A DNA stretch of 64,000 bases. Origin: Rathayibacter agropyri (lineage in GTDB: Bacteria; Actinomycetota; Actinomycetes; Actinomycetales; Microbacteriaceae). Numbering within the stretch: position 1 is the stretch's first letter; each line of letters begins with the position of its first letter. The stretch lies in NCBI RefSeq assembly GCF_013249015.1, contig NZ_JABRPL010000001.1, positions 356,218 through 420,217 of the forward strand, in the 5' to 3' direction. Positions 1-64,000 of the stretch are shown here, in pieces. The notes under the pieces were generated by a model. That model was given only the letters and a program-made list of their open reading frames with translations. It was not told where the DNA came from and ran no database searches. The position numbers were made by a program, and so were the translations under genes.

Positions 1-573
1 CACCCAGACCGGCTCGCGCTCGGCGGTGTTGCGCCGTGCGGCGACGCCGTCGAAGGCCCAGTCCTCCAGATCCGCCGAGGTATAGGTGACGGCGAGGGCG
101 TCTCCGCCCGCGGTTCCGGCGCCGACGAACATGCGCCAGCCGTCGTCCTCCCGGACGATGAACGGATCGCGGAAGGCGATCAAATCGAGATCGTCGGGGG
201 TCTCGAGCAGGACCGCTCCCTTCTCCCAGTCGTCCCAGGACCTGTCCGTCGCGCGGGCGATCCGGATGCGTCCCCGGCCGAGGTCCGGCTGCACAGTCGA
301 GGTGTAGAGGATCACAGCTCCGTCGGGAGTGTCCACGAGGCTGCCGGTCCAGATGCCGTCGTCGCCGTCGCCGGGCGCGAGCGCGACGGGCCGGCGGTTC
401 CAGTGCAGCAAGTCCGATCCGACCGCGTGCCCCCAGTGGCAGTTCGGGGCCCACACCGTGCTGGTGGGGACGTACTGGTGGAAGAGGTGGTACTCGCCGT
501 TGTGGAAGGTGATGCCGTGTGGGTCGTTGATCCAGCCGGTCTCAGCGGTGAAGTGGATCAGTGGGCGGGTCAC
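1..573 (-). CDS. Glycoside hydrolase family 32 beta-fructosidase, N-terminal part (runs off window)
   Basis: The 191 visible residues are the start of the GH32 five-bladed propeller. WINDPHG at residues 14-20 holds the family's Asp nucleophile (D17), and FRDPF holds the transition-state Asp (D136). The acid/base Glu (EC motif) lies beyond the window edge. GH32 enzymes remove fructose from sucrose, inulin, levan or fructo-oligosaccharides. The GTG start overlaps the stop of the upstream GH172 gene by four bases (GTGA), which implies translational coupling. No N-terminal signal peptide is present, so the enzyme probably works in the cytoplasm on imported oligosaccharides. The exact substrate (sucrose, inulobiose, levan oligomers) cannot be told from this part. 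Confidence 0.9.
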   Translation of the reverse strand, partial: MTRPLIHFTAETGWINDPHGITFHNGEYHLFHQYVPTSTVWAPNCHWGHAVGSDLLHWNRRPVALAPGDGDDGIWTGSLVDTPDGAVILYTSTVQPDLGRGRIRIARATDRSWDDWEKGAVLLETPDDLDLIAFRDPFIVREDDGWRMFVGAGTAGGDALAVTYTSADLEDWAFDGVAARRNTAEREPVWV

Positions 574-1925
574 GCGCGGCCTCCGTCGTAGCGTCGGCGA
601 ATCTCGGCCGCCTGCTCGCGGTTGCCGCGCTCCCACTCGGTGATCTGCGTGCGGCGCTCGTCGCGGAGGGCGTCGCGGGCGGACGTGAACGCCTTCATCC
701 GCTCGGCGGCTGCCTCCCGCGCTGCCCGTTTCTCGTCGTCTAACGGCGGGAGGTCGGTCGTGATGACCCGGTCGACGGGGCGCAGCGGGAGCCGTTCCTC
801 GACCGGGGGGACCTCGAGGATCGGCGAGGGCAGCGTTTGGTACCAGTACGCGGTCGAGGACCAGTCGTCGGAGAGGTGGTTACCGTGTCCGTGCTCGAAC
901 GTCACCTTGATCCGCTTCTCGAATCGGATCGGGTCGACCAGGTGGAAGCGATAGCTGTGGTGGAAGCCGGGGACGTCCTCCTCGTGGACGATCGTCCCGT
1001 TGAACTGGTACGCGTTGTGCTGCATGCCCCAGGCGTGGCCGAAGTAATCCTCCATGCCGGTACCGTGCAGGCTCGGCGGCCAGGTGTCATCGTCGATGAA
1101 GATCATGTCGTCGCCCTCGCCCCACCAGGAGCCCTGGAAGTGCCGGACCGCGAGGGTGCAGCCGACGTAGTGGCCACGGCCCTCGGTCTCCAGTGCGACG
1201 TAGTTGTCGTCTCCGGTCAGGTTCGCGACCGTCGTCTCGATGCTGTTCGCCTGAAGGTCGGGGCCCCAGCCGACATTGGGGAGCGCGCGCCGCCAGTGCG
1301 CGTGGAAATAGACGGTGTCCTCGGGCAGCGGCTCGGGCGAGAGCTCGTAGTCGATGTAGAAGTACTGGAGGTAGGGGATGTCGTTCTGGTTCTCTACGAC
1401 GACTCGGGCGCGGGATCCGAACGGCATCCGGAAGTAGCTGTTGAAGGCGGCGCTCCCGCCGAAGGAGTGCAGCTCCGGCTCTTTCGCGGATACGGAGAGC
1501 GGCAGGGAATCGTAGCTGCCCGAGAGTGAGTTCATCAGGCCGAAGAAGTCACCGAGGGGCGCGATGACGCTCGGCGTCTCCTGGTCGTCCCAGTAGATCT
1601 TGAGCAGGATCTTGCGGTAGTAGTCGGGGTCGACGACCTCCCAGCTCACGCCGAGCGCGTTGTGGATTTCGAGCATCGGCACGCCGACGACTGCCGGGTC
1701 GATCTGGCCCGGTCCGGGTTGGATGCGGCAGGACTGCGTCATCCAGATGTGGGTGATCGCGCCGGGACCCTCGATGTCGGCGAGGGTGCGCTCCTCGCCG
1801 GGCATCACGATCCAGTTGTCGCGGTTGCGGCCGGTCTGGTCGAAGCTCGACGCGCGGGCGGAGCGTCCGGGACGGGTCCTGGTGAGATCGCCCAGGAGGC
1901 CTCCGGGAGTGATCGGGTCGGTCAT
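570..1925 (-). CDS. GH172 (DUF2961) family enzyme, probable alpha-fructofuranosidase / difructose-dianhydride hydrolase
   Basis: A 451-residue protein of the DUF2961 family, now CAZy GH172. Characterised members include the difructose dianhydride I synthase/hydrolase alphaFFase1 and D-arabinan-acting enzymes. WWGEGDD (E270) and GTGMEDYF (E292) match the spacing of the two catalytic Glu I recall for alphaFFase1 (270 and 291). The start is the ATG preceded by AGGAAGGA; longer in-frame extensions upstream lack a ribosome site. There is no signal peptide. The gene is coupled to a GH32 gene and opposite a sugar importer, LacI regulator and sugar kinase, so a fructose-containing cyclic or alpha-linked substrate is likely. 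An arabinan-type substrate remains possible. Confidence 0.82.
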   Translation of the reverse strand: MTDPITPGGLLGDLTRTRPGRSARASSFDQTGRNRDNWIVMPGEERTLADIEGPGAITHIWMTQSCRIQPGPGQIDPAVVGVPMLEIHNALGVSWEVVDPDYYRKILLKIYWDDQETPSVIAPLGDFFGLMNSLSGSYDSLPLSVSAKEPELHSFGGSAAFNSYFRMPFGSRARVVVENQNDIPYLQYFYIDYELSPEPLPEDTVYFHAHWRRALPNVGWGPDLQANSIETTVANLTGDDNYVALETEGRGHYVGCTLAVRHFQGSWWGEGDDMIFIDDDTWPPSLHGTGMEDYFGHAWGMQHNAYQFNGTIVHEEDVPGFHHSYRFHLVDPIRFEKRIKVTFEHGHGNHLSDDWSSTAYWYQTLPSPILEVPPVEERLPLRPVDRVITTDLPPLDDEKRAAREAAAERMKAFTSARDALRDERRTQITEWERGNREQAAEIRRRYDGGRA

Positions 1926-1974
1926 CGTCGTCCTTCCTGCGAAGCGGCAGTGCTTCGTCTGGTGCGAGAGTCGG

Positions 1975-1993
1975 CATCGAAACGTTTGCGCGA
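1975..1993. promoter_or_regulatory. LacI-family operator upstream of the GH172-GH32 operon
   Basis: CATCGAAACGTTTGCGCGA is the exact reverse complement of the 19 bases at 3147-3165. The core AAACGTTT is a typical LacI half-palindrome centre. It lies just downstream of the candidate -10 of the minus-strand promoter (2007-2002), so a bound repressor would block transcript start or early elongation. The cognate regulator is most likely the LacI gene that begins about 100 bp away. Confidence 0.75.
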
Positions 1994-2001
1994 CGTTGGC
2001 G

Positions 2002-2031
2002 ATCATAGGCAGGTCGGCAGGCGGCCCGCAA
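2002..2031 (-). promoter_or_regulatory. Candidate sigma-A promoter for the GH172-GH32 operon
   Basis: On the minus strand TTGCGG (2031-2026) is followed after 18 bases by TATGAT (2007-2002). The operator begins 8 bases after the -10. Hexamer quality is good for the -10 and moderate for the -35. Confidence 0.5.
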
Positions 2032-2092
2032 TGGCATCGTCTCGACAATCTGAGTACGGTGTGGCAACGCGAAAAGGTTTGATTGGAGCGAG

Positions 2093-3097
2093 ATGGCGAC
2101 GATGGTGCAAGTAGCGAGACTGGCGGGAGTGTCGATCTCGACCGTCTCCCATGTACTGAACGGCACCCGCCCGGTCGATCCTGCGACCCGACGCCGCGTG
2201 ATGGACGCCATCGAGAAGACGGCATACCGCCAGGACACCCTCGCCCGCTCCCTCCGGCGCTCCCGGACTGACAGCATCGGTCTGGTGGTCTCGGATGCCG
2301 GGGAACCGGCTTTCGCGGCCATGGTGCACGGCGTCGAGGACGCCGCGGCGGCCGAGAACATGACCCTGATCCTCGCGAATTCCTCCGAGGATCAGGTGCG
2401 CGAGAGCAGGGCGGTGCAGACGCTCCTCGGTCGGCGAGTCGACGGGCTGATCCTTGCCCGGTCGGCCGACTCCGGCGAGTCGGGACTGAGCGAGTTCGGT
2501 GAAGCCGCGCCTCCTGTGGTGCTGCTTGACCGCATCTTCGACTCCGCCCCGTACGACCAGGTCGGCGCGGACAATCGCGAGAGCATGCGCCGCCTGGTCG
2601 AGCATCTCCGCGCGGCCGGCCATCGACGGTTCGTCGTCCTCGCCGGTGACCAGCGCGTCCCGACCCTCCGCGAGAGGGCGGCGGGGTTCTGGGACGCTGT
2701 TCCCGGGTCGGAGCGGGACGACCAGACTGTCATTGAGGACAGCGACCGCGAGTCGTGTCGGCAGAACCTCGACGCAGCGCTCAGCCTCCCTGCACGCCCG
2801 TCGGCGGTGATTGCGGCGAGTACTCCCCTGGCGATCCAGGCCCTCGAGTGCCTCCGCGCGATCGGACTCGGGATCCCCCGGGACATCGCCTTCGCGACGT
2901 TCGACGGCTTTGACCACTCCGATCTGTTCGAGCCGGCGCTGACGACGATCCGACAGCCCGGCTTCGACATGGGGGCTGCCGCAGTGAAGCTGCTGCTCGA
3001 GCGCATCGCGCGGCCCGCCGGGAGCCCGAGGATCGTGCGCCTGCGGCAGACCCTCGACCTGCGCTCCTCGACCGAAGCCTTCCGATTTCCGTCATGA
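2093..3097 (+). CDS. LacI-family transcriptional regulator of the sugar island
   Basis: A 334-residue protein. The N-terminal LacI helix-turn-helix (VQVARLAGVSISTVSHVLNG, residues 5-24) and hinge are followed by a periplasmic-binding-protein-like sugar sensor domain up to about residue 330. The ATG is preceded by GGAGCGAG. It is divergent from the GH172 gene and directly upstream of the importer genes, with an identical operator on both sides, so it probably represses both arms until a sugar or sugar phosphate is bound. The effector is not evident from the sequence. Confidence 0.92.
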   Translation: MATMVQVARLAGVSISTVSHVLNGTRPVDPATRRRVMDAIEKTAYRQDTLARSLRRSRTDSIGLVVSDAGEPAFAAMVHGVEDAAAAENMTLILANSSEDQVRESRAVQTLLGRRVDGLILARSADSGESGLSEFGEAAPPVVLLDRIFDSAPYDQVGADNRESMRRLVEHLRAAGHRRFVVLAGDQRVPTLRERAAGFWDAVPGSERDDQTVIEDSDRESCRQNLDAALSLPARPSAVIAASTPLAIQALECLRAIGLGIPRDIAFATFDGFDHSDLFEPALTTIRQPGFDMGAAAVKLLLERIARPAGSPRIVRLRQTLDLRSSTEAFRFPS

Positions 3098-3104
3098 TCG
3101 GTAC

Positions 3105-3134
3105 TTGACAGGACGAAGGCGCCGCTCCTACTGT
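3105..3134 (+). promoter_or_regulatory. Promoter of the ABC importer-kinase operon
   Basis: TTGACA (3105-3110), an 18-base spacer and TACTGT (3129-3134). The perfect -35 and good -10 suggest a strong sigma-A promoter. The operator starts 12 bases after the -10, consistent with LacI-type repression. Confidence 0.7.
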
Positions 3135-3146
3135 CAAGCAAACGAT

Positions 3147-3165
3147 TCGCGCAAACGTTTCGATG
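3147..3165. promoter_or_regulatory. LacI-family operator upstream of the sugar-binding protein gene
   Basis: TCGCGCAAACGTTTCGATG is identical over 19 bases, in inverted orientation, to the operator at 1975-1993. It overlaps the expected transcript start region of the importer promoter. Confidence 0.78.
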
Positions 3166-3205
3166 TGCAGTCGTTCCCGACGCCCCACTCATCAAAGGAG
3201 ATGCC

Positions 3206-4522
3206 ATGCTCGGTCATCGGACTGACCCCACGAAGTCGAGGATCGCTGCGGCGATCGCTCTGACTCTCGCCAGCACTGTCGTCCTCGCCGGCTGCTCCAC
3301 GGCCAGCGGCGGAGGCTCCGCCGACGGCACGACGACGATCACCCTATCGATGCAGAACCCCGACGTGGAGACCGCCGATCCCGCGACCTGGGCGATCGTC
3401 GAGGCGTTCGAGGCCGCCAACCCCGACATCACGGTCGACGTGACCGGCCAGGCCGTCGCCGAGCACCTGCAGAGCCTCTCGATCGCTGCACAGAGCGACA
3501 CCCTTCCGGACGTCTTCTGGGTCTACAAGGCCACCGCCGAAGACATGCTCGACGCGGGCAGACTCCTCGACCTCTCCCCCGTACTGGAGAAGGTCACGGA
3601 CCGCTTCCCCGAAAGCACGGTCGAGAACTTCACCAAGGACAACGTGATGTACGGCGTCCCGTATCAGGGGCTGCTGACCGGCCTCTGGTACAACAAGAAA
3701 ATCCTCTCGGACAACGGACTGTCGGTCCCGACGACGTTTGACGATCTCCTCAAGGTCGCCGACGCTCTCAACGACAAGGGGATCGTGACGATTTCCAACG
3801 GTGCGAACCAGTCCTCGTTCAGCGTCTGGTCTTTCCTCGTCTGGCTCGACCGGTTTGGGTACGAGGACAAGATTGACGGGATCCTCGACGGCTCCGAGAG
3901 CTACTCGAACCCGGACTTCCTGCGCATGTACGAGCACATCGCCGAGCTGCGCGACGCCGGAGCCTTCGCCTCGAACGTGTCGACACAGACCTACCAGCAG
4001 GCCGTTGACCAGTTCTTGCAGGGCAAGGCAGCCATGCTGGACGCCGGCGTCTGGGCGTCCAGTGCCATCCAGGAGTCCACAGTCGCCGCCGATACCGGCT
4101 TCTGGGCCGGACCGCAGTTCAGCGACGGCGTCGGCGAGCAGAACATCATCATGAACGTCGCCTCCGCACCTCTCGTCGTCAGCCATAAAGTTGGCGACGA
4201 TAAGGCCAAGCTCGCCGCCGTCGAGAAGTTCCTCTCGTTTTACTACAGCGACGACGCTCAGCAGCTGATGGTCGACAACGGCCAGCCGCCCGTCACCGAC
4301 TACCAGCCCCAGCTCGACGCGGTCAAGCAGAGCGCACTCAAGAGCGCCCTCGACGCCACGACCGCCGACGGAGTATCCAGCCCGAAGACTCAGCCCGACC
4401 TGCTCGTCTCGACTGCCGTCTCCAGCGCCATGTACGACAGCATCTACGGCGTGATCCAAAAGCAGCTCAGCCCGCAGCAGGCCGTCGATCTCGTGCAGAA
4501 AGCCATTGACGCAGGCCAGTGA
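3206..4522 (+). CDS. Sugar ABC transporter substrate-binding lipoprotein
   Basis: A 438-residue family 1 extracellular solute-binding protein. The signal peptide ends in the lipobox LAGC with C30 as the lipidated residue, followed by a Gly/Ser-rich linker, then the two-lobed binding domain (MQNPDVETADPATWAIVEAFEAANP, near residue 50 onward). The start is fixed by AAAGGAGAT. It captures an oligosaccharide outside the membrane and hands it to the two permeases encoded downstream. The gene follows a strong promoter and an operator, and is separated from the permeases by a stable hairpin, which commonly keeps binding-protein transcript in excess. Confidence 0.93.
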   Translation: MLGHRTDPTKSRIAAAIALTLASTVVLAGCSTASGGGSADGTTTITLSMQNPDVETADPATWAIVEAFEAANPDITVDVTGQAVAEHLQSLSIAAQSDTLPDVFWVYKATAEDMLDAGRLLDLSPVLEKVTDRFPESTVENFTKDNVMYGVPYQGLLTGLWYNKKILSDNGLSVPTTFDDLLKVADALNDKGIVTISNGANQSSFSVWSFLVWLDRFGYEDKIDGILDGSESYSNPDFLRMYEHIAELRDAGAFASNVSTQTYQQAVDQFLQGKAAMLDAGVWASSAIQESTVAADTGFWAGPQFSDGVGEQNIIMNVASAPLVVSHKVGDDKAKLAAVEKFLSFYYSDDAQQLMVDNGQPPVTDYQPQLDAVKQSALKSALDATTADGVSSPKTQPDLLVSTAVSSAMYDSIYGVIQKQLSPQQAVDLVQKAIDAGQ

Positions 4523-4529
4523 CCTGCCC

Positions 4530-4559
4530 AGGGCGGAGCCGCCCGCGCGGCTCCGCCCT
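4530..4559 (+). terminator. Intercistronic hairpin after the binding-protein gene
   Basis: A perfect 12-bp inverted repeat (AGGGCGGAGCCG, loop of 6, CGGCTCCGCCCT) lies between the binding protein and permease genes. It has no U-run, so it is more likely an RNA-stabilising or attenuating stem than a full terminator. Confidence 0.65.
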
Positions 4560-4593
4560 CCTCCCGATCACCCCTTTCGAATCGAGATCACCA

Positions 4594-5463
4594 ATGACCT
4601 GGGTCAGCTCCCGCTGGAAGATCACGCTGATGCTCCTCCCGGCGCTCGTCTTCTTCACCGCATTCGTCGTCTACCCCGTCCTCTACTCCCTCGGCTACAG
4701 CTTCACCAGCTTCGCCGGCTTCGGCGCCGCGACGTTCAATGGACTCGGTAATTACATCGCCCTCGGCTCTGACCCGTTCTTTTGGCAGGCCCTGTCGAAC
4801 ACCATCGTCATCCTGGTCGTCAGCCTCGTCATCCTGATCCCGGCCTCGTTCGCCCTGGCGCTACTGCTACAACGGCAGAAGCGTGGTGGCGGACTGCTCC
4901 GAGCCCTCGTCTTCGGACCCGCGATCATCGCGCCTATCCTCGTCGGCCTCATCTGGGTGTTCATCCTCGACCCGAAGATTGGGCTGCTCAACCGCCTCCT
5001 TGCACCGCTTGGAGTTCCCGAGATCCAGTGGATCGGTGGCGACACCCTCACTCCCTACGCGGTCTCGCTCGTGTTCATCTGGAGCAGCATCGGCTTCGCG
5101 ATGACGATTTTCTACGCCGGATTGCAGCAGCTCCCGGAGTCGATCATGGAAGCCGGCGACATCGACGGCGCCTCCGGTTGGCAGCGGCTGCGTTTCATTA
5201 CCGTGCCGATGATGAACGAGACCTTCGGCATCGTCACCCTCCTTCTCATCACGAATGTCTTCAAGATCTTCGAGCTCGTCTACATGCTCACCGGCGGTGG
5301 CCCGGTCCACCGCTCCGAAACCCTGGTGAGCTACATGTACTTCGTCACGTTCACGAATCAAAACTACGGATCGGGCATGGCCATCGCCGTGATCGTGTTC
5401 GTCCTCGGCGCCCTCGTCTCCGGCGTCTATCTCGCACTCGCACGCCGACGGAGCATCGCATGA
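4594..5463 (+). CDS. Sugar ABC transporter permease (MalF/UgpA type)
   Basis: A 289-residue inner-membrane protein with about six transmembrane segments. The binding-protein-dependent transport signature (EAGDIDGASGWQRLRFITVPMM, mid-protein near residue 185-207) is the EAA loop that contacts an ATPase. I chose the ATG at 4594 because the hydrophobic first helix follows shortly after; an in-frame GTG at 4519 would add 25 residues encoded across the hairpin and is less likely. It overlaps the next permease by ATGA. No ATP-binding gene is present in the cluster, so the importer probably shares an MsmK-type ATPase encoded elsewhere. Confidence 0.92.
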   Translation: MTWVSSRWKITLMLLPALVFFTAFVVYPVLYSLGYSFTSFAGFGAATFNGLGNYIALGSDPFFWQALSNTIVILVVSLVILIPASFALALLLQRQKRGGGLLRALVFGPAIIAPILVGLIWVFILDPKIGLLNRLLAPLGVPEIQWIGGDTLTPYAVSLVFIWSSIGFAMTIFYAGLQQLPESIMEAGDIDGASGWQRLRFITVPMMNETFGIVTLLLITNVFKIFELVYMLTGGGPVHRSETLVSYMYFVTFTNQNYGSGMAIAVIVFVLGALVSGVYLALARRRSIA

Positions 5464-6374
5464 GTACTCTCACCCCGCAGCACGACGCTGTTTCGACAAC
5501 CGTGGACACGGAGCCGAGAGGAGCGGACCGCGGACCCTGGCGCGCCCGAGCCCGCCGCGCCTCGATCATCACCGGGATCGCCGCTTACCTGGTGACCTTC
5601 CTCATTGTTCTGCCGATCCTCTGGATCGCCCTGCTCTCACTGCAGCCCAGCGACAAAATCCTCTCCGACCCGTTCTCGCTGCTCTCGCTCACCCTGGACA
5701 ACTACGTCAACGTCGTGGGCTCGCTGCCACTGTTGCAGATGTACGCAAATACTCTCCTTATCGCGGTCATCTCGGTCCTCGTCGGAGCAGTCGTCTCCTT
5801 TATGGCCAGCTACGCCCTGACGCGGATGATCTTTCAGCGGCCGAGGGCGCAGTCGGCGCTGCGCTTCTATCTGCTCGCCGGGCTCGCCGTCCCCGTCTAC
5901 GTGCTGCTCTTCCCGATCTACCGCCTCGATCTCGCGCTGGGTATCTTCGGCACATTCGCCGCCGTGATCCTGCCCTACATCGCCGTCTCCATCCCCTTCA
6001 ACACGCTTCTGCTCACCGGGTTCCTGCGCGAGTTCCCGACCGAACTCGAAGAAGCGGCGATCATCGACGGCGCAGGATTGTTCCGCATCTGCCGATCGGT
6101 CGTCCTGCCTGTCATGCGGCCGGTCATCGCCACCGTTCTGATCTTCAACATTGTCTACGTGTTCAACGAGTTCCCCTTCGTCTCGATCCTTCTGAACAAT
6201 CCCGACATGGCCACCGTTTCGCTCGCTGTCTCCCGTTTCCAGGGGCAGTACACGGTCGATTACGGAGCGATGATGGCCGCCGCGACCCTCGTGCTCCTCC
6301 CCCAGCTGGTGATCTACGCGCTCTTCCAAAAGCAGGTCATCGCCGGACTCACCGCCGGAGCGGTCAAGGGATGA
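5460..6374 (+). CDS. Sugar ABC transporter permease (MalG/UgpE type)
   Basis: A 304-residue inner-membrane protein and the second half of the importer channel. A polar N-terminal tail of about 35 residues precedes six predicted helices. The EAA loop is visible as EEAAIIDGAGLFRICRSVVLP near residue 200. Its ATG overlaps the TGA of the first permease by four bases, and its own stop overlaps the kinase start in the same way, so the three genes are translationally coupled. Confidence 0.93.
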   Translation: MSTLTPQHDAVSTTVDTEPRGADRGPWRARARRASIITGIAAYLVTFLIVLPILWIALLSLQPSDKILSDPFSLLSLTLDNYVNVVGSLPLLQMYANTLLIAVISVLVGAVVSFMASYALTRMIFQRPRAQSALRFYLLAGLAVPVYVLLFPIYRLDLALGIFGTFAAVILPYIAVSIPFNTLLLTGFLREFPTELEEAAIIDGAGLFRICRSVVLPVMRPVIATVLIFNIVYVFNEFPFVSILLNNPDMATVSLAVSRFQGQYTVDYGAMMAAATLVLLPQLVIYALFQKQVIAGLTAGAVKG

Positions 6375-7234
6375 CCGCCTCTGTGCTCGTGCTCGGCGAC
6401 GTCCTCGTCGACGAACTCCGGACAGCCGCAGGGTCGGTCGACGTGGCGGGCGGCTCAGCCCTCAACGTCGCCGTCGGCCTCGCCGTACTGGGAGTACCCG
6501 CCGTCCTCGCCGGAATGGTCGGCGAGGACGAGTCGGGTGACCTCCTCCGTCGGCACGCGGCCGAGCACGGCGTCACCCTCCTCACCACGACCGCTCCGCT
6601 CGGGACCGGGCGAGCCGTTTCGGACCGGACAGCCGGGGAACCGCGCTACTCCTTCTCTCCGGCCTCTCGTTCTCGCACGCTCGTGCCGACCGATGCCCTC
6701 CGGCACGCAGCCGCGCGCGCGGAGCTCGTGGTCGTCAGCGGATTCCCCTTCGACAACCCCGCGGAAGTCATCACGCTGCGAGCCCTGATCGCCGACGGTG
6801 CACGACTGGCAATCGATCCCAACCCACGACCCGGCCTCCTCAGGGACCACGCTGCCTTCGCCACCGGCCTCCTCGAGGTCGCGGCCGGCGCCGCACTCGT
6901 GAAGCTGGGCGCGGACGACGCAGAGCTGATCTTTGAGGTGAGCCTCGCGGAGTCGACGGCCCGAGTCCTCGACGCGGGAGCGGACACGGTGCTGGAGACA
7001 GCGGGGCGTGACGGGGCAGCGGTCGTCCGGCGCGGCGAGCGCATCGCCGTGCCGATCGCCCGGGCCGACGGTGCGATCATCGACACGATGGGGGCCGGGG
7101 ACGCCACCTTCGCCACCGTTGTCGCGGCCCTCGCACGGGGTACTCTCGATCCGCTCCCGGTGCTGACGCGAGCGATGGCCGTCGCTGCTGTGACGATCCG
7201 CTCGAGCGGCGGACTCCTCCGCCTTCCCGACTGA
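6371..7234 (+). CDS. PfkB-family sugar kinase, probable fructokinase
   Basis: A 287-residue ribokinase/PfkB-fold enzyme. The glycine-rich N-terminal motif GGSALNVAVGLAVLG (about residues 31-45) binds sugar. The C-terminal signature DTMGAGDATFA holds the catalytic Asp and the anion hole. It is coupled by ATGA to the permease gene and closes the operon. In a cluster with GH32 and GH172 enzymes its natural substrate is likely fructose, giving fructose 6-phosphate or 1-phosphate. Ribose, adenosine or 2-keto-3-deoxygluconate kinases share the same motifs and cannot be excluded. Confidence 0.88.
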   Translation: MTASVLVLGDVLVDELRTAAGSVDVAGGSALNVAVGLAVLGVPAVLAGMVGEDESGDLLRRHAAEHGVTLLTTTAPLGTGRAVSDRTAGEPRYSFSPASRSRTLVPTDALRHAAARAELVVVSGFPFDNPAEVITLRALIADGARLAIDPNPRPGLLRDHAAFATGLLEVAAGAALVKLGADDAELIFEVSLAESTARVLDAGADTVLETAGRDGAAVVRRGERIAVPIARADGAIIDTMGAGDATFATVVAALARGTLDPLPVLTRAMAVAAVTIRSSGGLLRLPD

Positions 7235-7284
7235 CCAGGAGTCGTGCGCGCTCCTAGAGCGACCGGATCGGCAAGGAGCAGGAA

Positions 7285-7303
7285 GGGTTCACTTCGCGAA
7301 CCC
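7285..7303. terminator. Weak hairpin between convergent operons
   Basis: GGGTTC and GAACCC flank a 7-base loop in the 201-bp gap between the kinase gene and the convergent MFS gene. The stem is only 6 bp and has no U-run, so a terminator role is tentative. Nothing else was recognised in this gap. Confidence 0.3.
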
Positions 7304-7435
7304 CGACCTTGACGTCCCTCGAGTCAACCTGCACGAACGCCAGCACATCGACGTGTGTACAAAAAACCATCGGGTCATCGATGCAGCAGGGGTGCAACTG
7401 GTGACGACCCTGATAGTTATCTCGTCTCTAGCCCT

Positions 7436-8800
7436 CTATTGCCGATAATCGGGCGGTTCGTCCCGCAGGTACTGCGCTGAGATCACGCGGAATGATCGCG
7501 TGAAGAGCGCCGCTGTGGCTGTGATCGCCGTGATGATTCCGCCGATGAGGAACACGAGGGCGATTCCCCGCCCGGTTCCGTCGCCGAGCAGCCATCCGTA
7601 GGACGACTGCCCGGCGGATGATGTCATGTACGGGATGAGGGCGAATTCGGCGATCGGTGCGATGAGGAATGCGGTGATCGGGGCCGCAGCTGACTCGAGT
7701 GCTGCCGCGAAGCCAAAAACCCGTCCCTGTGTCTCGAACGGAACGACCTTCTGGATGACTGTCTGCTCGGCGGCCTCGATTGCGGGGATGAGCGTCATAT
7801 ACAGCCAGATACCGACAGCGTACAGCCACCACCAATCGCGGAGAGTGAATACCGCACCGATGAGACCCATCACTATCACGAGCAGCAGCATCGTCCGGAT
7901 CGGGTTCGTCCCGAGGCCGTATCTGGCAACCAGCAGCCCGCCGATGATGAAGCCCGTCGCGGTTACGCCGAGCACGATCCCCCACAGTTCCACCGAGAAC
8001 AGCTCGAGCCCGTACGGATCCATCAGCGCCACGTAGACGCCGCCGATCAAGTTGTTGAACGTCGAGAAGACAATGAGCGCAAGGAGGCCCGTCGCCGCCC
8101 GCACCGCAGTGACGCTGCCGCGCAGATCGATGAGTGGGGCACGGTCGCCTGTCGATGCGGGCTTGTCTTCAGGGATGCGCAGGAATAACAAGTGCAGGAG
8201 CGCGGCGGTGGATGCGCTGATCGCAATCAGCATCGTCCACCCCATGCCGAGCAGGCCGATCGACAATCCGCTGAACACGCTCGTGACGACGAACGCGAGC
8301 CCCTGAACGGTGCCGACCAGGCCGTTCGCACGGGCATGGCGTTCCACCGGAACCAGCAGCGTCACCGTCGTGGACAGTGCGATGTTGCGCATGTTCTCGA
8401 CGACCGCGCCGAACAGAATGATGCCGGAAAACATCCAAAACCAGGGACCGCCGAAGTTCAGCAGCGCCGACTCCGGAAGCGCGAGATACAGGATGCCTGC
8501 GAGGCTGAAGGACGCGAGCGTCACTGCGCCGACGAAGACCATCACTTGGTACTTGCGGTGCCGGTCCACAATGGTGCCGAAGGCCATTGCGAAGATCGCG
8601 ACAAGCAGCATGTACGCCCCGCCGATGATGCCGGTCGCGAGCACCGACCGGGTTTCGAGGTACACCCAGAACGTCAGCGCGAACCAGAGGAAACTCGTTG
8701 TCACATTCGCGACGGCGGTGTTCACGAGGATCTGGTGGAAGGTGCGCAGGCTCGTCGTGCTCACAGACGCGGACTCGGAAGCTGGAGCAGTCGAGGACAT
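7436..8800 (-). CDS. MFS transporter, probable drug/metabolite exporter
   Basis: A 454-residue major facilitator with about twelve transmembrane segments and the loop 2-3 motif GTIVDRHRKYQ characteristic of the superfamily. The start ATG follows GGAAGGAAGAC; an upstream in-frame extension of 31 residues lacks these signals. It resembles the MFS_3/enterobactin-exporter-like group, often annotated as efflux of siderophores or macrolides. It stands alone between a convergent sugar operon and an oxidoreductase gene, so the substrate cannot be inferred from context. Confidence 0.85.
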   Translation of the reverse strand: MSSTAPASESASVSTTSLRTFHQILVNTAVANVTTSFLWFALTFWVYLETRSVLATGIIGGAYMLLVAIFAMAFGTIVDRHRKYQVMVFVGAVTLASFSLAGILYLALPESALLNFGGPWFWMFSGIILFGAVVENMRNIALSTTVTLLVPVERHARANGLVGTVQGLAFVVTSVFSGLSIGLLGMGWTMLIAISASTAALLHLLFLRIPEDKPASTGDRAPLIDLRGSVTAVRAATGLLALIVFSTFNNLIGGVYVALMDPYGLELFSVELWGIVLGVTATGFIIGGLLVARYGLGTNPIRTMLLLVIVMGLIGAVFTLRDWWWLYAVGIWLYMTLIPAIEAAEQTVIQKVVPFETQGRVFGFAAALESAAAPITAFLIAPIAEFALIPYMTSSAGQSSYGWLLGDGTGRGIALVFLIGGIITAITATAALFTRSFRVISAQYLRDEPPDYRQ

Positions 8801-8975
8801 GTCTTCCTTCCGCTGGAAGACGGCGCTTTCTGACGTCGAATGTTCCGTCAAGCGTGTGCCGACCTCGCAGCCACTGTAGGCCCCCGTTGTCAACCAGTCG
8901 AGGAGAATGTGCGATCACCTCGTCATCGAGAGGGAGCCAGGCGATCTTGCCGTTGCGACTGACCGAGCCCGGCGT

Positions 8976-9851
8976 TCAGAAGCGGGAGGCGACCTCGTAG
9001 AGGACGTCGTCGTCACCGGCATAGATGCCGTCGCGGCGGGGCCAGTGTGAGACGACATCGGTGAAGCCGAGCTGGTCGGCGCGACCTGCCATGTCCTCGA
9101 AGCGGGCGACGCTGTCGAGGGAGTAATCGCCTCCGGAGTCCAGCGAGAGGTGGCGCTCGATGTCGCGCGGGTCGCGGCCGGCGGTCTCGAGTGCCTGATC
9201 GAGGCGGCTGGCCAGCGTGGCGAGGCCGGTCCACCACTCCTCCCCCGTCGTTCCGGCGGGGCCGGTGGTGACCCAGCCCTGAGCACGCTCGGCGACGAGA
9301 GCCAGCCCCTTCGGGCCGTTCGCGGCGAGGACAAACGGGACGCGTGGACGCTGAGCCGGTTCTCCCACCATTCGGGCTCCACGCGCGGTGAACCAATCGC
9401 CGTCGATATCGATACCACCGGAGTCAGGCTTCTCGTGGCGCAGCAACACGTCGAGCGCCGCCACGAACTCGGAGAAGCGCTCGTGGCGCTCGCGCGGCGT
9501 GTATTCGCGCTGTCCCAGCACGGTGGAGTCAAAGCCAGTGCCACCCGAGCCCAGGCCCAGGATCACTCGCCCGGCCGAGATCTCGTCGAGCGTGGCAACC
9601 TCCTTCGCGAAGGGGACGGGATGACGGAAGTTGGGCGACGCGACGAAGGTACCCAGTCGCAGGGTCTCAGTGACGAGGGCCGCCGCAGTGAGGGTGGGCA
9701 CGGTCGCCTGCCATCGCTCCCCCGCGAGGGAACGCCAGGAAAGGTGGTCGTAGGTCCAGGCGTGGTCGAAGCCGAGCCCCTCGGCCGATTGCCACGTGCG
9801 TCGCGCCTCAACCCACGGGTCCTGCGGAAGGATGACAATTCCGTGTCGCAT
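8976..9851 (-). CDS. LLM-class (luciferase-like) flavin-dependent oxidoreductase
   Basis: A 291-residue bacterial luciferase-like TIM barrel (FDHAWTYDHLSWRS near residue 28-41; GRVILGLGSGGTGFDS near 93-108). Actinobacterial relatives use FMN or coenzyme F420 and act as monooxygenases or dehydrogenases. There is no Shine-Dalgarno sequence. TACACT lies six bases before the ATG, so the transcript is probably leaderless. It is a single-gene unit and the substrate is unknown. Confidence 0.85.
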   Translation of the reverse strand: MRHGIVILPQDPWVEARRTWQSAEGLGFDHAWTYDHLSWRSLAGERWQATVPTLTAAALVTETLRLGTFVASPNFRHPVPFAKEVATLDEISAGRVILGLGSGGTGFDSTVLGQREYTPRERHERFSEFVAALDVLLRHEKPDSGGIDIDGDWFTARGARMVGEPAQRPRVPFVLAANGPKGLALVAERAQGWVTTGPAGTTGEEWWTGLATLASRLDQALETAGRDPRDIERHLSLDSGGDYSLDSVARFEDMAGRADQLGFTDVVSHWPRRDGIYAGDDDVLYEVASRF

Positions 9852-9998
9852 CGTCTGAGTGTAGGTCGGCGCTCCGGAATGCGCCGCTCATCCTTCCGTG
9901 CTCTCTCCTGAGCACCTGTCCCCTGAGGTGCCCGAGAACGCTCGTCGCCACGCCGGTCGGGAGCACTCCCGGGCACCTCCATCGCTATCCGGAGAGAC

Positions 9999-11678
9999 TC
10001 ACGAGAGAGCCGCTTTCTCGAGTGTGTACAGCTCCTTGACCTGTTCCGCTGTGAGAGCCCGATTCCAGACCCGCACCCGCGCGAGAGTCCCCCGGTACTG
10101 GTTGATAATCACGCCGTTGCGGCCGTTCGCCCCGACCACGAAGTCGCCGGGAGCGGCATTCATCCCGTCTGGATAGACGTAGGGATTTTTGGCGTAAGTG
10201 GCCCCGAGCGCGTCGGTGTATTTCGGATAGGCCGTGGCCGTGCCGTCGAGGTACGACACGGCGACCGCTCCGTCATAGGTGCCGACGTGTAGCTGCCAGA
10301 CCCCCCGGCTCAGGCGCCGCGGTTCGACCGAGTAGTCCCGCGAGAACGGGTAGCCCGGCGTCGGTCCCCCGAGCTTCGAGACGTGCATGCACACCCGCTC
10401 CCAGCCGCCGTACTCCGGGAGATTGTTGAACAGGGCGTAGGAGCGCAGCGCTCCGACTGTCGACTCCTCCCAGACTCCGGCGAGGCAGGCGCTGTTCGGA
10501 TCGGAGTTCAACACCCAGGCAGCGACCGTGACCGCGCCGGTCGAGGCGCCGAGATTGAGCGGGCCGAGTTCGGTCCTGGGCACGATCAGGTAGTCGGTGC
10601 TGCCGTTGAAGTTGACGCCCGAGCCGAAAGGAGTCGTGACTCGCCGGGCGGTAGAGCCGGTCCCCTGCCGTAGCGCCGGCGCTCCTGCGGTGGCGGACGC
10701 GAACGGCGCGCTGCCCTCGGCGAAGGACCAGTCGGCGATCGGGGTCGGCACGGTCGTAGCAGGCGGTGGCGGCTCCTCCGCGAGCCAGCGCTGAAAAGTC
10801 TCGAGCATCTCCTTATTGGTGAAACTCGGAACGGCGTGGCCGCCTGTCCCCTCGCCCGCGTGGACGCGGATGGTCGCCTCCCGTGCGAACGGGAGCGCGG
10901 CGGCGCGCAGGGCCATGCCGTGCTTCGCAAACGGGACGACCGTGTCGTCGGAGGATCCGGTAATGCGCAAGCGCGCGTCACGCCACACCGACGGAGGCAG
11001 GCGAGCGGGGTTGGCGGCCGCCACCGCCGCGAGGTCGTCGTAGTACGGGAGAACCTTGTCCGGTTCGCTGGCTGCCCGCTCCTCGAGATCGTACGAGCTG
11101 TTGCAGAGGTAGGCGCCGAGGATGTTCGGCAGCATTCGAGTGCCGTAGGCCCAGGTGAGCAGCGGTCCTCCGCCGGAATCCGAGCGCAGCAGACTCGCGT
11201 CGATGCGCCAGACCGACGACGCCCAGGCGGCCACGGCGGCTTGAATCTCGAGCGCCCGTGTGCTCGTCCATATGCTGCCGCCGTAGGTCGGGCAGATGCT
11301 GACGACTCCACGGTCGACGGCGAGGTCGGCGGAGTAGGCGAAGGCGTTGGAGAGCGCAGTGTGGTTGCCGTTGCGTGAGTGGTAGTACCAGAGCATCGTC
11401 GCTCCGGTGCTCCTCGAGGGTGGGGTCGCGTGCGGGACGAAGAGCCGCGCCCGGTCCCCCGCGACGACCACGTCGATGATCTCGTAGCGCCGTTTCCCTG
11501 TGCGTGACGTCGCGGTCGCGCTGCGGGAGACCTCTCCGGGGAGCTTCGGCACCGCACTCATGTCGCCCGCCGCCAGCGCAGGAGTCGCGAAGGCGAGAGC
11601 TCCCGCGCCGGCGACGGAAGCGGTGAGGATCGCCCGTCGAGAGAGGGCGGAGAAAGCGTTCTTCTGGGTATGCATCAT
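9999..11678 (-). CDS. Tat-exported alpha/beta-hydrolase with C-terminal LamG-like domain
   Basis: A 559-residue secreted protein. A twin-arginine signal (SRRAILTASVAG, residues 13-24) ends at ALA-AG near residue 37. Residues about 60-300 look like an alpha/beta-hydrolase: a nucleophile-elbow-like SDSGG (S168), an acidic TGSSDD (D244/D245) and GGHAVP (H281). The elbow has Ser where the first Gly of GxSxG is usual. A Pro-rich linker (PPPPATTVPTP) leads to a concanavalin/LamG-like beta-sandwich (residues about 315-555, FNGSTDYLIVP, GTLARVRVWNRALTAEQV). The start is the first of two tandem ATGs behind GGAAAGG. It probably acts on an extracellular polymer or ester. A small AraC-type gene is divergent to it. 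Confidence 0.75.
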   Translation of the reverse strand: MMHTQKNAFSALSRRAILTASVAGAGALAFATPALAAGDMSAVPKLPGEVSRSATATSRTGKRRYEIIDVVVAGDRARLFVPHATPPSRSTGATMLWYYHSRNGNHTALSNAFAYSADLAVDRGVVSICPTYGGSIWTSTRALEIQAAVAAWASSVWRIDASLLRSDSGGGPLLTWAYGTRMLPNILGAYLCNSSYDLEERAASEPDKVLPYYDDLAAVAAANPARLPPSVWRDARLRITGSSDDTVVPFAKHGMALRAAALPFAREATIRVHAGEGTGGHAVPSFTNKEMLETFQRWLAEEPPPPATTVPTPIADWSFAEGSAPFASATAGAPALRQGTGSTARRVTTPFGSGVNFNGSTDYLIVPRTELGPLNLGASTGAVTVAAWVLNSDPNSACLAGVWEESTVGALRSYALFNNLPEYGGWERVCMHVSKLGGPTPGYPFSRDYSVEPRRLSRGVWQLHVGTYDGAVAVSYLDGTATAYPKYTDALGATYAKNPYVYPDGMNAAPGDFVVGANGRNGVIINQYRGTLARVRVWNRALTAEQVKELYTLEKAALS

Positions 11679-12082
11679 CGCAGAACCTTTCCGATTGTGA
11701 CCAGAGTGGGGACACATATCGAATAGAGAGGAGAAAGCGTGCAGGTATCCGGCTCTACTGCTCGAACTTCTGTATTCCCACGCCTGTCCGAGGAGTGTAG
11801 GCGCGAGGCGGCGCAGGTGTCACTAAAGAGGAGGTAAGTTATTCGGATATTCTCTCGTCTCCTGCTGTGAAAGATGGCGCGGAGGGCAGGTGCAGGGCAG
11901 GTGCAGGGCAGAGTTCTTCTCACGAAGACGGGGTGGGCTTGGGAGTCCGTTCGGCCCGGGTGCGTCGGCGAGGCCCGTGCGCGACCCCTGAGACGCCGGC
12001 CCCTCCGGTCCCGGAACTCCGCCATCGCAAACGGATCTTGCGCCACCGCGTCATCGTGGAGCCCCAACCCGGTCTCCTCCAT
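11679..12082. other. Intergenic region between divergent hydrolase and AraC-type genes
   Basis: The first half is comparatively AT-rich and probably carries the minus-strand promoter of the Tat-exported hydrolase. At 11888-11911 a short GGCAGGTGCA direct repeat occurs twice in tandem. The reading frame of the AraC-type gene is open through 11867-12082 but its composition there is Arg/Pro-rich without recognisable domain, so I treat it as leader DNA. No RNA gene was recognised. Confidence 0.45.
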
Positions 12083-12583
12083 ATGCACCTTCTTCACTGC
12101 GCCCCCGTCACGTCCATTCGCCCCACTGCCGCCCGCGGCCGCGGACGTCGCCTCGACGTACTCGCCATCGCCGCCGCGGCCCTCGTTAACGAGCGCTACA
12201 CCGACCGCCGATTCACACTGCTGGGTCTTGCGACCGAGCTGCGCGTCAGCGTCCTGGGGCTCCGGATGCGGTTTCGCCGCTTCTACGGTCTGAGCCTCGA
12301 CGAGCACCTGGCGCTGCGTCGCCTCGAGCTCGCCGCCGTGATGATGGCGAGCACTCCCGTCACGCTCGGCGGCCTCGATCACATCGCCCGTGTCTCCGGC
12401 TACCGCGGCATCGCCGAGCTTGATCGCGACCACCGGCGCTACCGCCGCACGTCCGCCCTCGCCGCGTGGTTTCGGGCCTCCCCGCGTCACGCCCCGCACG
12501 AGCTCTCAGCCGTCACGCTCCCGCCGCACGGGACCTCCGGGAAGGGCCTCGCGCCCGTATACCCGTTCCCGCACCGCGATTGA
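12083..12583 (+). CDS. Small AraC-type helix-turn-helix protein
   Basis: 166 residues from ATG 12083. Residues about 40-125 (FTLLGLATELRVSVLGLRMR, then LGGLDHIARVSGYRGIAELD) follow the two-helix-turn-helix layout of AraC/XylS DNA-binding domains, including the ARVSGYRGIAELDRDHRRY end that mirrors the family's GF.d.s.F.r.Fkr. There is no sensor domain ahead of it. The start is uncertain: an in-frame GTG at 11867 would add 72 residues, and no convincing ribosome site precedes either start. Being divergent from the Tat-exported hydrolase it may regulate that gene. Confidence 0.55.
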   Translation: MHLLHCAPVTSIRPTAARGRGRRLDVLAIAAAALVNERYTDRRFTLLGLATELRVSVLGLRMRFRRFYGLSLDEHLALRRLELAAVMMASTPVTLGGLDHIARVSGYRGIAELDRDHRRYRRTSALAAWFRASPRHAPHELSAVTLPPHGTSGKGLAPVYPFPHRD

Positions 12584-12635
12584 CCCCCGCGCCGGAACGG
12601 TACAGTGCGTCGATGCACTCCTGGAGATACCGCCG

Positions 12636-13394
12636 ATGACGACCGTCCGCTACGTCGCGATCGGCGACTCGTTCACCGAGGGAGTGGGCGACGAGTTTCC
12701 GGACGGCGCCCCTCGCGGCTGGGCCGATCTCACCGCGCAGGGCTGGGCGGAGGCAACTGGCGAGCAGATCGAGTACGCCAACCTGGCGATTCGCGGCCGC
12801 CTGATCGCCCCCATCCTCGCCGAACAGCTCGAGCCTGCTCTTGCACTCGGTCCGACCCACCTCTCCTTCAACGGCGGAGGCAACGACATGCTCCGCCCGC
12901 GCGCCGACATCGAGCGGATCGCCGACGCCTACCTCCGCGTCCTCGAACGCTGCGACGAGGAGGGAGTGACGCTGATCTCGCTCGCTGGCGCCGACCCCTC
13001 GTTCCAGCTGCCGCTCGGGCGCCTCATCCGACGTCGCGGGGACGCGTTGGCTGACGCCGTTCTGCGCCGGCTACGGCACCGGAGTGACGTCGTCATCGCG
13101 GACAACTGGCACGACCCGGCCTTTGCGGATCCGTCGCTCTGGTCGGAGGACCGGTTGCATCTCGGTCCGACGGGGCATGACCGGGTCGCAGGCCGCGTCC
13201 TCCGCTCGCTCGGATTCGCTCGCCCGGCCTACTCGGCGCAGACGCCGCGGCAGCCACTCCGTGCGCGCCGCGGGTCCGTGCAGTACTACCGCCAGCACGT
13301 GACGCCCTGGCTGCGCCGCCGGCTCACCGGCACCTCGTCGGGCGACGGTCGCGCGGCGAAGTACCCGGACTTCGTGCCGATCGACCCGGCCTGA
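12636..13394 (+). CDS. SGNH/GDSL-family hydrolase
   Basis: A 252-residue hydrolase of the SGNH superfamily. Block I is YVAIGDSFTEGVGDE (catalytic Ser in GDS, residue 11). Block III is FNGGGNDMLRPRADI. Block V is SEDRLHLGPTGHDRVA with the DxxH catalytic Asp and His. It has no signal peptide. TGGAG lies 10 bases before the ATG. Members are lipases, acyl esterases or carbohydrate deacetylases acting on small esters. It is a monocistronic gene with no neighbour to specify the substrate. Confidence 0.9.
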   Translation: MTTVRYVAIGDSFTEGVGDEFPDGAPRGWADLTAQGWAEATGEQIEYANLAIRGRLIAPILAEQLEPALALGPTHLSFNGGGNDMLRPRADIERIADAYLRVLERCDEEGVTLISLAGADPSFQLPLGRLIRRRGDALADAVLRRLRHRSDVVIADNWHDPAFADPSLWSEDRLHLGPTGHDRVAGRVLRSLGFARPAYSAQTPRQPLRARRGSVQYYRQHVTPWLRRRLTGTSSGDGRAAKYPDFVPIDPA

Positions 13395-13409
13395 TCCTCC
13401 GGGTACGGG

Positions 13410-13934
13410 TCAGCGCCAGCCGTAGCGGGCGGTGAGCACTCGCGCCACGGCGTCGTATCGTGCCCGCTCGAGGGCTGCGCCTTCTCGCCGCATTCCCGCC
13501 GGGTGCACGCGGAACACGCGCTCCGGGTCGACCCAGCTCGGGCGTCCGTCCGGATCCCATGCGCCGGCGCCGACCGCGAGATACTCCGCGTGTTCCTTCG
13601 AACTCAGGCGCACCGCGAGCACCGTGCCGGTCTTCTCGACGGCGAGTACCAGGACCGGCCGGTCCTTGCCGCGGCCGTCGTCCTCCTCGTAGGGGACCCA
13701 GGTCCAGACCACCTCGCCAGGGTCAGGATCTCTATCGGGGGTGGGGGCGTAGGCGAGGCGCACGCCGCGCAGTCTGGACGGATCTACCTCGACGGTGCGA
13801 CCTACTCCGCTGGCGCCGGGCGTCGGCGCGGTCGTTGACAGGTAGGGCCGCTGCGGGCCGGCGTCGGGTCGGGCAGCTCTCGTGCGCCCGAGAAGTCGGA
13901 GGAGCAGGGACACGACCGAGCGCGAGGAGGGCAC
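13410..13934 (-). CDS. PemK/MazF-fold protein, solitary
   Basis: A 174-residue protein whose C-terminal half has the PemK/MazF barrel pattern: PGEVVWTWVPYEEDDGRGKDRPVLVLAV (about residues 70-97), then SSKEHAEY and the basic C-terminus. Toxin members are endoribonucleases. About 65 N-terminal residues are an unstructured extension, and no antitoxin-like small gene adjoins it on either side. Family relatives in actinobacterial chromosomes are often found alone, so a toxin role is not assured. It could be a housekeeping RNA-binding or RNase derivative. Confidence 0.7.
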   Translation of the reverse strand: MPSSRSVVSLLLRLLGRTRAARPDAGPQRPYLSTTAPTPGASGVGRTVEVDPSRLRGVRLAYAPTPDRDPDPGEVVWTWVPYEEDDGRGKDRPVLVLAVEKTGTVLAVRLSSKEHAEYLAVGAGAWDPDGRPSWVDPERVFRVHPAGMRREGAALERARYDAVARVLTARYGWR

Positions 13935-14046
13935 CCACGGAACCCTAGCCGGGATGCGGCCAGCGCGGCACGAACGGCGCGTGAACGATGACGGGGTGCC
14001 GACTCCGGAGAGCCGGCACCCCGCTGGGCGCTGTGTCGGAGACGTC

Positions 14047-15327
14047 CTAGTCCGCCAGGACGTAGCCCGCCTCGCCGTGGATCGCGGTGTCGATGCCTGC
14101 GATCTCGTCCTCGTTCTTCACGCGGAAGCCCATCGTCTTCTGGATGATCCAGCCGATCAGGAGGGTCATCACGAAGGAGTAAACCAGGACGGTGACGGCC
14201 GCGAGAGCCTGCTTGCCGAGCTGGCTGGCGTCGCCCGTGAGGAACAGGCCCACGTTGGTGCCGAAGAAGCCGATGTACAGCGTTCCGATCAGGCCGCCCA
14301 CGAGGTGCACGCCGACGACATCGAGCGAGTCGTCATAGCCGAGGCGGTACTTGAGGTCGATCGCCAGGGCACACACCGCACCGGTGATGACTCCGAGCAC
14401 GATGGCCCAGAACGGCGACAGGCTGGCACAGGCCGGGGTGATGGCGACGAGGCCGGCCACGGCGCCCGACGCGGCTCCGATCGACGTGGGCTTGCCGTCC
14501 TTGATCTTTTCGACGACCAGCCAGCCGAGGATCGCAGCGGCCGGCGCGGCGATGGTGTTCAGGAACGCGATCGCCGCGATCCCGTCCGCAGCGAGTTCGG
14601 ATCCCGCGTTGAAGCCGAACCAGCCGAACCAGAGCAGACCGGCGCCGAGCAGGACGAACGGCGGGTTGTGCGGCTGGTGCGCGCCCTTCGTGAAGTTCAC
14701 GCGCTTGCCGAGTACCAGGGCGAGGGCCAGAGCGGCCGCACCTGCGTTGATGTGCACGGCGGTGCCGCCGGCGAAGTCGATCGCTCCGACACCGTAGGCA
14801 ATCCAGCCGCCGTCGACGACGCTGGCGTCGTCACCGAGGGTGAAGTTGAAGACCCAGGAGGCCACGGGGAAGTAGACGACGGTCGCCCAGACGCCGGCGA
14901 AGACCATCCAGGCCCCGAACTTGGCGCGGTCGGCGATGGCGCCCGAGATCAGCGCGACGGTGATGATCGCGAAGGTCGCCTGGAAGGCGGCGAAGGCGAG
15001 GGTCGGGTAGGCCGACGACTGCTCGCCGAGCGCGTCGTTGTACACGCCCTGCAACCCGATCTGAGCGGTGTCGATGCCGAGCACGCCGTCGATGCCGACG
15101 AAGGTGTCGGTGCCCGCGGCTCCTCCTGGACCATTGCCGAACGCGATCGCGTAGCCATAGAGCACCCAGAGGACGCCGATGAGTCCCATTGCTCCAAAGC
15201 TGAGCATCATCATGCTGATGACGCTCTTCGCACGAACCAGACCGCCGTAGAAGAAGGCGAGTCCGGGGGTCATGAGCAGGACCAGCGCGGCTGCGATGAG
15301 CAGGAACGCGGTATTGCCTTGATCCAT
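14047..15327 (-). CDS. amtB: Ammonium transporter Amt/AmtB
   Basis: A 426-residue Amt/Rh channel with eleven predicted transmembrane helices. TPGLAFFYGGLVRAKSV (about residues 20-36) and DFAGGTAVHINAGAAALALAL with a conserved His are family signatures, and DVVGVHLVGGLIGTLYIG holds the second pore His. The start ATG follows GAGAGG. It scavenges NH4+/NH3 at low nitrogen. No glnK PII gene follows it, unlike in many bacteria. A GlnR-type box lies 121-158 bases upstream. Confidence 0.96.
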   Translation of the reverse strand: MDQGNTAFLLIAAALVLLMTPGLAFFYGGLVRAKSVISMMMLSFGAMGLIGVLWVLYGYAIAFGNGPGGAAGTDTFVGIDGVLGIDTAQIGLQGVYNDALGEQSSAYPTLAFAAFQATFAIITVALISGAIADRAKFGAWMVFAGVWATVVYFPVASWVFNFTLGDDASVVDGGWIAYGVGAIDFAGGTAVHINAGAAALALALVLGKRVNFTKGAHQPHNPPFVLLGAGLLWFGWFGFNAGSELAADGIAAIAFLNTIAAPAAAILGWLVVEKIKDGKPTSIGAASGAVAGLVAITPACASLSPFWAIVLGVITGAVCALAIDLKYRLGYDDSLDVVGVHLVGGLIGTLYIGFFGTNVGLFLTGDASQLGKQALAAVTVLVYSFVMTLLIGWIIQKTMGFRVKNEDEIAGIDTAIHGEAGYVLAD

Positions 15328-15447
15328 AATTGAACCTCTCGTGAATGTGCAGAGAAAAGCCCGGAGCAAGGACGCGGAGTTGGTGTACGTCCTCGAGACA
15401 CGCGGGTGTCGGGTCACCTCGGGTAGCCGACAGTCTGGCGGGGGGAC

Positions 15448-15485
15448 GTTTCGACCCGTGCGGCAGCACGTTTCGCGGAGGTTAC
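15448..15485 (-). promoter_or_regulatory. Predicted GlnR box upstream of amtB
   Basis: On the minus strand the series GTAAC-6-GAAAC-6-CCGCA-6-GAAAC matches the actinobacterial GlnR arrangement gTnAc-n6-GaAAc-n6-GtnAC-n6-GAAAc, with exact six-base spacers and only the third element degenerate. The remainder of the 257-bp gap to zapE shows no gene. Confidence 0.75.
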
Positions 15486-15584
15486 GGACCAGCCCCTCAG
15501 GTAAACAGCGCATTACAGGACCCCGGTGATCGGCACGAACCGGGCCTCAGGGGCCCCGGGTGTCAGGGGTGAGAGCGCGGCGCG

Positions 15585-16628
15585 CTAGGCGCGGAGCGGC
15601 ATCGACGTCAGCGCGATCAGACGAGACATCGAGCGGAGGTACTTCTTGCGGTAGCCGCCGCTGAGCATGTCGCCGCCGAAGACCTCGTCCAGCGGCGTTC
15701 CTGAGGCGAGCACCGGGATCTGCGCGTCATAGACCCGGTCGATGAAGGCAACGAGGCGCAGCGCGTCCGTCTGGTCGGTGAGCGCTTCGACGCCGCGGAG
15801 CACGATGGCGTCCACTCCGTCGATCACCTTGATGTAGCGGGAGGGGTGCACGGTGCCCAGATGGCCGACGGCCGCGGCGAAGGAGTCGTCGGTGACGACG
15901 GAGCCGGACGGCGCCGCTGCCACGAGCGCGTCGAGCTCGTCGTCGGTGCGCACCAGGGCGTGGCCCTCGATGTCGCGGCGGCGGTAATCGGTGCCGTCGA
16001 TCCGCATCGTCTCGAAGTGGGCGGCCATCGACTGGATCTCGCGGAGGAAGTCCGCGGCGGCGAATCGGCCCTCGCCCAGGGCGTTGGGCGGTGTGTTCGA
16101 GGTGGCTGCAATGCGGGTTCCGGAGGCGACGAGTTCGCCGAGCAAGCGGGTCATCAGCATCGTGTCGCCCGGATCGTCCAGTTCGAACTCGTCGATGCAG
16201 AGCAGAGCGGAGCCCTTCAGCAACGAGACGGTCGCCGCATAGCCGAGCGCACCGACGAGCGCGGTGTACTCGATGAAGGTGCCGAAGTACGTGCGTCCCG
16301 GAACGGCGTGCCAGATGGCGGCGAGCAGGTGCGTCTTGCCGACGCCGAAACCGCCGTCGAGGTACACGCCGGGCTTGCTGGCCGGCACCTTCCTCCGACC
16401 GAAGCCCAGGAAGCCGCCGCCGCCCTTCGAGCCGCCTCCCGCGGCGAAAGCACGCAGGACCTCGACGGCCTCGGCCTGCGAGGGGTACTCCGGATCAGGA
16501 CGGTAGCTCTCGAAGGTGGCGCCCTCGAACTGGCGTGGCGGCACCAGCGTCGACGCGATCTCGTGCCCGCTGATCTGCGGCGAGCGCGCGGTCAGGCTGC
16601 TCGTTGATCGGACGTCCTCGTGGCTCAC
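15585..16628 (-). CDS. zapE: Cell division ATPase ZapE (AFG1-like)
   Basis: A 347-residue AAA-type P-loop ATPase of the ZapE/AFG1 family. Walker A is GGFGVGKTHL (about residues 92-101), Walker B is LLCIDEFELDD, and sensor-like TSNTPPNALGEGRF follows. The GTG start reads MSHEDV. In E. coli ZapE associates with the Z-ring; in mitochondria AFG1 aids protein quality control. It is the only gene of its transcription unit and divergent from a rhodanese gene. Confidence 0.92.
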   Translation of the reverse strand: MSHEDVRSTSSLTARSPQISGHEIASTLVPPRQFEGATFESYRPDPEYPSQAEAVEVLRAFAAGGGSKGGGGFLGFGRRKVPASKPGVYLDGGFGVGKTHLLAAIWHAVPGRTYFGTFIEYTALVGALGYAATVSLLKGSALLCIDEFELDDPGDTMLMTRLLGELVASGTRIAATSNTPPNALGEGRFAAADFLREIQSMAAHFETMRIDGTDYRRRDIEGHALVRTDDELDALVAAAPSGSVVTDDSFAAAVGHLGTVHPSRYIKVIDGVDAIVLRGVEALTDQTDALRLVAFIDRVYDAQIPVLASGTPLDEVFGGDMLSGGYRKKYLRSMSRLIALTSMPLRA

Positions 16629-16885
16629 TCGCGTCTCGCATCCTGCGCCGGCTGGGGCTCCGCGCGCTCAGTGTCGGCGTCCGCTTCGCGCCAGGGCGCG
16701 GGGCGCGGATTCGCCGCGGTTCCGTGTCGAGCCGGTTCGCTGCTGAACCGGTTCGGTGTCGAACTCTTACGGCGCCCTCCGTGCGGCGCTGTCCGCGGGC
16801 GCGTACTGTCGCTGGAGGGCGGGCTCCAGCGTAGCCCGCCGTGGAATCACGCCCGCGCTCCGCGCATCATCCTGGAGGTTCTCTC
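16629..16885. other. Intergenic region between divergent zapE and rhodanese genes
   Basis: Very GC-rich. It holds two close copies of CCGGTTCG (near 16733 and 16751) as part of an imperfect palindrome and the ribosome site GGAGG for the TTG start of the rhodanese gene. No coding frame or RNA gene was recognised. Confidence 0.4.
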
Positions 16886-17788
16886 TTGCCCGTCGAAACC
16901 GATCCGTCGCCCACGTTCGCCTCCTACGCGCACCCAGAACGACTCGTGAGCGCCGACTGGCTCGAGCAGCGTCTCGGCACTCCGGGTCTCGTCGTCGTGG
17001 AGTCCGACGAGGACGTCCTGCTCTACGAGACCGGCCATATCCCCGGCTCGGTCAAGATCGACTGGCACACCGACCTCAACGACCCCGTGCAGCGCGACTA
17101 CATCGACGGCGCGGGGTTCGCGGCGCTGGTCGGGGGCAAGGGGATCGCCCGCGACACCACCGTCGTCATCTACGGCGACAAGAACAACTGGTGGGCCGCC
17201 TACGCACTGTGGGTGTTCACTCTCTTCGGTCACGAGGACGTCCGCCTTCTCGACGGCGGGCGCGACAAGTGGATCGCCGACGGGCGTCCCACGACGACCG
17301 ATGCCTCCTCGCCCTCGGCCGTCGAGTATCCGGTCGTTGATCGCAGCGACGCCGACATCCGCGCCTTCAAGGATGACGTCCTCGCGCACTTCGGCAATCC
17401 GCTGATCGACGTCCGCTCTCCAGAGGAGTTCACCGGGCAGCGGACGTCCGCACCGGCCTACCCGGAGGAGGGTGCCCTCCGTGCCGGTCACATCCCGAGC
17501 GCCCAGAACGTGCCCTGGGGCAAGGCCGCGGCCGACGACGGAACCTTCCGCCCGCTCGAGGAGCTGAACGGCATTTACCGCGAGGGCGCGGGTCTGAAGG
17601 ACGGCGACTCGGTGATCGCTTACTGCCGCATTGGCGAGCGTTCGGCGCACACCTGGTTCGTGCTGACCCACCTGCTCGGCTTCGAGGGTGTCCGCAACTA
17701 CGACGGGTCATGGACCGAGTGGGGCAGCGCCGTGCGCGTCCCGATCGTTCAGGGTGCCGAGCCCGGTGAGGCCCCGGCCGCTCGCTGA
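16886..17788 (+). CDS. Thiosulfate/3-mercaptopyruvate sulfurtransferase (two-domain rhodanese)
   Basis: A 300-residue protein with two rhodanese domains (about residues 15-130 and 165-285). The active-site loop [13 protein letters not shown] carries the catalytic Cys and resembles mycobacterial CysA. The start is TTG at 16886, set by a well placed GGAGG; no better codon exists nearby. It moves sulfane sulfur from thiosulfate to acceptors. The SufE gene follows after about 107 bp on the same strand, suggesting a joint role in sulfur transfer. Confidence 0.9.
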
Positions 17789-17895
17789 GCACTGTATCGA
17801 GGGCGAGGGGCCCGGCCGTCCGTCAGCGGGCGAGCCAGCCCCTCGCCCTTTTGCGCGAATCCGACGACCGACTCCCTGATGAGACACTGGATGTG

Positions 17896-18339
17896 ATGAC
17901 TGACCCAACGCCCGCGCTGCCCGACGCGCTCCGCGACATCCGCGATGAATTCCTCGCTCTCGAGAAGCCGGAGCGCCTCCAGCTCCTCCTCGAGTTCTCG
18001 AACGAACTTCCCGAGCTGCCCGAGCGCTATCGCGACCATCCGGACCTCTTCGAGCGGGTCGAGGAGTGCCAGGCGCCGGTCTTCATCGTCGTCGACGTCC
18101 AGGACGGAGCCGTTCACCTGCACGCGACGGCTCCACGCGAGGCACCGACGACTCGCGGCTTCGCGTCGATCCTCGCGCAGGGCCTCGACGGGCTGACCCC
18201 CGAGCAAGTGCTTGCGGTGCCAGACGACTTCCCGCAGACCATCGGGCTCTCGGAGGCAGTGTCACCGCTCCGCCTGCGCGGCATGACCGCGCTCCTCGGC
18301 CGCACCAAACGGCAGGTCCGCGCCCTGCTCGCCGCATGA
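17896..18339 (+). CDS. SufE-family sulfur acceptor protein
   Basis: 147 residues with the SufE/YgdK fold. EFLALEKPERLQLLLEFSNELPELP leads to RVEECQAPVFIV, whose Cys is the persulfide acceptor, and QTIGLSEAVSPLRLRGM is the conserved C-terminal segment. SufE accepts sulfur from a desulfurase or rhodanese for Fe-S cluster or cofactor assembly. An upstream in-frame extension to 17851 is not favoured. Its stop overlaps the start of the next gene (ATGA). Confidence 0.88.
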   Translation: MTDPTPALPDALRDIRDEFLALEKPERLQLLLEFSNELPELPERYRDHPDLFERVEECQAPVFIVVDVQDGAVHLHATAPREAPTTRGFASILAQGLDGLTPEQVLAVPDDFPQTIGLSEAVSPLRLRGMTALLGRTKRQVRALLAA

Positions 18340-19034
18340 TCCTCCAGCCGCTCGTCCCGCCGGGCCCGCCGATCCGGCTGGGTGAGGACGGTGCCCGTGC
18401 GGCGATCGTCGAGGCCTACCGCCCGGGTGACGGGGTTCGGGTGCGCCTGAACATGATCGCGAGCATCACCGGATCCAGCACCGGTTCGGACGGCACAAGC
18501 GAGACCCTCACCAACCGGGTCGACCGGATGATCCTCGGCGTGATCCGCGAGCACGCGGATGTCGTGCTCGTAGGGGCGGCGAGCGTGCGCGCCGAAGGCT
18601 ACCGGGTTCCCCAGCGAGTCCCGCTGGCCGTGCTCTCGGCGTCGGGCGATCTGGCCGGGCACCGGCTCGAGTTGCAGGAGGGCTCTCGTGTCCTCCTCCT
18701 CGTTCCGGAGTCGCTCGGCGCGGTCACCGGTCTCCCCGAGGGAGTGGAGGTGGTCGCGGTGCCCTCCGCCGATGGCCGCCTTGCTGTCGACGCCGTCCTG
18801 CGCGCTCTCGCCGACCTCGGGCTGCACCGGGTGGTGTGCGAGGGAGGCGCGTCGCTCGCCGGCCAGTTCCTCGCCTCCGGCCGCGTCGATGAGCTCTGCC
18901 TGACGACCTCGCCCCGCGTCGTCCTGCCGGGGCTCCCGATCGCGACCGGCGATGCAGTCGTCGACGACTCGTTCGCCCTCGCGCTTCTCGCGGTCGACGA
19001 CTCCGGCTCCATCTACGCGCGCTGGAGTCGCTGA
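18336..19034 (+). CDS. RibD C-terminal / dihydrofolate reductase-like protein
   Basis: 232 residues of the RibD_C (DHFR-like) fold. LNMIASITGSSTGSDGTSETLTNRVDRMILGVIREHADVVLVGAASVRAEGY is the substrate/NADPH region. LGLHRVVCEGGASLAGQFLASGRVDELCLTTSPRVV is the typical second half. In riboflavin synthesis this domain reduces the ribosyl-pyrimidine; stand-alone forms are common in actinobacteria and of uncertain substrate. It overlaps the SufE stop by ATGA. Confidence 0.85.
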   Translation: MILQPLVPPGPPIRLGEDGARAAIVEAYRPGDGVRVRLNMIASITGSSTGSDGTSETLTNRVDRMILGVIREHADVVLVGAASVRAEGYRVPQRVPLAVLSASGDLAGHRLELQEGSRVLLLVPESLGAVTGLPEGVEVVAVPSADGRLAVDAVLRALADLGLHRVVCEGGASLAGQFLASGRVDELCLTTSPRVVLPGLPIATGDAVVDDSFALALLAVDDSGSIYARWSR

Positions 19035-19132
19035 CGCTGATGTCCGCCGCGCGCTCACTCCCCTGACGCCGGCCGCCACGGTGCTCGGCGTGCCTCCTGG
19101 CCGCAGGCGCGCCAGAACCCTATTCTGCGGAC

Positions 19133-19732
19133 GTGCCCGAATTCCCAGCGTCGTCCCAGCTACCCGAGGAGTTCCGGATCGCGACACAGTCGATCCGCGC
19201 GGCCGTCACGCGCGAGGAACTCACCGTGTCCGAGATCGCCTCGCCCGCCGGACTTGCGCCCTGGGCTCTTGCCCTCGCCGGTGACGTCTCGCCGCGCGCC
19301 CACGGCCGCGACTCCGAACTGGGCACCGGGCGCTTCATCCTGCTCTACGATCCCGAAGAGCCCGAGCAGTGGGGCGGCCCTTTCCGAGTGGTCTGCTTCG
19401 CTCAGGCACCACTCGAGGTCGAGATCGGCACCGATCCCTTCCTTGCCGAGGTGGCCTGGTCGTGGCTGATCGATGCGCTCGAGGTGCGTGGCGCCCGGTA
19501 CTCCGCCGCCTCTGGCACGGCGACGAAAGTGCTCTCGACCGGGTTCGGCGAGTTGGCGGCCCAGGGCGACGGCGCGCAGATCGAGATCCGTGCGTCCTGG
19601 AGTCCAGAGGATGCGCAGCTCGCCACACACGTGGAAGGGTGGGGGGAGCTGTTGTGCATGCTCGCGGGTCTCCCGCCCGTATCGGGCGACGGTGTGACCT
19701 CGCTCGCCCTCCGACGGAACAACCGTGACTGA
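19133..19732 (+). CDS. DUF3000 family protein
   Basis: 199 residues of the actinobacterial DUF3000 family, which nearly always sits next to RNase D, as here. No catalytic motif is known. A GTG start is preceded by TATTCT after six bases and no ribosome site, so translation is probably leaderless. Its last eight bases overlap the rnd gene, which indicates coupling. Confidence 0.88.
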   Translation: MPEFPASSQLPEEFRIATQSIRAAVTREELTVSEIASPAGLAPWALALAGDVSPRAHGRDSELGTGRFILLYDPEEPEQWGGPFRVVCFAQAPLEVEIGTDPFLAEVAWSWLIDALEVRGARYSAASGTATKVLSTGFGELAAQGDGAQIEIRASWSPEDAQLATHVEGWGELLCMLAGLPPVSGDGVTSLALRRNNRD

Positions 19733-20924
19733 TTATCGAGTCCTTTCCACACCCGACGAGTTCCTCGCCGCGGTCGACGCCATCGCTGCCGGCGAGGGTC
19801 CCGTCGCTGTGGACGCCGAGCGCGCTTCTGGATTCACCTACTCGCAGCGCGCGTACCTGATCCAGGTCTACCGACGGGGCGCCGGTGCGTTCCTCCTCGA
19901 CCCGCCGGCCATCGGTCGGCTGGACGCGCTTCAGGCGGTCATCGGCGAGGAGGAGTGGGTCCTGCACGCCGCGAGTCAGGACCTCGCGTGCCTGCGTGAG
20001 GTCGGTCTCGATCCCGTCCGCATTTTCGACACCGAGCTCGCGGCTCGGCTCCTGGGTCTGCCCCGGGTCGGTCTCGGCGCCGTCGTGGAGGATCTGCTCG
20101 GCGTCCACCTTGCGAAAGAGCACTCGGCGGCCGACTGGTCCACCCGTCCGCTCCCTCAGAGCTGGCTCGTCTACGCCGCCAAGGACGTCGAACTCCTGGT
20201 CGACCTGCGCGATCGGATGGAGGAGTTGCTCATCGAGGCTCGGAAGATCCGGATCGCGCGCGAGGAGTTCGAGGCGACCCTGGCTCGCGCGCCGAAGGTC
20301 GTTCCTGCCGATCCCTGGCGGCGCCTCTCTGGAGTGCACTCCCTCCGCGGTCAGCGGCCTCTCGCCGTGGCGCGAGAACTGTGGCTGGCTCGCGACGCCT
20401 TTGCCCGCGAGCGCGACATCGCGCCCGGCCGCCTCATCCCGGACGCCTCGATCATCGCCGTCGCCCGCAACGTCCCGACCAGCATCGGGCAGCTCTCGGG
20501 TCGCCGCGATTTCACGGGTCGCGCCAGTCGCGGCGAGGTGGAGCGCTGGTGGGCCGCGATCGAGCGGGGTGCCACGACCGAGGATCTGCCAAGCCCCACC
20601 CGACCCACCGTCGATACCCTCCCTCCGCCGCGCGCCTGGGGCGACCGCAACCCGGCAGCCGACGCCCGGCTCAAGGCCGGTCGCGCGGTGGTGACCGAGA
20701 TCGCCGAACTGCTCACCATGCCGGTGGAGAACGTGCTGACGCCCGAGTTGCTGCGCCGGGTGGCCTGGAATCCGCCCGAGCCGCTGGACGCGGCGACCGT
20801 CGCTGCCGAGCTCGCCCGCGCCGGAGCCAGACCCTGGCAAATCGAGGCGACGTCCGGCTCGATCGCGACAGCGTTTGTCGAAGCCGCCCAAGCGCCGCCC
20901 GAGGGCACCGAACCCCCTTCGTAG
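19725..20924 (+). CDS. rnd: Ribonuclease D with HRDC domain
   Basis: 399 residues. The DEDD exonuclease domain shows AVDAERASGF (Exo I Asp/Glu), HAASQDLACL (Exo II Asp) and YAAKDVELLVDLR (Exo III Tyr/Asp). The HRDC helical domain follows from about residue 210. It trims 3' ends of tRNA and other stable RNA. The GTG start overlaps the DUF3000 gene. The order DUF3000-rnd with dxs close by mirrors Mycobacterium tuberculosis Rv2680-Rv2682c. Confidence 0.93.
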   Translation: MTDYRVLSTPDEFLAAVDAIAAGEGPVAVDAERASGFTYSQRAYLIQVYRRGAGAFLLDPPAIGRLDALQAVIGEEEWVLHAASQDLACLREVGLDPVRIFDTELAARLLGLPRVGLGAVVEDLLGVHLAKEHSAADWSTRPLPQSWLVYAAKDVELLVDLRDRMEELLIEARKIRIAREEFEATLARAPKVVPADPWRRLSGVHSLRGQRPLAVARELWLARDAFARERDIAPGRLIPDASIIAVARNVPTSIGQLSGRRDFTGRASRGEVERWWAAIERGATTEDLPSPTRPTVDTLPPPRAWGDRNPAADARLKAGRAVVTEIAELLTMPVENVLTPELLRRVAWNPPEPLDAATVAAELARAGARPWQIEATSGSIATAFVEAAQAPPEGTEPPS

Positions 20925-20998
20925 GAAGCGGCAAAGGATTCCGGCCAGGCGGTGCTGGTTCCTACGATCGACGGGACCGTGAGTTCCTGGGAGGCATT

Positions 20999-22213
20999 GT
21001 GGCCGAGAAATCCGAAGTCGTCTTCGTCGACGGAGTCCGTACTCCGTTCGGACGTGCCGGCGAGAAGGGCATGTACTGGCAGACCAGAGCCGACGACCTC
21101 GTCGTCAAGGCGATGATCGGCCTGCTCGAGCGCAATGGCGCGCTGCCGAAGGAGCGGGTGGATGAGGTGGCCATCGCCGCGACCACCCAGCAGGGCGACC
21201 AGGGCCTCACCCTCGGACGGACCGCGGCGATCCTCGCGGGTCTACCCACATCGGTGCCCGGCTTCGCCATCGACCGCATGTGCGCCGGAGCGATGACCTC
21301 GGTCACCACCACGGCCGGTGGCATCGCGTTCGGCGCCTACGACGTCGTTCTCGCGGGCGGAGTCGAGCACATGGGCCGCCACCCCATGGGCTTCGGTGCC
21401 GACCCCAACCCGCGCTTCCTCTCGGAACGCCTCGTCGGCGAGGACGCTCTCAATATGGGCCGCACCGCAGAGCGGATCCACGACCGCTTCCCGCACCTGA
21501 CCAAGGAGCGCGCCGACCACTACGCGCTGCGCAGCCAGCAGAAACTTGCCGCCGCCTATGCCGCGGAGAATATTCAGCCGGACCTCGTGCCTGTCGCCAC
21601 CCGCAGCGCGTCCGGGTGGGGCCTCGCCACCGCCGACGAGGCACCGCGCCCCGAGACCACCCTTGAGGGGCTCGCGGGGCTGCGTACCCCGTTCCGCCCG
21701 CACGGCCGCGTCACCGCAGGCAATTCCTCCGGACTCAACGACGGCGCGACCGTGTCGTTGCTAGCCAGTGCCGAGGCGGCGAAGGAACTCGGGCTGAGCA
21801 CGAAGATGCGGATGGTGAGCTTCGCCTACGCCGGAGTCGAGCCCGAGATAATGGGCATCGGCCCCGTTCCCTCCACCGAGAAAGCGCTGCACAAGGCGGG
21901 CCTGGGCATCGATGACATCGGGCTGTTCGAGCTTAACGAGGCGTTCGCCGTGCAGGTGCTCTCCTTCCTCGACCACTTCGGTCTCGACGACGACGAGCCC
22001 CGGGTCAACCAGTACGGCGGAGCAATCGCGGTCGGCCACCCGCTCGCCTCCTCCGGGGTACGGCTGATGATCCAGCTCGCCCGTCAGTTTGAGGCGCACC
22101 CCGAAGTGCAGTACGGCCTGACCGCGCTCTGCGTCGGCCTTGGCCAGGGCGGCACGGTGATCTGGGAGAACCCGCACTTCGACGGCAAGCAGTCACGACG
22201 GAAGGGACGCTGA
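20999..22213 (+). CDS. fadA: Acetyl-CoA C-acyltransferase (thiolase)
   Basis: 404 residues of thiolase II fold. MCAGAMTS carries the acyl-accepting Cys, NEAFAVQVL and GGAIAVGHPLASSG carry the catalytic His region, and CVGLGQGG carries the second Cys. The GTG start follows TGGGAGG. It performs the thiolytic last step of fatty-acid beta-oxidation and is three bases ahead of the multifunctional FadB-type gene, with which it forms the trifunctional complex. Confidence 0.95.
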   Translation: MAEKSEVVFVDGVRTPFGRAGEKGMYWQTRADDLVVKAMIGLLERNGALPKERVDEVAIAATTQQGDQGLTLGRTAAILAGLPTSVPGFAIDRMCAGAMTSVTTTAGGIAFGAYDVVLAGGVEHMGRHPMGFGADPNPRFLSERLVGEDALNMGRTAERIHDRFPHLTKERADHYALRSQQKLAAAYAAENIQPDLVPVATRSASGWGLATADEAPRPETTLEGLAGLRTPFRPHGRVTAGNSSGLNDGATVSLLASAEAAKELGLSTKMRMVSFAYAGVEPEIMGIGPVPSTEKALHKAGLGIDDIGLFELNEAFAVQVLSFLDHFGLDDDEPRVNQYGGAIAVGHPLASSGVRLMIQLARQFEAHPEVQYGLTALCVGLGQGGTVIWENPHFDGKQSRRKGR

Positions 22214-22216
22214 CCT

Positions 22217-24340
22217 ATGCTCGACGGATTCGAGAATCTCGTGGACCTCGCTGAGGGCGAGATCGTCACCCACTCCTACCTCCGCGACGTACCGCTGCCC
22301 AGCGGTCGCACGCTCGCCCTGATCACACTCGACAACGACCGCGATCACACCCGGCCCAACACCTTTGGACCGGCATCGCTCTGGGAGTTGGCCGATGTCC
22401 TGATCGCACAGAAGGAGCGGGCCTCGCGCGGCGAGATCCACGCGGTCGGCGTCACGGGCAAGCCGTTCATCCTGGCCGCCGGGGCCGACCTCAGCAAAGT
22501 CGGGCAGATCCCGAGCCGCGAGCTCGGCCGTCAGCTGGCGCGCCTCGGCCACCGGACGCTCGGGATGCTCGCCGAGCTGGGTGTGCCCTCCTTTGCCTTC
22601 ATTAACGGACTCGCGCTCGGCGGTGGCACCGAGATCGGTCTGAACGCCAACTACCGCACCGTCGACTCCTCCATCCCCGCGCTGGGGCTGCCCGAGGTGT
22701 TCCTGGGGATCATCCCGGGCTGGGGCGGCGCGTGGCTCCTGCCGAATCTGATCGGAATCGAGAACGCCCTCAGGGTCGTCGTCGAAAACCCGCTCAAGAA
22801 CAACCGCACGCTCAAGGGCCAGGAGGTATTTGACCTTGGCATCGCCGACGCGATCTTCGCGCCCGCTACCTTCCTCGAGGATTCGCTCCGCTGGGCCGAT
22901 GGCGTACTGGGCGGCACCGTGACGGTACAGCGTCCGAATGCCCCCGGGAAGCTGGAGCGCCTGGTCAAGTGGGACGCCGCGATCTCGATTGCCCGCAAGC
23001 AACTCGAGTCGCGGATTGGCACCGTCGCGGCCTCGCCCTACCGCGCACTGGAACTGCTTAAAGCAGCAAAGAACACCACCCGTGAAGAGGGGTTCGCCGC
23101 CGAGGACGAGGCGCTGGCCGATCTGATCTCGGGAGATCAGTTCCGCGCGAGCATGTACGCCTTCGACCTGGTGCAGAAGCGGGCCAAGCGCCCGGCAGGC
23201 GCGCCGGACAAGGCGCTCGCGAAGCCGGTCACCAAGGTCGGCGTGGTCGGAGCGGGGCTGATGGCCTCGCAGTTCGCCCTGCTCTTCCTGCGTCGCCTCC
23301 AGGTCCCGGTGGTCATCACCGACCTCGATCAGGAGCGTGTCGACAAGGGCGTGGCGGGCATCCGCAGCGAAATCGACACCCTGTTGGCGAAGGGTCGCGT
23401 CTCCCCCGATGACGCCAATCGCCTCCGCGCGCTGATCACCGGCACGACTGACCGCTCCGACTTCGCCGATGCCGACTGGGTGATCGAGGCGGTCTTCGAG
23501 GAGCTGTCGGTGAAGCAGGAGGTGTTCGCCGACATCGAGCGCTACGTCTCACCGACCGCGGTGCTCGCCACCAACACCTCGTCCCTCTCGGTCGAGCGGA
23601 TCGGTGAGCGGCTACAGCACCCGGAGCGCCTCGTCGGCTTCCACTTCTTCAACCCGGTCGCGGTCATGCCGCTGATCGAGGTGGTCCGCACACCACACAC
23701 CGACGACAAAACCCTGTCGACCGCGATGGTGACCGCCGCAACGCTCAAAAAGAACGCGGTCATCACGCGCGACACCCCGGGCTTCGTCGTGAACCGTGTG
23801 CTTGCGAAGGTCCTCGGCGAGGCGATGCACGCCGTCGATACCGGCACGCCGTTCGAAGTGGTCGAGCGCTCGCTTACCCCCTTCGGCCTGCCGATGACCC
23901 CGTTCGAGCTGCTCGAGCTGGTCGGCCTCAAGGTTGGTGCTCACGTGCTCGACACGCACCACGCCGCCTTCCCGGACCGCTTCTTCGCCAGCCCCAACCT
24001 GCATCGCCTCGCCGAACTCGGCCACGTGTTCGAGCGGGACGCGAAGGGCCGCGTGAAGGGCGTGGACAAGCGCGCTGTCGCGATCGTCGCGGGCGGTACC
24101 GAGCCGATGACGGCGGAGCAGCTTCGGCTGCGCGTCGAGACAGGTCTCGCCGACGAGGTGAAGCGGATGCTGGACGACGACGTCGTGCACGCCGCCGAGG
24201 ACATCGACCTCTGCCTCATCCTGGGCGCGGGCTACCCGTTCCAGATGGGCGGGCTGACGCCCTACCTCGACCGTGTCGGCGCGAGCGAGCGCGCCTTCGG
24301 CGACACCTTCCACCACCCCGCCATTCGCGGCGTGTCCTGA
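22217..24340 (+). CDS. fadB: Multifunctional enoyl-CoA hydratase / 3-hydroxyacyl-CoA dehydrogenase
   Basis: 707 residues. The N-terminal crotonase domain (GADLSKVG; NGLALGGGTEIGLNANYR; PEVFLGIIPGWGG) hydrates enoyl-CoA. From about residue 335 a Rossmann domain (KVGVVGAGLMASQFAL) and GFHFFNPVAVMPLIEVV form the NAD-dependent dehydrogenase, followed by two C-terminal helical domains. It pairs with the adjacent thiolase to complete the beta-oxidation spiral. The short AAGGGACG before the ATG lies within the end of the thiolase gene. Confidence 0.95.
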   Translation: MLDGFENLVDLAEGEIVTHSYLRDVPLPSGRTLALITLDNDRDHTRPNTFGPASLWELADVLIAQKERASRGEIHAVGVTGKPFILAAGADLSKVGQIPSRELGRQLARLGHRTLGMLAELGVPSFAFINGLALGGGTEIGLNANYRTVDSSIPALGLPEVFLGIIPGWGGAWLLPNLIGIENALRVVVENPLKNNRTLKGQEVFDLGIADAIFAPATFLEDSLRWADGVLGGTVTVQRPNAPGKLERLVKWDAAISIARKQLESRIGTVAASPYRALELLKAAKNTTREEGFAAEDEALADLISGDQFRASMYAFDLVQKRAKRPAGAPDKALAKPVTKVGVVGAGLMASQFALLFLRRLQVPVVITDLDQERVDKGVAGIRSEIDTLLAKGRVSPDDANRLRALITGTTDRSDFADADWVIEAVFEELSVKQEVFADIERYVSPTAVLATNTSSLSVERIGERLQHPERLVGFHFFNPVAVMPLIEVVRTPHTDDKTLSTAMVTAATLKKNAVITRDTPGFVVNRVLAKVLGEAMHAVDTGTPFEVVERSLTPFGLPMTPFELLELVGLKVGAHVLDTHHAAFPDRFFASPNLHRLAELGHVFERDAKGRVKGVDKRAVAIVAGGTEPMTAEQLRLRVETGLADEVKRMLDDDVVHAAEDIDLCLILGAGYPFQMGGLTPYLDRVGASERAFGDTFHHPAIRGVS

Positions 24341-24350
24341 CAGACCCTCC

Positions 24351-24473
24351 GTGCGATCTGCAGGAGATCTGTTCCCTCGGACACGATCATTCCACCGGCG
24401 GGAAAACCCTTGGGGCGAGGAAGTCCTGCAGATCGCACCCAGTCCTGCAGATCGCGCCCAGTCCTGCAGATCG
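24351..24473. repeat. Intergenic PstI-centred repeat cluster between fadB and dxs
   Basis: GTGCGATCTGCAGGA (24351-24365) is repeated in perfect inverted form at 24424-24438. Two further direct copies of TCCTGCAGATCG begin at 24443 and 24462, so three copies follow a strict 19-base period (AGTCCTGCAGATCGC...). The genes on both sides converge, and the inverted pair can form a long stem that may end both transcripts. Confidence 0.8.
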
Positions 24474-24488
24474 GCCGCGACGCAGAGG

Positions 24489-26429
24489 TCAGTCGCTGCG
24501 CGCGTCGTCGCGTTCCGCGACCTCGTCCGGTAGAGGCCGTGCAACCGGGATCTTGCTGCCGAGCACCTGTGCCACCACGTCGCGTGCGATGTGCTGCGGA
24601 GTGAGCCCCACGTCCTCAAGGATCTCGTCACGCTTCGCGTGGTCGAGGAACTGGTCGGGGAGCCCGAGCTCGGTCACCGCCGTGTCCACGCCGGCTTCGC
24701 GCAGATCCTGACGGATCCGGGTGCCGATCCCGCCGACGCGCACTCCGTCCTCAATCGAGACGACGATGCGGTGCTCGCGGGCAAGTTCGATGATGCTCGC
24801 CGGCACCGGAACGACCCAGCGCGGATCGACGACCGTCGCTCCGATGCCCTGCGCGCCCAGACGCCGCGCGACGTCGAGCCCCGTTGCTGCCATCGGTCCC
24901 ACGGTGACGAGCAGCACGTCCTGCCGCTCGCCGCGAGCGAGAATGTCGACCCCGTCGCTCAGGCGCTCGACGGCCTCGATCTCCTCGCCGACGTCGCCCT
25001 TCGAGAAGCGAACCACGGTCGGCGCGTCGGCCACGCCCACGGCCTCGCGCAGCTCTTCGCGCAGTCGAAGGGAGTCGCGGGGGGCGGCCAAGCGGATGTT
25101 CGGCACGACCTGGAGGATCGCGAGGTCCCACATGCCGTGGTGGCTCGGACCGTCAGGTCCGGTCACTCCCGCGCGATCGAGTACGAAGGTGACCCCCGCG
25201 CGGTGGAGGGCGACATCCATCAGCACCTGGTCGAAGGCACGATTCACGAATGTCGCGTAGAGCGCCACCACGGGGTGGAGCCCGCCGAAGGCAAGACCCG
25301 CGGCCGAGGTCACGGCGTGCTGTTCTGCGATACCGACATCGAAGACCCGCTCGGGGTACTTCTCCGCGAGTCGGTCGAGCCCGACCGGGCGGAGCATCGC
25401 CGCGGTGATGCCGACGATGCTCGGGTCCTCGTCGGCGAGCGTGACGATCTCCTCCGCGAACACCGATGTCCAGGAGCGGGCACCGGGAGCCGCGAGCGGC
25501 TCGCCGGTCTCATGGTCGATCTGCCCGACGGCGTGGAACTGGTCGGCGAGGTCGTCTACGGCCGGACCAAAGCCCTTGCCCTTCTGCGTGATCGCATGCA
25601 CGATCACCGGCTGGCCGTAGTCCTTGGCCTGCTGGAGCGCCTCCTCCATCGCCGTGAGGTCGTGGCCGTCAATCGGCCCGAGGTACTTGATGTCGAGATT
25701 GGAGTACAGCGCCTCGTTATTGATGAAGCGGCTGAGGAAGCCGTGCAGCCCGCCGCGCACACCACGGTAGACGGCGGCGGCCGGTCCGCCGAGTCGCTCC
25801 GAGACTGCGCGCGAGCCGCGGTGCATCGTGCGGTAGCCGGGCCGGGTCCGTACTCCGTTGAGGAACCGCGCCATGCCGCCGATGGTCGGGGCATAGGAGC
25901 GGCCGTTGTCGTTGACCACGATGACGAGACCGCGGGAATTGTCGTCGCTAATGTTGTTCAACGCCTCCCAGGTCATTCCTCCGGTCAGCGCTCCGTCACC
26001 GACGACGGCCACGACGTGGCGGTCCTTCTGACCGGTCATGGTGAACGCGCGCGAGATCCCATCCGCCCACGAGAGCGAACTCGAGGCGTGCGAACTCTCG
26101 ACGATGTCGTGCGGCGACTCCGACCGCTGCGGGTAGCCCGCGAGGCCACCGCGCTGACGCAAGCGTGAAAAGTCCTGCCGCCCCGTCAGAAGCTTGTGCA
26201 CGTACGACTGGTGCCCGGTATCGAAGATGATCGCGTCGTGCGGCGAGTCGAAGACCCGGTGGATCGCGATGGTCATCTCGACCACGCCGAGGTTCGGACC
26301 GAGGTGACCGCCCGTCTTCGACACTTCGAGCACAAGGAAGTCGCGGATCTCGTGCGCCAAGGTCTCGAGCTCGACACGGGTCAGGCGATCGAGATCGCGA
26401 GGACCGCCGATGGTCTCGAGAACAGCCAT
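24489..26429 (-). CDS. dxs: 1-deoxy-D-xylulose-5-phosphate synthase
   Basis: 646 residues. TPP-binding motif [17 protein letters not shown], the N-terminal [13 protein letters not shown], and the transketolase-type [18 protein letters not shown] are all present. It condenses pyruvate and glyceraldehyde 3-phosphate, the first step of the MEP isoprenoid pathway, with thiamine diphosphate. The ATG follows GGAAGG. It is separated from acnA upstream by a strong terminator and so has its own promoter. Confidence 0.97.
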
Positions 26430-26501
26430 GCGCGCCGCCTTCCGGAGGGGAGTCGAGGGTGGGGACGTCTCCCGAGTCTACGCACGGGCTCGCCAGGAAT
26501 A

Positions 26502-26536
26502 CGGGTGCGCCTCCCCTTTAAGGGGAGGCGCACCCG
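26502..26536 (-). terminator. Strong hairpin terminator after acnA
   Basis: CGGGTGCGCCTCCCC and GGGGAGGCGCACCCG form a perfect 15-bp stem around TTTAA, starting 13 bases after the acnA stop. Neither side has a long U-run, as is common in high-GC actinobacteria. Confidence 0.85.
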
Positions 26537-26548
26537 TTCTGCAGCTGA

Positions 26549-29362
<2,814 letters not shown>

Positions 29363-29550
29363 GTCGCCCTCTCCTTCGCTGACTGCAGCGTCCGCCGACG
29401 GGCGGCGCCGCTCTCCGCCCTCATCTTGACGACCGCGCACAGCGACCTGCCACCAAGGAGGACCTAACTCGACAACGTCGCCGCTCCCGGTCATCCCCTC
29501 CGCGACGATGCGGGGAGGCGGGTGCTATTTATCTCGACGTCGAGACAATT

Positions 29551-30303
29551 CTACGCATGTTCCGAAGGGCCGCCCGCATCCTTGTGCTCCGCAACTCCGC
29601 GATACTCCGCCCGGACCGCGAGAACGGTGAGCACCAGCAGCGGTGCGTAGAGAGGAAGGCCGAGGACGAGCTTCCAGGTACCGAGCGCCGTCGTGTCCTC
29701 GGCAAGGAACAGCGGGTACTGCACTGCCAGGCGCAGGAGAAACAGTCCCGCCCAGGCGAGGGTCAGCACGGCGAAGAGGCGGCGCTTGCGTCGGTCGTTG
29801 CGCCAGGCGGTCCCGTCCCCCATCAGGTAGCCAGCAGCCACGCCGATCAGCGGCCAGCGCACGAGCACCGAGATCAGGAACACCAGTCCGTAGGCGAGGT
29901 TCGTGATCAGGCCGGGCACGAAATTGTCGACAGCGCGTCCGGTAAACAGCGCGAGGGCCGCCGACACCACCACTCCGAGTAGGCCGCCGACAGCCTGGAT
30001 GACGGGGGTGCGACCGAGGACGCGTGCGACGGTGAAGGCCAGTGCGAGCCCGACCGACGCGGCGAGCGAGAGCACGAGATCGGCCGTGATCGTATAGAGG
30101 AGGACGAAGGCGATGCCCGGAACGACGGCCTCGAGGATTCCGCGCACCCCGCCCATCGTGCGCAGCAACGCGCGGCCGTCGAAAGGCTCGCCCGTCGCAA
30201 CGACTCCGAGCCCAGAGCGGCGGGCCGCCTCGGCGATCGCCTCACTCACCTCGGGGCGCGCCGGCTCGGCGGGCTCCTCGCGCTCGGATCGGCCCGGCTC
30301 CAT
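29551..30303 (-). CDS. DUF3159 membrane protein
   Basis: 250 residues with an acidic N-terminal tail (about 45 residues) and five to six transmembrane segments. RWPLIGVAAGYLMGDGTAWRNDRRKRRLF is the conserved DUF3159 loop. Function is unknown. It follows the DUF3710 gene after five bases and forms the end of the dut operon, an order kept across actinobacteria. Confidence 0.88.
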   Translation of the reverse strand: MEPGRSEREEPAEPARPEVSEAIAEAARRSGLGVVATGEPFDGRALLRTMGGVRGILEAVVPGIAFVLLYTITADLVLSLAASVGLALAFTVARVLGRTPVIQAVGGLLGVVVSAALALFTGRAVDNFVPGLITNLAYGLVFLISVLVRWPLIGVAAGYLMGDGTAWRNDRRKRRLFAVLTLAWAGLFLLRLAVQYPLFLAEDTTALGTWKLVLGLPLYAPLLVLTVLAVRAEYRGVAEHKDAGGPSEHA

Positions 30304-30308
30304 GGGGA

Positions 30309-30932
30309 TCAGCTCGCGCTCTGCTGAGTCTGGCTGCCGGTGGGCACCTTGAGCGGGATGAGGTCGCGCGGGGGCATCGGGCCATTGCCTCGGACCACCA
30401 CGATGCTGCGGAAGAGCTCCTCCACAGCGGCGGCGGCCTGCTCATCGACCGCGCCCGCCCCTGCGATCACTCCGCGGAGGAACCAGCGGGGACCGTCGAC
30501 GCCGACGAAGCGCGCTACTCGCGTCTGACCGCCGGCGACCGGCAGTTCGGCGACCAGCTCGGGGCCGAACACGCCGTCGCGCTCCGTGATCGCGCCGCCC
30601 TGGCGGCCGATCTGCTCTCCGATCTGCCCGCGAATCTCGTGCCAGAGCCCAGACGATCGTGGCGCCGAGAAGGGCTGCACCTGCAGCGTCGAGCCCGCGT
30701 AATCCAGGCCCACGGCGATGACGCGCTTCGTGCCCTCCTCGACCTCGAGGCGGATGTGCATCCCCTCGCGCGGGAGCACCTTCACCCCGCCGAGGTCGAT
30801 GTACGGGCGAACCGGGTTCGCCTCGCGCTCGTCGAGGGGGCCCGCCTCCGCGCGGTCCTGCGGAGCGGACTTCTCGAAGTCCTGCTGGACCGGCTCGAGT
30901 GCCTCGTCGGCGGTGGGTTGGATGTCGCTCAT
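30309..30932 (-). CDS. DUF3710 family protein
   Basis: 207 residues of DUF3710, an actinobacterial cytosolic family of unknown role. The conserved core runs [21 protein letters not shown] to [20 protein letters not shown]. Its ATG overlaps the stop of dut (ATGA), and the DUF3159 gene follows after five bases, so these are coexpressed. Confidence 0.88.
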
Positions 30933-31402
30933 GCGCTCTCCTCGTGAGTTCTGGGATCTCGGGCGCCGACGGCGTATCCGGTGGATCCGAAACCGCCCGT
31001 GCCTCGGACCGATTCGGGAAGCTCGTCGATGGCAGTGAAGCGAGCCCGGACGATGGGGACGATCACGAGCTGCGCGATCCTGTCGCCCACCGAGACGCGG
31101 TAGCTCGCGCGGCTGTCGGTATTCAACAGTGCGACCCGGATCTCGCCGCGGTAGCCCGCGTCGATCGTGCCCGGGGCGTTGACGATGGTGACGCCGTGCA
31201 CGAAGGCCAACCCGCTGCGCGGGACGACGAGGCCGGCGTGCCCTTCTGGCAGAGCGATCGCGACACCGGTGCCGACGCTCGCCCGTTCACCCGGCGCGAG
31301 TTCGACGTCTTCACTCGAGTGCAGGTCGGCTCCGGCATCGCCCGGCAGAGCGTACGTGGGCGGCCGATTAGCGCGGATGGGGACGTCGACGGTTGCAAGC
31401 AC
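30929..31402 (-). CDS. dut: Deoxyuridine 5'-triphosphate nucleotidohydrolase (dUTPase)
   Basis: 157 residues of the trimeric dUTPase family. [28 protein letters not shown] holds motifs II and III with the catalytic Asp, and [10 protein letters not shown] is the C-terminal phosphate-binding motif V. It cleaves dUTP to dUMP and PPi, keeping uracil out of DNA. The family start ([11 protein letters not shown]) and the sequence TACCCT six bases before GTG 31402 favour a leaderless start here; a longer frame to 31420 exists. Confidence 0.95.
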
Positions 31403-31440
31403 GTGACGAGGGTAGACCAATCGTCTGGTGCAATAGGGTC

Positions 31441-31914
31441 ATGCCGTCCTACCGAGAGAGGCTGTGGCCTGCGCCGTGGCTCTTCGTCGCCACCGCCCTC
31501 GTCATTCCCGCCAGCATCCTGGTTTTCGCACCGATCGACCTCGTGGTCGGGGCGATCGTGGCGGTCGTGCTCTACTCCGGCTGCGTGCTCTCGCTGCTCG
31601 CCCTCTCGCCCACGATCGAGGTGGCGGAGGGAGAGCTGCGCGCCGGTCGCGCGCACATCCCGCTTGAGCTGGTGGGCGAGCCCAGTGCTCACACCGGTCG
31701 GCAGGCGTTCGCCGAACGCGGCCCCCGGCTCGACGCACGGGCCTACCTGGTCATCCGCGGCTGGGTGAAGGACGTGGTGCGGGTGCCGATCGAGGACCCG
31801 GAGGACCCGACGCCGTACTGGCTGCTCTCGAGTCGGCGCCCCAACGACATCGTCGCCGCGATCCGGGGATCACGGCGACGGAGCGGTCGTCCTTCAGGTT
31901 TGCCAGGCGCCTAG
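31441..31914 (+). CDS. DUF3093 membrane protein
   Basis: 157 residues with two N-terminal transmembrane helices (about residues 11-53) and a small cytosolic or extracytosolic domain containing GRAHIPLELVG and RAYLVIRGWVKDVVRVPI typical of DUF3093. The function is unknown. It is divergent from dut with a 38-bp gap and convergent with the DUF4193 gene, overlapping its end by four bases. Confidence 0.86.
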   Translation: MPSYRERLWPAPWLFVATALVIPASILVFAPIDLVVGAIVAVVLYSGCVLSLLALSPTIEVAEGELRAGRAHIPLELVGEPSAHTGRQAFAERGPRLDARAYLVIRGWVKDVVRVPIEDPEDPTPYWLLSSRRPNDIVAAIRGSRRRSGRPSGLPGA

Positions 31915-32204
31915 GCGGCGCACTCCAGGCAAATCGGTCCGAGCTTCTCCTCGTGGTCGATCTGCGAGCGGTGCTTCACGAGGAAGCAGCTCACGCACGT
32001 GAACTCGTCCGCCTGGGGCGGAAGGACCACGACGTCCAGATCGAGGTCGGACAGATCGGCGCCGGGCAGTTCGAATCCGCCAGGGTTGTCGGCGTCATCG
32101 ACGTCGACGACTCCGGACATCTTGTCGGGGACTCGCTCCTTCAGGGCCTCGATCGACTCGGAGTCGTCATCGGTCTTGCGGGGGGCGTCGTAGTCCGTAG
32201 CCAT
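31911..32204 (-). CDS. DUF4193 small zinc-ribbon-like protein
   Basis: 97 residues starting MATDYDAPRKTD, the usual family start; an ATG two codons earlier (32210) is the alternative. An acidic middle is followed by EFTCVSCFLVKHRSQ and GPICLECAA, a CxxC...CxxC pair that probably binds zinc. DUF4193 is universal in actinobacteria beside dut and sigA and its role is unknown. Confidence 0.88.
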   Translation of the reverse strand: MATDYDAPRKTDDDSESIEALKERVPDKMSGVVDVDDADNPGGFELPGADLSDLDLDVVVLPPQADEFTCVSCFLVKHRSQIDHEEKLGPICLECAA

Positions 32205-32416
32205 TCCCATCCACTTCTTATTTAGCTGTTCAACAAATCGGCGGGGTCAGTGTGCATCACGATTGATCAATTCGCAAACTACGTCGTGCGGCTCTTGACA
32301 CCATCCACTCCGCTTCCTCCCCCACCAACTTTCGACCCGCCCGGGGTATTCCCGGCCGATCGCAGCGGGGCGTGGCATCCTTGGCCCGTCCGCGTCCAGA
32401 AGAGAGGTCTCCCACG

Positions 32417-33508
32417 ATGATGGAACTGAAGGTGATCGGCGTCGAGGGCGGATCTCTGGTCCTCGTGTCGGAGGGTGGCGAGCGGTTCTCCGTCCGCATC
32501 GACGAGACGCTGCAGAGCCAGCTTCGGCCCCGCGTCCACTCTCTCCCGCCACGGGAGAAGCGTGTGTCGCCGCGCGAGATCCAGGCCCATATTCGTTCGG
32601 GGCTCTCGGCTGACGAGGTCGCCGAACTCACGGGCGCCGACCTCGACTACGTTCAGCGTTTCGAGGGGCCGGTGACCGCCGAACGCGAGCACGTCGTCGC
32701 CTCCGCCCTCGCGGTCCGCGTGTACACGAGCACCGATCCTGACCCCCTCGAAGAGGGGACCCCGTTCGGGGACGTCATCCGCGAGCGCCTCGTCGCCCTC
32801 GGCGCCGAGGGCGAGCAGTGGTCGAGTTGGAAGGAGGAGGAAGGCTGGATCGTGAAGCTCCTCTTCCGTTCGGACGAGATCGACCACGACGCCCGCTGGC
32901 GCTTCGACCCGCGCAAGGCACTCCTCTCGCCCCTGACCGCCGAGGCGGTCACCCTCTCGCAGCAGGGCGAGATCCGGCCGACGTTGATCCCGCGCCTGCG
33001 CGCCGTGGTCCCCGCCGCGGTCGACGAGTTGGCGACCCGCTTCGACCCCGATTCCAGCGCCCCGCAGTCGGCGACGCGGTCGTCGCGAGCCGATCACCCC
33101 ACTGCGGGTCGCCCGGCCGCGATGCCGCATGCGCGTCCCGCCGCCGTCCGCCCCTCCGACACGGAGCCGCAGCCGGCCCTGGCCGAGACCCCTCGTCCGA
33201 TCTCGACGCTCCCCCGCCCCGTCACGAGCACCACGGAGCAACGCGAGCGGAATCTGAACGACACCGCCGATCTGCTCGACGCCCTGCGCCGCCGCCGCGG
33301 TGAGCGCGATCACGCCTCCTCCCTGCGTGTCCGCGAGGAGCCCGAGCACGACGCCGAGGTGCCCGTCGTGGAGAAGGCGCCGGAGCTGCCGCGCGCCACT
33401 CCGCCGGCGCCCGAGCAGCCGACGGCCGCGCGCGGGAGCGTGCGACGGGGCCGAGCATCGATGCCGAGCTGGGACGATATCGTCTTCGGGGCGCGCAGCG
33501 ACGACTGA
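32417..33508 (+). CDS. sepH: Septation protein SepH
   Basis: 363 residues. The N-terminal DUF3071 domain (MELKVIGVEGGSLVLVSEGGERFSVRID, through the helix-turn-helix-like SADEVAELTGADLDYVQRFEGPV) spans about 170 residues; the rest is a Pro/Arg-rich disordered tail. SepH binds FtsZ and promotes Z-ring assembly in Streptomyces and mycobacteria. Two adjacent ATGs exist; the first follows AGAGAGG. The 200-bp region upstream shows no gene. Confidence 0.9.
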   Translation: MMELKVIGVEGGSLVLVSEGGERFSVRIDETLQSQLRPRVHSLPPREKRVSPREIQAHIRSGLSADEVAELTGADLDYVQRFEGPVTAEREHVVASALAVRVYTSTDPDPLEEGTPFGDVIRERLVALGAEGEQWSSWKEEEGWIVKLLFRSDEIDHDARWRFDPRKALLSPLTAEAVTLSQQGEIRPTLIPRLRAVVPAAVDELATRFDPDSSAPQSATRSSRADHPTAGRPAAMPHARPAAVRPSDTEPQPALAETPRPISTLPRPVTSTTEQRERNLNDTADLLDALRRRRGERDHASSLRVREEPEHDAEVPVVEKAPELPRATPPAPEQPTAARGSVRRGRASMPSWDDIVFGARSDD

Positions 33509-33538
33509 CGTGGTCGTTCTTCGCGGGACGGTCCCGGC

Positions 33539-34666
33539 TCAGCTCGTCGCGAGCGCCCCGAAGCAGAGCAGGGGGACCTGGGTCTCCTCGGGCGTGAGCG
33601 AGCCGTGCTGGCCGATCATCGAACGACCGGAGGAGTCGCTGGCCGCGTAGTAGGCAATCGCCTTGCGAGCGGCGACGAACACATCACCCATCCGCTCGGC
33701 CGCCGCCGGACCGACCTCGCCGAACCAGCCACTCGCCGCGATGTGTGACCGGGTGCCAATCCAGGCCCGCTCGCCCTCGGCCTCGGCCCAGCGTCCCGCG
33801 ACCTCGTCGGCGTCGACGCCCGCCTCGAGGTGCAACTGGAGGCAACGCGGCTCCCCGCCGAGGTGGCGGACACCGTCGAGCAGCGGGCGCTCGAGAAGGA
33901 CGTGCGACGAGGCAGGCACATCGATCACCCCGTGATCGGCCGTGACCGCAAGCCCCTCGCGGCCTCGGAGGAGGCGAGTGGCGGTCTCGAGTTCGCCGTC
34001 GAGCTGCTCGAGCGCCGCGGTCCACTCCGGCGATTCCCAGCCGCGTGCGTGTGCGACCTGGTCGAGTTCGGGGACGTAGAGGTAGACGAGGTGCCGGCCG
34101 CCCTGGTCGAAGAGCGCTCGCGCCGCGGCGAAGCGCTCGGCGATGGTGCCGGCCGAGTGGTACTCCGCACCGCGGAGGATGGCCCGGGTGAGACCCGAGC
34201 GGGCATAGCGCGGGTGGCCGATCACAGCGGTACGAATGCCCTCGGCGACTGCTCGCTCGAACACGGTCGGGCGCGGCTGCCACTGCTCGGGAACCATGCG
34301 GTCGTCCCAGCCAGAGAGCTGGTTCACGAGGCGGTCCGAGGCGCGGTCAAGCACGCGATAGCCCACCATCCCGTGTTCCCCCGGCCGCAGCCCGGTGGTG
34401 AGGCTGGCGAGGGCGGATGCCGTGGTGGTCGGGAATCCCGAGACCATCGTGCTGGCGCGATTCAGCGCGGGCGCGAGTACCCGCGAGTGCCCGGAGCGCT
34501 GTCGGAGGTTCGCCGCACCGAGGCCGTCCACGAGGACCAGCAGGATCCGCTCGACGTGAGGAGACCCCAAGAGCCCGGGGCGGCCGAGGAGCGCGTCGAG
34601 CGCTCCCGGCAGGACATCGGCGAGGCACCGCCGCCCGGCAGGGGCGGACGGTATCATGTGGGTCAT
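33539..34666 (-). CDS. Alkaline phosphatase family protein (type I phosphodiesterase)
   Basis: 375 residues of the nucleotide pyrophosphatase/phosphodiesterase fold. ILLVLVDGLG supplies the first metal Asp, FPTTTASALASLTTGL the Thr nucleophile, YVPELDQVAHARGW a metal Asp/His and TADHGVIDVP the Asp-His pair. No signal peptide is seen, though many homologues are membrane-linked. It hydrolyses phosphodiesters or nucleotide pyrophosphates of unknown identity. An upstream open extension of 69 residues has no family similarity, so the start at MTHMIP is used. Confidence 0.88.
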   Translation of the reverse strand: MTHMIPSAPAGRRCLADVLPGALDALLGRPGLLGSPHVERILLVLVDGLGAANLRQRSGHSRVLAPALNRASTMVSGFPTTTASALASLTTGLRPGEHGMVGYRVLDRASDRLVNQLSGWDDRMVPEQWQPRPTVFERAVAEGIRTAVIGHPRYARSGLTRAILRGAEYHSAGTIAERFAAARALFDQGGRHLVYLYVPELDQVAHARGWESPEWTAALEQLDGELETATRLLRGREGLAVTADHGVIDVPASSHVLLERPLLDGVRHLGGEPRCLQLHLEAGVDADEVAGRWAEAEGERAWIGTRSHIAASGWFGEVGPAAAERMGDVFVAARKAIAYYAASDSSGRSMIGQHGSLTPEETQVPLLCFGALATS

Positions 34667-34871
34667 CGCGCCCAGTTTCGCACAGCGTCGCCGTCCCCGC
34701 CGGGCCGACGCTGCGGAATGGACGGGCAGGACTGCGCGCCCGGACCGGCACAGTGCCGCCTCCCCACCGGTACCTCGATCCTCCGTCCCGCTTGTCGCCC
34801 GTGGCTCCCTCTCGGGAGTCGTCCGTTCGCCAGGCGCTCCCCGCCGTCCGCGCCCGCCACCGAAGTGAGTC

Positions 34872-37340
34872 ATGAACGCAGCAGCCCCCTCCTCCGGATC
34901 CTCGCTGACCGAGCGAATCGAGGACGTCGACGTTTCGGCCGAGATGGAAGGCTCGTTCCTCGAGTACGCGTACTCGGTTATCTACTCCCGAGCGCTGCCC
35001 GATGCCCGCGACGGCCTGAAGCCGGTGCAGCGCCGCATCCTCTACATGATGAGCGAGATGGGCCTGCGTCCCGATCACGGCCATGTGAAGTCGGCGAGGG
35101 TGGTCGGCGAGGTGATGGGCAAGCTGCACCCGCACGGCGACGCGTCGATCTACGACTCCCTCGTGCGGCTGGCGCAGCCGTTCACGATGCGGGTGGCGCT
35201 CGTCGATGGGCACGGCAACTTCGGCTCCCTGGACGACGGTCCCGCCGCGGCCCGATACACGGAGGCGCGGCTCGCCCCGGCAGCCACAGCGATGACCGAG
35301 CACCTCGGCGAGGACGTCGTCAACTTCGTGCCCAACTACGACAACTCCCACGACCAGCCCGAGGTGCTGCCGTCGGCCTTCCCCAACCTCCTCGTCAACG
35401 GCGCGAGCGGCATCGCCGTGGGCATGGCGACCAACATGGCGCCGCATAATCTGGTCGAGGTCATCGGAGCAGCGCGGCACCTCATCGCGCATCCCGACGC
35501 CTCCCTCGATGACCTGATGTCGTTCGTGCCCGGCCCCGACTTCCCCAGCGGCGGCACAATCGTCGGCCTCACAGGGATCCGCGATGCGTACGCGACCGGC
35601 CGGGGCAGCTTCAAGACCCGTGCGCGCGTCTCCGTCGAGAGCATCACTGCCCGCAAATCGGGCCTCGTCGTGACCGAGCTGCCCTACCTCGTCGGCGCCG
35701 AAAAGGTGATCGACAAAATCAAGGACGGTGTGCAGAACAAAAAGCTCAGCGGGATCTCAGACGTCACCGACCTCACGGATCGCGACAACGGCCTCCGGCT
35801 GGTCATCGGCATCAAGACCGGCTTCAGCCCGGAGGCGGTGCTTGAGCAGCTCTACCGCTACACGCCGCTCGAAGACGCCTTCGCGATCAACAACGTCGCG
35901 CTGGTCGACGGCGGCCCCCGCACGCTCGGCCTGAAAGAGCTCCTGCAGGTCTACATCGGCCACCGCGTACAGGTCGTCACCCGCCGCTCCCGCTACCGGC
36001 TGCGCAAGCGCCAGGAGCGCCTGCACCTCGTGGAGGGCCTGCTCATCGCGATCCTCGACATCGACGAGGTCATCCAACTCATCCGCACCAGCGACGACAC
36101 GGCCGCCGCACGCGCCCGGCTCATCGAGGTCTTCGAGCTCAGCACGCTGCAGGCCGACTACATCCTCGAGCTGCAGTTGCGCCGCCTGACCAAGTTCTCG
36201 CGCATCGAGCTCGAGGCCGAACGCGACACCCTGCTGGCCGAGATCGCCGAGCTGGAGGCGCTACTCGCCAGCCGCGCGCGGATTGATGAACTCGTGTCGG
36301 ACGAGCTCGACGAAGTCGCCCAGCGCCTGGGCACCCCTCGTCGCACCCTCCTGACAGAGGCGCGCCCCTCGATTGCCACCACGGGGCGCAAGGCGGCAGC
36401 CGTGCTCGAGATCGCCGACGTGCCGTGCCGCGTCCTGCTCAGCACCACCGGCCGGATGGTGCGCGTCGACCGTGACCCGGAGGCGGCTCCGCACCCCGAA
36501 CGCGCCACCCGCCGCTCGAAACACGATGCCATCCTCAGCGTGCTCGACACGACGACACGCACGGAGATCGGCGCGGTGACAACTGCCGGGCGCCTCCTGC
36601 GATTCTCCCCCGTCGACGTTCCGGCTGTGCCTTCCTCCTCGGTGCAGCTGGGGGCGGGCGTGCGCATGGCCGAGTACCTCCCGCATCTGGCGAAGAACGA
36701 GCGCGTGCTGTCGCTCGTTGCTCTCGATGACCCGCGGCCCATCGCGCTCGGGACACTGCAGGGCGTCGTCAAGCGCGTTGCCCCCGGCGAGCTGCCCAAC
36801 CGGCCCGATAGTGAGTTGATCGCCCTGAAGCCGAAGGATGCCGTGGTCGGCGCAGCCGGGTCGACCGACGACGACGAACTCGTGTTCATCACCGGCGAGG
36901 CGCAACTCCTGCGATTCAGCGCCTCCGCTGTCCGGCCCCAGGGTCGCACCGCGGCGGGCATGGCCGGAGTGAAGCTCGGCGAGACCGACGGCGTCGTGCA
37001 CTTCGGAGTGGTCACGGCGCAGGACCGCGAGAACGCTGTCGTCGCGACCGTCGCCGTCGACAGCTGGGCACTGACAGGCACCGACACCGGTAGCGCCAAG
37101 GTGACGCCCTTCTCCGAGTTCCCGGCCAAGGGGCGGGCGACCGGCGGAGTCCGCGCACAGCGCTTCCTCCGTGGGGAGACGGCTCTCGGGGTCGCGTGGG
37201 TCGGTCCCGGCCCGGCTCACGCCCTCGAGGCCGACGGCTCGGTCGCATCGCTCCCCGATTCGGGGATGAAGCGCGACGGATCCGGGGTCGCCCTCGCCGC
37301 ACCGATCGCGTCTATCGGAGCAGCACCTGAGCTGTTCTGA
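34872..37340 (+). CDS. parC: DNA topoisomerase IV subunit A
   Basis: 822 residues of the GyrA/ParC family. The winged-helix domain carries the catalytic Tyr in [14 protein letters not shown] (AARYTE), the quinolone-resistance region precedes it ([19 protein letters not shown]), a coiled-coil follows, and a C-terminal beta-pinwheel closes it. It decatenates and relaxes DNA together with ParE. The convergent parE gene and the pinwheel lacking a clear GyrA-box support ParC over GyrA. Confidence 0.93.
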
Positions 37341-37376
37341 GCGCTCGCGCCGCTTTGAGCGCTCGCGCCACCGACC

Positions 37377-39458
37377 TCAGACGTCGATGCGATCCCGCGA
37401 GAGCGACTCCGAACCGCGCACGATGAACTCCTTGCGTGGGGCGACGTCATTGCCCATCAGCAGCTCGAAAACGCGTCCCGCATTCTCGGCATCGGCCACG
37501 CGGACTCGGCGGAGCGTGCGGCGGGCGCGGTCCATTGTGGTCGTCGCCAACTGGTCCGCATCCATTTCACCCAGGCCCTTGTAGCGCTGGATCGGGTCCT
37601 GGTAGCGCCGGCCCGCCTTGCCCAGCGCGGCGAGGACGCTTTGCAGCTCCTTCTCGGAGTACGTGTAGATCGTCTCGTTCGGCTTCTTACCGGCGTTCAT
37701 GACGACGAGCCTGTGCAGTGGCGGCACGGCCGCGAAGACCCGGCCCGCCTCCACGAGCGGGCGCATGTAGCGGAAGAACAGAGTGAGCAGCAGGGTGCGG
37801 ATGTGCGCACCATCGACGTCGGCGTCGCTCATCAAAATGATCTTCCCGTAGCGGGCCGCCGGAAGATCGAACGAGCGGCCGGATCCCGCGCCGATCACCT
37901 GGATCATCGATGCGCACTCCGCGTTCGAGAGCATGTCGGCGATGCTGGCCTTCTGAGTGTTGAGGATTTTGCCGCGAATAGGCAGCAGCGCCTGATATTC
38001 GCTGTTGCGGGCGAGCTTCGCGGTGCCGAGAGCGGAATCGCCCTCGACGATGAAGAGTTCGCTGTTCTCGACGTCGTTGCTGCGGCAGTCCACGAGCTTG
38101 GCCGGTAGCGAGGACGATTCCAGTGCGTTCTTGCGGCGCTGCGTCTCCTTGTGCGCGCGGGCCGAGATGCGCGACTTCATCTCGGCGACGACCTTCTCGA
38201 GCAGCTGCGACATCTGCGCCTTGTCCTCTCGGCGGGTCGAGGAGAAGACTGCGCCCAGCGTCGAGGCGAGTGTGCTCGCGACGATCGCGCGCACCGCCGG
38301 CGTTCCGAGAACCTCCTTGGTCTGGCCCTCGAACTGCGGCTCGGGGAGACGCACGGTCAGCACCGCGGTGAGGCCTGCGAGCACGTCGTCCTTCTCGAGC
38401 TTGTCCGAGCCGACCTTGAGGCGCCGGGCGTTCGCCTCCACCTGCGAGCGGAGCAGCTTGAGCAGGCCCTGCTCGAACCCGGTCTGGTGCGTCCCGCCCT
38501 TGGGCGTCGAGATGATGTTGACGAAGCTGCGTAGGACGGTCTCGTAGCCGGTCCCCCAGCGCAGGGCGATGTCGACCTCACAGGTGCGTTCGACCTCGGT
38601 GGGCACCATCGCACCACCGGGGGTGAGCACGGGGACGGTCTCGGTGAAGGTACCCGAGCCGGTCAAGCGCAGGACGTCGGTCACCGGCGCGTCGGGGGCG
38701 AGGAACTCGACGAACTCCGAAATGCCGCCGTCGTAACGGAACATCTCGGCGCGGCGCTCCTGCGCCCGGTCGTCCACGATGTCGATAGTGAGCCCGGGGA
38801 CGAGGAACGCCGTCTGGCGCGCTCGAGTGACGAGGTCGTCCGACTGGAACGTCGCGCCCTTCGTGAAGATCTGGCGGTCGGCCCAGTAGCGCACGCGGGT
38901 GCCAGTGACTCCCTTGGCGACTTTTCCGATGACCGTGAGCTCGGAGCCGTTCTCGAACGGCGTGAACGGCGCGTCCGGAGTCGGCTCGCCGGCATCGGCG
39001 AAGCGCCCCGGTTCGCCGCGGTGGAAGGACATCCGGTACGTCCGGCCGTTGCGATCGACTTCGACGTCGAGCCGCTCTGACAGAGCGTTAACCACCGAGG
39101 CGCCGACGCCGTGCAGCCCGCCGGACGCGGCGTAGGAGCCGGAGCCGAACTTTCCGCCTGCGTGCAGCTTCGTGAAGACGACCTCGACCCCGGAGAGCCC
39201 GGTCTTGGGCTCACTATCGACGGGAATTCCGCGGGCACGGTCGCGGACTTCGACGCTCCCGTCGGCGTGCAGCAGCACGCTGATCTCGTTGCCGTGCCCC
39301 GCAAGGGCCTCATCGACGGAGTTGTCGATCACCTCCCACAGGCAGTGCATCAGTCCGCGCGAATCGGTCGAGCCGATGTACATACCCGGCCGCTTCCGGA
39401 CCGCCTCGAGACCCTCGAGGACGGAGAGGTGCCGGGCGTTGTAGTCGGTGGAGGCCAT
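37377..39458 (-). CDS. parE: DNA topoisomerase IV subunit B
   Basis: 693 residues. The GHKL ATPase domain shows VIDNSVDEALAGHGN (Asn for Mg), ASGGLHGVGASVVNALS and the transducer region. The TOPRIM domain shows LFIVEGDSALGTAKLARN and LMSDADVDGAHIRTLLLT. It hydrolyses ATP to drive strand passage with ParC. It converges on parC with a 36-bp gap that contains two 13-base copies of GAGCGCTCGCGCC. Confidence 0.94.
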   Translation of the reverse strand: MASTDYNARHLSVLEGLEAVRKRPGMYIGSTDSRGLMHCLWEVIDNSVDEALAGHGNEISVLLHADGSVEVRDRARGIPVDSEPKTGLSGVEVVFTKLHAGGKFGSGSYAASGGLHGVGASVVNALSERLDVEVDRNGRTYRMSFHRGEPGRFADAGEPTPDAPFTPFENGSELTVIGKVAKGVTGTRVRYWADRQIFTKGATFQSDDLVTRARQTAFLVPGLTIDIVDDRAQERRAEMFRYDGGISEFVEFLAPDAPVTDVLRLTGSGTFTETVPVLTPGGAMVPTEVERTCEVDIALRWGTGYETVLRSFVNIISTPKGGTHQTGFEQGLLKLLRSQVEANARRLKVGSDKLEKDDVLAGLTAVLTVRLPEPQFEGQTKEVLGTPAVRAIVASTLASTLGAVFSSTRREDKAQMSQLLEKVVAEMKSRISARAHKETQRRKNALESSSLPAKLVDCRSNDVENSELFIVEGDSALGTAKLARNSEYQALLPIRGKILNTQKASIADMLSNAECASMIQVIGAGSGRSFDLPAARYGKIILMSDADVDGAHIRTLLLTLFFRYMRPLVEAGRVFAAVPPLHRLVVMNAGKKPNETIYTYSEKELQSVLAALGKAGRRYQDPIQRYKGLGEMDADQLATTTMDRARRTLRRVRVADAENAGRVFELLMGNDVAPRKEFIVRGSESLSRDRIDV

Positions 39459-39647
39459 CCGTCGAGTCTACTTTCGGGCGGCCGCTACGCCCGCTGCGGC
39501 GCGTCCGAGGCACTCAGCACGTCGCTGCGCCGATCGACCCGCCTACGCGCAGAGCGAAATGCAGTCTGATCGACTCCGCCAGGAAACATCCGCATGCTTT
39601 GATGGACACTCAGCAGAGATCGAAGACCGAGCGCAGGAGGCCAAGTC

Positions 39648-39881
39648 ATGTCGACCACAGCAACCCAGAATGGCGTGGACGAACTCGCCGGTGCCCACCA
39701 GCTCTCCGGCGCCGACCGCTGCGACAGCTGCGGTGCGCAGGCATACATCCGAGTGGTGGTAAACAACGGAGAACTGCTGTTCTGCGCGCACCACGGTAAG
39801 AAGTACCAGGAAAAGCTCTCCAGCATCGCCCAGAGCTGGCATGACGAGTCCGCCCGGCTCTTCGAGGAGCAGCGCCCCTAG
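39648..39881 (+). CDS. Small CxxC protein of the DUF7455 type
   Basis: 77 residues. RCDSCGAQAYIRVVVNNGELLFCAHHGKKY contains CxxC and CxHH likely to bind zinc. CAGGAGGCC precedes the ATG. This small protein accompanies rpoD/sigA in many actinobacteria and its role is unknown; an RNA-polymerase link is only suggested by the location. Confidence 0.85.
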   Translation: MSTTATQNGVDELAGAHQLSGADRCDSCGAQAYIRVVVNNGELLFCAHHGKKYQEKLSSIAQSWHDESARLFEEQRP

Positions 39882-39937
39882 CGCTCCCCTAGACTCAGCC
39901 AGGCGAGCGAGCGTGTGCTCTACCGACCCACACCGAG

Positions 39938-40651
39938 CTACCGACCGACACCGAGCCGCTTCGCGATCACATTGCGGGCGGCTCGTGCCGTGTCATCCAC
40001 CGCGCGAATCCGCTCGTCGCTGGTCGCGTAGGCGTCGCCAAGGGCGCGCCGAAGGATGATATCGGCCAGCACGGGGTTCTTCGCCAGCAGGGGGCCGTGC
40101 ACATGCGTACCGAGCAGACCCCCCACGGAGTAGCCCTCGTAGCCTGCTCCGTCGCCGGTCCCGTGGAGGACACGGCCGAGCGCCTGCTCCGCGGAGATGC
40201 CGGTCATTCGGCGCTCGTGGTTCTCGAAGCCGATGAGCACGCCATCCGCCGTCTCGACCACGAGGTCGTCTGCGACCCGATCTCCGGCGACTGAACGGCC
40301 TGGAAACAGTCCAATGCCCTCGAGTACGCCCGAGGGCGTGACGAGGGACTGCGCCATCAGCTCCCAGCCGGCTCCGACGGCGACGACCTGAGTGCCCTCG
40401 GCAACCCAGGCGTGCAGGGTCGAGGCAACCGTGCGCAGAAACTCGAGGACGGCCGGGAGGTCCTCCTCTGCACCGGTGCCCGCGACCAGCACGTCGGGTC
40501 GCACCTCGGCGTCCTCCGGTCTGGCGAGCGGGACGACCTCGGCATCCGCTCCGGCCCAGCGAGCGCGAGCGGCGAGGACACGCGCGTTCGCGGCGTCGCC
40601 ATTGGTATCGAGGACGTCGGGGGCGAGTACCGCGATGCGCAGTGTGGTCAT
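39938..40651 (-). CDS. GatD-like glutamine amidotransferase fold protein lacking the catalytic Cys
   Basis: 237 residues of the CobB/CobQ-like GATase fold that in other Gram-positives forms the GatD half of MurT-GatD, which amidates D-Glu of lipid II. The nucleophile position reads VVAVGAGWELMA (A94, where S. aureus GatD has Cys94), and the whole protein contains no cysteine. The catalytic His region is kept (GTHVHGPLLAKNP, H185), as is GFENHERRMTG. It overlaps the MurT-like gene by ATGA. Glutaminase activity is therefore not expected; a structural or amine-binding role is an inference. Confidence 0.82.
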   Translation of the reverse strand: MTTLRIAVLAPDVLDTNGDAANARVLAARARWAGADAEVVPLARPEDAEVRPDVLVAGTGAEEDLPAVLEFLRTVASTLHAWVAEGTQVVAVGAGWELMAQSLVTPSGVLEGIGLFPGRSVAGDRVADDLVVETADGVLIGFENHERRMTGISAEQALGRVLHGTGDGAGYEGYSVGGLLGTHVHGPLLAKNPVLADIILRRALGDAYATSDERIRAVDDTARAARNVIAKRLGVGR

Positions 40652-41910
40652 TCCGTCTCCTCACGGTTGCTGGTGAGTTGAAGGTGGGAGCGTGTGCGGC
40701 GCATCGAGTCTGCCGAGAAGACGATCGTCTTGCGCCCGATCGTCGGCGTCGGCAGGGCGAGGAAGCCGTCGAGCGCTCGTCCGAGGTCCTCGTCCACCGC
40801 GTCGATTGCGACTCCGTCGTAGCGCAGATGCAGCGCGGCTTCGTGGGCTTGTGATCCGGAGACGACGCGGACGCGCCGCAGAACGGAGGTGTCAACGGGC
40901 CAGAAGTACGACGGATCGCGGACGTCAGAGCCGATCGCGAGCATGATCTGCTCAGTGCCCTCCGGAATCTCGGCAATGTTGAGACGGTAGCTCGCCGGGT
41001 TCTGCACCAGGACGAACTCCACCTGCTGGCCGCGAACGGTCACAACTTCGCCCCGGCCGAAGACGGGGGCGATCGACGAGAGGGCGTTGGCGGTCGCGGC
41101 GGGATCGAAGCGCTCGGCGAGCACCGCCCGAGCGGTCGAGATAGCCGCTGCGGCATCGACGGCGTAGTGGACGCCCCGGGCCGGGAGGCGGACGGTGAGC
41201 GCGTCCCCGTCACTCCTGATCTCAGCGGCATCCCCCTGGGTCGACTCCACGACAGTGGTGGCCCGGGCGCCGCCCTTGGCGTCGGACGCGGAGCCGAGAC
41301 CGCCCGGGAAACCGGCGCGGACCGAGTCGGAGACGCCGTACCAACGGACCATGTCGTCGGAGAGACCGCTCGCGATGTCAGCGACGTGCCGATCGTCGGC
41401 GTTCAGCACCACCCGTCCGGTCGCCCGGGCAGCGATCACCGCGAGCATTCGCGCGACCATCGCGGGGTCGAAGAAACGGTCGATCTGATCGACCACCACA
41501 TTCGTGAGCAACACCACGCGAGGACGCAGACGTGGCGCGAGCCGCGCACCGTGCCCCTCGTCCATCTCGAGAACGGCGATGTCCGCATCGATCCGGCCGC
41601 GGAGGTCGGCTCGCTCAAGCAGGGCAGAGGTAAGCCCCTGGGCGATATTCGCGGTCGAGGGATTGGTAAACACACGGACGCCGTGCGCGCGGAGCACGGC
41701 GACGAGCATCTTCGTCGTCGTCGACTTGCCCGCGGATCCCGTCACGACGACGAGTCCCTCCGGAAAGCCGTTCAGCACAGCGGGAAGGAAGCCTGGTGCG
41801 AGGCGGTTCACGACGAGCCCGGGTACGGCGGATCCCCCGCCTGGCTTTCGCACCCGCGCTGCGAACCGGGCGGCCCTTCCCAGGAGGACCGCCGGAGCGT
41901 AGCGGATCAC
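40648..41910 (-). CDS. MurT-like Mur ligase without the zinc ribbon
   Basis: 420 residues of the Mur ligase superfamily, closest in layout to MurT. The P-loop GSAGKSTTT (58-66), LEMDEGHGARLAPRL, TNVVVDQIDRF, LNADDRHVAD and APVFGRGE are present. The four-Cys zinc ribbon that sits in the MurT central domain is missing: the protein has no Cys and the segment around residues 192-225 is Gly/Ala/Ser-rich. The usual NPAGFN and ADGrDvSWiWDvDFE motifs are altered to NPASYRLN and GSDVRDPSYFWPVD. GTG 41910 starts four bases after the sigA stop. It would activate a carboxylate with ATP; the amine partner is unknown. Confidence 0.82.
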   Translation of the reverse strand: MIRYAPAVLLGRAARFAARVRKPGGGSAVPGLVVNRLAPGFLPAVLNGFPEGLVVVTGSAGKSTTTKMLVAVLRAHGVRVFTNPSTANIAQGLTSALLERADLRGRIDADIAVLEMDEGHGARLAPRLRPRVVLLTNVVVDQIDRFFDPAMVARMLAVIAARATGRVVLNADDRHVADIASGLSDDMVRWYGVSDSVRAGFPGGLGSASDAKGGARATTVVESTQGDAAEIRSDGDALTVRLPARGVHYAVDAAAAISTARAVLAERFDPAATANALSSIAPVFGRGEVVTVRGQQVEFVLVQNPASYRLNIAEIPEGTEQIMLAIGSDVRDPSYFWPVDTSVLRRVRVVSGSQAHEAALHLRYDGVAIDAVDEDLGRALDGFLALPTPTIGRKTIVFSADSMRRTRSHLQLTSNREETE

Positions 41911-41914
41911 CGGC

Positions 41915-43228
41915 CTACTCGAGGTAGTCGCGGAGTGACTGCGAGCGGGACGGATGGCGCAACTTAGCCATCGTCTTGGACTCGATCTGGCGGATCCGCT
42001 CTCGCGTGACGCCGAACGTGTCGCCGATCTGATCGAGCGTCTTGGGCATGCCATCACCGAGGCCGAAGCGCATGCGGATAACGCCCGCTTCGCGCTCTGA
42101 CAGCGAGTCGAGCAGCGACTCCAGCTGCTTCTGCAGCATGGTGAAGCCGACCGCGTCGGCCGGGACGACAGCCTCGGTGTCCTCGATGAGGTCACCGAAC
42201 TCGCTGTCGCCGTCTTCGCCCAGGGGTGTGTGCAGCGAGATCGGCTCACGGCCGTACTTCTGCACTTCGATGACCTTCTCCGGAGTCATGTCGAGCTCGC
42301 GCGAGAGCTCCTCGGGAGTGGGCTCGCGGCCCAGATCTTGCAGCATCTGGCGTTGCACGCGGGCGAGCTTGTTAATGACCTCGACCATGTGCACCGGGAT
42401 GCGGATGGTGCGTGCTTGGTCGGCCATCGCGCGGGTGATCGCCTGGCGGATCCACCACGTGGCGTAGGTCGAGAACTTGAAGCCCTTGGTGTAGTCGAAC
42501 TTCTCGACGGCACGGATGAGGCCGAGGTTGCCCTCCTGGATGAGATCGAGGAACTGCATCCCACGACCGGTGTAGCGCTTGGCGAGGCTGACCACGAGTC
42601 GGAGGTTCGCCCCGAGGAGGTGGCTCTTCGCGCGCTGGCCGTCCTTCGCGACCCAGCGCAACTCGCGGACGAGTTCAGGACTGAGCTCGGACGAGTTCGC
42701 AAGCTTGTCCTCGGCGAAGAGACCGGCCTCGATGCGCATCGCGAGCTCGACCTCCTCAGCCGCGTTCAGGAGCGCGACCTTGCCGATCTGCTTCAGGTAG
42801 TCCTTGACCGGGTCGGCCGTCGCGCCCGTGATCGCGGTCGAGTAGACCGGGACCTCGTCGTCCTCGCCGCCGAAGGAGAGGACGAGCGCGCCGCTCGGAA
42901 GCGGCTCCTCCGGCGTCGTCACGGCGGCGACGGGCGCGTCCGGAATCTCCACGTCATCCTTGGTCTCGGTGTCCTCGACGACAACCTCGGTCTCGTCGTC
43001 CTCAGCCACCTCGGCCTCGTCGGGCTCGACCGCCTCCGTTGGCTCCTCGTCAGCGTCGGCGGGAGTAGCGGCCTTTGTGCTCGCGCGCGATCGAGTCGTC
43101 TTGGCGGCGGTCGTCTTCGTCGCCGCATTCTTGGCCGCGGGCTTGCGCGTCGCGGGCTTCTTAGTGGTCGTCGTCACGTCGTCATCGACGGCGTCGAGCG
43201 TTGCGGTCTTGGTAGCTCTGGTGGCCAT
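41915..43228 (-). CDS. sigA: Primary sigma factor (SigA/RpoD)
   Basis: 437 residues. An N-terminal Lys/Ala/Thr-rich then acidic tail (about 110 residues) is followed by region 1.2 ([17 protein letters not shown]), 2.1-2.4 ([36 protein letters not shown]), region 3 and region 4.2 ([29 protein letters not shown]). It directs RNA polymerase to housekeeping promoters. AGAGGTG precedes the ATG. The MurT/GatD-like genes follow directly and are probably read through from sigA. Confidence 0.97.
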
Positions 43229-43508
43229 GGCGGCACCTCTCCATCCGTTGCGTCCCGGAGGCGGACGACGCCGGGAATGCGTCGTTCGTCGGTGGGCATT
43301 ACGAGGACCCATGTCAAGTCGAGGACGTTGCACGCCCGACGTGGGCCTGGTGCTCCTCGACCCGAACGGGTCCTATTGACAATTATTGCACGTCTGAGTA
43401 GTGCAGCAGTGCGGTGGGGTGCGCTTGCGCCCCTCGCGGGCCGAGAACAGCCTGACCAGGCCGCTTCGGGATCACGTCTCTCGGCGAGCGATGGGAGGCA
43501 GATGACAA
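43229..43508. other. Intergenic region upstream of sigA
   Basis: Contains the only markedly AT-rich stretch nearby (43372-43391). On the minus strand it offers AATAAT as a -10 candidate for sigA, and on the plus strand TTGACA, but no well spaced partner hexamer was found on either strand. No gene or structured RNA was recognised. Confidence 0.4.
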
Positions 43509-44837
43509 TCAGCGCCCCGCGCGGCCGCGGCGCAAACGGTCATTCAGTGCAACCCAGAGCGGTGCCACGGTTATTCCCTCATCCTCTGCGAGGCGGCGTC
43601 GGGTGCGGCGCCGAGAAACAAGCAGCCCCACGATCCCGGCGCCAATCACGACGTACTGGACGCACCAGGCGACGCGGAAGTGCTCGAGGGAGTAGGTCTG
43701 CTCCGACGACGCGCCAGGGCCCGCGAGAGCGTCCAAGATCAGGCCGATCGCGAACATCATCGTGAAGCTCGCGAGGAATCCGCCGACGTTGACGACACCG
43801 TTCGCCGCACCCAGACTCCGCGACGGGTTGAAAGTACGGGCGAAGTCGAAGCCGATCATCGAGCCCGGGCCGCCCGCTCCCACGACGATGAGGAGGAGCA
43901 CGACAAGCCAGTACGGCGGGACGCCCGGCCAGAGCAGCACCGCGGTCCAGGCAAGGCCCATCGCCGAGACGATCCCCAGCACCAAGTTGCTGCGGCGCGT
44001 CGGGTAGCGCGCGGTGAGCACTCCCAGGACAGGGCCGACCACCATGCCGGCAACGACAACGATCGTCAGGGTGGGTGCCGCGACCGCCGGAGGCAGCTGG
44101 ATCGCGTAGACGAGGAACGGGTAGCCCCAGAGCAGCGTGAAGACCGTGCCCGAGGACTGCGTCGTGAAATGCGACCAGAAGCCGAGCTGTGTCCCGGGCC
44201 GGCTCAGACTCACTCCGAGTTGCGCGACAGTCGCCCGCAGCGTCGTCGGTACCGGGACGACGTGCTCCGCGCGCGGTGGCACATCGCTGATCAGGAAGAG
44301 AACGGCGAGGAACGCGAGAGCGCCGAAGCCCGCGGCAGAGAGGAACGCAGGAGTCCAGCCGAAACTGTGCAGAACGGCGGCGAAGGGAAGGGCTGAGAGG
44401 ATTTGACCCATCTGACCGATGTTTCCGGTCCACTGCGACAGCTGGGGGACGATCGGGCCGCTGAACCAGGTCACCGTGAGGCGGATCACGGAGGTGAAAA
44501 TCGCGGCATCGCCCGCTCCCAGAAGAACGCGCCCGAGGACAGCGACGCTGATGCTCGGCGCGACCGCCACCACGACCTGTCCCGCCATCATCAGCGCCGT
44601 CCCGCTGAGGATGAGTGCGCGCGGCCCGAAGCGGTCGATCAGGATCCCGATAGGGATTTGCATCCCCGCATACACGATCAGCTGGACGACCGCGAGGGTC
44701 GAGAGGACCGCCGCAGTAACTCCGAATCGCTCCGCCGCATCAATGCCCGCCACGCCAAGGGTCGTGCGATTGAGAACGGCAACCAGGTACGCGAACGCTC
44801 CGGTGCCGAAGACGAACCAGGCTCGACCATCTCGCAC
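43509..44837 (-). CDS. MFS transporter
   Basis: 442 residues with twelve predicted transmembrane helices. QIPIGILIDRFGPRALILSG is the loop 2-3 signature, and the N-terminal GTGAFAYLVAVLNRTTLGVAG resembles nitrate/hexuronate-type facilitators. The GTG start is preceded by TAGGAT after seven bases, indicating a leaderless transcript. It is a single gene between sigA and the PAC2 gene; the substrate is unknown. Confidence 0.87.
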   Translation of the reverse strand: MRDGRAWFVFGTGAFAYLVAVLNRTTLGVAGIDAAERFGVTAAVLSTLAVVQLIVYAGMQIPIGILIDRFGPRALILSGTALMMAGQVVVAVAPSISVAVLGRVLLGAGDAAIFTSVIRLTVTWFSGPIVPQLSQWTGNIGQMGQILSALPFAAVLHSFGWTPAFLSAAGFGALAFLAVLFLISDVPPRAEHVVPVPTTLRATVAQLGVSLSRPGTQLGFWSHFTTQSSGTVFTLLWGYPFLVYAIQLPPAVAAPTLTIVVVAGMVVGPVLGVLTARYPTRRSNLVLGIVSAMGLAWTAVLLWPGVPPYWLVVLLLIVVGAGGPGSMIGFDFARTFNPSRSLGAANGVVNVGGFLASFTMMFAIGLILDALAGPGASSEQTYSLEHFRVAWCVQYVVIGAGIVGLLVSRRRTRRRLAEDEGITVAPLWVALNDRLRRGRAGR

Positions 44838-44877
44838 TCCGCAGATCCTACCGACGCCAGAGAGCGTCGGCCTGCGG

Positions 44878-45801
44878 TCAGGAGGCGGTGGGCTCGTCGC
44901 CGGGTCGGCGGATGGCGAGGAACTTCTCCAGTTCCGCGGCGATGGCGTCCGCGCTCGGTACGAAACCGTCCTCGTCCGTCAGCGGCGAACGGAGGCTCGT
45001 TCCCTCCATGTAGGTGTCGTGCCTGGCTTCGAGGGCCGACACCAGCTTCTGCAACTCCTCGTTCCCGGCAACCTGTTCGTCGACCTTGGCCAGGAACTCT
45101 CGACCACTCTCGCGGAGTCGGTCGGTGGGGAAGATCAAGCCGGTCGCCGCCGAAATGCTCTCGAGAGCCGCAACCGCGGCCTGCGGGTACTCCGTGTCCG
45201 AAAGGTAGTGGGGAATGAGCAGAGCGAAGCCGACGACGACGAGCCCGCGCTCGGAGAGGCGAAGCTCGAGCAGGTGCAGGACGTTGGAGGGCACCTGCGT
45301 GTGCGGCTTCCACACGGACATCGCATCGACCAGGTCCTCGCGGGTTCCGCTGACGGTCACGCCAACGGGCCGAGTGTGCGGAACCGGCATCGGGATCGCC
45401 TGCACCCAGGTAGTCGACGCAACGTCGAGACGGGTGGCCAGCGACACCACGGCACGGGTGAACCGTTCCCATTGGAAGTCGGGCTCGAAGCCGGTGAGCA
45501 AAAGGAAGGGCTGATGCAGTTCGTCGTGGGCGAGCGAGAGCCGCAACATCGCCGGACGGTAGTCCGTGAGGTGGTCCTGGTCGAACGTGATGATGGGCCG
45601 CCGAGCGCGGTAGTCGAGAAGCTGGTCCTGGTCGAAGACGGCGACGGAGCGGTGCTCGAGCGTGTCGAACAGGTACTCCCCGAGCTGACCGACGGCGCCG
45701 CCCGCATCCGCCGATCCGGTGAGCCCCGCGACCAGTTGCAACCCACGGGGGATCTCGGAGAGGTCTCCCTCGATCTCGAACAGGTCTTCCGGATCCAGCA
45801 T
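44878..45801 (-). CDS. PAC2 (proteasome assembly chaperone-like) family protein
   Basis: 307 residues of the PAC2/DUF75 family (LVAGLTGSADAGGAVGQLGEYL; ALLIPHYLSDTEYPQAAVAALESI). Actinobacterial members are widespread even where no proteasome exists, so the name reflects fold, not function. TAAGCT lies seven bases before the ATG, again suggesting no leader. It is divergent from pepA with an 80-bp gap. Confidence 0.88.
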   Translation of the reverse strand: MLDPEDLFEIEGDLSEIPRGLQLVAGLTGSADAGGAVGQLGEYLFDTLEHRSVAVFDQDQLLDYRARRPIITFDQDHLTDYRPAMLRLSLAHDELHQPFLLLTGFEPDFQWERFTRAVVSLATRLDVASTTWVQAIPMPVPHTRPVGVTVSGTREDLVDAMSVWKPHTQVPSNVLHLLELRLSERGLVVVGFALLIPHYLSDTEYPQAAVAALESISAATGLIFPTDRLRESGREFLAKVDEQVAGNEELQKLVSALEARHDTYMEGTSLRSPLTDEDGFVPSADAIAAELEKFLAIRRPGDEPTAS

Positions 45802-45881
45802 GCGGACAAGCTTAGACGGGGCTCTGTCCCGCCCGGCCGGCTCCGCTGAGCCCTGAGCGAACAGCGCCTAGCATTGCCGCC

Positions 45882-47375
45882 ATGCCCCTCTCCTCTCTCG
45901 AATACTCGACCGTCCCCGCCTCCGAGATCGACACCGACGCCCTCGTGCTGGGCGTTGCTCCGGGACCGGACGGACCGCGACTCATCGGCGTGGAGGGCTT
46001 CGAGGAGTTGGCGTCCTCGCTCACCGCTCTGGGAGCGACCGGCGCGGCGGAGTCGGTCATCCGCGTTCCCTCGCCGGTGCACGCCGGGGTCGTCGTCCTG
46101 GTCGGATTGGGCTCGGCCGAACCCGACGACGCCGCCCTGCGGTCCGCTGCCGGTCTGGCCGTTCGCTCGCTCGCCGGTTGCGCGTCCGTCGCGCTGTCTC
46201 TTCCCGCCGGATCGGACGGCACTCTCGCCGCGGTCGCCGAGGGTGCCGCTCTCGGTGCCTATGCCTTCACCGCTTTCCGTGGCGGCACCGCTTCCTCGGT
46301 CAAGCCGCCCGTCGAGCACGTCGTCCTTCTGGGCTCCGGCGAATCCGCTGACTCGAACATTCTCGACCGTGCCCTCGTGCTCGGGCGCGCGGTGTCGACG
46401 GTGAAGGATCTCGTCAACACTCCGCCCTCTCATCTCTACCCGCAGACACTCGCCGAGGCCGTGCAGGACGGGATCGAGGGGTTGCCCCTCGAAGTAACCG
46501 TCTGGGACGAGAAAGACCTCGCCGAGGGTGGTTTTGGCGGCATCCTCGGTGTCGGCAGCGGATCCTCCCGCCCGCCGCGTCTGGTGAAGGTGGCCTACTC
46601 CCCCGAGGGTGCTCGTACCCACCTCGCCCTGGTCGGCAAGGGCATCACCTTCGACAGTGGCGGACTGTCGCTCAAGCCACCGGCTTCGATGATCGGGATG
46701 AAGACCGACATGGCGGGTGCCGCAACCGTGTACGCCGTGGTGCGCGCTATCGCGGAACTCGCCCTGCCGGTCCGCACCACCGCGTGGCTCTGCGTCGCCG
46801 AGAACCTGCCCTCGGGCACCGCAATCCGACCGGACGACGTCCTCACCCTCCGCGGGGGGACGACGGTCGAGGTGTTGAACACGGACGCCGAGGGACGGCT
46901 CGTGCTCGCTGACGGCCTCGTCGCCGCGAGCGAGGAGCAGCCTGACGCGATCATCGACGTCGCGACGCTCACCGGGGCGTCCGTCGTCGCCCTCGGCAAC
47001 CGCACGGTCGGCGCAATGGGCGACGAGAAGCTCGTCGCCGACGTGCTCGAAGCCGCGCGCATCGTGGGCGAATCCTTCTGGCACATGCCACTCCCCGCCG
47101 AGCTGCGGCCCCTCCTGAACTCCGACATTGCCGACATCGCGAATATCAAGCCGGGCAACACCGCCGGCGGCATGCTGCTCGCGGCGCACTTCCTCCGCGA
47201 GTTCGTCGGAACGCGGGGCGAGGGTGACGAGGCGACCACCATCCCGTGGGCGCACCTCGACATCGCAGGCCCGGCGAGCAACGGGGGCGGCGCCTACGGC
47301 TTCACCGGCGTCGGTGCGACCGGGGTCTCCGTCCGGGCGCTGATCGCGCTGGCTGAGCGCTTCGCACGCGCGTAG
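45882..47375 (+). CDS. pepA: Leucyl aminopeptidase (M17)
   Basis: 497 residues. The C-terminal catalytic domain holds VGKGITFDSGGLSLKP (metal Lys/Asp), MKTDMAGAATV and NTDAEGRLVLADGL, the M17 signature with metal-binding Asp/Glu and catalytic Arg. It releases N-terminal residues from peptides using two metal ions in the cytoplasm. TAGCAT seven bases before the ATG suggests a leaderless start. lpd follows after about 115 bp. Confidence 0.96.
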   Translation: MPLSSLEYSTVPASEIDTDALVLGVAPGPDGPRLIGVEGFEELASSLTALGATGAAESVIRVPSPVHAGVVVLVGLGSAEPDDAALRSAAGLAVRSLAGCASVALSLPAGSDGTLAAVAEGAALGAYAFTAFRGGTASSVKPPVEHVVLLGSGESADSNILDRALVLGRAVSTVKDLVNTPPSHLYPQTLAEAVQDGIEGLPLEVTVWDEKDLAEGGFGGILGVGSGSSRPPRLVKVAYSPEGARTHLALVGKGITFDSGGLSLKPPASMIGMKTDMAGAATVYAVVRAIAELALPVRTTAWLCVAENLPSGTAIRPDDVLTLRGGTTVEVLNTDAEGRLVLADGLVAASEEQPDAIIDVATLTGASVVALGNRTVGAMGDEKLVADVLEAARIVGESFWHMPLPAELRPLLNSDIADIANIKPGNTAGGMLLAAHFLREFVGTRGEGDEATTIPWAHLDIAGPASNGGGAYGFTGVGATGVSVRALIALAERFARA

Positions 47376-47489
47376 TAGGGTCGTGGGGGCGGGAAACTCC
47401 GCCTCGTCCCCCTTCCCGATCCGCTGGGCGCTGCGCGCCGGAGCTGGTTGACGAGGCAGCGGGACCGCACGTCGCGAGGGAGTCACTGG

Positions 47490-48863
47490 GTGTCGGAAGA
47501 GCGCTACGACCTGGTCGTGCTCGGAGGTGGCAGCGGCGGGTACGCAGCAGCCCTGCGGGCGACGCAGCTCGGGATGAGCGTGGCGCTCGTCGAACGGGAC
47601 AAGCTCGGCGGCACCTGCCTGCACCGCGGTTGCGTGCCCACGAAGGCGCTCCTGCATGCCGCTGAGCTGGCCGACGGCGCGCGCGACGGAGAGAAGTACG
47701 GCGTGCTCTCGAGCTTCGCCGGGATCGACATGCCGGGCGTCACTCGCTACCGCGAGGGCGTTGTGGCGGGCAAGTACAAGGGTCTGCAGAGCCTCGTGTC
47801 CTCGCGAGGGATCACCGTGATCTCCGGTGAGGGCCGGCTGACCGCCCCGGGCACCGTGACGGTGGGCGAGCACACTGTGCACGGTTCCTCGATCATCGTT
47901 GCGACGGGGTCTGCTTCGCGCACCCTTCCCGGTATCGAGATCGGCGGACGCGTCCTCACGAGTGATCACGCCCTCGAACTCGACCACGTGCCCTCGCGGG
48001 TGGTGGTCCTCGGCGGCGGAGTCATCGGCGTCGAGTTCGCGAGCGTGTGGCGGTCGTTCGGCGCCGAGGTCACCATCATCGAGGCGCTCCCCCACCTCGT
48101 GCCCAACGAGGATGAGAGCGTCAGCAAGCAGCTTGAGCGGGCCTTCCGTCGTCGCGGCATTGCCTTTCAGCTCGGCTCGCGCGTCGCCTCGGTGTCGCAG
48201 TCGAATGAGGGCGTAAGCGTCTCGCTGGAGAGCGGAGCGACCATCGAGGGCGAGCTGCTCCTGGTCGCCGTGGGCCGCGGACCCGTGACCGCGGGTATCG
48301 GCCTCGACGAGGTAGGGGTCCGCCTCGACCGCGGCTACGTGCTGACGGATGAGCGCCTGCAGACCTCGGTGCCCGGGGTCTACGCGGTGGGCGACATCGT
48401 GCCTGGCCTTCAACTTGCGCACCGGAGCTTTCAGCAGGGCATTTTCGTCGCGGAGGAGATCGCCGGACTCGGTCCGCAGGTCGTCTCCGACGTGAACGTT
48501 CCGAAAGTGACCTACAGCGACCCCGAGGTCGCCTCGGTCGGTCTCAGCGAGCAGCGGGCGATCGCGGAGTACGGCGCCGAGCGCGTAGCGACCTACGACT
48601 ACGGCCTGGGCGGCAACGCACGCAGCACCATCATCGGCACCACCGGTTCTGTCAAAGTCGTACGGGTGCTGGATGGTCCCGTTGTGGGAATCCACATGGT
48701 TGGCGCCCGGGTGGGCGAACTGATCGGCGAGGCGCAGCTCATCGTGAACTGGGAGGCGCACCCCGAGGATGTCGCCCCTCTCGTCCACGCGCATCCGACC
48801 CAAAACGAGGCGCTCGGCGAGGCGCACCTCGCTCTGGCAGGCAAGCCGTTGCACGCACTGTAG
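47490..48863 (+). CDS. lpd: Dihydrolipoyl dehydrogenase (E3)
   Basis: 457 residues. FAD motif VVLGGGSGGYAAALRA, redox-active disulfide GGTCLHRGCVPTK, NAD motif VVVLGGGVIGVEFASVW and the C-terminal HAHPTQNE with the catalytic His-Glu pair are present. It reoxidises dihydrolipoamide of 2-oxoacid dehydrogenase complexes. GTG 47490 is chosen because GAGGGAG precedes it. It is followed by the E2 gene, supporting a shared complex. Confidence 0.96.
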   Translation: MSEERYDLVVLGGGSGGYAAALRATQLGMSVALVERDKLGGTCLHRGCVPTKALLHAAELADGARDGEKYGVLSSFAGIDMPGVTRYREGVVAGKYKGLQSLVSSRGITVISGEGRLTAPGTVTVGEHTVHGSSIIVATGSASRTLPGIEIGGRVLTSDHALELDHVPSRVVVLGGGVIGVEFASVWRSFGAEVTIIEALPHLVPNEDESVSKQLERAFRRRGIAFQLGSRVASVSQSNEGVSVSLESGATIEGELLLVAVGRGPVTAGIGLDEVGVRLDRGYVLTDERLQTSVPGVYAVGDIVPGLQLAHRSFQQGIFVAEEIAGLGPQVVSDVNVPKVTYSDPEVASVGLSEQRAIAEYGAERVATYDYGLGGNARSTIIGTTGSVKVVRVLDGPVVGIHMVGARVGELIGEAQLIVNWEAHPEDVAPLVHAHPTQNEALGEAHLALAGKPLHAL

Positions 48864-48944
48864 AACTACTGCGGTGCGGCGACCCGCCGTTTCCGCATCA
48901 GTAAGCTGAACATCGAAGCACAAGCGTTTTAAGGAGACAGGCTC

Positions 48945-50393
48945 ATGAGCGAATCCGTCAGCCTCCCGGCACTCGGAGAGAGTGTCACGGAAGGAACGGT
49001 CACCCGCTGGCTGAAGAACGTCGGGGACCGCGTCGAGGTGGACGAGCCCCTGCTCGAAGTCTCGACCGACAAAGTTGACACAGAGATTCCGTCGCCCGTC
49101 GCCGGCGTGATCGAGGAGATCCTCGTCCAGGAGGACGAGACCGTCGAGGTTGGCGCTGAGCTTGTGCGCATCGGCGATGGTTCCGGTACGCCCTCCACGT
49201 CCGAGCCCGCAGCGCCCGCTGAGCAGGAGCCGGAGGTTCAGGCCGCCGAGACCGAGCCCACCGAGGAGGCGACCCCATCGGTCGACGCCGACAGCGATGC
49301 CGAGGTGCCCGCGCCGGCCGAGCCCGAGCCCGCTCCGGCGGCCGAGACGCCCTCTGCGCCGGAGGCGGCCGCGCCCGCCCCCTCGGTTCCCGCGCCCGCT
49401 GCGGCCGCTCCAGCTCCGGTCGCCGCGGCTGCCGCGCCCGCCACGGCTCCTGAGCCCACCGACTCCAACCCCGGCTACGTGACTCCGCTCGTCCGCAAGC
49501 TCGCGAGTGAGCATGGCATCGACCTCGCGGCCCTGACCGGCACCGGCGTCGGCGGTCGCATTCGCAAGCAGGATGTCCTCGACGCCGTCGAGGCCGCGAA
49601 GTCGGCTCCCGCCGCTCCGGTGTCGGCTCCGAGCACCGCTGCCGCCAAGGCTGCGCGCACTCCGCTCGAGACCTCTCCCCTGCGCGGCACTACGCAGCCG
49701 ATGTCTCGACTGCGCAAGGTCCTTGCACAGCGAGCCGTCGAGTCGATGCAGACGAGCGCTCAGCTCACGTCGGTCATCGAGGTCGACGTGACCGCGATTG
49801 CGCGCTTCCGCGATTCGGTGAAGAAGAGCTTCCAGGAGAAGACCGGCGCGAAGCTCTCCTTCCTCCCGTTCTTCGCCCTCGCCGCAGCCGAGGCCCTCAA
49901 GGCCTACCCGGTCATTAACTCGACCCTCGACGGCGAGTCGATCGTCTACCCGGACCACGAGAACATCAGCATTGCGGTTGACACCGAGCGCGGCCTGCTG
50001 ACCCCCGTGCTCAAAAACGCTTCCGAGCTGAACCTCGCGCAGATCGCCAGCACCATCGGCGACCTCGCAGAGCGCACACGCAACAACAAGCTCAAGCCCG
50101 ACGAGCTCGCGGGTGGCACCTTCACGCTGACCAACACGGGATCGCGCGGTGCGCTGTTCGACACGCCCGTCGTGTTCCTGCCGCAGACCGCCATCCTCGG
50201 CACCGGCATTGTCACGAAGAAGCCAGCGGTCGTGCAGGTCGATGGTGCAGACGCCATTGCCATCCGCTCGACCGTGTTCCTCGCACTTTCGTACGACCAC
50301 CGCACGGTCGACGGTGCCGACGCCGCGCGCTTCCTGGTCGCCATCAAGGAGCGCCTCGAGGAGGGCTCGTTCGAGGACGACCTGGGCATCTGA
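48945..50393 (+). CDS. sucB: Dihydrolipoamide acyltransferase (E2), SucB-like
   Basis: 482 residues. One N-terminal lipoyl domain carries the lipoylated Lys in [12 protein letters not shown] (residues about 41-52). An Ala/Pro/Glu-rich linker of about 90 residues leads to the E3/E1-binding domain ([24 protein letters not shown]) and a catalytic domain ending [14 protein letters not shown] with the active His. It is the core of the 2-oxoglutarate or pyruvate dehydrogenase complex; which one cannot be decided from sequence alone. AAGGAGACAGG precedes the ATG. Confidence 0.94.
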
Positions 50394-50416
50394 GGCTCCC
50401 GCGCTGAGTCGGCTCG

Positions 50417-51655
50417 TCACGGTGCCGCTCCGGCATAGACGTCGCGGATGAGCCAGCCGGCCTCCGTCCTCATGATGAGGACGGAGGCCGCTGTCATACC
50501 CGGGGCCGTCTCGAGGTCGACCACCGCGGAGGAGCCGTTCACGTCAGCGAGGATCACCCCGACACCGGCCTGCGCGGGGAGTCGCTCGGCGAGTGCACCG
50601 GCGGACGTGCGCAACGGCGACTCCGCTGTGGTCAACGCTCGACGGCAGTCGGCGTCGGAGCAGGCCAGTGCCGCCTCGACGAGCAGGTGCGCCGCCGCCT
50701 CCGCTTCGGCCGCCACGGGAACCGTGCCCGTGGGCTCCGGTGACGACGGCAGACCTCCGGAGGACGCCGGCATGGCTGGGGGCTCGGGCGCCGGACTGCG
50801 AGAAGGGGACGCAGCGATCGGGGCGCGGGGATGATCCGGCCGACCGGACGGCGACGTCCCGAGGACTCCCGCAACTACCGCGCCGAGCACGATGACGGCG
50901 GCCGCGAGGAGAGGGCCGCGACGGCGCACCACGACATCCTGGAGCCGGGACCGCCAGCCGTCGAGGGGATGCCGCCGCCGGTGGCGTGCGGCTGAGGCAA
51001 GAGTGCGCTCCTGTCGTCGGACCAGCGTGGTGATCATCCCCGCTCTGAGGCGGACATCGCCGATGCCCTCGGGATCTGCAAGACCGTAGAGCCGCCCCTC
51101 GAGCGCGAGGAGGTCGCCCTGCTCGGTGAGGAGCGTGACGGGCAACTCGGCGCAGTGTTCTCCTACCTGGGTGATCAGCCGCCGCAACGCAGCGCACGTC
51201 TCCCGAGCCGACGGAACGGAGGGGGTCGTCAGGAGTAGCAGGGGCCGCCCATCCGAAGTCAGCCCGATGTCGGCGGCCGTCGGGGCTAGATGTACGCCGA
51301 GGGCTTCTGCGGAGCGGACCGCTCCGATCACCGGGCCGAGGAGAGTAATCGCGGCCCCCAGCCGCAACGGTCGCTCCAAAGTGAGCAGCTGCTCGCCGGT
51401 GGTGACCGTGGACGGCGTGGCGACGACCGCGCGTCGACCACGGGAAGGGACGATCCTCACGAGGGCTTCCCGATGCCGATGGGCCGGGAGGCGGGCAACC
51501 GGGGATTCCCTGACCACCTCGGCCTCGCGCCGCCTGAGCCGCCGCGCGGTGAACTCGGCGCCGTCGTCGTCCACGAGGAGAAGACCATGCGGCGTCCGCT
51601 CGACGACTCGGCAGCCGCCGATCCTGCCGCGTCGCCCGGCGCTCCTCGATCTCAT
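50417..51655 (-). CDS. Single-pass membrane protein with degenerate kinase-like cytoplasmic domain
   Basis: 412 residues of unknown role. Residues about 1-220 are cytosolic and have a faint protein-kinase rhythm: GVHLAPTAADIGLTSDGRPLLLL sits where a catalytic loop (HxDxxxxN) and beta-strand pair would be, with none of the catalytic residues. A basic stretch (ARHRRRHPLDGWRSRLQDVVVRRR) precedes one transmembrane helix (PLLAAAVIVLGAVVAGVLG, about 242-260), then a Pro/Ser-rich linker and a small outer domain with two Cys (ALACSDADC). It converges on sucB. The kinase relation is an inference and weak. Confidence 0.65.
   Translation of the reverse strand: MRSRSAGRRGRIGGCRVVERTPHGLLLVDDDGAEFTARRLRRREAEVVRESPVARLPAHRHREALVRIVPSRGRRAVVATPSTVTTGEQLLTLERPLRLGAAITLLGPVIGAVRSAEALGVHLAPTAADIGLTSDGRPLLLLTTPSVPSARETCAALRRLITQVGEHCAELPVTLLTEQGDLLALEGRLYGLADPEGIGDVRLRAGMITTLVRRQERTLASAARHRRRHPLDGWRSRLQDVVVRRRGPLLAAAVIVLGAVVAGVLGTSPSGRPDHPRAPIAASPSRSPAPEPPAMPASSGGLPSSPEPTGTVPVAAEAEAAAHLLVEAALACSDADCRRALTTAESPLRTSAGALAERLPAQAGVGVILADVNGSSAVVDLETAPGMTAASVLIMRTEAGWLIRDVYAGAAP
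50458..50490. repeat. 33-base perfect palindrome in the 3' end of the membrane protein gene
   Basis: CGGCCTCCGTCCTCAT and ATGAGGACGGAGGCCG flank a single G. It starts 65 bases after the sucB stop on the plus strand and may act as the sucB terminator, while encoding SVLIMRTEAG in the opposing gene. Confidence 0.8.
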
Positions 51656-51797
51656 AATCCGAGCGTGGCCCGCTCCCCGAGGCAGCAGACGGTCCCGGCG
51701 TCATTCTGTGGACGAATCGCACGAGCGTTCGCCTGTGGAGGAGCCCGATCACGCTCACGGGTCCGCCGCCTCGTGTGTGCTCGGTATCCTTGAACGC

Positions 51798-52508
51798 ATG
51801 GCACGCAGCACGGAACCGTCAACGAAGGCGGCCAAGGAACCCGGACGTCTCAAGCAGATGTGGCAGGTGTTCCAGATGACCCGCCGCTACGACAGCAGCG
51901 CCGTCTGGGTCATTCTCCTCGCGCTCCTCCTCCCGATCCTTCTCGGCGTCCTGCTCGGCATAGTGCTCGGGAACGGCAACGGTTTCGTCATCGCTCTCTG
52001 GATTCTGGTGGGCGTCATGGCGGGTCTCGTGGCCGGCCTCGCGGTTCTCTCCCGTCGTGCCGAACGTGCGGCCTACGGTCAGATTGCCGGGCAGCCCGGC
52101 GCGGTGGGCGCGGTCCTGCGCAGCGGCTTGCGCGGCACCTGGACCGGCGGCGAGATGCCCGTTGCGGTCAACGGCAAGACTCAAGACGCGGTGTACCGAG
52201 CGGTCGGTCGCGGCGGTGTCGTGCTGATCGCCGAGGGCCCCGCCGGTCGCACCAAACGGATGCTCGAGGACGAGCGACGCAAGGTGACCCGCATCCTGCC
52301 GAACGTGCCCGTCACCTTCGTCATCGTCGGCCCGGATGCTGACGCTGTGCCGCTGCACCGGGTCCCGAGCCGCCTTGCGAAGACAAAGAAAGTCCTCACC
52401 AAGGCGGAGGTCATCGCGGTCAAGAATCGTCTGGCCTCTCTCAACACCTCGCTGCCCATCCCCAAGGGCGTCGATCCCTTCAAGGTTCGGCCGCAGCGCT
52501 CGCGCTGA
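51798..52508 (+). CDS. DUF4191 membrane protein
   Basis: 236 residues with two transmembrane helices (about residues 36-56 and 64-88) and a cytosolic C-terminal half, the DUF4191 family. Its place before an RDD gene and glnA is the same as in mycobacteria (Rv2219-Rv2220). TATCCT lies seven bases before the ATG without a ribosome site, so it is likely leaderless. The function is unknown. Confidence 0.88.
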   Translation: MARSTEPSTKAAKEPGRLKQMWQVFQMTRRYDSSAVWVILLALLLPILLGVLLGIVLGNGNGFVIALWILVGVMAGLVAGLAVLSRRAERAAYGQIAGQPGAVGAVLRSGLRGTWTGGEMPVAVNGKTQDAVYRAVGRGGVVLIAEGPAGRTKRMLEDERRKVTRILPNVPVTFVIVGPDADAVPLHRVPSRLAKTKKVLTKAEVIAVKNRLASLNTSLPIPKGVDPFKVRPQRSR

Positions 52509-52568
52509 CCGTTGTATGAACGGGCCGATCGGGGTCATCCCCCGTCGGCCCGTTGTCACGAAGGGCGG

Positions 52569-52991
52569 TCAGTACCGCACCAGCACTGTGCCGGCCACTT
52601 TGTCGTGAAACCCCCGCTGGTCCGAATCCCAGACGAGAGCGGGCACCAGCACCGCCAGCAGCACCGAGCGCACCAGCGGACGCCACACACCCACCCAGCC
52701 ACCGCCGAGACGGATGACGCGCATCCCGAGCAGACGATGGCCGACGCTGCCGCCGATGGTCGGGATAAAGACCGCCTGCAGCAGAACGAACAGCAGGAGA
52801 CTCGCCCAGCGGTCGTAGTCGAAAAACGCGAGCGAGAGCACGGCCGAGACAGCGAAATCAACGGCCAGCGCGGCGATGCGGCGCCCGGACCGGCCGATCG
52901 AAAGACGGCCCTCCCGCGGCAGACCCAGGCGCTCCCCCGGGTACTCGCTCGGGGCTGCGTTAGCGAAGGTCCTTCGGTCGGCTCCTGGCAT
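52569..52991 (-). CDS. RDD family membrane protein
   Basis: 140 residues. A cytosolic N-terminus leads to SGRRIAALAVDFAVSAVLS (RDD motif variant, R-x-x-A-x-x-x-D) and three predicted helices; GGSVGHRLLGMRVIRLGG is the conserved loop. RDD proteins may transport small solutes or ions, but no role is established. It is divergent from glnA and lies between DUF4191 and glnA as in other actinobacteria. TAGAAT and TTGGAGG precede the ATG. Confidence 0.88.
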   Translation of the reverse strand: MPGADRRTFANAAPSEYPGERLGLPREGRLSIGRSGRRIAALAVDFAVSAVLSLAFFDYDRWASLLLFVLLQAVFIPTIGGSVGHRLLGMRVIRLGGGWVGVWRPLVRSVLLAVLVPALVWDSDQRGFHDKVAGTVLVRY

Positions 52992-53056
52992 CCTCCAATT
53001 CTATCGACGGAGGTGCGGCACGATCGACACGGCCAGGCGCGCACCCGTGCGGGCAC

Positions 53057-53094
53057 GTAACATAACGGAAACAGAAGGGACACGGTGGGGAAAC
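53057..53094 (+). promoter_or_regulatory. Predicted GlnR box upstream of glnA1
   Basis: GTAAC-6-GAAAC-6-GACAC-6-GAAAC with exact six-base spacers, an almost ideal match to the GlnR consensus gTnAc-n6-GaAAc-n6-GtnAC-n6-GAAAc. It lies 66-103 bases before the glnA1 ATG. A fifth GAAAC follows at 53110-53114. Confidence 0.85.
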
Positions 53095-53159
53095 CCCCTG
53101 TCACTACCCTGAAACGGCTGCGCTCTGCAGCCACCCGTTACGCCATTGGAGACCTTTGC

Positions 53160-54584
53160 ATGTTTAAAGATTCTTCCGAGGTGCTCACGTTCATCAAGGA
53201 CACGGACGTCAAGTTCCTCGACATCCGGTTCACCGATCTTCCCGGTGTCCAGCAGCACTTCAACATCCCCGCCTCGACTGTCGACGAGGAATTCTTCTCC
53301 GTCGGCCAGCTCTTCGACGGGTCGTCGATCCGCGGATTCGCGAACATCCACGAATCGGACATGCAGCTGATCCCTGACGTGACCACCGCCTACGTGGACC
53401 CGTTCCGCGTCGAGCGCACGCTGATCCTCGTCTTCGACATCTACAACCCGCGCAATGGTGAGATCTACTCCAAGGATCCGCGCCAGGTCGCCAAGAAGGC
53501 CGAAAAGTACCTCGCGTCGACCGGCATCGCCGACACCGCGTTCTTTGCCCCCGAGGCCGAGTTCTACATTTTCGACGACGTCCGCTACGAGGTCACGCAA
53601 AACTCCGCCTTCCACTCCGTCGACTCGGTCGAGGGCGCCTGGAACTCGGGACGCGTCGAGGAGGGCGGCAATCTCGGCAACAAGACTCCGTACAAGGGCG
53701 GCTACTTCCCGGTCAGCCCGGTCGATAAGCAGGCCGATCTCCGCGACGACATCTGCCTCAAGCTGATCGACGCCGGCCTCATCCTCGAGCGCTCCCACCA
53801 CGAGGTGGGCACGGGCGGCCAGGCCGAGATCAACTACCGCTTCGACACGATGGTGCACGCGGCCGACGACATCCTGAAGTTCAAGTACATCGTCAAGAAC
53901 ACGGCCGAGCAGTGGGGCAAAACCGCCACGTTCATGCCCAAGCCCCTCTTCGGCGATAACGGCTCAGGCATGCACACCCACCAGTCGCTGTGGAACGACG
54001 GTACGCCCCTGTTCTATGACGAAAACGGCTACGGCGGACTCTCGGACGTCGCGCGCTGGTACATCGGCGGCCTGCTCAAGCACGCCCCCGCGGTCCTTGC
54101 GTTCACCAACCCGACGGTCAACTCGTACCACCGCCTCATCCCCGGATTCGAAGCGCCGGTCAACCTGGTCTACTCGGCTGGTAACCGCTCCGCGTCGATC
54201 CGCATCCCGATCACGGGCACGAACCCGAAGGCCAAGCGCATCGAGTTCCGCGCGCCGGATGCCTCAGGGAACCCGTACCTCGCATTCGCCGCGCAGCTGA
54301 TGGCGGGCTTAGACGGCATCAAGAACCGCATTGAGCCGCACGAGCCCGTCGATAAGGACCTTTACGAGCTGCCCCCTGAGGAGGCCAAGCTCATCCCGCA
54401 GGTCCCCGCGACCCTCGGTGAGGCACTCGACGCTCTCGAGGCTGACCACGACTTCCTGCTTCAGGGGGGCGTGTTCACTCAGGAGCTCATCGACACCTGG
54501 ATCGAGTACAAGCGCGAGAAGGAGATCAAGCCTCTCGCGCAGCGCCCGCACCCGTTTGAGTTCGAGCTGTACTACGGGGTCTAA
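53160..54584 (+). CDS. glnA: Glutamine synthetase type I (GlnA1)
   Basis: 474 residues, the normal length of GSI-beta. [18 protein letters not shown], the [13 protein letters not shown] glycine/ammonium loop and NRSASIRIP are present. [10 protein letters not shown] carries Y402, the adenylylation target of GlnE, encoded 3 kb downstream. It makes glutamine from glutamate, ammonia and ATP. TGGAGA precedes the ATG. Expression is probably under GlnR, and activity under GlnE. Confidence 0.97.
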
Positions 54585-54608
54585 CGAGATCCGGCGGAAG
54601 TAGCGGAG

Positions 54609-55076
54609 TTAGTCCGCACGGAGTCCGCACGAGCGGCCGGCACCTGTGCACCGGCCGCTCGTGCGGATTCGTCTTTGTCGGGTGACTTGTGCCCGTCGGT
54701 GCCGAGCGTCATCTTCGCCGACCCGTGTCAAAGGCGGGCCTAGACGACCATCACGTCGAGACCGGGCACAATCAGCAGCGACGCGAAGTAGTGGCGGCGG
54801 CTCATCGAAAGCCCTCGCGCAGACCATCGATGGTGGCGTGGAAGGCGGAACGGTCGCGTACGACGCGAGGGGGACACCGTAGGCGCCGACGACGAGCGTG
54901 CCGCTTTCCCAATTCACCAGCGCCCGGCTCAGTACGAGTTCAAGGTCGGACCCGTGGCTGCTCGCGTGGAAGGGCGGGAAGTCATGGTCAGCCCACACCC
55001 CGACCGCTAGCTCTACCGCCACGAGGTGCCTCGCCAGCACGGAGACCTGGAGCGCGGCCTCGGCGGACGGAGGCAT
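54609..55076 (-). pseudogene. Possible eroded hypothetical gene
   Basis: An open frame of 155 residues whose first two-thirds (ALQVSVLARHLVAVELAVGV, then FPPFHASSHGSDLELVLSRA) have strong GC bias at third codon positions and a plausible protein texture. The last 40 or so codons are Arg-rich and run through the glnA terminator hairpin, so the true end seems lost. No family was recognised. Confidence 0.3.
54624..54667 (+). terminator. Terminator hairpin of glnA1
   Basis: TCCGCACGAGCGGCCGG and CCGGCCGCTCGTGCGGA form a perfect 17-bp stem with a 10-base loop, 39 bases after the glnA1 stop, followed by TTCGTCTTTG. Confidence 0.85.
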
Positions 55077-55154
55077 TGACCCGCCGCTGCGCCAGGGGGA
55101 TGATGATCGAGCGGCAGGGCTCGCCTGCCTCGAGGCTGTGAGGGGCAGAACCTG

Positions 55155-55391
55155 ATAACGAAGAAGACGCTGTGCTACGGGGGCACGACGATTGAGCTTC
55201 CGGACGATACCGACATGAAGTCGATTCGACAGAATAGTGCGAGCATTCTCGCGGGCGACATCGCTAACCCACTGCTCCACATCGATGCGCCTGGAGACGA
55301 CCAGTGGATTCTGATCGCTCCCGGGATCCCTACACGTCTCGTCGAGCGCGAGGTTCACAAAAGCTCGGGTCGAAAGGCATTCGTCCTCTAA
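55155..55391 (+). pseudogene. Small gene remnant without a standard start codon
   Basis: A 78-codon frame reads ITKKTLCYGGTTIELPDDTD, then MKSIRQNSASILAGDIAN and ending RLVEREVHKSSGRKAFVL before TAA. The first codon is ATA with GAGGGG about nine bases before it, where an ATG would be expected; upstream the frame reaches a stop at 55104 without ATG, GTG or TTG. It looks like a once-real small protein with a mutated start, or a rare ATA start. The family is unknown. Confidence 0.4.
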
Positions 55392-55614
55392 CTCGGAGCT
55401 CGATCCGCAGGAGTCCCATTCGTGCCCAGCATCGGCAACTATTGAGAACCATCGAATTCCGCCCTATCGCTGGGTTCGCGACATCATCCCGTCATAAACG
55501 ACCAGGCGCGGAAAGCTCGAGCCGCACTTACGGGGTCTGATCCTCGGTGCAGTGCCTTCACCATAGCCGGGCTCCAGCATGCCTGCCAGCGGGTACGAGC
55601 GCTACTCCCCCGCT

Positions 55615-55834
55615 GAAGCGGCGGACCTTCTCCTGCGCAACCGGGCCGCCCCACCGCGCCAGCTAAGCGGTGATACGACGGTAGCCGTAGGTGCCGTCGG
55701 ACCCCCCGTCCGCGGCCTGGATGAGTGGGGTGATCGGGGCGCGTTGCTCGCGATGAATGAGTTCGAGCTTGACGGAACTTCTTCGTGAAGAACATCGACG
55801 CTTTTCCGAGAAAGAGATTCTCCTCTCGCGCAGC
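55615..55834 (-). mobile_element. Decayed IS3-family transposase fragment
   Basis: On the minus strand AAREENLFLGKASMFFTKK (55834-55778) matches the leucine-zipper end of IS3-family OrfA. After a frame change typical of this family, VKLELIHREQRAP (from 55773) and DGTYGYRRITA-stop-LARWGG, then VAQEKVRRF match the HTH_21 start of OrfB. A TAG interrupts the second frame, and the DDE catalytic domain is gone. No terminal inverted repeats were found. Confidence 0.7.
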
Positions 55835-56296
55835 GTCCGCGACGGGCAGTGTCTTATCGATTACTTCGCGCCCCGCGTCAACACGGCACTCCGGGTAACA
55901 TTCCCCACGAGGACCTGAGATTCCGGTTCTTCCTTTCAGACAACGTAGAGACATTACCAATTCCAAGGTAGTCCAGAAAGAATGGGGCGTGTCAGTCGAG
56001 GCGCGCACAGTGTTCCAGGGTCGGCCCCAGCTCGGCTGCACCGCACCGCTCCTCGTGGACACCCTCGAGCCGAGACACGTCCCGCACATCGCGCCGCGGC
56101 GATCGGCACCGTCACGAGGGGCGATATCCTCCTCGACTAGCTGCCCATGTGGCAGCAGCGGCTCATCGTCGCCCACTCCGACAGCGACGGATGCTCTCCG
56201 TTCCGGACATCCGCCAGCTGAGCACTACTTCGCCGCGTCCTGTCGTCATCGTGCAGACCGAGTCGGTTGCGCCATCTCTCTTGAAAGGACTCCTCG
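55835..56296. other. Non-coding or decayed DNA before the SGNH gene
   Basis: Short open stretches with coding-like composition appear in shifting frames (about 55989-56095, VEARTVFQGRPQLGCTAPLL; then about 56096-56180, RAAAIGTVTRGDILLD-stop-LPMWQQRL), as in a frameshifted gene remnant. No family was recognised. The last 16 bases carry GAAAGGA for the next gene. Confidence 0.4.
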
Positions 56297-57427
56297 ATGA
56301 GTAACACCAACGTTGGCGACTGGCCATACACATTGCCCGCCGGATCCCCGTTCGTGAACCCTTACCACTCGATTCATTTGCCGCCGCCTTCCGCTCTGCC
56401 TCCCCTGATGGTCCCCGACCCGACTCGCGTGATCGTCCGAGGCGAATCACACATGGTCGGCCGATCCTCGCCCAGCGGTGACGTCCCCTACGAGCAGACT
56501 TGGCCGTACTTCCTCGACCAGGAGTTGCCCACCTCAACGGTGGTCGTGCGCGCGCTCGGCGGGAGTACTGCGGAGGAAGCGGCGCTCCGTGCGGGCGCGA
56601 TCACGCCCGTGTTCGCACTGCAGGGGACGACGCAGACCTTCCCCGCGACCAACAACCCCTACGCGAATCTCGTCGCGGATGTCCGCTTCCGCACGACCTC
56701 GGGGCCCACACCTGCGGATGCAGGGGCCCTTTTCGTAGCAACCTCGACGGGGACCACCGTGATTCGCGGAACCCTGCAGCGTCAAGGCTTGGGCGACGGC
56801 AGCGTGTACTCCTTCTGGCGTTCCGCCGCAGGCATCGACATCCCGAACGTGACGTCCATGTGGTTCGTGAGCGATGATCGAGACCTCTACGGAACCGCTG
56901 TCCAGATCATCGGCTCCGCTGTCAACGACTCCGTGGCAATACCCGGCGAAACCATCAAGCAAGCGGTCGGTCGATGTGTCACCGCGACCTGCGCAATGGT
57001 CGAGGCTCAACGCTCGACCGTGAAACGGACACTGCTGGTTGGATCCCTGATCCGGGCAAATGACGGCGGTCCCACCCCGTGGCTGATCGACGGCAACCTG
57101 CCAGCACTGAATGATGTCAACAAGAACCGCCGCGAGAAGCACTACGTCGTGTGGAACGTGGAGCACGAACTCGCCCGCATGTACCCCAGCCTGTACTACG
57201 ACCTTCGCCACTGGATCCAGGACAGCCTCATGGGCGTCGCTGGCCTGACCGAGGGCACGGCACCGGTGACCATCAACGGATACACCTACAAGTCCGACCG
57301 AGACAACCGCCTCGAAGACGCTCTCGCCCCGCAGCTCACCCACGACGGCCAGCACATTAAGACGCAGTTCGCCTCCCACATCGGGGCCCGCCTTGCCGCA
57401 GAACTTAAGAGCCGAGGATGGGTGTAG
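56297..57427 (+). CDS. Divergent SGNH hydrolase-like protein, possibly phage-derived
   Basis: 376 residues. VIVRGESHMVGRSS (S51) resembles block I with Glu in place of the Asp of GDS, ALGGSTAEEAA may be the block II Gly region, and THDGQHIKTQFASHIGARLA (D350, H353) is the DxxH block V. An insert of about 130 residues (near 95-225) with beta-rich texture separates blocks I/II from the rest. No signal peptide is present. Similar long SGNH proteins occur in phage tail or polysaccharide loci. It sits on the glnA1-glnE insertion beside an IS3 remnant, so horizontal origin is likely. Confidence 0.65.
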   Translation: MSNTNVGDWPYTLPAGSPFVNPYHSIHLPPPSALPPLMVPDPTRVIVRGESHMVGRSSPSGDVPYEQTWPYFLDQELPTSTVVVRALGGSTAEEAALRAGAITPVFALQGTTQTFPATNNPYANLVADVRFRTTSGPTPADAGALFVATSTGTTVIRGTLQRQGLGDGSVYSFWRSAAGIDIPNVTSMWFVSDDRDLYGTAVQIIGSAVNDSVAIPGETIKQAVGRCVTATCAMVEAQRSTVKRTLLVGSLIRANDGGPTPWLIDGNLPALNDVNKNRREKHYVVWNVEHELARMYPSLYYDLRHWIQDSLMGVAGLTEGTAPVTINGYTYKSDRDNRLEDALAPQLTHDGQHIKTQFASHIGARLAAELKSRGWV

Positions 57428-57498
57428 CCGATCGGGTTGTGCCGCAACTGGCGCAGACGCGCGCCCTCCGTTCGTGGGTGTCCTCAGCGGTAGGTGGG

Positions 57499-60498
57499 CT
57501 ACTCTCCTGCCGCAGGCCCGTAGAACAGCCGCTCGAAGACGGCGCGCGAGCGTCGGGTCACGCCGAGGTAGTCATCCTCCAGGGCCGTTGCCGAGCCGGC
57601 CGGGTACTCAAGCAGGCGCGCGACCCCGTCGAGCTGGCGTCGGTCGGTCGGGAGGACGTCGCTCGTCCGATTCGACCAAAGGGTCGTCGCCGAGCGCACC
57701 CGGGAGGCGAGCAGCCAGGCCGCGCGAAGGCGCTCGGCGTCCTGCGCGCCAACCAGGCCCTCCTTCTCCGCAACGGCGAGGGCCGTGAGTGTAGAGGTCG
57801 TGCGCAGCGACGGCGTCCGGCGCGCATGCTGCAGCTGAAGGAGCTGTACCAGCCACTCCACGTCGCTCAGCGAGCCGCGGCCGAGCTTAAGGTGGCGGCG
57901 CGGGTCAGCGCCCTGGGGCAGCCGCTCGTTCTCGACGCGGGCCTTGATCCGCTTGACCTCGCGGATATCTCGGTCCGAAATCGTGCTCGGGTAGCGGACG
58001 CCGTCAGCCAACTCCTCGAAGTCGTCGATCAGCGCCCGGTCGCCCGCGACTCCCCTGGCTCTCAACAGTGCCTGCGCCTCCCAGGTCAGTGACCAGCGGG
58101 CGTAATAGGCACGGTAGGAGTCGAGCGAACGCACCAGAGGTCCGTTCTTACCCTCGGGACGCAGGTTGGCGTCAAGGTCGAGCGGGAGGCGTGAGTCCTC
58201 GGTCAGGCGCACGAGTTCGGCGACGAGGAACTGCGAGTAGAGCTGCGCCGGGTGCGGCTCGGCGGTGCCGGGGCGCTGGACATACATCACGTCGGCGTCG
58301 GAGCCGAAGCCGAGTTCTGCTCCTCCGTAGCGCCCCATGCCAATGATCGCGAACTCCACCTCCGCGCCTGGCCGGGTCGCACTGCCGCGCCGGATTGCCG
58401 TCAGCACGCCGCTGAGCAGTGCGCTGATGATGTCGGTGAGGCTCGCCGCGATCTCCTCGATCGTGCTCAGTCCAAGCACGCCGCCCATCGCCGTGCGCAA
58501 CACCTCGCGCCGGCGCATCGAGCGCAGGACGGAGGCCACTGCATCGGGAGTCTCGTGGCGGGCAAGCACTGCTCGCACCTCCTCATCGAGCTGCGTGGCG
58601 CCCCGCGGGCGGAGGGCGTCGTCGTCCTCGAGCCACGCAGCCGACTCGGGAATGCCGTCCAGCAGCTCGCCGACGAAGCGCGAGCCCGAGAGCACCGTGG
58701 TGAGTCGCTTCGCTGCCCCGGAGGAGTCGCGCAGCATCCGCAGGAACCATGGCGTGCCGCCGAGGGCATCACTGAGCCGACGAAAGGCGAGCAGCCCGTA
58801 GTCGGGATCGGCGCCGTCGGCGAACCATTGCAGCATCACCGGCACCAGGTGGCGCTGGATACTCGCGCGCCGGGAGACGCCGGATGTCATCGCCGCGATG
58901 TGGGCGAGAGCGCCTCGCGAGTCTGTGAAGCCGATCGCCGCGAGGCGCGCCTCCGCCTGGCTCGTCGAGAGCTCGGCGCCGCCCTCCGGGAGCGCCGCGA
59001 CGGCCGAGAGCAGGGGGCGGTAGAACAGGCGCTCATGTAGATCGCGCACCCGATGCTTGATGCCGTTCCAGACCGTGAGCAGTTCCTCCGCCGTGCGGGC
59101 GAGGCCACTGGAACGCGCCAGGGTGCGCAGTTCGTGCTCGTCGCGCGGCATGAGGTGCGTGCGCCGGAGCCGACGGAGCTGGAGGCGGTGCTCGAGCAGG
59201 CGCAGCGCGCGGTAGTCGTGCGCGAACTCCTCCGCCGCCGACCGTCCGATATAGCCACGGTCGGCGAGTGCGCCCAGGGCGAGGAGCGTGCCGGGCATGT
59301 GGATTTCGTCATCGGTTTGCCCGTGCACGAGCTGGAGCAGCTGGACGGTAAATTCGATGTCGCGCAGTCCGCCAGGGCCGAGCTTGATCTGGTGGTGCAC
59401 GTCGTCGTGCGGGATGTGCTCCGTGACTCGCTCGCGCATTCGCTGGACGGACTCGACGAAGTTCTCCCGGGAGGCGCTCGACCACACCTTCGGGGCGACG
59501 GCGTTGACGTACGCGCGGCCGAGCTCGGGGTCGCCGGCGAGCGGGCGCGCCTTGAGCAGGGCCTGGAACTCCCAGCTCTTCGCCCAGCGGTCGTAGTACG
59601 TAATGTGCGACTCGAGAGTGCGCACGAGCGCGCCCTGCTTGCCCTCCGGACGGAGGTTAGGGTCAACCTCCCACAACTCGGGCTCCATCGCGGGTGCGGA
59701 GGTGCCCCGCATCAGCAGGACGGCGAGGCGTGTGGCAATGTCAAGAGCACGCGCGTTCGAGAGCTCGTGCTCGGGATCGCCCTCGGCGACGAAGATCACG
59801 TCGACGTCGCTGACGTAGTTGAGTTCGGAGGCGCCGGCCTTGCCCATGCCGATCACGGCGAACCGGGTCGCCGCCACGTCATCCCGCGGAAACCGACCGG
59901 GACCTGTGCCCTCGACGAGCTCGGTGCGAGCGACGGCGAGTGCGGCCTCCAGTGTGGCTCCTGCCAGGTCGGCGAGTGCGCGCGTGACGCGGTCGATTGC
60001 CGCGACCGGGTCGGGCCTGCTGAGGTCGTGCACGACGATGCGGGTGAGCAGGCGCCGGTACCGCACGCGCAGCGCAGCCCATCCCACCTCGTCCCGCAGC
60101 GTCGAGAAGCCGTCAACGGCTCCTACCGAATCGAGCAGTTCGCTCGTGAACTCGGCGCGTCCGGGCAGGGTCGGCACTGGCTCGAGGAGGCTCGCGATTT
60201 CGTCCGGCCGGCGCTGCAGGAAGTCGGCGAGACCGGAAGAGGCACCGATGACGAGCAGGAGCCGGGTGAGGGCCTCGTCGTCGGCGAGAACGTCGTCCAT
60301 CCGGACGCGATGCTGACGCAGCAGACCGATCAGAGCGCTCAGCGCAGCATCCGGGTCGGCGACAGTGTCGAAGGCGGGCAGCACGGACTCGAGGTCGCGT
60401 CCGGCCAACTCCTCCGCCTCCGCCAGGCGCGCCCCGGTCTCGCCGAGAGCGGCGAAGCCGAGACGCGCGATGTCGCGGAGTGAACGTTCGCGCGGCAT
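57499..60498 (-). CDS. glnE: Bifunctional glutamine synthetase adenylyltransferase/deadenylase
   Basis: 999 residues in two related nucleotidyltransferase halves. GMGKAGASELNYVSDVDVIFV is the deadenylase site and GMGRYGGAELGFGSDADVMYV the adenylyltransferase site; ELRNLRPEGKNGPLVRSL-type loops follow both. It attaches AMP to Y402 of GlnA1 when nitrogen is ample and removes it when scarce. It starts ten bases after the glnA2 stop, so the two genes form an operon. Confidence 0.96.
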   Translation of the reverse strand: MPRERSLRDIARLGFAALGETGARLAEAEELAGRDLESVLPAFDTVADPDAALSALIGLLRQHRVRMDDVLADDEALTRLLLVIGASSGLADFLQRRPDEIASLLEPVPTLPGRAEFTSELLDSVGAVDGFSTLRDEVGWAALRVRYRRLLTRIVVHDLSRPDPVAAIDRVTRALADLAGATLEAALAVARTELVEGTGPGRFPRDDVAATRFAVIGMGKAGASELNYVSDVDVIFVAEGDPEHELSNARALDIATRLAVLLMRGTSAPAMEPELWEVDPNLRPEGKQGALVRTLESHITYYDRWAKSWEFQALLKARPLAGDPELGRAYVNAVAPKVWSSASRENFVESVQRMRERVTEHIPHDDVHHQIKLGPGGLRDIEFTVQLLQLVHGQTDDEIHMPGTLLALGALADRGYIGRSAAEEFAHDYRALRLLEHRLQLRRLRRTHLMPRDEHELRTLARSSGLARTAEELLTVWNGIKHRVRDLHERLFYRPLLSAVAALPEGGAELSTSQAEARLAAIGFTDSRGALAHIAAMTSGVSRRASIQRHLVPVMLQWFADGADPDYGLLAFRRLSDALGGTPWFLRMLRDSSGAAKRLTTVLSGSRFVGELLDGIPESAAWLEDDDALRPRGATQLDEEVRAVLARHETPDAVASVLRSMRRREVLRTAMGGVLGLSTIEEIAASLTDIISALLSGVLTAIRRGSATRPGAEVEFAIIGMGRYGGAELGFGSDADVMYVQRPGTAEPHPAQLYSQFLVAELVRLTEDSRLPLDLDANLRPEGKNGPLVRSLDSYRAYYARWSLTWEAQALLRARGVAGDRALIDDFEELADGVRYPSTISDRDIREVKRIKARVENERLPQGADPRRHLKLGRGSLSDVEWLVQLLQLQHARRTPSLRTTSTLTALAVAEKEGLVGAQDAERLRAAWLLASRVRSATTLWSNRTSDVLPTDRRQLDGVARLLEYPAGSATALEDDYLGVTRRSRAVFERLFYGPAAGE

Positions 60499-60508
60499 GA
60501 CCGAGGGG

Positions 60509-61846
60509 TCAGAGCATCTCGAGGTTGCTGCGCAGCTCATACGGAGTGACCTGCGCGCGGTACTCGGCCCAGTCCTTCCGCTTGTTGAGCAGCACGAAGT
60601 TGAACACCTGCTCGCCGAGCGTCTCGGCGACCAGCTCCGACTCCTCCATCAGCGAAATGGCGCGGTCAAGGCTCGCGGGCAGAGCGCCGTATCCCAGCGC
60701 CCGGCGCTCGGCGTCCGAGAGCGCCCAGACATTGTCCTCGGCCTCGGCCGGTAACTCGTAGCCCTCTTCGATGCCCTTGAGACCCGCGGCGAGAAGCAAC
60801 GAGTAGGCGAGGTAGGGGTTCGCAGCGGAGTCGAGCGCGCGGTACTCAATGCGCGAGGACTGGCCCTTGTTGGGCTTATAGAGCGGTACCCGTACCAGGG
60901 CCGAACGGTTGTTGTGGCCCCAGGAGACGTAGCTCGGCGCCTCGTCGCCGCCCCACAGCCGCTTGTAGGAGTTAACGAACTGGTTCGTCACCGCCGTGAT
61001 CTCGGGAGCGTGCCTGAGCAGCCCCGCGATGAACTGGCGGCCAAGCTTGGAGAGTTGGTACTGCGCGCCCTGCTCGTAGAACACGTTGACGTCGCCCTCG
61101 AAGAGCGAGAGGTGGGTGTGCATGCCGGAGCCCGGGTGGCCGGAGAGCGGCTTGGGCATGAAGGTCGCGTACACGCCCTGCTCGATCGCCACCTCCTTGA
61201 TGACCGTGCGGAAGGTCATGATGTTGTCGGCCGTCGTCAGCGCGTCGGCGTAGCGGAGGTCGATCTCGTTCTGGCCGGGGCCGGCCTCGTGGTGGCTGAA
61301 CTCGACCGAGATGCCGAGGTCCTCCAGCATTCGAACGGAGCGTCGGCGGAAGTCGTGCGCGGTGCCACCGGGGACGTTGTCGAAATACCCTGCGGAGTCG
61401 ACGGGCTCGGGCCCCTCGGCGCCAAACGTCGAAGACTTCAGGAGGTAGAACTCGATCTCGGGATGTGTGTAAAACGTGAAGCCGCGCTCAGCCGCCTTGG
61501 CGAGGGTGCGCTTGAGCACGTTCCGCGGATCGGCGACCGCAGGCTGACCATCGGGCGTGGTGATGTCGCAGAACATCCGCGCCGTCGGATCGATCTCACC
61601 CCGCCACGGCAGGATTTGGAACGTGGACGGGTCAGGATGCGCAAGCACGTCGGCCTCGAACGAGCGGGTCAGGCCCTCAATGGCTGAGCCGTCGAACCCG
61701 AGGCCCTCGGCAAACGCCCCCTCGACCTCGGCGGGCGCGATCGCGACTGACTTCAGCGTGCCGACGACGTCCGTGAACCAGAGGCGAACGAATTTGATCC
61801 CTCGCTCTTCAATCGTGCGAAGAACGAAGTCCCGTTGCTTGTCCAT
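60509..61846 (-). CDS. glnA2: Glutamine synthetase type I homologue (GlnA2)
   Basis: 445 residues of GSI. LGFDGSAIEGL, HPEIEFYL, SGHPGSGMHTHLSLFEG and NNRSALVRVP are kept. The C-terminal region has GYELPAEAEDNVWALSDAER where the adenylylated Tyr loop would be, without a Tyr in the target position, so it should escape GlnE control, as known for the GSI-alpha-like GlnA2 of actinobacteria. It is divergent from panB and leads the glnA2-glnE operon. GAAGGAG precedes the ATG. Confidence 0.95.
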   Translation of the reverse strand: MDKQRDFVLRTIEERGIKFVRLWFTDVVGTLKSVAIAPAEVEGAFAEGLGFDGSAIEGLTRSFEADVLAHPDPSTFQILPWRGEIDPTARMFCDITTPDGQPAVADPRNVLKRTLAKAAERGFTFYTHPEIEFYLLKSSTFGAEGPEPVDSAGYFDNVPGGTAHDFRRRSVRMLEDLGISVEFSHHEAGPGQNEIDLRYADALTTADNIMTFRTVIKEVAIEQGVYATFMPKPLSGHPGSGMHTHLSLFEGDVNVFYEQGAQYQLSKLGRQFIAGLLRHAPEITAVTNQFVNSYKRLWGGDEAPSYVSWGHNNRSALVRVPLYKPNKGQSSRIEYRALDSAANPYLAYSLLLAAGLKGIEEGYELPAEAEDNVWALSDAERRALGYGALPASLDRAISLMEESELVAETLGEQVFNFVLLNKRKDWAEYRAQVTPYELRSNLEML

Positions 61847-61932
61847 CCAGACTCCTTCTGTTTCGCCCTTCAGGCTACTGCCTCCGACCGGCGCCCGCGG
61901 GTCGCGGCGGGGGCGCCGGTAGAGTGGCGGCC

Positions 61933-62745
61933 ATGTCAGCGCAGCCCGTGAAACGCGTTCGAACCCGCCACTTCCAGAACGCGAAGGAGTCGGGCGTGCG
62001 CATCACGGGTCTGACCAGCTACGACCAACTGACCGCGAAGATCTTCGACGAGGCGGGCATCGACTTTCTCCTCGTCGGCGACTCCGCCGGCAACACCGTC
62101 CTTGGTTACGACACGACCCTGCCGGTCACGGTGGACGAGCTGATTCCCCTGGCACGAGCGGTGGCGGGGGCCGTCGAGCGCGCCTTCGTCGTCGCGGACA
62201 TGCCGTTTGGCTCCTACGAGTCCGGAGCCGACGACGCGCTGCACACTGCGTTCCGCTTCATGAAGGAGACTCACGCCCACGCGGTGAAGCTTGAGGGGGG
62301 CGTGCGCTCGGCGGAGCAGATCCGCCGCATCGTCGAAGCGGGCATCCCGGTCATGGCTCACATCGGATTCACGCCTCAGAGCGAGCACGGACTCGGCGGC
62401 CACATGGTGCAGGGTCGCGGTGAGGGGCTGGAGCAACTGCTCGCGGACGGCCGCGCTGTCCAAAACGCAGGCGCTTTCGCCGTTGTCCTTGAGATGGTGC
62501 CGGCAGACGCCGCTCGCCAGGTCACCGAGGAGTTGCGCATCCCGACGATCGGAGTCGGCGCCGGCCCCCACGTCGATGGCCAACTGCTGGTCTGGACCGA
62601 CTTCGCTGGCTTCACCACGGGACGCATCCCCCGCTTCGTCAAGCAGTACGCCGACCTCCGCGGAGTGCTCACCGGAGCAGTGACCGCCTACCGGGAGGAC
62701 GTCGAGTCCGGCACCTACCCCGGCACAGAGCACAGCTACGAATAG
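61933..62745 (+). CDS. panB: 3-methyl-2-oxobutanoate hydroxymethyltransferase
   Basis: 270 residues of the PanB TIM barrel. LLVGDSAGNTVLGYDTTLPVTVDELI binds the metal and substrate, AVKLEGG holds catalytic residues, and GIPVMAHIGFTPQSEHGLGG is the family signature. It makes ketopantoate, the first committed step to pantothenate and CoA. TAGAGT sits seven bases before the ATG, which suggests leaderless translation; an ATG three codons upstream is less well placed. Confidence 0.95.
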   Translation: MSAQPVKRVRTRHFQNAKESGVRITGLTSYDQLTAKIFDEAGIDFLLVGDSAGNTVLGYDTTLPVTVDELIPLARAVAGAVERAFVVADMPFGSYESGADDALHTAFRFMKETHAHAVKLEGGVRSAEQIRRIVEAGIPVMAHIGFTPQSEHGLGGHMVQGRGEGLEQLLADGRAVQNAGAFAVVLEMVPADAARQVTEELRIPTIGVGAGPHVDGQLLVWTDFAGFTTGRIPRFVKQYADLRGVLTGAVTAYREDVESGTYPGTEHSYE

Positions 62746-62751
62746 TCGGCC

Positions 62752-62937
62752 CTAGTCCTCGGCAGCGTCCTCCTCGGCCCACCTGCGGCTGTTTTCGTGC
62801 AGCCGCTCGAGCGCGTGCGCCGCCTCCTCCCGTGAGGAAAAAGGTCCGACCCGGTCAACGGAAGGGGACACGAAGCCCTGCTCCACCGCGCCGGCTTTGA
62901 GGTTGTACCACCAGGAGTTCGCGTCGCCGTCAGTCAT
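62752..62937 (-). CDS. Small SPOR-like domain protein
   Basis: 61 residues. SWWYNLKAGAVEQGFVSPSV, then DRVGPFSSREEAAHALER follows the short actinobacterial SPOR-type family usually annotated as methionine aminopeptidase-associated or SPOR domain protein. It has no signal sequence or membrane helix, so a peptidoglycan role is doubtful. TAGGAT lies six bases before the ATG. It is divergent from ppgK by 62 bp. Confidence 0.8.
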   Translation of the reverse strand: MTDGDANSWWYNLKAGAVEQGFVSPSVDRVGPFSSREEAAHALERLHENSRRWAEEDAAED

Positions 62938-62999
62938 GCGGCGATCCTATGCCGGCCGCCAGCGCGCCGCTTCCTTCGCGCTTCGCTAGCATGACGCGT

Positions 63000-63761
63000 A
63001 TGACAGCTGAGGCAACGGCCATCGGGATCGACATCGGCGGAACAGGCATCAAGGGAGCCTCGGTTGACCTGGGCGGCGGGTCACTGCTCAGCGACAGGAT
63101 GAAGCTCCCCACCCCTGTAGGCGGTCGGCCGAAGGACATCGTCGCGACAGTCGAGCGGATCCTGGAGGCGATTCCGGATCTGCCGTCGAGCGCCCCCGTC
63201 GGAATCTGCTTCCCCGCCGCCGTTGTGCACGGGCGAACCATGTCGGCGGCGAATGTCTCGGACGAGTGGATCGGCCTGGAGGCCGAGAAGCTGTTCGAGG
63301 ACGCGATCGGGCGCACCATCTCCTTCGTCAACGACGCGGACGCCGCCGGATACGCCGAGTCGCGCTTCGGAGCTGCGAAAGACAAGGACGGACTGGTCGT
63401 CATGACCACGCTCGGCACAGGTATCGGCACCGCCCAGATCTACAACGGCGTGCTGATCCCCAACGCGGAACTCGGTCACCTCGAAATCCACGGCGGCGAC
63501 TACGAGAAGAAGGCTTCGTTCGCGGCGAAGGAGCGGGACGACCTCGACTATAAGCACTGGGCGAAGCGGCTTCAGCGCTACTACTCACACCTCGAGGCCC
63601 TCCTCTGGCCAGACCTTTTCATCGTCGGCGGAGGCATCTCGAAGCACCACGAGGAGTTCCTCCCCCTGCTGGAACTGCGCACCCCGATCGTCCCCGCGGC
63701 TCTCCGCAACAATGCCGGCATCCTCGGCGCCGCTGCCCTCGCCGGAGTCGGATCGCGCTGA
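63000..63761 (+). CDS. ppgK: Polyphosphate glucokinase
   Basis: 253 residues of the ROK fold. IGIDIGGTGIKGASVD is the phosphate-binding motif, NDADAAGYAE holds the catalytic Asp, TLGTGIGTA and ELGHLEIHGGDYEKKAS match PPGK (with the conserved GG after His), and WPDLFIVGGGISKHHEEF closes the barrel. It phosphorylates glucose with polyphosphate or ATP. TAGCAT seven bases before the ATG indicates a leaderless start. The tandem repeat begins at its last codons. Confidence 0.95.
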   Translation: MTAEATAIGIDIGGTGIKGASVDLGGGSLLSDRMKLPTPVGGRPKDIVATVERILEAIPDLPSSAPVGICFPAAVVHGRTMSAANVSDEWIGLEAEKLFEDAIGRTISFVNDADAAGYAESRFGAAKDKDGLVVMTTLGTGIGTAQIYNGVLIPNAELGHLEIHGGDYEKKASFAAKERDDLDYKHWAKRLQRYYSHLEALLWPDLFIVGGGISKHHEEFLPLLELRTPIVPAALRNNAGILGAAALAGVGSR

Positions 63762-64000
63762 GCGGTGCTTGTCTCCACGGCGGTCCCTGCCCGGCGTGGC
63801 GCAGTCGGCTCCGCGACGGGAGACTTTCGCAGAGCGGGTCGCGAGCGGCTGCGGCGAAACGCTGACACGCGTTTCGACGGATCGCCTTGAGCGGTGCTTG
63901 TCTCCACGGCGGTCCCTGCCCGCCGTGGCGCAGTCGGCTCCGCGACGGGAGACTTTCGCAGAGCGGGTCGCGAGCGGCTGCGGCGAAACGCTGACACGCG
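63749..64000. repeat. 129-base tandem repeat after ppgK (runs off window)
   Basis: A unit of 129 bases starts at the last codons and stop of ppgK (CGGATCGC, then TTGAGCGG or CTGAGCGG) and restarts at 63878. Outside the first ten bases the two copies differ at one position (CCCGGCG versus CCCGCCG) over the visible 110 bases. Each unit holds CCACGGCGG...CGCCGTGG, a hairpin that is perfect only in the second copy. The array continues beyond the window. Confidence 0.88.

Follow-up and report, generated by a model that had tools for sequence, protein, structure and literature searches.

The canonical MurT-GatD pair adds ammonia to a cell-wall building block. In Rathayibacter agropyri, two overlapping genes located directly after sigA resemble such a pair, although the place of the catalytic cysteine in the GatD-like protein is taken by another residue, raising the question of which reaction a MurT-type ligase might catalyze with a partner of this kind. 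The stretch of DNA analyzed here (the window) comprises 64,000 nucleotides.

A MurT-GatD-like pair devoid of cysteine

The original prediction had proposed a MurT-GatD layout for the two genes after sigA, and this layout was confirmed by the open reading frames, which overlap by 4 nt, and by domain and structure matches. The gene order in the window is sigA-murT-gatD-(DUF7455)-parE (Table 1). Pfam searches matched the GatD-like protein to GATase_3 (E = 7.7e-13) and the MurT-like protein to Mur_ligase_M (E = 1.1e-13) and MurT_C (E = 6.1e-5, just under the MurT_C cutoff); the Mur_ligase_M domain with intact catalytic motifs places the latter protein in the Mur ligase superfamily. For both proteins, the best matches among solved structures were MurT-GatD complexes (phmmer and Foldseek), and the pseudomurein ligases pMurC and pMurE were among the matches to the MurT-like protein. 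Since the AlphaFold models were of low confidence (mean pLDDT of 67.8 for the MurT-like and 65.1 for the GatD-like protein), the fold match alone was used. The NCBIfam equivalog cutoffs were missed (85.2 of 800 bits for NF045635 and 66.2 of 400 bits for NF045636), which is not decisive for the window, as the NF045636 cutoff was passed by none of 198 genomes of the order.

Table 1. Features of the sigA-parE region of R. agropyri (positions in the window)
Feature	Position	Strand	Basis or remarks
murT-like Mur ligase gene	40648..41910	-	420 aa, starting with GTG; lacks cysteine and a zinc ribbon
gatD-like pseudo-glutaminase gene	39938..40651	-	237 aa; GATase_3; no cysteine
Gly93 codon of GatD-like protein, place of the catalytic cysteine	40373..40375	-	Alignment to S. 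aureus GatD Cys94 and homologues; hand-computed coordinate
His185 codon of GatD-like protein (S. aureus His189), retained	40097..40099	-	Alignments; hand-computed coordinate
Asp332 codon of MurT-like protein (S. aureus Asp349), retained	40915..40917	-	Alignments; hand-computed coordinate
P-loop GSAGKS of MurT-like protein (canonical GTNGKT)	41722..41739	-	Alignments; hand-computed coordinate
sigA, upstream border of the cassette	41915..43228	-	Open reading frame and translation
parE-like topoisomerase subunit gene, downstream border	37377..39458	-	Open reading frame; same border in many loci
Small DUF7455 gene between gatD and parE, convergent	39699..39875	+	PF24254, 82.9 bits; position common to many loci

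Both translations are free of cysteine, as had been claimed, and the MurT-like protein hence lacks the four-cysteine zinc ribbon. The residue first assigned to the exact place of the catalytic cysteine, Ala94, proved to be the wrong one: residues 93 to 95 of the GatD-like protein read G-A-G, and Cys94 of Staphylococcus aureus GatD pairs with Gly93, Ala94 pairing with the next residue, in the ungapped phmmer alignment and in MAFFT alignments with cysteine-containing homologues. Alignment also bore out the altered MurT motifs (GTNGKT to GSAGKS, KNP to QNP, and DGRDxSWxxD to DVRDPSYFWP), the first of which is still a P-loop. Similar to the MurT-GatD pairs of S. aureus and Streptococcus pneumoniae, the window pair has overlapping paired genes, the same fold (by sequence and Foldseek), an ATP site retaining the P-loop and the Mg-binding Glu (E108, here E115), and the triad partners of the missing cysteine, GatD His189 (His185) and MurT Asp349 (Asp332); D117/E118, D141, and R145 of the MurT-like protein are also kept. 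The pair differs from these systems by the absence of the catalytic cysteine and zinc ribbon, the changed C-terminal motifs, and the location beside sigA. MurC to MurF and the archaeal pseudomurein ligases have the same fold and form ATP-dependent amide bonds with amino acids. MurT is distinguished from MurC to MurF by a shorter N terminus (PMC6113224) and by its pairing with a GatD-type partner.

The closest named genome found was that of Rathayibacter iranicus (88% identity for the GatD-like and 92% for the MurT-like protein), which was used as a stand-in for the source genome in whole-genome checks. A second MurT-GatD pair was not found in this genome, which contains a single match to each family. 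Comparison with R. iranicus gave dN/dS values of 0.079 for murT and 0.116 for gatD (0.025 for parE and 0.032 for sigA). The murT-like and gatD-like genes are under purifying selection.

Distribution of the cysteine loss in Microbacteriaceae and beyond

A MurT-like profile used at a threshold of 1e-8 matched 215 of 249 Microbacteriaceae genomes. Thirteen of these were set aside: their sole matches were weak (1e-8 to 2e-12) and were attributed to ordinary dcw Mur ligases, given the absence of GatD in the six that were read and the partial matches in clusters. This left 202 genomes with MurT and 47 without, the latter number standing in contrast to an earlier survey that reported murT-gatD for all Actinobacteria (PMC6085368). 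Among the 47 genomes, 33 were rescanned with a broad profile and 14 were named by elimination, assuming the same 249-genome draw throughout; genome completeness is not given, and absences may be gaps in draft assemblies. The GatD partner was read in 159 of the 202 genomes, the remainder being 41 genomes with a MurT of the window's kind (R-type) that were not fetched and two (G238 and G340) without a usable GatD, the match in G340 reaching 20.6 bits.

The GatD cysteine was absent in 137 of the 159 genomes read, 120 with an R-type and 17 with a zinc-ribbon-type MurT, and was kept in 22. Among the MurT-linked loci from the order and phylum draws, 120 have the cysteine at the GatD site (122 cysteine-containing loci from outside the family were aligned, and L154 and L155, devoid of MurT, were dropped). 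Thus, the loss of the cysteine is not a sequencing accident. The possibility that it is universal in Microbacteriaceae was given up because of the 22 family genomes with a cysteine-containing pair. Cysteine-less and cysteine-containing pairs were never found together in the 159 genomes read (for G266, this covers the first MurT copy). Locus counts exceed genome counts because some pairs were fetched twice (L001/L047 and L064/L077). The residue alignment omitted L013 to L015, L047, L077, L148, L149, and L152 as repeats; L144 (G052), absent from it, was read separately. Three cysteine-less loci of the order draw (L150, L151, and L153) were assigned to Microbacteriaceae since they lie beside sigA.

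In the aligned cysteine-less family loci, K62, E115, E118, N137, R145, and R286 of MurT are nearly invariant, K62 and E115 being present in 138 of 139 loci, with a gap in the remaining one. At the GatD site, the residue is G, A, S, T, N, or H, with Gly in 100 of 140 loci, including that of the window; His185 is missing in 40 of 140 and retained in the other 100, and three GatDs match at just 20 to 30 bits. The ligase half is under constraint, and the glutaminase half is constrained only as a partner. A MurT tree of 72 chosen rows contained two changes in cysteine state, with SH-aLRT support of 100% for the R-type clade and 99% for the zinc-type clade, and some canonical cysteine-containing actinomycete MurTs formed the sister group of R-type MurT.

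The absence of the zinc ribbon in the window says little, since the CxxC...CxxC motif is also missing from 54 of the 61 cysteine-containing MurTs of the order draw (present in 7). It occurs in 39 and is absent in 20 of the 59 cysteine-containing MurTs of the phylum draw, the corresponding figures for the 22 cysteine-containing family MurTs being 5 and 17. The Cys4 zinc ribbon has been described as present only in a subset of MurTs (PMC6113224). Canonical actinomycete pairs of the order and the family often resemble the window pair in missing the motif (54/61 and 17/22, respectively), but they keep the cysteine and are located elsewhere than beside sigA (see below).

The proposal that cysteine loss would track with type B peptidoglycan appears to apply only in part: 22 of the 249 family genomes have only a cysteine-containing pair, 47 have no MurT, and five cysteine-less pairs occur outside the family. 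These five pairs are all of the zinc-ribbon type, belong to genomes that branch far away in an RpoB tree, and have, in four of five cases, an amino-acid-kinase-family gene nearby. Within the family, the distribution of cysteine-less MurT is mosaic.

The interval after sigA and its alternative occupants

The gene sigA was present in 142 of 152 cysteine-less family loci, 138 of which have it no more than 400 bp from the ligase gene, but it was never found beside cysteine-containing pairs (0/22 loci in the family and 0/61 in the order). Inspection of 17 cysteine-containing family genomes revealed that sigA runs directly to DUF7455/parE in 15, i.e., that the slot is empty, the two exceptions harboring an IS30 transposase (G376) and a MurE-type ligase (G347). 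Both R-type and zinc-type cysteine-less MurTs occupy the sigA slot; since they form separate clades in the 72-row tree, two lineages that lost the cysteine share this location.

MurT-less genomes carry, in the slot that follows sigA, a protein of about 235 aa from the CofE (F420-0:glutamate ligase) family, with PF01996 scores of 29.6 to 51.5 bits in the six proteins read. Known CofE adds L-glutamate via an amide bond, and CofE and MurT belong to unrelated fold families. No solved structure matched the CofE-like alignment at an E value of 0.01. The close CofE-like form was found in 37 of the 249 genomes, all of them MurT-less (37/47), and was absent from the 202 MurT genomes (Fisher test, P = 2.6e-35, or 2.2e-31 counting three weaker relatives), although these values ignore shared ancestry and are inflated by it. 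The weaker relatives are found in three MurT genomes (G253, G320, and G343), the order being sigA-cofE-murT-gatD in G320 and cofE-murT-gatD in G253. sigA lay within 400 bp in 28 of the 30 CofE-like loci fetched, and 26 of the 30 have an ATP-grasp gene (PF14397) close to the CofE-like gene. In the RpoB tree, CofE-like genomes adjoin MurT genomes at three places (G428/G384, G201 plus G344/G037, and G258/G304). Ten family genomes have neither ligase. The CofE-like gene is absent in the MurT-less genomes G219, G251, and G318, in which the slot reads sigA-DUF7455-parE, and the slot of the MurT-less genome G249 contains a transporter gene.

Racemase and transaminase genes near the ligase

Of 80 wide MurT loci, 28 contained adjacent alanine-racemase-family genes, rac1 and rac2, behind the ligase gene, with both genes seen in 26; among 9 wide loci from MurT-less genomes, racemase-family genes were found in 5. 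The relative order of rac1 and rac2 is constant wherever both were seen, the pair occurring in either orientation. The first racemase lacks the PLP lysine in all 38 rows with a letter at this site (39 rows, with L088 cut there and L391, L392, and L394 apparently badly aligned) and retains SYG in 39 of 39. In the second, the PLP lysine is present in 42 of 42 rows, and the aligned VSYG segment, which carries the catalytic tyrosine, is missing in 42 of 42; several loci in the racemase alignment are the same genome fetched twice. The letters SYG occur elsewhere in the rac2 frame of one genome (L108 and L397). Searches of the Rathayibacter slot and of 30 close relatives (L046 to L075; 1.5-kb flanks) detected no racemase gene.

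A diaminobutyrate transaminase gene adjoins the ligase gene in G220, lying between sigA and the CofE-like gene, and is located at most 2 kb from the ligase gene in G257 and G418 (CofE-like) and in G372 (MurT). As a marker of the genomes under study, this gene failed family-wide: it was found in 47 of 249 genomes and not in R. iranicus. The 47 genomes comprise 30 whose MurT is of the R or zinc type (with GatD unread in some), 12 with the CofE-like ligase, 2 with a cysteine-containing pair, and 3 with neither.

Proposed function of the pair

The bridge of type B walls is attached to the alpha-carboxyl of D-Glu. Both Rathayibacter and Cryobacterium possess walls of the B2 type, and diaminobutyrate (DAB) is part of the wall of R. 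iranicus. The type B cross-link has been described for Clavibacter as starting from D-Glu rather than from the diamino acid at position 3, with D-DAB joining D-Glu to D-Ala (PMC9603630). The wall of Rhodoluna is of the B2 type and contains DAB (PMC4156110), and D-Orn, L-Lys, or DAB occurs in the walls of Microbacterium (PMC10757982). Literature searches covering MurT/GatD, CofE-like ligases, and the peptidoglycan of type B walls retrieved no excerpt naming the enzyme that attaches the type B bridge amino acid.

On balance, we consider it probable, if only just, that the pair combines an ATP-dependent ligase with a pseudo-glutaminase scaffold and links an amino acid of the cross-bridge to a carboxyl group of a precursor, probably that of D-Glu in type B peptidoglycan. 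The MurT-like protein would phosphorylate the alpha-carboxyl of D-Glu in a lipid-linked precursor and would then take up a free amino acid through its amino group, presumably a D-diamino acid in B2-type walls, in place of ammonia, the GatD-like partner being kept as a scaffold. The product would be a side arm that a transpeptidase may later join to D-Ala4 of another chain, thereby forming the type B cross-link. The dead glutaminase and a slot shared with an amino-acid ligase family, racemases, and a transaminase are consistent with a D-diamino acid being attached to a carboxyl of the wall, and MurT would be a natural source of such a ligase because the known enzyme already acts on the alpha-carboxyl of D-Glu. 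The original prediction of a repurposed bridge-amino-acid ligase with an inactive GatD thereby gains circumstantial support from the slot, the racemases, the four transaminase neighbors, and the precedent of an S. aureus GatD mutant (see below); from this context we infer amino-acid ligation as the reaction, D-Glu as the acceptor, and which amino acid is used. Several observations count against this function, namely, the 22 family genomes with only a cysteine-containing pair, the 10 with neither ligase, the five cysteine-less pairs outside the family, the failure of the transaminase to discriminate family-wide, and the Rathayibacter slot without a racemase. Should the walls of the 22 and the 10 genomes be of type B, a different enzyme would have to attach the bridge in them.

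A pair that still amidates D-Glu or another wall carboxyl with ammonia, free or supplied by another enzyme, the GatD-like protein being the scaffold that MurT needs, appears rather unlikely to us. It would accord with the retention of His185 and Asp332 in the window and with the amino-acid-kinase-family gene near four of the five outside pairs, which would fit an ammonia source, but the alpha-carboxyl of D-Glu carries the bridge in type B walls, and the CofE-like ligase in the same slot, together with the racemase and transaminase neighbors, points to an amino acid. The S. aureus C94G mutant, which has the same residue as the window protein at this site, provides arguments in both directions: it did not use glutamine, whereas its use of ammonia at pH 8.5 was unaffected and still required GatD, but ammonia was not used by S. 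aureus MurT/GatD at pH 7.5 (Munch et al. 2012, PMC3266927). Inactivity with glutamine of both the C94S and C94G forms (PMC6113224, PMC3266927) also makes it scarcely credible that glutaminase activity persists via another nucleophile; S, T, N, or H is found at the site in some loci, but Gly predominates (100 of 140), including in the window.

Joining of an amine to a different carboxyl, on another residue of the stem peptide or on a glutamyl substrate unrelated to peptidoglycan, is improbable. Relatives of MurT make several kinds of peptide bonds, as illustrated by pMurC and pMurE among the matches, and D-Glu is an acceptor that we infer, but the nearest kin act on D-Glu of lipid II and the racemase-family neighbors suggest D-amino acids. 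A decaying remnant is very doubtful: the drift of the GatD active-site residues and the three GatDs of low score are what such a remnant would display, but the ligase residues are nearly invariant, dN/dS is 0.08 to 0.12, and the pair is retained in assemblies of 1.1 to 1.5 Mb (completeness not given).

Extending the ligation of a bridge amino acid to the whole interval, we tentatively propose, as a possibility that falls short of being probable, that the region between sigA and parE is an exchangeable cassette for the type B cross-bridge. Its amide ligase would be either MurT with a pseudo-GatD, a combination that would have arisen on two or more occasions, or the unrelated CofE-like protein, often with a complementary two-subunit enzyme of the alanine racemase type (rac1 lacking the PLP lysine and rac2 the VSYG segment) making the D-diamino acid. 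A concrete gene pair, a second candidate family (the CofE-like ligases), and a racemase pair are now available as candidates for bridge synthesis. If the proposed function is correct, the pair would show an amidotransferase turning into an amino-acid ligase through the loss of its glutaminase activity.

CofE-like ligases adjacent to sigA

The interval directly downstream from sigA in Microbacteriaceae genomes lacking MurT is occupied by a ligase of the CofE (F420-0:glutamate ligase) family. In one of these loci (L386, genome G220), a transaminase gene is located between sigA and the CofE-like gene. Both kinds of ligase can also be carried by a single cluster, as revealed by the gene orders sigA-cofE-murT-gatD (G320, locus L174) and cofE-murT-gatD (G253, locus L175).

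Features located in the window and in the fetched loci (L numbers)
Feature	Locus	Positions	Strand
CofE-like ligase	L366	760-1497	(-)
CofE-like ligase	L386	4295-5002	(+)
CofE-like ligase	L387	2653-3351	(+)
CofE-like ligase	L392	2569-3270	(+)
Diaminobutyrate--2-oxoglutarate transaminase, G220	L386	2945-4267	(+)
MurE-type ligase, G347	L378	1-1497	(-)
IS30 transposase, G376	L364	2848-4299	(+)
MFS transporter, upstream of sigA	Window	43545-44837	(-)
Apparent joint MurT/GatD open frame	L314	2564-4840	
Apparent joint MurT/GatD open frame	L316	2409-4631	
Apparent joint MurT/GatD open frame	L320	2823-5045	
Two adjoining alanine-racemase-family genes	L396	8741-10824	(-)

Other genes were found around sigA. 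It is directly followed by a MurE-type ligase gene in G347, a genome with a Cys-containing GatD, and followed by an IS30 transposase gene in G376. The MFS transporter gene upstream of sigA occupies the same position in many Microbacteriaceae loci.

Cys-less MurT/GatD pairs

Two Cys-less MurT/GatD paralogues are present in each of G319 (L076 and L077), G355 (L078 and L079), and G310 (L112 and L113); sigA was absent from fetched loci L076, L078, L112, and L113. In L314, L316, and L320, from genomes outside Microbacteriaceae, Cys-less MurT of the zinc ribbon type and GatD appear to be joined in a single open frame of 741 to 759 residues. The frame of L320 is followed by a CofE-like gene, whose score of 25.4 bits lies at the cut-off. 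Amino-acid-kinase-family genes are close to the Cys-less pairs of L314, L316, L321, and L322.

Paired alanine-racemase-family genes

The racemase-family gene pair of L396 was also detected in L105, L106, L108, L111, L391, L397, L398, L400, L459, L460, L466 to L468, L470, L471, L473, and L475 to L479. The losses in the two neighboring genes are complementary, since the first retains VSYG and lacks the pyridoxal phosphate (PLP) lysine, and the second retains the lysine and lacks the VSYG segment. A literature search on heterodimeric alanine racemases identified no publication. The gene pair would provide one complete site only if its products formed a heterodimer.
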